From: a virus
Reading direction: 5' to 3' (one strand)
Virus record (IMG/VR): IMGVR_UViG_3300040980_000004
Span: 1 to 23,219 of that record
DNA: 23,219 bases
Below the pieces are notes generated by a model. The model searched no databases. It saw only the letters and a list, made by a program, of their open reading frames with translations, and had not been told where the DNA came from. This document shows, in pieces, positions 1 through 23,219 of the stretch. A program made the translations under genes and the position numbers. Within the stretch, counting starts at the first letter, position 1; each line of letters begins with the position of its first letter.

Positions 1-19
1 GTGTGTCATCGTGACACAC
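1..19. repeat. Perfect 8-bp inverted repeat at the left edge
   Basis: GTGTGTCA and TGACACAC are perfect inverted copies around a 3-base loop (TCG), followed by AATTTT. It lies just before the start of the plus-strand membrane protein gene. It could be an operator (a dyad of the size a dimeric repressor binds) or a weak terminator of something to the left. The T-run is too short and too broken for a confident terminator. The window edge hides the rest of the context. Confidence 0.4.
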
Positions 20-23
20 AATT

Positions 24-356
24 TTGGACGATTGGGAGCATATTCCCCCTAGTGGGTATAGCCTCACCCTCATGATTATCATTTTTCTCCTGCTCGGCGT
101 GTTGGTGTTCTTCGGTGCGGTCGTGTTCTTTGTCTTCGGTGGCTTGTTCAAGGTGGAGAGTGACCAGAAGAAAGCCGAGAGCGACGCTGAGCGGATATTG
201 GATGCAGCATTCGATGGGCGTCCTAACGTTACGTTCAATACCCACATGCGAACGCTGAAATATGAGACCGTTATTTTGGGCGCTAAGGGGCGGGGCTATA
301 AGCTCACACATCAGGTGGGCAACCAGTACGGCACCCTCATGTTTGAGAAGACGTAG
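24..356 (+). CDS. Small single-span membrane protein, unknown function
   Basis: A 110-residue plus-strand protein read from the TTG at 24. An in-frame stop at 12-14 means the start must lie after it; the alternative is ATG at 72, which begins directly in the hydrophobic segment. Residues about 15-41 form one long, very hydrophobic stretch (LMIIIFLLLGVLVFFGAVVF and on), followed by a charged, probably cytoplasmic, alpha/beta tail of about 70 residues with no motif I recognise. It converges on the lysis genes, whose terminator lies just beyond its stop. No clear ribosome site precedes TTG 24, and a TATAGC sits at 57-62 before ATG 72, so the start is unsettled. Its place beside the lysis cassette and its opposite orientation suggest a separately expressed accessory gene, for example superinfection exclusion or another lysogen-expressed membrane function. 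That is inference only. Confidence 0.65.
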   Translation: MDDWEHIPPSGYSLTLMIIIFLLLGVLVFFGAVVFFVFGGLFKVESDQKKAESDAERILDAAFDGRPNVTFNTHMRTLKYETVILGAKGRGYKLTHQVGNQYGTLMFEKT

Positions 357-369
357 CCCCCTTGAACGC

Positions 370-407
370 AAAAAAGCCCCCGTCCAACCGTGAGGCTGGG
401 CGGGGGC
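370..407 (-). terminator. Strong intrinsic terminator ending the late operon
   Basis: GCCCCCG (376-382) pairs with CGGGGGC (401-407). On the minus strand the stem is followed directly by six T (complement of A 370-375). It lies about 50 bases past the last minus-strand mini-gene and marks the end of the leftward late transcript. There is no T-run on the plus side, so it should not stop the plus-strand gene efficiently. Confidence 0.85.
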
Positions 408-459
408 GATCTTCGGGTAACAGCGGAGTCTACTATTTTGCGACAAACTCTGCACACAT

Positions 460-528
460 TTATTGGCAGGATTCGCAGTCGTATTCGTCTTGCGGGTCTA
501 CGGGCACTTCGTACTGTGGGCCGCTCAC
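460..528 (-). CDS. 22-residue mini-protein downstream of the holin
   Basis: GTG at 528 overlaps the holin stop in a GTGA, and the frame runs 22 codons to TAA at 460-462. The product is acidic and Pro/Tyr-rich (N-terminus SGPQYEVPVDP) and ends in a CESCQ motif with two Cys two residues apart. The tight stop/start overlap, the position before the late terminator and the non-random ending support a real gene. I have the impression that similar tiny proteins occur at the 3' end of lysis cassettes in other actinophages, but could not check this. Its function is unknown; a metal- or disulfide-linked dimer is one possibility from the C-x-x-C pair. No other reading frame here is better supported. Confidence 0.55.
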   Translation of the reverse strand: MSGPQYEVPVDPQDEYDCESCQ

Positions 529-878
529 TCGCCAACGACCGGGATTGCCGGGTCGACGGGTGCGGAGATCGCGCCAGACGTGATAACAGCCGGTGTGCCG
601 AACGTTCCAACGTTCATTACCCCGGACGAGGCGACAACTGGTGCGACTACTGGTGCCACAATTTTGGTTGTGGACGACTTGAGGTAACCGGCGATGGTTG
701 CCACGATGGTTGCGATCGCCACGGCCAGGGTCGGGTCAATGTGCACGCCGACATAATCTGCGGCCCCCACAATCAGGGTTCCCGTAAGCCCGGTGGCAAG
801 GAACGCGAGCACCTTGGGTTCGATGTCACCCCACGCCCGCTTTAGAACGTTCTTCGTGATGGTATTGACAATGGTCAT
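525..878 (-). CDS. Holin-like membrane protein
   Basis: A 117-residue protein with two hydrophobic segments at about residues 22-41 and 49-66, separated by a short turn (YVGVHIDP). A charged amphipathic N-terminus (KRAWGDIEPK) precedes them, and a Val/Ala/Pro-rich tail of about 50 residues follows. This fits small phage holins, which oligomerise in the inner membrane and release or activate the endolysin at the end of infection. AAGGAG sits 6 bases before the ATG. It lies 10 bases after a coiled-coil membrane protein and two genes after a lysin, the usual order of a lysis cassette. The GTGA overlap with the following mini-gene suggests translational coupling. The assignment rests on topology and context; the long non-membrane tail is somewhat unusual. 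Confidence 0.75.
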   Translation of the reverse strand: MTIVNTITKNVLKRAWGDIEPKVLAFLATGLTGTLIVGAADYVGVHIDPTLAVAIATIVATIAGYLKSSTTKIVAPVVAPVVASSGVMNVGTFGTPAVITSGAISAPVDPAIPVVGE

Positions 879-888
879 GGGCTGCTCC

Positions 889-1251
889 TTAGGGCTTGAA
901 AATGAGGTAGAAGGACAAAACGCCGCTCGCGACCGCGCCGATGGCGGTGAGGACAGCGAATAGGCGGGTTATCGGTGACCATGCCTGTTCCGTTTTCGCG
1001 ACCTCCGCGCGACTGGTGGCCTCCTGCGCTTCTTTCGCGTCTTTCAACGCGCTAGCGGTGGCGATCACCGTCGCCGCGGATGAGGTGGCGTTCAGGTCGA
1101 GGCGTTGCACCGATAGTTGCAGTTCCCCGAGAACGGTTTCGTGCCGGTCAACCCGGACGATGACACCCCCCAACCTGTCGTTGACATTGTTAAGAGTTCC
1201 CTCCATCCGTGCGAGGGTTACGGCAACCATTTCGGACTCTGGTTCAGGCAT
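889..1251 (-). CDS. Coiled-coil protein with C-terminal membrane anchor (XhlA-like, lysis region)
   Basis: A 120-residue protein. Residues about 10-90 are polar and predicted helical or coiled coil (for example RMEGTLNNVNDRLGGVIVRV), followed by one membrane segment at about 96-117 and a short FKP end. This layout resembles XhlA-type and other single-span lysis-associated phage proteins that partner a holin. The start is ATG with AAAGGG upstream. It is separated from the upstream lysin by a terminator-like hairpin (1289-1334) and from the holin by 10 bases. Its most likely role is a second holin, antiholin or pinholin-like regulator at the membrane. Sequence alone cannot decide which. Confidence 0.65.
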   Translation of the reverse strand: MPEPESEMVAVTLARMEGTLNNVNDRLGGVIVRVDRHETVLGELQLSVQRLDLNATSSAATVIATASALKDAKEAQEATSRAEVAKTEQAWSPITRLFAVLTAIGAVASGVLSFYLIFKP

Positions 1252-1288
1252 GGGGTGACCCTTTCGGGGGTATAGGATCGGGCATAGG

Positions 1289-1334
1289 AAAAGCCCCGCA
1301 AGAGATGACCGGGCGTTAGATGGCTATGCGGGGT
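1289..1334 (-). terminator. Terminator-like hairpin between lysin and lysis-membrane genes
   Basis: GCCCCGCA (1293-1300) pairs with TGCGGGG (1327-1333) plus flanking A/T pairs around a loop of about 26 bases. Minus-strand T follows (complement of A 1289-1292). The stem overlaps the lysin stop codon. The T-run is only four bases, so partial termination or mRNA 3'-end protection is as likely as full termination. Confidence 0.6.
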
Positions 1335-1984
1335 TAGTAGTACGGGAGCAGCCGTGCGGTTCCGGCGATGGTTGTGAGTTGATCACTGGTCAGGTTAACA
1401 ACGATGGGTGCACCCCACTGGGCAAGGTTCGTCAGGTAGGAGAAGTTGGTCGGGTCGGACCAGATGACCCCGAACGTTTCCCCGAGGGTGAAAATTGTTC
1501 CGTGGTTGTTGTAATTCTTGGGCATGTCGTCGTCCTTCGGGGTGTCAGGTGTGATTGGTGTTCCGCCAGAACTTGCAGTGCTTGTAATCCCGGTGAGGGT
1601 GTATCCGCCGAACGTTCCCGCCCACCCCACGTAGGGGCGCCGGGTTTGCGCGGCACGGTGCGCGATCGTCGTAATCCCGGTGAGGCCACTGCCCGGATAG
1701 TCCGTCGCGGCGAGACGGCCGCCGCCGAGGGAAATGGTCACGTCGCCCTTGTTGTTGCCATCCGCACGGATACCGAAATACACGGGAACACCAGCGGGGG
1801 GTGACGGGTCGGGGCCGTGCTTGTCGGCCGAGCTCAGCCACGAATCGTAGGCCGTATCGCCGCCCGGGGTGAGGAAATGGTGCCCGCCGTATGCCAACCA
1901 CACGTAGTGGAGGCACTCGGATGGGGTGACAGATTTGAACCCCAGCAGCCGTTGCGCTGCACCTGTTGCGTCGATTGACGGCAT
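1334..1984 (-). CDS. Endolysin-like peptidase (NlpC/P60- or CHAP-like), copy B
   Basis: A 216-residue protein. The N-terminal domain (about 1-125) has a Cys in the motif PSECLHYVW (Cys24), a GDVTISLGGGRLAATDYP strand-turn (80 onward) and RPYVGW (about 116-121), the layout of papain-like phage lysins that cleave peptidoglycan peptides. A Ser/Thr/Gly/Pro linker (about 132-150) leads to a C-terminal domain with YNNHGTI that resembles the wall-binding end of the paralogue at 5921-6679. Where related lysins typically have G-H-(V/I) this copy has G-D-V, so the catalytic His may be missing or replaced. The start is ATG with AAGGAG 6 bases upstream. There is no signal peptide, so export would depend on the holin two genes downstream. 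Its place before two lysis-membrane genes makes this the likelier lysis enzyme of the pair. Confidence 0.75.
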   Translation of the reverse strand: MPSIDATGAAQRLLGFKSVTPSECLHYVWLAYGGHHFLTPGGDTAYDSWLSSADKHGPDPSPPAGVPVYFGIRADGNNKGDVTISLGGGRLAATDYPGSGLTGITTIAHRAAQTRRPYVGWAGTFGGYTLTGITSTASSGGTPITPDTPKDDDMPKNYNNHGTIFTLGETFGVIWSDPTNFSYLTNLAQWGAPIVVNLTSDQLTTIAGTARLLPYY

Positions 1985-2009
1985 CGTTCTCCTTCAGGTG
2001 GGAAATGCG

Positions 2010-2034
2010 AAAAGCCCCGCGGGTGACGGGGCTT
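2010..2034 (-). terminator. Intrinsic terminator between tailspike and lysin genes
   Basis: AAGCCCCG (2012-2019) and CGGGGCTT (2027-2034) are perfect inverted copies with a 7-base loop. The minus strand continues as TTTTCGC. It sits in the 69-base space between the tailspike-like gene and lysin copy B. It shares the AAAAGCCCCGC core with the hairpin at 1289-1334. Confidence 0.7.
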
Positions 2035-2053
2035 GATGGTCAAGCGGATGGGC

Positions 2054-3358
2054 CTATAGGGTGATCCAGTTCGCGGCGGGGAGTTGTTGGCTGACGAAGG
2101 TTTGCGACGCCCATTGCACTAGGGTTACCGTCGTTCCGCCATCGATCGGGTCAACGGATGTCGCTACCGTGATCGTCGTAGCTGCCACATTTTTTACGGT
2201 AATGCGTGTCCCTGGTGACCTGTATGCGACGGCGGGGAGGATGAAGGTGCCGCCTGCTGCGAGGTTGGCGATAATCACCTTTCCTTCGTCCGTGTTGTCG
2301 AAGGTTTTCGCAGCGGTCAGAACTTTTGGCCCTGGGGTGCGCACTATCCGATTCAATGTGGTGCCGGTGAGGGCTTCGACTATCGCGTCAACATTCACCC
2401 CGCCACGAATCTCATTTCCCGTGCTGCCGGTTTGCCACCTGACGCTCGGTGTTCCGGCGCTTTCATATCTGGCATGGTCGAAGAGGTTGTTGTTCCCGTA
2501 GCATTCGATGGTTGCTTCGCAGGTGCCGCCTGAGTCTTCGAGCGCGGGCTCGTGGAAAGTCCACCCGTCGATGATCTGGGAGACATTGCTGATCAGGATG
2601 TGCCGGGTCCCGACAACCGTTGCGCCTTCTGCCGAGTCAAAATTGAACGACCCGCCAAAAACTTCATTCTGGTTCGCGTAGCCCGAAATGTTGTCGGTCG
2701 TGACGACCAGGTTTCGCTTGTTGTTGAGAAGCGTCCCAAGAAAGAACTTGGAATAAGTGACCCCGCCGCCGACACCTTGTCCGTAGAACTGCAAACCGGT
2801 TTCGAAATTGCGAATCTCGCCCACGTAGACAGTGCAGTCGGAGGTGTTCGTGACCTGCACGCCGATCGAACCTGCGACCTCCGCCCAGCCGACAACCGTC
2901 TTCGCCAACGCGATCACATAGGGGGTATGGATGACCTTCCGCGAGATGCTCGCAGGCGGATTCCCGACCGTGATAGCCGTACCCGTCCCCGTGTAATTGA
3001 ACACGGCGCGGGACAAGTCAGCGTTATCGGAAAGAACAATCCCCGTCGCGATCTTGTATTGGCTTGCGTTACTAACTATCGGAACACCCGCAGCAGACGC
3101 AGCATTGACCGCCGTCTGAATCGCCGCCGCGCACTCGGTGACGCCCGTCGGATCGACACCTGCCGCAGTCTGGAGATCAATAGAGAGCGTGCCACGTTTT
3201 TCATACCGTGCATCGGCAGCCGTCTGTGTTGCGCTCGCCGCCCCCACATACCCGGCAACCGTCGAATCCGCAGCGGTCGTGTCGAGTTTCCCTAGCAGGG
3301 TGGCGTCGATGAGGTTGTGTGCTGTAACGTGTCCGAGGTCACCAATGTTGTATGTCAT
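2054..3358 (-). CDS. Tailspike-like receptor-binding protein (beta-helix)
   Basis: A 434-residue protein. The N-terminal 60 residues (ending near AADARYEKRG) resemble short attachment or linker modules of phage fibres. Residues about 70-330 have the start of a pectate-lyase-like right-handed beta-helix (an AAIQTAVNAA helix followed by many short strands with N/G/T turns such as NNNLFDHARY). The last 80 residues form a beta-rich cap with TITV and QTFVS strands. Such proteins bind or depolymerise host surface glycans. It is the last structural gene before the lysis genes. The start is ATG with GGAG upstream. It is separated from the fibre gene by an oppositely oriented insert (3423-3911). I see no certain glycosidase active-site pair, so an enzymatic role is open. 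Confidence 0.65.
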   Translation of the reverse strand: MTYNIGDLGHVTAHNLIDATLLGKLDTTAADSTVAGYVGAASATQTAADARYEKRGTLSIDLQTAAGVDPTGVTECAAAIQTAVNAASAAGVPIVSNASQYKIATGIVLSDNADLSRAVFNYTGTGTAITVGNPPASISRKVIHTPYVIALAKTVVGWAEVAGSIGVQVTNTSDCTVYVGEIRNFETGLQFYGQGVGGGVTYSKFFLGTLLNNKRNLVVTTDNISGYANQNEVFGGSFNFDSAEGATVVGTRHILISNVSQIIDGWTFHEPALEDSGGTCEATIECYGNNNLFDHARYESAGTPSVRWQTGSTGNEIRGGVNVDAIVEALTGTTLNRIVRTPGPKVLTAAKTFDNTDEGKVIIANLAAGGTFILPAVAYRSPGTRITVKNVAATTITVATSVDPIDGGTTVTLVQWASQTFVSQQLPAANWITL

Positions 3359-3387
3359 GCGGGGTCTCCAAAATGGTGAGAATCTAA

Positions 3388-3416
3388 TTGCTAATCCGGG
3401 GTAGACCGGTTAGTAT
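3388..3416 (+). promoter_or_regulatory. Sigma70-type promoter of the moron-like gene, predicted leaderless
   Basis: TTGCTA (3388-3393) and TAGTAT (3411-3416) lie exactly 17 bases apart. Each matches four of six bases of the -35 (TTGACA) and -10 (TATAAT) consensus. The expected start, about 7 bases after the -10, falls at 3422-3424, on the ATG at 3423. No ribosome site precedes that ATG, which fits a leaderless mRNA, a form common in actinobacteria. Confidence 0.6.
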
Positions 3417-3422
3417 TTGCGT

Positions 3423-3911
3423 ATGAGCATCAAAACGTGGGTTATCATCAGTGCCGCCGCAGTCATCGCTGTAGGTGGGTCCGCTGTTGCCTACGCGCAC
3501 CCGCTGCAAACCCCGCAGGCACAACACTTCGTAATCCACGACCTGCCCGTTACCGCTGCGGACTCCCCAACGTCACCGGATGCCCTCGCCGCAGCCACCA
3601 CCACCGCTCAGACGGACGCAGCAGCAGCCCTCGCCGCACAGGAAGCCGCCGTAGCCGCACAAGCCGCAGTGGATGCAGTAGCCGCACAGGCAGCCGCTGA
3701 TGCTGCCGCGAAAGCCGCCGCAGTGAAAGCACCCGTCAAACGGAGCGCCACCACAAACACCAGCACGGCTGGCCCGGTGAAGTGCCCAGCAGGGAGTCAG
3801 GCCAACAGTGGCGATGCCGGAAACGACACCTCGTGCTTCCCCGTCATTTGCTTCACCATCGTGCTTCCGGACCCGGCCCACCCGGAGTGCGTCACCCCGT
3901 TCAAGCCGTAG
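3423..3911 (+). CDS. Exported Ala-rich protein with Cys-containing tail (moron-like)
   Basis: A 162-residue plus-strand protein from ATG 3423; a TTG two codons earlier is possible but less fitting. Residues 1-25 are a typical signal peptide (Lys4, a hydrophobic core IISAAAVIAVGG, then AYA before His26). The mature part has a short Thr/Pro segment, then about 50 residues of Ala-rich helix (repeats of AAQAAVDA type), a Lys-rich joint (KAPVKRS) and a tail with four Cys (CPAGSQ, CFPVICF, ECVTP). It resembles secreted actinobacterial proteins more than virion parts. It lies opposite to all neighbours, between the fibre gene (3' ends overlap by 11 bases) and the tailspike gene (64 bases, divergent). 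With its own promoter it looks like a moron expressed in the lysogen. A role at the cell surface, such as blocking superinfection, is inference; I recognise no family. Confidence 0.7.
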   Translation: MSIKTWVIISAAAVIAVGGSAVAYAHPLQTPQAQHFVIHDLPVTAADSPTSPDALAAATTTAQTDAAAALAAQEAAVAAQAAVDAVAAQAAADAAAKAAAVKAPVKRSATTNTSTAGPVKCPAGSQANSGDAGNDTSCFPVICFTIVLPDPAHPECVTPFKP

Positions 3912-4680
3912 GGGGCTCTAGCACCTTCAGCCGTGCGTTAAGCGCCTGGACGGTGGCAATCAATGCTGGGACCAACTGTGAGTAGTTGATTGACAGGGGC
4001 GCGCCGTTCTCGTCCAGAGGTGCGACATCGGGGCCGAACCCGGCCTCGTAGACTTCCTCTGCGATAAGGAATTGTTTCAACGGTTCGTCTTCGGCATCCC
4101 AAACGTACCGTCCCAGCATCGGTTTCAGGCTGAGTAGCGGGTCAATGTCCGAGAGCGGAATCAGGTCCTTCTTGGAATCCCGAGTTGATGCAGAGACTCC
4201 AATGGTTCCATCGTTGTTGATCCACATCGCCTGATAGCCAGTGACTACATGGTAGGCAAAAGATCCCGGGGACTTGAACGCAGAAGCCGACACCACCTGG
4301 CCGCTCGCGTTGACATTGACAACCCCGAGGTCGGTGCCCACAGTCGCTGGTCCTGTGACTGCGACAGACGCGCCGGTGATCGCACCGCCAGCAGCAATTG
4401 TTGTACCTGCGGAGAGTGCTGCGGTTGCCGTGACATTCGCTGCCGACAGGGTTCCGGTCGGCAGGGTGATCGTGCCGCCACTATCAACAACGATCGACCC
4501 GCCACCAGTGACGATGATCGAGCCGCCGTCAGTGACGGACAGGCCACCCTTGCCGACCTGCGACTGACCCAACGACTGCGCGGAATCCTGCTCCTGTGCG
4601 TTGCGTTGCACGTCACGCTGCAACCGGATTGCTTTATCCGGGTCGGGGACAGAGTTAGTGATTGAACCGGGACTAAGCAT
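3901..4680 (-). CDS. Tail fibre with S74 intramolecular chaperone domain
   Basis: A 259-residue protein. Residues 1-45 are polar; about 45-130 form Gly/Val/Thr repeats (GGSIIVTGGGSIVV and similar), a probable trimeric beta-structure. Residues about 160-255 match the peptidase S74 intramolecular chaperone: ASTRDSKKDL with Ser165 and Lys170 at the spacing of the self-cleavage site, then FLIAEEVYEAG, INYSQLVPALIATVQALNAR and a final coiled coil. This domain folds trimeric fibres and usually cuts itself off. ATG at 4680 overlaps the upstream hub gene by 8 bases, implying coupled translation. At under 260 residues it is short for a fibre and may form a stub or adaptor. Its 3' end overlaps the convergent moron-like gene by 11 bases. 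Confidence 0.8.
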   Translation of the reverse strand: MLSPGSITNSVPDPDKAIRLQRDVQRNAQEQDSAQSLGQSQVGKGGLSVTDGGSIIVTGGGSIVVDSGGTITLPTGTLSAANVTATAALSAGTTIAAGGAITGASVAVTGPATVGTDLGVVNVNASGQVVSASAFKSPGSFAYHVVTGYQAMWINNDGTIGVSASTRDSKKDLIPLSDIDPLLSLKPMLGRYVWDAEDEPLKQFLIAEEVYEAGFGPDVAPLDENGAPLSINYSQLVPALIATVQALNARLKVLEPPTA

Positions 4681-5917
4681 TGAACGCTCCCGTCGAGGAC
4701 ACAAGAATGGGGGTAATGATCGGTGTGTTGTCCAACGTCCGCTCCCACCCTGCGACACGAGCCACACCGTCCAAACCACCAGGGACCGATGGGACAGAAT
4801 CGACCCCGAACGGATTCACCAGAACAGCTCCCGACGCCCCGAACTGATCCGTGAACGTATCAATGAACAGGTCGTACGCTATTTTCGTGGTCGGGTCGGG
4901 AACAATCCCACCAAGGACATAACCGATGTCGTCACCGAGGAACCAGTCAGCCCCGAACTTCGGCGCGCCATCAACGAACACGGACATTGACAGGGCCGTA
5001 GATCCGGCGAACATGGTTGACACCGCGTTCTGCGCATACGTGGTCAACGTGGTCACATCGGAGATTGTTGTGGATGGTGTCCACCGGTACTCGACGGTGG
5101 GCATGTCCACGTCGAACTGGGTCGAATGCGGCGACTGGTTGACGGAGGTACCCTGACCGGTGGAATACGCCATGGCATCGTTCGCACCCGCACCGACCGA
5201 ATAGTCTTCGATCAGCTCGAACCCGGTCCCATATTTGGACGGGAACTCGAACGTCGCCGCAGGACCAAGCGCGCCCGCAGCAGACCCGATCCGATCCCCC
5301 ACATACGCAACAGGGGTGAGACGTTCCGGGTTCGACTGCCACTCCCACCCGGTAGTCCACTCCGCACCACCAATGACACCCATGATGTCTTGCATGGCCG
5401 AATAGACGGTTTTGTTGTCCTGATCGGCATATGTGTGATCACGGAGCGCACCGGTGCCCGCGGTCACATACTGCACCCGAACAGGGATACCCGGCAAACC
5501 ACCAGCACCCTCGAGAACGTACGAGTTGATCAGGTCCGCAATGATGTCGTTCTGACCCGTGGCCGTGTACGTTTTCCCGCGAATGTAACGGCGGTCGAAA
5601 TAGGATTCGATCGTCATCAGGTCGAGGGTGATGAAATCCTCATGCGTCCTCGTGCGCCGGTTGATCCGATACCCGATCAGTGGCGTTCCGTGCGCTGCAT
5701 CGTTCGGGTTGTCCTCCGTCAAAATGATGTGCGCCGCGTTCTTCTTCGTCGCACGCAACCAATCCGGGGGCGCATCCTTCTGGTTGATCGGCAGAGTCGC
5801 AGTGATCGACTCATACCGGCCAATGGTCTGCTTCACCGCCCCCTGCACGGCGAGAAGCGGCAGGTCAGCAAGAATCCGACCCGTCCGCGCCTCAGTTGAC
5901 AACCAAGAGAGTCCCAT
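4673..5917 (-). CDS. Tail-associated / baseplate hub protein (Tal-like minor tail protein)
   Basis: A 414-residue protein. It starts MGLSWLSTEARTGRILADLP and continues with the beta-barrel-like pattern (ITATLPINQ, GTPLIGYRI, DFITLDLMTIESYF) seen in actinophage hub proteins related to the gp27/Tal fold. The segment around TAVQ-like TVYSAMQDIMGVIGGAEWTT and a DDIGYVLGG barrel strand near the C-terminus support this. Such proteins form the trimeric cap of the tail tube below the distal tail protein and bear the fibres. It follows the lysin-like gene by only 3 bases, with no clear ribosome site, so its translation is probably coupled. The fibre gene overlaps its end by 8 bases. No peptidase domain is appended here, which fits the lysin-like activity being a separate upstream gene. 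Confidence 0.7.
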   Translation of the reverse strand: MGLSWLSTEARTGRILADLPLLAVQGAVKQTIGRYESITATLPINQKDAPPDWLRATKKNAAHIILTEDNPNDAAHGTPLIGYRINRRTRTHEDFITLDLMTIESYFDRRYIRGKTYTATGQNDIIADLINSYVLEGAGGLPGIPVRVQYVTAGTGALRDHTYADQDNKTVYSAMQDIMGVIGGAEWTTGWEWQSNPERLTPVAYVGDRIGSAAGALGPAATFEFPSKYGTGFELIEDYSVGAGANDAMAYSTGQGTSVNQSPHSTQFDVDMPTVEYRWTPSTTISDVTTLTTYAQNAVSTMFAGSTALSMSVFVDGAPKFGADWFLGDDIGYVLGGIVPDPTTKIAYDLFIDTFTDQFGASGAVLVNPFGVDSVPSVPGGLDGVARVAGWERTLDNTPIITPILVSSTGAFNA

Positions 5918-5920
5918 CGG

Positions 5921-6679
5921 TTAGAAGACGTGCCCGCGGATGGCGCACTCAATATCCCAGTTGTGCTGGGAAAGCCACACGAGACATCCCTGCACTGGCG
6001 CGTCTGTGGGGCGCGACAGCGGTGGCGGGGATGTGACCGTGGTGACCTGCTCCGGGTGGTAGGTCAGCCATGAGTCGACGGACGCCTTGTGGGTGTTGTA
6101 GTCGTCGGGGTTGCCGAAGATTTTCACCCCGCCGTCCGAGAAGCGACCGACAGTCTTCCCGTCGCCTGTATTGCCGTAGTAGAAAGCCATGTCGGAACCT
6201 CCGTAGAAAATTGGTGCGGGTGGTGCCGCGTGTGCGACCGGGGTAAGGGGTGTGCTGCTAGAACTCGCAGTGCCAGTGGTGGTGAGGTCATAGCCGCCCA
6301 TCGTTTCGGACCAACCCAAATAGGGTCGTCCGATCTGAATGCCGCGCTGGGCAAGAGTGCATATCCCGACATGCCCGTTAGGGCGGTCAGTCGCGGTGAA
6401 CGTTCCATCCCCATTAGAAATGATCACGTCACCGAGCGCGTTACCGGGCCGCGGGCCGAAAAACGCTGGCATGTCCTTGGGTACGTTGCGGTCCCCGTTG
6501 TGTCGCCTATTAGGGTCTGTGGCCTGCCATGTGGCATACGCGGACGCTGCACCACCTGAGATGTAGTGCACACGACTTTGGCTGATTGCCCGCCAAACGA
6601 ACTGGAGACAATACCCCGGCGTGTTAGTGCCGAAAGCGAGAAGACGCGCAGCCGCACCTGACACATTGATACTCGGCAT
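5921..6679 (-). CDS. Lysin-like protein embedded among tail genes, copy A
   Basis: A 252-residue paralogue of the lysin at 1334-1984. Both share MPSI..(S/T)GAA.RLL.F, Cys24 in PGYCLQFVW, GDVIISNGDG (83 onward), RPYLGW..TMGGY.LT and a TASS..TPLTP linker. Here the first GDV has Asp where related lysins have His, but a second candidate, NGHVGI (His102), occurs 18 residues later; copy B has GLTGI there. The C-terminal region (DMAFYYGNTGDG...SDGGVKIFGNPDDYN) looks like a wall- or ligand-binding domain related to that of copy B. A short extra Cys pair (GCLVW and ECAIRG) ends the protein. ATG overlaps the upstream stop by one base (TGATG) and the hub follows 3 bases later, so it should be made with the baseplate. 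This suggests a tail-borne wall-penetration enzyme or a structural adaptor, not the lysis enzyme. Base composition differs from both neighbours. Confidence 0.65.
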   Translation of the reverse strand: MPSINVSGAAARLLAFGTNTPGYCLQFVWRAISQSRVHYISGGAASAYATWQATDPNRRHNGDRNVPKDMPAFFGPRPGNALGDVIISNGDGTFTATDRPNGHVGICTLAQRGIQIGRPYLGWSETMGGYDLTTTGTASSSSTPLTPVAHAAPPAPIFYGGSDMAFYYGNTGDGKTVGRFSDGGVKIFGNPDDYNTHKASVDSWLTYHPEQVTTVTSPPPLSRPTDAPVQGCLVWLSQHNWDIECAIRGHVF

Positions 6680-7623
6680 CAGCTCACCGGGAATCGGATG
6701 CCATCAAGCGACACGACAGCGTTCGTACCACCCGCGACATAACCGATTACCGTAACCGCGCCGCTTGCAGCCACCGTGATCTGCGCCACACCAGTGTTCG
6801 CCAGCGTGATGAAGTAGAGCGTGCCTGTCGGACGAAACCCGGTGGGGAGAGTGCCAATCAGCCCCGTTCCACCACCAACCGAGCCAGTGAGCACCACCTC
6901 GGAACCGAGACGCCGGAGCCTTGGCGCGACGAACACTGTTGCCCATGCGCTAGGGAAAGCAGTCCACCCCGTGTCCCCAGCAACCGCAGCCCATGCCGCA
7001 CCAGTCCATGAATAGAGGCCGTTATTGTAGGTGTCTGAATGGACGATACCGAATTGCCCCAGCGTCCCAGCGATCGCATTCAACGCGGCAAGGGTCGGCT
7101 GCAACATCGGAGCACCCGCAGCAACCGCATACGGGGCCACCCATGTCACGGTCGGAGAAGACCCCACAATGGGAACGTTGACAACCGCGATGATTGTCGA
7201 ACGCGCAGGGGCTGCCGGAATCGCGACCGTAGTCCCGGCAAGATACCCGCGAACCGCCGACGACGACCCAGCAGCCCCCGAACCATCCTCCGCATTGTCA
7301 TTGATGGTGACGAACACAATGTCAGACCGGGGGATTGATGCAGACTGTGCGGTCAGCGGAAACGTGGTCGCAGCCTCAAACGCGAACTCGTAACCGCCCG
7401 CCTCAGCCGCCGTCTGCACATCAGCAGTCCCAGCAAACGGCCCACACGTTACAGTCGTCGTCGTCGCCGTGACTGTCGTCACCGATGTACCCGGACGCAC
7501 CCCCGTCAGGACGCCCAACGGACGTGCAGCAGTCGCCCCCGCAAACCCCACACTGAGAGTCTGCCGCCCCTGCCGCGGAGTGTAGCCGCCCGGGTTCGGG
7601 GTCGGAAAAATAGTGTCTACCAT
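6679..7623 (-). CDS. Minor tail / baseplate protein
   Basis: A 314-residue protein with a Thr/Val/Ala/Gly-rich, beta-dominated sequence. The N-terminus is RQTLSVGFAGATAARPLGVL and the middle has SIPRSDIVFVTINDNAEDGS, as in actinophage minor tail proteins encoded after the distal tail gene. The C-terminal 80 residues (TGWTAFPSAWATVFVAPRLR, then G/T/V strands) resemble a small fibre-head domain. The role is inferred: an upper fibre or baseplate part binding the Dit/Tal complex. AGGAG lies 4-5 bases before the ATG and overlaps the stop of the distal tail gene. The lysin-like copy A starts on its stop codon. No enzymatic motif is seen. Confidence 0.6.
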   Translation of the reverse strand: MVDTIFPTPNPGGYTPRQGRQTLSVGFAGATAARPLGVLTGVRPGTSVTTVTATTTTVTCGPFAGTADVQTAAEAGGYEFAFEAATTFPLTAQSASIPRSDIVFVTINDNAEDGSGAAGSSSAVRGYLAGTTVAIPAAPARSTIIAVVNVPIVGSSPTVTWVAPYAVAAGAPMLQPTLAALNAIAGTLGQFGIVHSDTYNNGLYSWTGAAWAAVAGDTGWTAFPSAWATVFVAPRLRRLGSEVVLTGSVGGGTGLIGTLPTGFRPTGTLYFITLANTGVAQITVAASGAVTVIGYVAGGTNAVVSLDGIRFPVS

Positions 7624-7630
7624 GAGGCTC

Positions 7631-8461
7631 CTAGTTCGCAGGTGTTGCAGTGACAGTCATGAGAGATGCCGCGTTGTAACTGGATGCTGTAAAAGTCCAG
7701 GTGTTGTTTCCTAAATCGAATCCACTCCAGACGCGGGAGGTGATGAACAGGGACCGGGACGACTGCCCGTTCGCCATCATCGACTTGGCTTCCATGTCGA
7801 TAAGGACGTACTCACCCGTGTTCAACGTCAGCGAAGACGCGAAAATGGATGTGCCCAAAGACGAACTGTGGGTGACAGTGAACGGAGCACACGGCCCATC
7901 CACACGCACCACCACAGGCCCCGTCTCAGTGCCAGAGTTCACCAGAGCCACCTGATTAGACACACCACCCGCAGCAACCACGAGCGGCCACACCTCAGGA
8001 ACCACAAACCCACCAGACGCCACACCCAGACCCGTTGAGCCGGTCAAGGGGGCGTAGAACTTACGGGGATCGTCGCAGAACACCTGCACCGACCACGACG
8101 CCATCGTAGCCGTGATGTAGGTGGGGATGATCTGATCAGACCGTCGCGCGTAGACCGTCTGGGTTGTGCCCGCCTCTGTAACCACTAGCGGGAACTCGTC
8201 CCGCGATATGGCGACGTTCAGCCGCAGCAACGCAGCAACTAGAGCATCTTGCGACGGGGCGACCACAAGGCCGGTAAGGGCCAAGTGACGCCCGGTGTCG
8301 AATGAGTCACCCGCCGTCGCCCCGCGCTGTCGCGTCTTCTGTACCGGGTTGAGCGTTACCCCCGGTGTACCCCACCCATCGACCGTCCATGTTGACCACT
8401 GGACGCCGAAAGCGTCCAATGCCGAAAGGTCAAGTCCGTTCGCTACTGGCTGGAAGCTCAT
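7631..8461 (-). CDS. Distal tail protein (Dit-like)
   Basis: A 276-residue protein from ATG 8461, which overlaps the tape measure stop in ATGA. It has an N-terminal barrel-like half (FGVQWSTWTVDGW, GRHLALTGLVVAP, DEFPLVVTE, WSVQVFCDDPRKFY) and a C-terminal galectin-like beta half (VRVDGPCAPFTV, GEYVLIDMEAKSMMANG). The (D/E)DPRKFY and GEYV.ID...K signatures are typical of siphovirus distal tail proteins (Dit, RIFT-related), which form the ring joining tail tube and baseplate. Position directly after the tape measure is diagnostic. An ATG further upstream in frame would only extend into the tape measure gene and is not needed. Confidence 0.85.
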   Translation of the reverse strand: MSFQPVANGLDLSALDAFGVQWSTWTVDGWGTPGVTLNPVQKTRQRGATAGDSFDTGRHLALTGLVVAPSQDALVAALLRLNVAISRDEFPLVVTEAGTTQTVYARRSDQIIPTYITATMASWSVQVFCDDPRKFYAPLTGSTGLGVASGGFVVPEVWPLVVAAGGVSNQVALVNSGTETGPVVVRVDGPCAPFTVTHSSSLGTSIFASSLTLNTGEYVLIDMEAKSMMANGQSSRSLFITSRVWSGFDLGNNTWTFTASSYNAASLMTVTATPAN

Positions 8462-11259
8462 GCTGCCTTCCCTTGCAGTCGGCGTTGAACGGCCATGCCC
8501 GTGCCGATAGGATCGACAACCTGATTGATGGTGATCGGCGCGTGCGTGGTGTGCGTGGTGGTCGAGGCGGGCGCTTGGATCCCCAACCGTTGGCCGGCGT
8601 CCGCCCAAATGCTGCGGTTCCTGGCGTTCTGCCCCGGCTTCCCTGAGATGAACGCTTCCCAACCCGTTTCAGGTTCCGCGAACTTGTACAACCCACCGGG
8701 ACGGCCCGCATAAATGCCGGACTGTATGCCCCCGTCAGCGAACGCCTTAGCGGTCCCGCCGACGAACATGTTGCCGTCTGCGCTTGGCTTTTTGAGAAAC
8801 GCACCAGTGCCTTTTAGGTTCTGCGTTGCCGTGACCTGAACGTCTGTCTTGTACTTCGCAATCCCCTCGAGCTTGCCGCGAAGGATGTCAATTTTTGCCG
8901 AAGCGTCATCAACACCCGTGATCGTAACCGCAGTGCCAACATTGCCCGGGATCAGTCCCAGTTTGTCCGCATAGGTTTGCGCAGCAGCACCAGTGATACC
9001 GAACTGGCCAAGAGCAACAATGAGTGCGTCGCGACCGTCTTGGACCGCTTTCGTCGCATCCTCTTGGCTGCCCGTCTGCGTGACAATTGCGGATGCTGCG
9101 GAGAGTGCGGTCTTAGCGATCGCATCAAGCGAGGCTTGGTTCTGTCTTCCGGCGTCCGTCCCAATGTCGAGACTTGTCCCGTTGTCTGTCACGGACTTGG
9201 TGACATCATCGATTGCTGCCTGAAACTCGCGCTCGGCAGCATTCACATCTAACTGTGCCCCGCCGAAACCCTTGATCGCATCGGCCAGACCCTTGATGTC
9301 TCCGGTCGCCGTGATCGACTTCCCCGATAGATCATCGAGGGCAGCATTCTGCTTAGCCGTAGAGGCGGCTGCGATCTGGGATGCTAGCGCCCCCTTCCCC
9401 ATCGCAAGGTTGAGGAGTTGCGCCGGAGTCAGGGTCTTCCCCATGTCGCCGGCTAGGCTGATCAGCTCAGCCTTGTAGTCGGGCATTGCTTCCAACAGTT
9501 GACGGGTGGCCTCCTTCCCGCCACCAGCCATCTCGATATATTTCTGAAACTGGTCGTTTGCGGCAGGAAAATCCGTTTTGGCGGTATCGGCCAGAACCGT
9601 TCCCATGTGTTTAAACTGGCTCTCGAACTTCTTCAAATCGGTTGCGAGAGTCGTTGCCCCGAAGGAGATCGAGTCGAAGAAGCCACCCACGTTTTTGTTT
9701 GCCTGATCCGACTTGAAAAAGTCGGAAGAGTACAAACCATTGAGCGCAGACTTGAACCCGTCGATGCCGTTAGCGCCACTCTTGAATGCACCGTCAGCAT
9801 TCGTGAACAACTTGTCAAGAGATTTGGTCGAGCCTGTTGACGCCGCGTCAATCTTTGCCAGTTGCTCCGCAGTCAATTCCGCTTGGGAACCAGCACCGGC
9901 CATGCCAACGGTAATGGCCGCGAGGGCGGCCATTATGAGACCACCCTTACCGAAATTCAGCGCCAAACCTTTGCCGGTAATGTTCAGGCCTTTCATCGCT
10001 GCCTGCATGGCCGCAATTTTCGGGACCGCTATAAGGAACCCACCACCGAGCAGCGCCGTTCCGGCAACAACACCGGTTATCCCCAAGCCAACACCCAACA
10101 GCGGGCCGGGCAGGTTACCGATGACCGTCAGTAAACCCGTGGCCCCCTTGACAACCATGCGCAGGGCATCATTTGCGCCTGACCCGGACTCGATAATGTC
10201 CGTATTGAACGCGGCCCCGAGCTTTGAAATGTCACCCTTGAGGTTGTCCATCTTCCCGGACGCTTGACGAGAAGCGAACCCGGCATCGTTAACCGCGTTG
10301 GTCCACTTCTGGATGCCGCCGCCCGACTTGCCACCTTCGTTGTAGAGCACGTTGGCACCAGCAATTGCGCGCGACCCGAAGATGATTGCCTCAGCAGAGT
10401 TGCGCACGTCTGGAGTCTTGTCGTGCAGGGTCTTGAATAGTTGCAGGGAGAGGTTGTTGATGCCGACGAACTTGCCCGACGCATCGTAGATGCTGATGCC
10501 AAGCTCTTTCATCTTGTCCGCCGCCTCTTTCGAGGGGTTACCCAACTTGAGGAGCATCTGCCGCAAATCCGTACCAGCGGTCTCGCCAAGCAGACCCGCG
10601 TTAGCGAACGCCGAAAGGGTACCGACAGTCTCATCCAAGGACACACCAAACTGCGCGGCAACCAGACCACCAGACTTGAGGGCCTCACCGAGATCCCCAA
10701 CACCACCCAGGGCCTTATCCGCACCAGCCGACAACAGGTCGGCAACATGAGGGATGTCCTTGCCCTTGAGCGCAAACTGGGTCATCGCAATAGTGGCAAT
10801 CTCGGTTGCCTTCGAAACTTCGATCTGTCCCGCTGCGGCCAGCTCCAAAGAACCTTTCAGCGCGCCACCCATGATTTCCGCCGTCGAGCGGCCAGCCTTC
10901 ACGAGTTCAATCTCCGCGTCAGCAACATCATTGGCCGAATACCCGATCGCCTGCCCCATGTGCAGGGCCGCAGAGGTAAGCTGCTTCATGTCATCCGCAC
11001 TCGCATGCGACAGGGTTTTGACCTGCGACATTTTCGCGTCGAAGTCAGCAAACGACTTGATCGCCAAACCAACAGCGACCGCAGCGACAGTCCCCACCGC
11101 GAGCATGGACCGGCCAACCTCAGTAAAACCGGCCTTCTGCGCAGACAGTTTCTCCGCAGCAGACCCCAGATCTCGGGTCTTCCTCGCCGCCTGATCCATG
11201 CCCGAGAGGTACCCTGACACGACCGCGGTCAACGTGACCTTCGTAGTCCGATCGGTCAC
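8458..11259 (-). CDS. Tail tape measure protein (TP901-type)
   Basis: A 933-residue protein, by far the longest here. Residues about 65-350 match the TP901 core of tape measure proteins (KSFADFDAKMSQVKTLS, SANDVADAEIELVKAGRST, TFALKGKDIP-like, FGVSLDETVGTLSAFANAGL, TDLRQMLLKLGNPSKEA). Hydrophobic segments lie at about 373-415 and 440-455. The C-terminus has the Gly-rich FADGGIQSGIYAGRPGGLY...ETGWEAFI pattern seen near the end of many actinophage tape measures. It sets tail length and takes part in DNA delivery through the membrane. From the usual 0.15 nm per residue, a tail of about 140 nm is inferred. The start is GTG with AGAGG 8 bases upstream, 9 bases after the frameshifted chaperone stop. 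No lytic domain is apparent. Confidence 0.95.
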   Translation of the reverse strand: MTDRTTKVTLTAVVSGYLSGMDQAARKTRDLGSAAEKLSAQKAGFTEVGRSMLAVGTVAAVAVGLAIKSFADFDAKMSQVKTLSHASADDMKQLTSAALHMGQAIGYSANDVADAEIELVKAGRSTAEIMGGALKGSLELAAAGQIEVSKATEIATIAMTQFALKGKDIPHVADLLSAGADKALGGVGDLGEALKSGGLVAAQFGVSLDETVGTLSAFANAGLLGETAGTDLRQMLLKLGNPSKEAADKMKELGISIYDASGKFVGINNLSLQLFKTLHDKTPDVRNSAEAIIFGSRAIAGANVLYNEGGKSGGGIQKWTNAVNDAGFASRQASGKMDNLKGDISKLGAAFNTDIIESGSGANDALRMVVKGATGLLTVIGNLPGPLLGVGLGITGVVAGTALLGGGFLIAVPKIAAMQAAMKGLNITGKGLALNFGKGGLIMAALAAITVGMAGAGSQAELTAEQLAKIDAASTGSTKSLDKLFTNADGAFKSGANGIDGFKSALNGLYSSDFFKSDQANKNVGGFFDSISFGATTLATDLKKFESQFKHMGTVLADTAKTDFPAANDQFQKYIEMAGGGKEATRQLLEAMPDYKAELISLAGDMGKTLTPAQLLNLAMGKGALASQIAAASTAKQNAALDDLSGKSITATGDIKGLADAIKGFGGAQLDVNAAEREFQAAIDDVTKSVTDNGTSLDIGTDAGRQNQASLDAIAKTALSAASAIVTQTGSQEDATKAVQDGRDALIVALGQFGITGAAAQTYADKLGLIPGNVGTAVTITGVDDASAKIDILRGKLEGIAKYKTDVQVTATQNLKGTGAFLKKPSADGNMFVGGTAKAFADGGIQSGIYAGRPGGLYKFAEPETGWEAFISGKPGQNARNRSIWADAGQRLGIQAPASTTTHTTHAPITINQVVDPIGTGMAVQRRLQGKAA

Positions 11260-11268
11260 GGCGCGCCT

Positions 11269-12071
11269 CTATTCGGTTGGGGGGTCGAAACGTACAGACC
11301 ACCGATGCCCGGCCCGATTGATCGGGTTCTTCGGGTCGGTGTCGTGCTGTTTGTAGTAAGCCGTCTGATCGGCGGCGAGAGTCTGCGCGGCAAAGTTCGT
11401 GCTCACCGTCGACACGAACCCGTACGCGTTTGCCGGATCCGTGGAAGTCGCGAACGGGATACCGTTCTCATCCAGCTCTGACTCCAACATTTCGAGCGCC
11501 AACAGCAACTCGAGATCACGGCGCGTGAAATCTGATTCCCGAGACGTGACCGACCCTGTTAGGCGTCCGGCGTCGTCGTACTCGTATCGGGTGAACTCTC
11601 GGGGTTCACGTCCGAGGAGTCGGCTTCGAGAGACTCCGTGGGTGCGGGCGAGTTCAACTTCTGCGCGGACTCGACCGCGGCAGCTTTTTTTGCCGCCTCA
11701 ACCGCCTGCCCCGGCAGGTACTCGTTCAGGTTGAAAATCGCATCACCAATACGCATGATCGGTGCACCAGCAAGGGCACCCTTGAACAACTTCTCCCACT
11801 GTGCAGCGGGGATATCTTTCGTCGTGTCACCCTCAACGAGCTTGCCCGTCGCAATCGCAACCGCTTTAGCCAGAGGGCGCAGGTTGTACCCGTACCGCAT
11901 ATCAAGCAGCACACCTGGACGCGCCGGAAACCTATCGGTTTGGTCAGCCCACTCGAGGCCATCCATCTCGAAGAATCGGAGCACATGCAGGTTCCCATTC
12001 AGGGAAACCTCCACATCAACCCAGTCCTTCTCGGACGTGAATGCTGCCTCAAGGTCATCATCGAACGACAT
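11269..12071 (-). CDS. Tail assembly chaperone, -1 frameshift fusion product
   Basis: The frame downstream of the chaperone gene is open from 11697 to TAG 11269-11271 and has no good independent start. A -1 slip on A AAA AAA (11691-11685) joins residue 129 of the first frame to 138 residues of the second, giving about 267 residues. The added part contains RYEYDDAGRLTGSV and DLELLLALEMLESELDENGI, then RFDPPTE at the end. This follows the G/GT arrangement of phage lambda and most siphoviruses, in which the minor longer product recruits tail tube protein while the short form coats the tape measure. Position directly before the tape measure fits. Slippage efficiency is unknown, and no downstream pseudoknot was worked out by eye. 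Confidence 0.8.
11559..12071 (-). CDS. Tail assembly chaperone, short form (lambda gpG-like)
   Basis: A 170-residue protein from ATG 12071, with GGAGG 8 bases upstream; longer forms would begin in the preceding hairpin. The body (DVEVSLNGNLHVLRFFEMDG, DQTDRFPARPGV, EKLFKGALAGAPIMRIGDAI) fits the chaperones encoded between major tail protein and tape measure in actinophages. The last 40 residues are low-complexity Ser/Pro/Thr/Asp-rich (ESSPDTSTTTPDA). The slippery heptamer lies at codons 128-129, inside an EAAKKAAA stretch, well before this tail. It is an abundant assembly factor not found in the virion. The 76-base space upstream carries a stable hairpin that may lower expression relative to the major tail protein. 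Confidence 0.85.
   Translation of the reverse strand: MSFDDDLEAAFTSEKDWVDVEVSLNGNLHVLRFFEMDGLEWADQTDRFPARPGVLLDMRYGYNLRPLAKAVAIATGKLVEGDTTKDIPAAQWEKLFKGALAGAPIMRIGDAIFNLNEYLPGQAVEAAKKAAAVESAQKLNSPAPTESLEADSSDVNPESSPDTSTTTPDA
11685..11691 (-). promoter_or_regulatory. Slippery heptamer A AAA AAA for programmed -1 frameshift
   Basis: Seven consecutive A on the minus strand are read in the zero frame as GCA AAA AAA GCT, exactly the X XXY YYZ form. The -1 frame has a TGA at 11698-11700, just upstream, and stays open downstream to 11269. A slip must therefore occur in this narrow stretch or later, and this heptamer is the best site. Confidence 0.8.
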
Positions 12072-12106
12072 AATTGTTTCCTCCACAGATCCACAGGAAG
12101 ATGAAA

Positions 12107-12142
12107 CCGGGCACGCCTGCCTGTGGAAACAGACGTGCCCGG
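12107..12142 (-). terminator. Stable two-part hairpin between major tail gene and chaperone gene
   Basis: CCGGGCACG (12107-12115) and CGTGCCCGG (12134-12142) are perfect 9-bp inverted copies. Inside them CTGT/ACAG (12121-12132) forms a second stem with a GGAA loop. On the minus strand the stem is followed by TTTCATC only, so it is a weak terminator or a processing and mRNA-stability element at the end of the major tail protein message. Confidence 0.6.
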
Positions 12143-12147
12143 AGTTG

Positions 12148-12639
12148 TTACGCGACGAGGACACCCTTACGAACCGGCACGGCGGTGATGTACAGCGTCT
12201 GCGAGATCGTGTCGAGACCATTCGCGGTCGGCGCATCGGGGCGCTGACGACCGGCAACGAACGTGATCGTGTCCGCGATCTGACCAACGGTGGGGACGGT
12301 TGCGTTCGGAACACCACGCCGCACGTTCAGGATTCCCACGGTCCCCTGGGCGAGGATCACCGCAGCCGATGTCGCGTCAGCCGAATCGACATACTTCACC
12401 TCGAGGGTGTCTGTGGATGCGCCCGGCTGCGAGAGAGTCACCGAGAGGGTGAGGCGCGGGTCTGGGACGGAAGCTTCTGTAATGCCCCAGTTGAAACCAT
12501 CCGGGGTGAACCCATAGGTGAGAGGCTTCGATGTAGCACCGATGAGGACGGCCACGGACAGAGCGTTACCGCTCGGAACGTAGATAACACTCCAATTGCC
12601 GGTGGAGGCCTGTGATGCTGGTACTGGATTTAGTGCCAC
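12148..12639 (-). CDS. Major tail (tube) protein
   Basis: A 163-residue, beta-rich protein (SVIYVPSGNALSVAVLIGAT, LTLSVTLSQPGASTDTLEVK, TLYITAVPVRKGVLVA). Its size and position between tail terminator and assembly chaperones identify the tube subunit, which polymerises as hexamer rings around the tape measure. No extra C-terminal Ig domain is present. It starts with GTG 12639 behind a strong AAAGGAG 7-8 bases upstream, as expected for a highly translated structural gene. It is bracketed by a terminator upstream (12660-12685) and a strong hairpin downstream (12107-12142), so its message may be a discrete stable unit. Confidence 0.85.
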   Translation of the reverse strand: MALNPVPASQASTGNWSVIYVPSGNALSVAVLIGATSKPLTYGFTPDGFNWGITEASVPDPRLTLSVTLSQPGASTDTLEVKYVDSADATSAAVILAQGTVGILNVRRGVPNATVPTVGQIADTITFVAGRQRPDAPTANGLDTISQTLYITAVPVRKGVLVA

Positions 12640-12659
12640 GATGATTCTCCTTTAAATTG

Positions 12660-12685
12660 AAAAAAGCCCAACGGAGAACCGATGG
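12660..12685 (-). terminator. Intrinsic terminator upstream of the major tail protein gene
   Basis: CCATCGG and CCGTTGG (minus strand; plus 12668-12674 and 12679-12685) pair with one T-T mismatch around a TTCT loop. GC and six T follow (complement of A 12660-12665). It lies in the 85-base space between tail terminator and major tail protein. No promoter fits between it and the GTG, so the tail gene depends on read-through or antitermination, or the element works as an attenuator. Confidence 0.65.
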
Positions 12686-12724
12686 ACGAGATACCCGCGG
12701 GATGCGGGCAGAATTGGGAAGTGG

Positions 12725-13165
12725 TTAGGCGGGGTCGCTGACCCAGCCCACTTGCGCGACGTGGAAGCACAACGGTGGGGTGACCGTGTTATCGATCTGC
12801 ACCGGAATGGGAGACCGGTAGTACAGGCGTTGATTACGACGCCCAGCCACAGTCGGGATGATCCCGAAGCCAGCCACGACAAGGGCACCTTTCACCCGAT
12901 CGGCGTTCACCTTCGCCTGATTCGCGGAGGAACCCACCGTGTGGATAGTGAACTCAGGATGCTCTGTACTCGCCGGCCCCGTGAACCGGGTTTGCTCGTC
13001 AACCCCATCTCCTGGGTGGATGATCCAGTACGGGACCGGGAGAGCGCCACCAGTGGGCGGGGCGGGGGCCGTGCTGACGTACACGCGGCCAGCATTCACC
13101 GAGTTAGCAGCCGTAGCCGCCGCCTGCACCAAAGACTGAAACGCGAGGGTGTCATTCCAACTCAC
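12725..13165 (-). CDS. Tail terminator (tail completion) protein
   Basis: A 146-residue alpha/beta protein (LAFQSLVQAAATAANSVNAG, LPVPYWIIHPGDG, PEFTIHTVGSSANQAKVNAD, RLYYRSPIPVQID). The pattern of N-terminal helix, strand, helix and C-terminal strands ending in FHVAQVGWVSDPA fits phage tail terminators (gpU- or Gp17-like), which cap the tail tube on the head side. Gene order, after the gp10-like component and before the major tail protein, supports this. ATG overlaps the upstream stop by 4 bases (ATGA). Confidence 0.7.
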   Translation of the reverse strand: MSWNDTLAFQSLVQAAATAANSVNAGRVYVSTAPAPPTGGALPVPYWIIHPGDGVDEQTRFTGPASTEHPEFTIHTVGSSANQAKVNADRVKGALVVAGFGIIPTVAGRRNQRLYYRSPIPVQIDNTVTPPLCFHVAQVGWVSDPA

Positions 13166-13569
13166 TTCAACACCTCCCCAATCGCAATCTCAAGACCCTT
13201 CTCAAAGTCCGCCTGATTCTCCTGCAACGCACCAGCCCCATACCCGCGCGGGGCAAGGTTGTTACCCGGTGCACCGAACTCGATAACCGTCACAATGGGG
13301 GCTTGTGCGCGACCCGTCTCAGCACCAATCTCCGCGGTGATGACGGATGAATCCTGCCCCGGTTTCGCGTCCAAGTCGTACGTGATCGTGTACGCACCAT
13401 GAGGGACGCCCTCAGTGCCCTTCAGCTTGTCCTTCCACGCATCCTTGATCTTCCGTGCGGTGATCTCCGTCGCCTGCCGGATACGTTTCCCCGCATCCCT
13501 TGGTGCGTCACCAAGGTCAGCGGCCAACTTGTCAAGCTCAGAAAAGTCCATGCTGAAACCGTCCGGCAT
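13162..13569 (-). CDS. HK97 gp10-like tail component
   Basis: A 135-residue protein. The features are a helical N-terminus (LDKLAADLGDAPRDAGKRIR, ITARKIKDAWKDKL), a strand region (YTITYDLDAKPG, SVITAEIGAE), a VEFG-like VIEFGAPGNNLAPRGYG turn and a C-terminal helix (DFEKGLEIAIGEVLK). This is the layout of the HK97 gp10 family found at the head-tail joint or upper tail. AGGGGG sits before the ATG; the ATG six codons later is an alternative start. It lies 8 bases after the stopper gene and overlaps the tail terminator gene by 4 bases. Confidence 0.75.
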   Translation of the reverse strand: MPDGFSMDFSELDKLAADLGDAPRDAGKRIRQATEITARKIKDAWKDKLKGTEGVPHGAYTITYDLDAKPGQDSSVITAEIGAETGRAQAPIVTVIEFGAPGNNLAPRGYGAGALQENQADFEKGLEIAIGEVLK

Positions 13570-13577
13570 GACGCCCC

Positions 13578-13973
13578 CTAACTGACGATACTTACCGGGA
13601 AACGGCGAGCCGTCGCATGAGTCTGAGCAACCTGAGCCTCAACACGAGCCGTGACGACCGTGCCCGGATCGAGAACCGGACTGATCGTGATCGTCGCCAC
13701 ATCATCCGCTAAAACAGCATTCGAACCAGCGATAGGCAGGGACAGAATTCCGCGATCCTTCGCAATGGTCTGCCCGGCCGCAACAACCTCCTGCGGGCGC
13801 ACAAACGGGAAACGCAGACGACACTTACCCGTATAGATCGTGGCGAACACATCCACGTTCGCACCCGACGCATCCACCGTCGTACCCGTCTTCCGGGTGA
13901 TGATGCAAGTCGACTCCATCAGGGCCTCGGCCTGCTTGCGACCCATCAGCGTTGTTCCAGTAGCGACACTCAT
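13578..13973 (-). CDS. Head-to-tail stopper (DUF6093-like)
   Basis: A 131-residue, beta-rich protein with ESTCIITRKTGTTVDASGAN, YTGKCRLRFP and VLADDVATITISPVLDPGTV. The short barrel with a CRLRFP segment matches, as far as I can judge, the DUF6093 stopper proteins of actinophages, which close the head channel after packaging. Translation starts in an ATGA overlap with the adaptor gene; a second ATG at codon 10 (MGRKQAEALM) is possible. Gene order (adaptor, stopper, gp10-like, terminator) is the usual connector cluster. Confidence 0.7.
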   Translation of the reverse strand: MSVATGTTLMGRKQAEALMESTCIITRKTGTTVDASGANVDVFATIYTGKCRLRFPFVRPQEVVAAGQTIAKDRGILSLPIAGSNAVLADDVATITISPVLDPGTVVTARVEAQVAQTHATARRFPVSIVS

Positions 13974-14551
13974 CGGGTCGTCACCACATACCCGGAACGA
14001 TTGCCGAACTGCTGCCGAATCAACTTGATATTGCGATCAGTGAGAGTCGTACCCGACTCCTCACCAGCATTCGCCCAAGCAGCCTTGAAGTCATCAATAG
14101 CGATCGAGGACAGACCCCCCGCAGTGAGGCCCAACTGCTGCTCGAGCGGAATGAGCGTCTGGGAGACGAGAACCATCGCCCAGCGCTTCAACGACTTTGG
14201 GGGCAGCAGATAACCGTAGGTGAAGGTGATGTCCACCGGCTCGTCGTTGAAGAAAGTCAGCGTCGAGTTGCGGCGCGTGTAATTCGTGTCCTGAATGAGG
14301 GTGACACCAGCCTGCGCAACCGAAACCACTGAAATCAGCGGCTCCTGCGGCAGCGTAACGTCACCCCCATCCGGGTATGCCGTAAATGTGGAAGTGGACT
14401 GCGGGTAAACCTGCTGCCCAATCACATCATCCCGAAGGTAGGTGGACGCATCCTCAAGTAGCGAGGTGATCCAGGCCGACTCGACACCCACAACAAAAGT
14501 GCGGTTCAGTCGAAGGCCCAGATCAATGTACGTAGCGAATGCGTCCACCAT
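13970..14551 (-). CDS. Head-to-tail adaptor
   Basis: A 193-residue protein. Early helices (WITSLLEDASTYLRDDVIGQ) are followed by beta strands (STFTAYPDGGDVTLPQEPLI, ITFTYGYLLPPKSL) and later helices (WAMVLVSQTLIPLEQQ, LTDRNIKLIRQQF). Such proteins form the ring under the portal (HK97 gp6 / SPP1 gp15 role). It follows the capsid gene by 6 bases. The start is ATG 14551 or the adjacent GTG 14548; AAGGAG is 2 bases from the former and 5 from the latter, so GTG may be the real start. The capsid stop codon lies inside a CTCCTAAGGAG palindrome that also contains this ribosome site. Confidence 0.75.
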   Translation of the reverse strand: MVDAFATYIDLGLRLNRTFVVGVESAWITSLLEDASTYLRDDVIGQQVYPQSTSTFTAYPDGGDVTLPQEPLISVVSVAQAGVTLIQDTNYTRRNSTLTFFNDEPVDITFTYGYLLPPKSLKRWAMVLVSQTLIPLEQQLGLTAGGLSSIAIDDFKAAWANAGEESGTTLTDRNIKLIRQQFGNRSGYVVTTR

Positions 14552-14557
14552 GACTCC

Positions 14558-15619
14558 TTAGGAGGTTTTGACTGCGGCGATGACAAGCGCTTCCGGCTTG
14601 ACAACCTTCGAGCCGAAGACGTGCAGGCCCTTCAGTGCGTCACCGAAACGCTTCTCCGGCTTGTACGCGTTGACCTCGAGGATCTGCTGCGCAAACGAGT
14701 GCGCAATCTGCGAACCAGCGATGACGAGCTTGCTCGTACCAACCGGGACGGTCAGCGCGATCGTTGCCGAAGCGGTCGAGTTCACCGTGACCGTGGCGGC
14801 CGTACCATCCGCCGAAACGGTGTCGATGACCGCAGCCGCGCCGATACCAGCACCGGTCGGGGCCGAACCGATGTCGGACTGGCGGAAGCCGCCCAACACG
14901 GAGGTGAGCGTCTTCGCATTGATGGTCGTAACCGCGTCCGTCACAATGTGCGTGGCGGCGAGAGGTGCGTTGTTCGACTTGAAGAGCTGGAACCCCGCCG
15001 CGTCGCCAACCTTCCCGTTGTGCAGCGCATTAGTTCCGGCCTCATTCTGGCGAATGAAACGTGCGTCAAGCTGAAGCTTCCCGTAAACAGCCGGGGAGAG
15101 AACAGCCCAACGCATTTCCTCGGGCACGTTCGCCTCATCCAGCGCCACCGAGAGCGGCACCAGAACCTCGTCGTAGACATTCGTCGCAACGGTGGATGCG
15201 TCGATGAGGCCAAGGCCGCGGCCAGCCTGAGCCGCCATGCGCCCCGCAGCAAGCTGGTCAGCAGCGTCGCGCAGCTTGAAAGCAGCACGACGGGTCGCCT
15301 CATCCATAGCACCGCCCGCGTTGCGGACCTGCGCCTTGTCGATGTCATCGATCTGGAAGTTGAAGCTGTTCGCCTGGTCAATGGTCAGCGTCTGCTGGTC
15401 ATCGGTCAGCGCCTCAGGGTCGCCAAGGTTGGTGTCCTTGGTGTAGGGGGTGATCGTCGGGTCCGCGATGTGGGTGATCTTCACCGAGTTACCGAAAGCG
15501 CTGATCTCACCCTCATAGTCACGGTTCGAGCAAGGGGCGCCTGCGTAGACAAGCGTCTTGTCGAGGGTTCGATTGAGGAGCGCACTCCATACAATCGGCT
15601 GGAAATACTGGATAGACAT
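14558..15619 (-). CDS. Major capsid protein
   Basis: A 353-residue protein starting SIQYFQPIVWSALLNRTLDK and continuing NRDYEGEISAFGNSVKITHI, DQANSFNFQIDDIDKAQVRN, NVPEEMRWAVLSPAVYGKLQ, then a C-terminal YKPEKRFGDALKGLHVFGSK. This fits the HK97-fold coat proteins of the P22-like group common in actinophages. A small beta insertion (TVSADGTAATVTVNSTASAT, about residues 265-300) may be an added surface domain. It follows the scaffold gene by 17 bases and has AGAAAGG before the ATG. A separate scaffold upstream and no visible protease fit capsids that lose the scaffold without a dedicated head protease. Confidence 0.9.
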   Translation of the reverse strand: MSIQYFQPIVWSALLNRTLDKTLVYAGAPCSNRDYEGEISAFGNSVKITHIADPTITPYTKDTNLGDPEALTDDQQTLTIDQANSFNFQIDDIDKAQVRNAGGAMDEATRRAAFKLRDAADQLAAGRMAAQAGRGLGLIDASTVATNVYDEVLVPLSVALDEANVPEEMRWAVLSPAVYGKLQLDARFIRQNEAGTNALHNGKVGDAAGFQLFKSNNAPLAATHIVTDAVTTINAKTLTSVLGGFRQSDIGSAPTGAGIGAAAVIDTVSADGTAATVTVNSTASATIALTVPVGTSKLVIAGSQIAHSFAQQILEVNAYKPEKRFGDALKGLHVFGSKVVKPEALVIAAVKTS

Positions 15620-15636
15620 GGGTTAGACCTTTCTGG

Positions 15637-16281
15637 TCATCGAGTAATGCCGAGCAGCCGATCTAGCTGCCCTGCGTTGCGTGCCTTCTCGATCTGCTCG
15701 GCGTTCATCCCATCGATGTCGGAGGCTGACAGTTGCGCCGCCTTCGACTCCTTGCCCTTCGCGCCCTGGTCCGCGTCGCCGTCGAAACGGTTGGGCTTCT
15801 GGGCTCCGAGGTGTGGTTTCTTCTCGAGCAGTTCGGTAATTGCGTCGTTCAGTGCGTCAGAGTCGACATCGCCGTTGTCGTCCACGGTGAAGTCGTCCAG
15901 ATTGATGTACAGGGATGCGTCTGTCGGGTCTGCGAGCTTCCCCGTGGCGAGTGCCTTCAGTTCGCTTCGCAGGATCCGCTTGTTCGCCGCTGTGTTCGCC
16001 TCTGCGCGCGCCTCGGCCTTTGCGGCTTCGAGTGCTTGCTCTTCGGCTGGCTTGTCCTTCAGCGCGAGTTCGGCCTTTATCCGGTCGAGTTCTGTTTTGT
16101 TGGCGCGCGCTTCTGCCTTTGCTGCATTGCGCTCTGCCTTCATCGCGTCGAGGGCCTTCTTACCCGCATCTCCGAGGTTGGTTTCCGCCTCGGTATCCTG
16201 CGACTCGTCCTGAGTCGCATCTGTCTGGTCGGTGGTTGCTTCCTCGGACGTTGCGTCTTCGGTGTTGTCCTGCTCTGACAT
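15637..16281 (-). CDS. Capsid scaffolding protein
   Basis: A 214-residue, highly charged protein. The N-terminal 35 residues are Glu/Asp/Thr/Gln-rich and disordered. About 40-105 is a long Ala/Glu/Lys helix or coiled coil (AERNAAKAEARANKTELDRI, KAEARAEANTAANKRILRSE). Then comes a small domain with DDFTVDDNGDVDSDAL and a C-terminal helix (DGMNAEQIEKARNAGQLDRL) likely to bind coat. This is typical of the scaffold encoded directly before major capsid in actinophages. GAGGAG precedes the ATG by about 10 bases. It starts 80 bases downstream of a strong terminator that isolates the HNH gene. Confidence 0.9.
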   Translation of the reverse strand: MSEQDNTEDATSEEATTDQTDATQDESQDTEAETNLGDAGKKALDAMKAERNAAKAEARANKTELDRIKAELALKDKPAEEQALEAAKAEARAEANTAANKRILRSELKALATGKLADPTDASLYINLDDFTVDDNGDVDSDALNDAITELLEKKPHLGAQKPNRFDGDADQGAKGKESKAAQLSASDIDGMNAEQIEKARNAGQLDRLLGITR

Positions 16282-16360
16282 AGGGAATTGCTCCTCTGTA
16301 GGGTGTGTGCCGCGTTGCGCGGTGTTCTTCCGTCCACAAGGAGCGGAAAGTTTTGGGCAT

Positions 16361-16391
16361 AAAAAAAAGCACCGCGGGGGGCGATGCTTTT
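16361..16391 (-). terminator. Strong terminator after the HNH gene
   Basis: Plus-strand GCACCGC (16369-16375) and GCGATGC (16381-16387) pair with one G-T wobble. Eight A (16361-16368) and four T (16388-16391) flank the stem. On the minus strand the stem is followed by eight T, the longest T-run beside any hairpin here. It should stop transcripts from the HNH gene before the scaffold gene. Confidence 0.8.
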
Positions 16392-16404
16392 CTCTAGGTG
16401 CTGC

Positions 16405-16920
16405 CTATTTTGTGAACCGGGCCAGATCGAGTGGGCCGAACCATTTATCGCGCTTAGTGAGGTTGCACCGCGCGCAGGATGGACGGAGGTTTGCAAGCAT
16501 GTGCGGGCCTCCCCTTGAGAGAGGTTTTACGTGATCGATGTGCTCGAATGGCCCACCGCACATCCAGCATTTGCTGCCAAAATACTTGAGGCGTTCATGC
16601 CACTGGTTTGGCGAGAATTGCACGACCCCGGCCGCAAGGGCAAGCGCGCGTCGCCTGTGTTTCATCGCGCGCCGCAGCTCCGGGTTCTTCGCGGAGTATT
16701 CAGCAGTGTTGAACCGGACGCGCACCCGATTGGCCCTTTGCCAATCCGCGACCTGCGTCCGGAGTTGGTCGCGCTTCGCCAAGTACCGAGCGGCGTTGTA
16801 TTTCTTCACGCACTGCTTGCACGCGCTTTGCGTGCGCCCGGGCCTATCGGTCCGCGATCGGAAGTCCGCTAAGGGCTTCGTGTTGTTACATGACGCGCAG
16901 ATCTTGCTGTCCTTGTCCAT
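16405..16920 (-). CDS. HNH endonuclease inserted between MuF and scaffold genes
   Basis: A 171-residue protein. The N-terminal zinc-binding module has CxxC pairs at Cys8/Cys11 and Cys34/Cys37 (KICASCNNTKPLADF, SACKQCVKKYNAARY). A basic helical linker (about 50-100) follows. The HNH domain has CWMC (118-121), IDHVKPLSRGG (His130), LANLRPSC (Asn144) and CARCNLTKRDK (149-159). The metal-dependent His and all four zinc Cys are present, so it looks active. The CNNTKPLADF type is common in free-standing homing nucleases of phages. It is flanked by a hairpin upstream (16945-16958) and a strong terminator downstream, the profile of an independent mobile cassette. A packaging role is less likely because another HNH gene lies next to the terminase. 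Confidence 0.85.
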   Translation of the reverse strand: MDKDSKICASCNNTKPLADFRSRTDRPGRTQSACKQCVKKYNAARYLAKRDQLRTQVADWQRANRVRVRFNTAEYSAKNPELRRAMKHRRRALALAAGVVQFSPNQWHERLKYFGSKCWMCGGPFEHIDHVKPLSRGGPHMLANLRPSCARCNLTKRDKWFGPLDLARFTK

Positions 16921-16944
16921 GCTGCATCAACCCTCATCCGGAAA

Positions 16945-16958
16945 GCCCCAAAAGGGGC
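16945..16958 (-). terminator. Short hairpin after the MuF gene
   Basis: GCCCC and GGGGC pair around AAAA; on the minus strand the stem is followed by TTTCC. It is a weak terminator at best. It lies in the 127-base space between the MuF-like gene and the HNH gene, in which I see no other gene or promoter. Confidence 0.4.
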
Positions 16959-17047
16959 AGGTCAACTAGGTTCAGAACCGGGGGTAAGGCCCTCAGCCGG
17001 GCGCACAGGGCCGCACAGAAGGTATTGACAGGACTGGCGCTGGCGTG

Positions 17048-18115
17048 CTACTCGAGGTAGCCATACCGCCCAAGAAGCTCACGCCAACGCTCGGGATTGT
17101 TCCCCGCCATCTTCAGCAACTGCTCAGGCATGACACGAATAGCGGTGGTCCTCCGATAGCGTCCATCCTGAACAGCCTTCGCACCGCGGGCATTCTCCGA
17201 CTTGCGGAAATCCCCCCGATAGCGTCCCTCAGCAGTCGTGTAAACCTGCAACGGGGAACCATCAGCCTTCTGACCGATCGTCATCGGGGTCAGCGTACGA
17301 CGGGCGGCAGCAGGGTTCGTCGGGGGGTTGAACCCACCGGAATACTGGATCCCGTTAGCCCCACGACGGGCATTCACAACCTTGATCGGATCGGCACCGT
17401 TGCGGATAGCCTCAGCGCCCGCGTTCGTGAAAACGCGATCCTGATCCTTCTTCGACAGGGAATCGAAGAGGGACTGCGGCGAATCGTGAAACCCAGACGG
17501 GGCCTTCTTCCCCTCATGCGGAATCGGACACGTCGTGCACTGACAATGCACATGCCGGGCAAACGCCGACTCGCCCGAATAGATACCCGCCAGGATCGCG
17601 CAACGAGAACACGCAGACCCACCAACCACCCGAATATAAGAGGTGTACCCCTTACCGGCAGCCAGCGTCCGATCCGCCGAACGACCCAAATCATTCAGAG
17701 CGCTCGAAGCGATCATCGCAATGAACCGCGCGCCCGACTCGAAAGCCGTCATTGGCGGCACACCCTGACCGATGAGAGTCTTCGTGCTCGTCATCGCACC
17801 AAACAAAGCCGGGGCAACCTCACGCCCATCACCCATCACATTCGTGAACGCATCCGGGACGATCACCGCAGGGTAGGGGGTGAACCCCGAATACGAACGA
17901 TCCAACGCACTCACATACGTTGTCGCCTGCGTTGCCGCCACCAACTGCGCCGCCGCAACCTGCCGCACCATCACAGGTGCAACAAGGTCCCACGTCGCAT
18001 CCATGTTGTGCACATCCATTCGCCGCCACAACTCAGCCGTGCGCGCCGCCAGGGCATGCCCCAAGTTGATACGGTCCGACTGGTGCGCGAACGCCAAATC
18101 AGACTGTCGGGACAT
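17048..18115 (-). CDS. MuF-like head morphogenesis / capsid maturation protein
   Basis: A 355-residue protein from ATG 18115 (MSRQSDLAFAHQSDR), with AAGG about 10 bases upstream and a 17-base overlap with the portal gene. An earlier in-frame ATG at 18142 has no ribosome site. It has a helical N-terminal half and a Cys/His cluster CSRCAILAGIYSG...HVHCQCTTC (Cys169, Cys172, His188/190, Cys191, Cys193, Cys196), the zinc-like signature of actinophage MuF / phage head morphogenesis proteins. The C-terminal third (FNPPTNPAAARRTLTPMTIG, MPEQLLKMAGNNPERW) is variable. Minor head proteins of this family sit inside the procapsid near the portal and may be injected. No toxin domain is evident at the C-terminus. 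Confidence 0.8.
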   Translation of the reverse strand: MSRQSDLAFAHQSDRINLGHALAARTAELWRRMDVHNMDATWDLVAPVMVRQVAAAQLVAATQATTYVSALDRSYSGFTPYPAVIVPDAFTNVMGDGREVAPALFGAMTSTKTLIGQGVPPMTAFESGARFIAMIASSALNDLGRSADRTLAAGKGYTSYIRVVGGSACSRCAILAGIYSGESAFARHVHCQCTTCPIPHEGKKAPSGFHDSPQSLFDSLSKKDQDRVFTNAGAEAIRNGADPIKVVNARRGANGIQYSGGFNPPTNPAAARRTLTPMTIGQKADGSPLQVYTTAEGRYRGDFRKSENARGAKAVQDGRYRRTTAIRVMPEQLLKMAGNNPERWRELLGRYGYLE

Positions 18116-19580
18116 TCGCCGGAGCCTTATTGATCGCATCATTCAACGCATTGTGAGCCGTGAACGACGTGAGCGCATCCGACTCAGCCTTAGCCATCGC
18201 CATAATTCGCGGGATCTCCAACGGCTCAACGCCGTACAGCTCAAGCAGATACTCGAACGGAACACCGATCGTCTTCAGCTTCACCAACATGTCGGCAAGC
18301 TGCGCCTCGGAGCGAATCTCCGGGTTCATGTGATCAACCTTCGCGAGGCGGGTAGCCATCGCTAGTTCCTTATCACCCATCGCCAACGCAATAAGCCGGT
18401 TCACCTCACGCAGGGACGGACCGGCGAAGGTCCAGAACTCGCCCACCTTCTTATTGAGGCCAATCTCCGACGCCTTCAGACCATCACCGTTCACGTTCGA
18501 CATCCCCGTCTTGGAGACAAGGTATGTCGGCGGTGTGCGTGTCTGCGAAGAGATGTGACCTACGGCAATGTCGATCGTGTCCGTGAAGATATTGAGCTGC
18601 GCGGCCTTCCACGAATCAATCTTCGCGTCCGGGTCAGTCAGGTACAGGAGGCGCTTCTCGCGAAGTTCCTTCATCTCGACAGGCTTCTCGCCGACCTTCT
18701 GGCCGAACGTGGGCGAGTCCGGCTTCTGGTCGATAATCGGAATCATCGGCGGACCGGAACCCAACACCACACGAGCATCCATCGACGCATAGTCCGCAGC
18801 AAGGAACAGATACGCCCACAAGAGGTTGATCGCATCCTGCATCGGAATGACGGCGGCGATCTCCGAAACCGGGTCACCCTTCAACGTGGGTCGGTTCTGA
18901 ATCTCCACCACCGGCACTTCGCCAATAGGGTTGTGGAGCGGCCACACCTCACCGAACGTCTCACGCGGAACCCAGCCACCCTCAGATGAGTACGCAGTGC
19001 GAGACTGCTTCGCCTGGGAGTCCAAATCCGTAGTGATCTTCACCTTCGGGCGCGAATACTTCCAGATCGAATCCGGAGTGTAAAGAGTCGCGTACTCAGT
19101 GTCCTCATCAACCCACGTCTTCAACGCCGCAGTGCGAATCCGAGGGTTCGCCCAGTCGTACTCGATCTCCACATTCGACGGGTGCTCCCACGTCACAATC
19201 GGCTGATCGGTGCGCTTATCGCCCCACACGATGACGAACGAACGGCCCGTAGTCAGAGTGGTGACAAAGCCCTGCGAGGCCTGCATGTCCATCTCGTTCC
19301 GCAACCAGTGCTCATGCAACGTCTCCGCAGCACCCCTGAGATTGGCGAACTTCATCCCCGTGTAAACAATGCGCTCAGACTCCGCCGCCACAACCGGGGC
19401 AGACCAGTTATCTGAGAACCCCGAATAGCGGGCAGCGTTCTCCTTCTTCCACTCCTCCGTCGCAAAACTAAGAGGCTGATCCCCGCCGTAATACTTCTCC
19501 TGCGTCTCAATCGTGGGACGACGGTGGTTCAGACGGGTGTAAATACGAACGACCAGACGTAGGGCTTCGGTGGAATCCAA
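18099..19580 (-). CDS. Portal protein (SPP1 Gp6-like)
   Basis: A 493-residue protein starting with TTG 19580 behind a good GAGGGGGC site; the large terminase stop is 11 bases before. It has QEKYYGGDQPLSFATEEWKK, SDNWSAPVVAAESERIVYTG, the wing region (FVIVWGDKRTDQPIVTWEHP), the crown/stem helices with DAINLLWAYLFLAADYASMD and KMEL-like VEMKELREKRLLYL, and C-terminal LAMATRLAKVDHMNPEIRSE, followed by QLADMLVKLKTIG. This is the SPP1 Gp6-like portal pattern of actinophages: twelve copies form the ring at one vertex through which DNA is packaged and ejected. Length is normal for the family. Confidence 0.92.
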   Translation of the reverse strand: MDSTEALRLVVRIYTRLNHRRPTIETQEKYYGGDQPLSFATEEWKKENAARYSGFSDNWSAPVVAAESERIVYTGMKFANLRGAAETLHEHWLRNEMDMQASQGFVTTLTTGRSFVIVWGDKRTDQPIVTWEHPSNVEIEYDWANPRIRTAALKTWVDEDTEYATLYTPDSIWKYSRPKVKITTDLDSQAKQSRTAYSSEGGWVPRETFGEVWPLHNPIGEVPVVEIQNRPTLKGDPVSEIAAVIPMQDAINLLWAYLFLAADYASMDARVVLGSGPPMIPIIDQKPDSPTFGQKVGEKPVEMKELREKRLLYLTDPDAKIDSWKAAQLNIFTDTIDIAVGHISSQTRTPPTYLVSKTGMSNVNGDGLKASEIGLNKKVGEFWTFAGPSLREVNRLIALAMGDKELAMATRLAKVDHMNPEIRSEAQLADMLVKLKTIGVPFEYLLELYGVEPLEIPRIMAMAKAESDALTSFTAHNALNDAINKAPANVPTV

Positions 19581-19591
19581 GTCAGCCCCCT

Positions 19592-21193
19592 CTAGTAGTA
19601 GACGTAATTCGTTGGTTCCGGTTCGTAACCGGCGGCGATAACATCACCAGCGGCCTCATGCGCGAGCACACTGCTCATCGCAAGGTCGATCTTTTGCGTC
19701 TCGGACGCTTTGAAAATTAGGTAAGACGGGTACGGGACACGAGCAACCTCAACCGCGTTACGGATATGCACCGCGACCGTCTCGTTGCCGTCATGTGTGA
19801 ACGTGGAGCTGGGCAGGATCACATCGGTTTTCATCCGCTCGAGGGCCGCGTGCATCTGCTTCGGCCTGTACGTCTCCCACCGGAAAACGCGCTTCGGGTA
19901 ACGGGCCTCAAGCCCATCAATCTCCGACTGCCAATAAGGCGGATCCATGTACGCGCGAACCACGTCGTACCGCTCAAACAGTTCAGCGAACGCAGCCAAC
20001 ACCTCGAGGCGAGGCACCCGCCCATCGAACTCACGCGGATCCCAAATCGTCGGACGCCCATCGTGATATGTGGGGGTGAACTGGTAACCATCAAGCGTTT
20101 CCGCCCGAATACCCGTCCAGTCGTCCACATCCGAACCGTCAAACCCCAGCACTATTGGAGTCTTCGCCGGCACCTCACGCAGAGCCTTCTTCGACTCCCA
20201 CATGCCCGAATCCAACCAAGCACCAGAGCCGGCAACAATCCGATTACCGAAGAACCGTTCAGCCTCAGCCTTATCCTTCGCAATCAGCTCAGCAGCCTCA
20301 GCCTCAATCGCCGCAATCGACACCCAAGGCGCGCCACGGTAATTGAACTGGAAAATCTTGTGCCGGTCACGCTTATCACCAAACGACAAATTCGCCGGCG
20401 CAGTCTGGAAATCCTTATTGATATCCCTCGACGCCGACTCATACGTCCGCTGCGCCACAGAATCCTGCGCCGGATCCCACGCGTTTGTGGTCTCAACCGC
20501 ACGACCACCCATACCAGCCAAACCGCGCCGCTGAGTCGTCGCCAACTTATGGCCACCGTTCGACTTCACCCACAGGCCCGTCTCATCCTGCGACGCGAAC
20601 GTAACCCGCTGCCCAAGCCTCGAGTTGGCCTTCGACGTGACCACATCGATACGGCCACCGCCAGGCAGACGAATGAACTCCTCACCCGTATGCGGGATGA
20701 TCTCAGCCAACGGACCAAGCTCGATCATCGGACGCAGGGCACCATACGTGTTATCTGTCTGATCTTCCGACGTAGCCGTGATCTGAATCAGTGGGGTAGA
20801 CCACGGACGGCCCTTGGGGTCGCCCTTGTCGTACTCATACGCCCACCCGCAGCCGCAACCGAAATCGCGGCAGTCATAAATGTCACCAGCATCCGCGAAC
20901 CCGTCGAATAGGACCGGCCCGACACCCTCAGCGCACACAAACGCAGCAATCAGCGGAGACTTACCCCACTTCTGCGCCCGCACCAACTGCGAACGGCGGA
21001 ACACAAACGCATCCGCCTTCTGACCCGGCTTAGCCGAACCCTTCACCGTGTAATGAGACGCCACAAACTGGGCCTGCTCATCACCCATCACAAACGCAGA
21101 ACCCCGGCTATCACCATCAGGAATCGCACAATGCGCCTGAATCCACTCAGGGACAACCCACAAAGGAGCGCTAAGCACCCTTCGCCGCCGCAA
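19592..21193 (-). CDS. Terminase large subunit
   Basis: A 533-residue packaging motor. The ATPase domain has Walker A RAQKWGKS (72-79), an adenine-type Q region near YTVKG, and Walker B VTFASQDE (197-204, Asp203/Glu204). The RNase H-like nuclease domain has FDGSDVDDWTG (Asp352 onward) and YMDPPYWQSEID (Asp417). A Cys-rich CRDFGCGCGW (108-117) lies between Walker A and B. The start is TTG 21193 (23-base overlap with the small subunit) or GTG 21178 (8-base overlap); neither has a perfect ribosome site. It cuts and pumps concatemeric DNA into the procapsid through the portal encoded next. Length is normal for actinophage large terminases. Confidence 0.93.
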   Translation of the reverse strand: MRRRRVLSAPLWVVPEWIQAHCAIPDGDSRGSAFVMGDEQAQFVASHYTVKGSAKPGQKADAFVFRRSQLVRAQKWGKSPLIAAFVCAEGVGPVLFDGFADAGDIYDCRDFGCGCGWAYEYDKGDPKGRPWSTPLIQITATSEDQTDNTYGALRPMIELGPLAEIIPHTGEEFIRLPGGGRIDVVTSKANSRLGQRVTFASQDETGLWVKSNGGHKLATTQRRGLAGMGGRAVETTNAWDPAQDSVAQRTYESASRDINKDFQTAPANLSFGDKRDRHKIFQFNYRGAPWVSIAAIEAEAAELIAKDKAEAERFFGNRIVAGSGAWLDSGMWESKKALREVPAKTPIVLGFDGSDVDDWTGIRAETLDGYQFTPTYHDGRPTIWDPREFDGRVPRLEVLAAFAELFERYDVVRAYMDPPYWQSEIDGLEARYPKRVFRWETYRPKQMHAALERMKTDVILPSSTFTHDGNETVAVHIRNAVEVARVPYPSYLIFKASETQKIDLAMSSVLAHEAAGDVIAAGYEPEPTNYVYY

Positions 21194-21629
21194 GACGCGA
21201 CTTCACCGAAGACCCAGAAGCCAAAGCCGGCGCAGAACGACGCTCCGACATCTCATCCTCACTGAACTTCCAACGCAACGCATTGAGGCCAATGACGTTC
21301 ACCCCGAGGTTGGCCTCCATGCTCTGAACGGCCGTCTTCAACCCGGCGACAGCGCCAGGAGTATTCGCCTCAAGGAATGTACGCACATAGGCCGCAATCT
21401 GAAAGCGAAGATCCAACTTCGACCACATAAACGCCTGCGGTTTGGCCCACATGACCACCCAATACGCAGCCTCGTTCGGCTCAAGCGTGGAAAACGGCCA
21501 ATCAGGGACCGGACCGCTGAAACCCTCAACCGGGAGAGTCGTCCAACCCTTATCATCAGCACGATCACGCCGCAAAGCATTAGGATCCGGAGCCGGACCA
21601 GACCGAGAACGAGCGCCACCAGAACCCAT
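21171..21629 (-). CDS. Terminase small subunit (P27-like)
   Basis: A 152-residue protein. Its Arg-rich N-terminus, GGARSRSGPAPDPNALRRDR, is characteristic of actinophage small terminases. It is followed by GWTTLPVEGFSGPVPDWPFS, a helical core (EAAYWVVMWAKPQAFMWSKL, LRFQIAAYVRTFLEAN, AVQSMEANLGVN) and LNALRWKF, the typical P27-family ending. It recognises the packaging site and regulates the large subunit. Its ATG overlaps the stop of the 53-residue gene (TAATG), so translation is coupled, and it overlaps the large subunit gene at its 3' end. Confidence 0.9.
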   Translation of the reverse strand: MGSGGARSRSGPAPDPNALRRDRADDKGWTTLPVEGFSGPVPDWPFSTLEPNEAAYWVVMWAKPQAFMWSKLDLRFQIAAYVRTFLEANTPGAVAGLKTAVQSMEANLGVNVIGLNALRWKFSEDEMSERRSAPALASGSSVKSRLAAAKGA

Positions 21630-21790
21630 TAGGCACTGACCAAAACAAAGAAGTCGGGGCCTTCACGCCAAGACTCCTTCTCCTCGAGCGCGACAGACCG
21701 AAGAGGAAAGTACCGCCCATCCTCATTTACGTGCACAGGCATGTCCGGGTCGAACTTAGACAGCGCCTCAATAAGCTCGAAAACGGTCAT
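21629..21790 (-). CDS. Small conserved-looking phage protein, 53 residues
   Basis: From ATG 21790, with GAGG 7 bases upstream, to TAA 21629-21631. The sequence (VFELIEALSKFDPDMPVHVN, then EDGRYFPLRSVALEEKESWR and DFFVLVSA) has one helix followed by strands. This helix-FDP-(D/E)MPV-V pattern is shared by many small phage proteins of unknown role, often with a preceding Leu-rich helix. It is the first gene after the 220-base non-coding space and is coupled to the small terminase by TAATG. Its position suggests a packaging- or replication-related accessory, but no function is known to me. Confidence 0.75.
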   Translation of the reverse strand: MTVFELIEALSKFDPDMPVHVNEDGRYFPLRSVALEEKESWREGPDFFVLVSA

Positions 21791-22010
21791 GACATACCTC
21801 ATTCCTCAGCATTGCGCCGACCCCATTGCAGGGCGTGAATAATCGAAAGTTTGTTCGAAAAGGGGGGATTTGGGACCATTTGAACCCGCCAGACCCTTTG
21901 ACGCCCTCCCCGGCGCGTCCCCGTGGGCGTCGCGTTGGGGGTCACCCCCCACGGGTGGGGTCGGCACATTCGAACATGTGTTCGGTCGGTCTGTCGCCTG
22001 TCGCGTGTGG
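21791..22010. other. Non-coding spacer with inverted repeats, candidate cos region
   Basis: The largest gene-free space in the window. It lies between an HNH gene and the terminase genes, where many HK97-like phages with terminase-linked HNH proteins carry cos. It holds three overlapping inverted repeats at 21919-21960: CCCGTGGG/CCCACGGG (21920-21927 and 21948-21955), GGGGGT/ACCCCC (21937-21942 and 21944-21949), and CCCCA/TGGGG (21947-21951 and 21956-21960). A run of six G lies near 21862-21867. TTCGAA occurs twice (21854-21859 and 21969-21974), possible protein-binding repeats. No hairpin here has a T-run, so a terminator is unlikely. The cos call is inference from position and repeats. Confidence 0.4.
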
Positions 22011-22367
22011 TCAGCGCATGTTGCGATCGTTCCATCCGCCGGGCTGGTGTGCTGCTGTCTCACGCTTGTGACATGCACCACATAGCCCGCGTCCATGCAT
22101 GGGATCGTTGGCGTCCATGCCTTGGTCGATGAGGTCAGCCCTGCTCAGTGGGTAGTGGTCTGCGTCTGTGCTCTGCGCTACATCACATAGGACACAGATG
22201 GGGTCACGCTCGAGCACGCCTGGCCTGAACCGCAGCCGGTGCCCTCGTGTGTTGTATCCGCGTGTCTTGGCCCAGTGTGCTTGGTCTGCTGTCTTGCGGC
22301 ACGGTTCGCAGCGTGACTCTGTGCCTGCGTAGATGTTGGGGCAGCTTGGTACTGAACAGACCCGCAT
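22011..22367 (-). CDS. HNH endonuclease next to the terminase
   Basis: A 118-residue protein. An N-terminal zinc knuckle (Cys4, Cys9, Cys20, Cys23) is followed by RGHRLRFRPGVLERDPICVL and the HNH fold: CVLC (58-61), DADHYPLSR (Asp70-His71), NDPMHGRGLCGACHKRE (Asn87, Cys96, Cys99, His100). All metal and zinc ligands are present. In HK97 and related phages the HNH protein beside the terminase is needed for cutting at cos, and this gene lies directly upstream of the spacer and terminase. That is a better explanation than a homing element. ATG overlaps the upstream stop by one base (TGATG). Confidence 0.88.
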   Translation of the reverse strand: MRVCSVPSCPNIYAGTESRCEPCRKTADQAHWAKTRGYNTRGHRLRFRPGVLERDPICVLCDVAQSTDADHYPLSRADLIDQGMDANDPMHGRGLCGACHKRETAAHQPGGWNDRNMR

Positions 22368-22621
22368 CAGGGGCGCAGGCGTATGGTGCGCTTGATGGCG
22401 AAGCGGTTGCCAATGATGCGCGCCTTGCCGTTGTCATCGAGGATCATCTCTTTGACGATGATGAATGGGCCAATGAAGATGAACGGGTCTTGAGTGAGCA
22501 CATATTCCGCGAGGTCCATGCGTACACGGGTGATGCCGTCTTCGTGTGCGGCTGCGTTGGCGTATTGGGTGTAGCCGAGCTTGACCGCGAGTGCCGCTTG
22601 TTGCTGCTGCGTGAGCTTCAT
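22367..22621 (-). CDS. Hypothetical protein, 84 residues
   Basis: From ATG 22621, overlapping the previous stop in ATGA. It has a Gln-rich start (KLTQQQQAALAVKLGYTQYA), then HEDGITRVRMDLAEYVL and a hydrophobic strand region FIFIGPFIIVKEMILDD, ending in a basic RFAIKRTIRLRP. The hydrophobic part is short and mixed with charges, so it is probably a buried strand pair and not a membrane span. I do not recognise the family. It is part of a tightly coupled chain of tiny genes leading to the HNH and terminase genes. Typical codon use and overlaps argue that it is real. Confidence 0.75.
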   Translation of the reverse strand: MKLTQQQQAALAVKLGYTQYANAAAHEDGITRVRMDLAEYVLTQDPFIFIGPFIIVKEMILDDNGKARIIGNRFAIKRTIRLRP

Positions 22622-22815
22622 GGCTTCTCTTTCATGTCTGCCAGTCGTAGTGCCACTGAGCGTGCACGTAGCCAGCGTGCGTCTATGCGCATCTGCTTGT
22701 ATGTGGCGTGGTAGTGGATGATCTGTTCGGGGATTGTGCCATTGTCCAGTTCGTCGGCTTTGGCTTCGAGTTCGTCTGCTGCTTCGGCCAGCGCGTCTGC
22801 TGCTGCGTTACTCAT
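22618..22815 (-). CDS. Hypothetical helical protein, 65 residues
   Basis: From ATG 22815, overlapping the stop of the 34-residue gene (ATGA), with GAAGGGGA upstream. An Ala/Glu/Asp helix (NAAADALAEAADELEAKADE) is followed by IPEQIIHYHATYKQMRIDAR and a basic helix WLRARSVALRLADMKEKP, so it is likely an all-helical, possibly coiled-coil, protein. A longer form starting at 22839 would run into the preceding gene and has no better ribosome site. Function unknown; small helical proteins of this kind are common upstream of actinophage terminases. Confidence 0.75.
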   Translation of the reverse strand: MSNAAADALAEAADELEAKADELDNGTIPEQIIHYHATYKQMRIDARWLRARSVALRLADMKEKP

Positions 22816-22916
22816 GGCTTCCCCTTCTTCGTCCCGCACGTGCAGTCCTTAGCAAGGCTGGGCACAACGTATCGAGTACCGCAGCACCGACACACGTATG
22901 GGTCAGTCGTCGTCAC
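22812..22916 (-). CDS. 34-residue Cys-rich mini-protein (zinc-ribbon-like)
   Basis: GTG 22916 lies 11 bases inside the end of the upstream gene and the frame runs to TGA 22812-22814, overlapping the next ATG (ATGA). The product reads TTTDPYVCRCCGTRYVVP, then AKDCTCGTKKGKP. Two knuckles, CRCCG and CTCG, are spaced as in a minimal zinc ribbon. The first and last bases of the frame both sit in gene overlaps, leaving no gap in the gene chain, which supports a real gene. Its role may be DNA, RNA or protein binding. Confidence 0.6.
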   Translation of the reverse strand: MTTTDPYVCRCCGTRYVVPSLAKDCTCGTKKGKP

Positions 22917-23148
22917 TGGTTACTTCGGTGGCGAGTTTCATCCAGTCGCTGAGTAGTGCGGTGAGTCCTCGTGATACGTGTGCGGCTTGGTTGTCTTGTG
23001 CGTCGAACCAGTAGGCTCCGGTGTTGTCGTCTATGTAGCTGAGTGATGCGGCGAGAACAAACCCGGTGATGACGGGGTTGGTTTCTTCTTCGTTGGCGAT
23101 GTGTGCGTGTAGGGCGCGCTCAAGGTTGGCTTTCGTTGCCTCGCTCAT
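22903..23148 (-). CDS. Hypothetical protein, 81 residues
   Basis: ATG 23148 overlaps the stop of the edge gene in ATGA; an ATG 7 codons earlier lies inside that gene and is less likely. The sequence SEATKANLERALHAHIANEE, then ITGFVLAASLSYIDDNTGAY, DAQDNQAAHVSRGLTALLSD and WMKLATEVTSDDD suggests a helix, two strands and a helix. It is acidic at the end. It resembles no family I can name with confidence, though the central strand-turn-strand (FVLAASLSYID...GAYWF) is the sort seen in small phage regulatory proteins. It sits in the coupled run leading to the terminase. Confidence 0.75.
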   Translation of the reverse strand: MSEATKANLERALHAHIANEEETNPVITGFVLAASLSYIDDNTGAYWFDAQDNQAAHVSRGLTALLSDWMKLATEVTSDDD

Positions 23149-23219
23149 ACGTGGTATCCGTCGAGCCATGCGCTCAACTGTGCTCGTGTCGCATCGTCCA
23201 ACCGTGCAATAATCTGCAC
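23145..23219 (-). CDS. Partial hypothetical protein, C-terminal end only
   Basis: The last 24 codons of a minus-strand gene whose start lies beyond the window edge. They end ARLDDATRAQLSAWLDGYHV before TGA 23145-23147, which overlaps the next gene's ATG. The open frame, sensible amphipathic helix and ATGA overlap support a real gene. Nothing can be said about its function. Confidence 0.6.
   Translation of the reverse strand: MQIIARLDDATRAQLSAWLDGYHV

Follow-up and report, generated by a model that had tools for sequence, protein, structure and literature searches.

A gene for a small exported protein in a 23,219-bp IMG/VR contig (the window, meaning the contig at its full length) is confirmed by sequence comparison as a real, independently promoted, moron-like gene. 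It occupies positions 3423 to 3911 of the plus strand, encodes 162 amino acids, and is defined by its ORF call, its homologues and the purifying selection apparent in related pairs. The gene belongs to a family of phage-encoded, predicted exported proteins in Microbacteriaceae whose tips are modular and whose genes tend to lie opposite a tail-fibre gene with an S74-type C-terminus. This family with exchangeable tips and a tail-to-tail arrangement is new beyond a preliminary description of the same DNA, which had proposed an independently expressed, exported moron inside the late operon.

The moron-like gene and its product

The TerL protein of the window shares 97% identity with its counterparts on two metagenome contigs, and 82-83% identity with proteins from prophage-like regions of Subtercola boreus. 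These matches indicate that the host is very probably a member of the Microbacteriaceae and that relatives of the virus are temperate. All host genomes found for the moron family are also Microbacteriaceae. In one of the Subtercola boreus prophages (L038/L039 in record G009, ~26441 to 27846), terL is split by ~1.4 kb and query residues 361-369 occur in both halves, as might result from an intron, an intein or another mobile insertion.

Late genes occupy the minus strand. They start with terS/terL (~21.6 kb), continue with genes for portal, MuF, capsid, tape measure and tail proteins, and finish with two CHAP-like genes, one XhlA-like gene and a holin gene. Two HNH-like ORFs, read from the sequence, also lie on this strand (16405 to 16920 and 22011 to 22367); one sits between the scaffold and MuF genes, and the second has unusual codon usage. 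The two CHAP-like proteins (1334 to 1984 and 5921 to 6679, minus strand) both match phrog_12298 and flank the region that contains the fibre, moron and spike-like genes.

The moron gene, with its ATG at 3423 and its TAG at 3909 to 3911, is the sole plus-strand gene between two minus-strand genes at 2054 to 3358 and 3901 to 4680. The preliminary description had placed it between a fibre and a tailspike, and the fibre side of that statement is the better supported. The product of the gene at 3901 to 4680 (259 aa) has a Peptidase_S74-like C-terminus that aligns to the fibre of a related locus (L078), which Pfam places in PF13884 at 1e-6, although the window fibre on its own has no significant Pfam match. 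Upstream of the fibre gene is a tail gene (4673 to 5917, minus strand) whose product shares 35% identity with that of an L083 tail gene across 397 aa. The spike side is less secure, as the 434-aa product of the gene at 2054 to 3358, judged spike-like by the earlier reader and best called putative, has only weak matches to PHROGs whose function is not known and has no PDB match. The stop of the moron gene overlaps that of the fibre gene, such that the two genes share 11 bp (3901 to 3911).

The protein begins with a predicted signal peptide (residues 1-25; 3423 to 3497, plus strand), read from the sequence as MSIKTWVIISAAAVIAVGGSAVAYA followed by HP, with an AxA cleavage site (AYA/HP). AlphaFold predicts a helix at residues 3-24 and a single, Ala-rich helix of 50 residues that would form a stalk (residues 52-101; 3576 to 3725; pLDDT ~90). 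Alignments of homologues define a C-terminal tip of 44 aa (3777 to 3908) that ends in FKP and carries four invariant Cys, located in the window protein at residues 121, 138, 143 and 156. AlphaFold does not predict a fold for the tip (pLDDT 55), and the window protein has no lipobox. Export of the protein is thus supported by sequence features, and the plus-strand gene, signal peptide, Ala-rich helix and four Cys all lie where the preliminary description had put them. Its claim of an exported product encoded opposite the late operon also stands, given the signal peptide and the position of the gene amid minus-strand late genes.

It is scarcely credible that the ORF is merely an Ala-rich artefact of the wrong strand. 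The moron gene does have a poor synonymous codon score (-0.02) compared with the late genes (+0.03 to +0.26), and antisense frames score equally well. Codon usage alone is uninformative about coding, and dN/dS was used instead. Differences between three pairs of relatives fall at third codon positions in 43 of 75, 49 of 69 and 74 of 151 cases, and dN/dS is ~0.08-0.31 where calculable. Moreover, homologues retain 52-82% tip identity across differing genome contexts, and the promoter is conserved among relatives. These patterns argue that the gene is coding and under purifying selection in the related pairs.

A family with exchangeable tips opposite the fibre gene

A search of 300 Microbacteriaceae genomes revealed two clear homologues (E values of 1.7e-19 and 3.6e-15). 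A scan of IMG/VR with the single protein gave no match, whereas an alignment of three homologues used as the query reached the family in viral contigs. No match to the full-length window protein was found among 50,697 deposited phages, and queries with two relatives (L076 and L093) gave the same result. Overall, the architecture of signal, stalk and tip was recognised in 18 distinct loci. Eleven members share the type A tip, which has ~44 residues and four invariant Cys and ends the protein with F-K/R-P, whereas their signal sequences and linkers vary, the latter being Ala-rich, Pro/Thr-rich or short. Stalk length is also variable among relatives, some of which have Pro/Thr-rich stalks. The L086 protein is the sole member with a lipobox (LSGC), which replaces the signal peptidase site and would place this protein at the membrane surface.

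A query with the S74-type fibre C-terminus uncovered further convergent genes whose products have a signal sequence and a stalk but carry a different tip. This type B tip has two Cys and ends with ST-[I/V]-NG-x-P-x-CD (L093, L098, L107 and L104). L110, L111 and L112 were recovered in an additional scan, and in each of them the gene lies tail-to-tail with an S74-type fibre gene.

The tip profile recovers a clear type A tip in only 2 of 400 Microbacteriaceae genomes. Weak Ala-rich matches in many other Microbacteriaceae genomes (E ~1e-4 to 1e-2) were attributed to composition, because the tip profile matches only two genomes strongly. Comparison of the tip with phages and plasmids yielded only chance matches, such as gene 9 of Microbacterium phage Wyvern (E = 2). 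Matches to a DNA pattern for the type B tip were likewise mostly due to chance, and only those in genomes G070 and G116 were confirmed. A Micrococcales-wide search, the type B part of which had no positive control, found no members beyond one in genome G294. The window protein has no match in Pfam, NCBIfam or PADLOC or in a PDB profile search, and none of the libraries of proteins that were searched, PHROGs among them, contains the family. No homology to known exclusion or defence proteins was found in these libraries, and no described family of such stalk-and-tip proteins was found in the literature. The family appears to be undescribed.

In 12 phages or prophages, representing 12 of the 18 loci, the moron gene lies tail-to-tail with an S74-type fibre gene. 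The overlap between the two genes is exactly 11 bp in the window, L074, L076 and L077, whereas L083 and the majority of type B loci have a 4-bp overlap. Four other relatives of the fibre (L092, L099, L101 and L106) have no such gene nearby, and therefore the moron gene is optional. The L086 homologue is co-directional with a terL-like gene.

The tip appears to be an exchangeable module. The DNA of L083 (tip A; 5011 to 5408) and that of L111 (tip B; 5067 to 5465) are 79% identical over the promoter, signal and stalk. This similarity ends ~20 bp before the tip. Across the tip and the fibre gene the two DNAs are unrelated, and similarity resumes only at the tail genes (7496). The pair looks like a natural recombinant with its joint near the boundary between stalk and tip. 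Across 12 loci, however, tip type and fibre similarity were uncorrelated (permutation p = 0.18). Joint exchange of tip and fibre, as in this pair, can thus occur without the two being strictly matched.

A leaderless promoter and prophage-end positions

The preliminary description had reported -35 and -10 boxes with 17-base spacing and an expected transcription start on the ATG, and these elements are indeed in place. A -35-like hexamer (TTGCTA, 4/6; 3388 to 3393) is followed after 17 nt by a -10 hexamer (TAGTAT; 3411 to 3416) that lies 6 nt before the ATG. The expected +1 is the A of this ATG, which would make the transcript leaderless, and no Shine-Dalgarno sequence precedes the window gene. 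This promoter match by itself proves nothing, as it scores 8/12, the window holds 38 equally good matches, and a stricter 9/12 scan does not list it.

The weight of the prediction comes instead from the relatives. Nine of the 12 fibre-adjacent members have a TANNNT hexamer 6-7 nt ahead of the start codon (exactly 6 nt in seven and exactly 7 nt in two), and -35-like hexamers precede the -10 elements of relatives by 16-17 nt. Among 8306 ATG/GTG triplets in the same sequences, TANNNT is found at 6 nt in 14 (0.17%) and at 6 or 7 nt in 35 (0.42%). The resulting binomial P of ~1e-17 is overstated, because some loci share similar upstream DNA and because two GTG starts (L098 and L104) were picked among alternatives. 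Considering only the nine loci that start with ATG, five have the exact 6-nt spacing. L074 carries TACCAT 8 nt before its start, and L083 and L111 have in common TAGACA-17-TTAAGT, 9 nt before the start. Members located away from the fibre gene (L075, L080, L078 and G072) are apparently led by Shine-Dalgarno sequences. Conservation of a leaderless promoter across the fibre-adjacent members is thus strongly supported by these comparisons and is robust despite the inflated P. In Mycobacterium tuberculosis, the centre of a TANNNT motif lies 7-12 bp upstream of the transcription start, and 26% of the genes that have a primary start site give leaderless transcripts (PMC3898074). We infer that this rule extends to Microbacteriaceae. 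Such conserved leaderless promoters also allow a gene that is probably expressed by prophages to be recognised from its sequence.

A promoter on the opposite strand also bears on two roles that would tie the gene to its late neighbours. One is an accessory function in the virion or in assembly of the adjacent fibre, as might be expected from the tight linkage and overlap of the two genes. This is very unlikely for a protein with a signal peptide or lipobox whose gene has its own promoter on the other strand, is optional, and has copies away from the fibre gene. The other is a lysis-related wall or membrane protein, either spanin-like or a holin regulator. The gene is near lysis genes, and the L074 protein weakly matches a spanin (E 0.017), a match best explained by similarity between Ala-rich coils. 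However, the gene lies on the strand opposite the lysis genes with its own promoter, and the hosts have no outer membrane. We regard a lysis function as highly improbable.

Independent expression, as proposed originally, agrees with several observations. The moron gene has its own conserved promoter, it is absent from this place in relatives, and its composition is unlike that of its neighbours, both in codon usage (the scores given above) and in GC content (~65% versus 59% for the window). The comparison with related phages that had been called for found the gene in 0 of 11 terL-related records, several of which are fragments without the tail region. Universal conservation with the structural genes is not seen, as the gene is missing beside most fibre relatives. 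No intrinsic terminator was found after 3911 in the window; a GC-rich inverted repeat, read from the sequence, follows the L078 copy. Lacking a terminator of its own, the window gene resembles a moron without being a textbook example, and late transcription has to pass through it before the spike-like, CHAP and holin genes are reached.

Several copies are located at or near prophage ends. In G072, host genes are followed by tRNA-Lys, a HIRAN-domain gene and the moron gene, and then by late genes on the other strand. The HIRAN and moron genes form a pair after the integrase gene in L078, and the moron gene directly follows the integrase gene in L075 and L080. The G294 copy is at the end of a prophage-like region and adjoins host genes, and a serine recombinase gene adjoins the L107 copy. 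Such positions beside int, tRNA or host genes are typical of prophage-expressed genes. The HIRAN-domain gene directly before the moron homologue in L078 (9099 to 9800) and G072 (L070/L071) encodes a membrane segment and has a weak PADLOC match to PDC-M03B.

Proposed function and known systems

We favour, with slightly less than even confidence, a model where the protein is displayed on the surface of lysogens for superinfection exclusion in temperate Microbacteriaceae phages. Host RNA polymerase would read the gene in the lysogen from the leaderless promoter. The protein would be exported by Sec and then either secreted or retained at the membrane or within the wall. Its stalk, stiff where Ala-rich or extended where Pro-rich, could carry the small disulfide tip outwards, where it might bind a component of the cell surface or the tail of an incoming phage and so reduce infection by other phages. 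On induction, late transcription through the opposite strand should silence the gene, such that progeny are not excluded.

This model is consistent with the conserved leaderless promoter, the signal-stalk-tip architecture in 18 loci, the tail-to-tail arrangement in 12 loci, the optional nature of the gene, the L086 lipobox, and the copies at or near prophage ends (G072, L075/L080, L078 and G294). In L083/L111 the tip and the fibre gene have been replaced whereas promoter and stalk are retained, as expected of a recognition part. The absence of any known exclusion or defence homologue, the lack of a predicted tip fold, the Shine-Dalgarno-led copies, and the co-directional L086 gene argue against it, as does the unsupported match between tip and fibre (p = 0.18). 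We consider unlikely a more specific version, where fibre and surface protein form a convergent cassette, the tip is swapped with the fibre gene to exclude rivals, and the late fibre transcript silences the exclusion gene as antisense to free the progeny.

Two other roles would use the same protein differently. The signal-stalk-tip anatomy would serve equally well for lysogenic conversion that benefits the host, with the tip acting as an adhesin or binding a cell-wall polymer or some ligand from the environment. The prophage-end copies next to int or HIRAN genes occupy typical cargo positions. However, cargo for host fitness would not need a place exactly tail-to-tail with a fibre gene, as found in 12 of 18 loci, and we rate this role as less likely than exclusion. 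Alternatively, in lytic conversion, the protein might block the receptor during lytic infection, as Llp does for T5, so that progeny avoid binding to dying cells or to cell debris. Because the promoter is leaderless and of host type, it would also be active on entry, but late transcription would run antisense through the gene just as progeny appear, and copies are present in bacterial genomes as parts of prophages. This use of the protein seems unlikely.

Under the exclusion model, the protein would work most like Llp (T5) and Cor (T1-like coliphages), which are also small exported phage proteins encoded beside a receptor-binding or central tail gene, yet by sequence it is no member of those families. 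The llp gene is adjacent to and downstream of pb5 (PMC9586334), and exclusion factors have been described at a J-like hub locus in the BASEL collection paper (PMC11990801). These genes provide a coliphage precedent for a moron beside a fibre gene, a comparison that assumes receptor binding by the S74-type fibre in the 12 loci. Llp and Cor are superinfection-exclusion lipoproteins, whereas the window protein is not a lipoprotein and only one relative (L086) is. The moron protein, a proposed exclusion factor, further differs in that it has a Gram-positive host, a long stalk, and a Cys tip that can be swapped, and it has no sequence or profile similarity to Llp or Cor.

Lambda lom and HK97 gp15 are morons within tail regions, and they resemble the window gene as optional, separately expressed, exported genes inserted among late tail genes. 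The window gene differs by its opposite strand, its tail-to-tail position with the fibre gene, its leaderless start and its lack of a terminator. Exclusion roles in Gram-positive hosts have been proposed for Ltp of Streptococcus phage TP-J34 and Ltp-like gp41 of Cutibacterium phage Aquarius (PMC11480721), which similarly combine a signal peptide, a helical or disordered region and a C-terminal extracellular part. However, the moron protein has no Ltp-type domain detectable with Pfam or NCBIfam, and its family has a short Cys module of ~17-44 aa as the tip. The prophage-mediated defences of Sbash, CarolAnn and Butters (mycobacteriophages or Gordonia phages) are actinophage genes expressed by lysogens against other phages, as is proposed for the moron, and differ from the moron in genome position, in its exported product and in its lack of a PADLOC match. 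If exclusion proves true, the coliphage pattern of an exclusion gene beside a receptor-binding gene would extend to actinobacteria, and the family would offer a natural tip-swap series for finding the recognised target.

Other candidate morons are present in the window and in a relative. At the left edge of the window, a further ORF on the plus strand (24 to 356), predicted to encode a membrane segment, converges on the holin gene and is possibly another moron; the contig end is too close for a promoter reading. A terL relative (L027) carries a lone gene for an exported SGNH-hydrolase-like protein, read from the sequence (1984 to 2739, plus strand), that converges on a tail gene and is perhaps a different surface-modifying moron.
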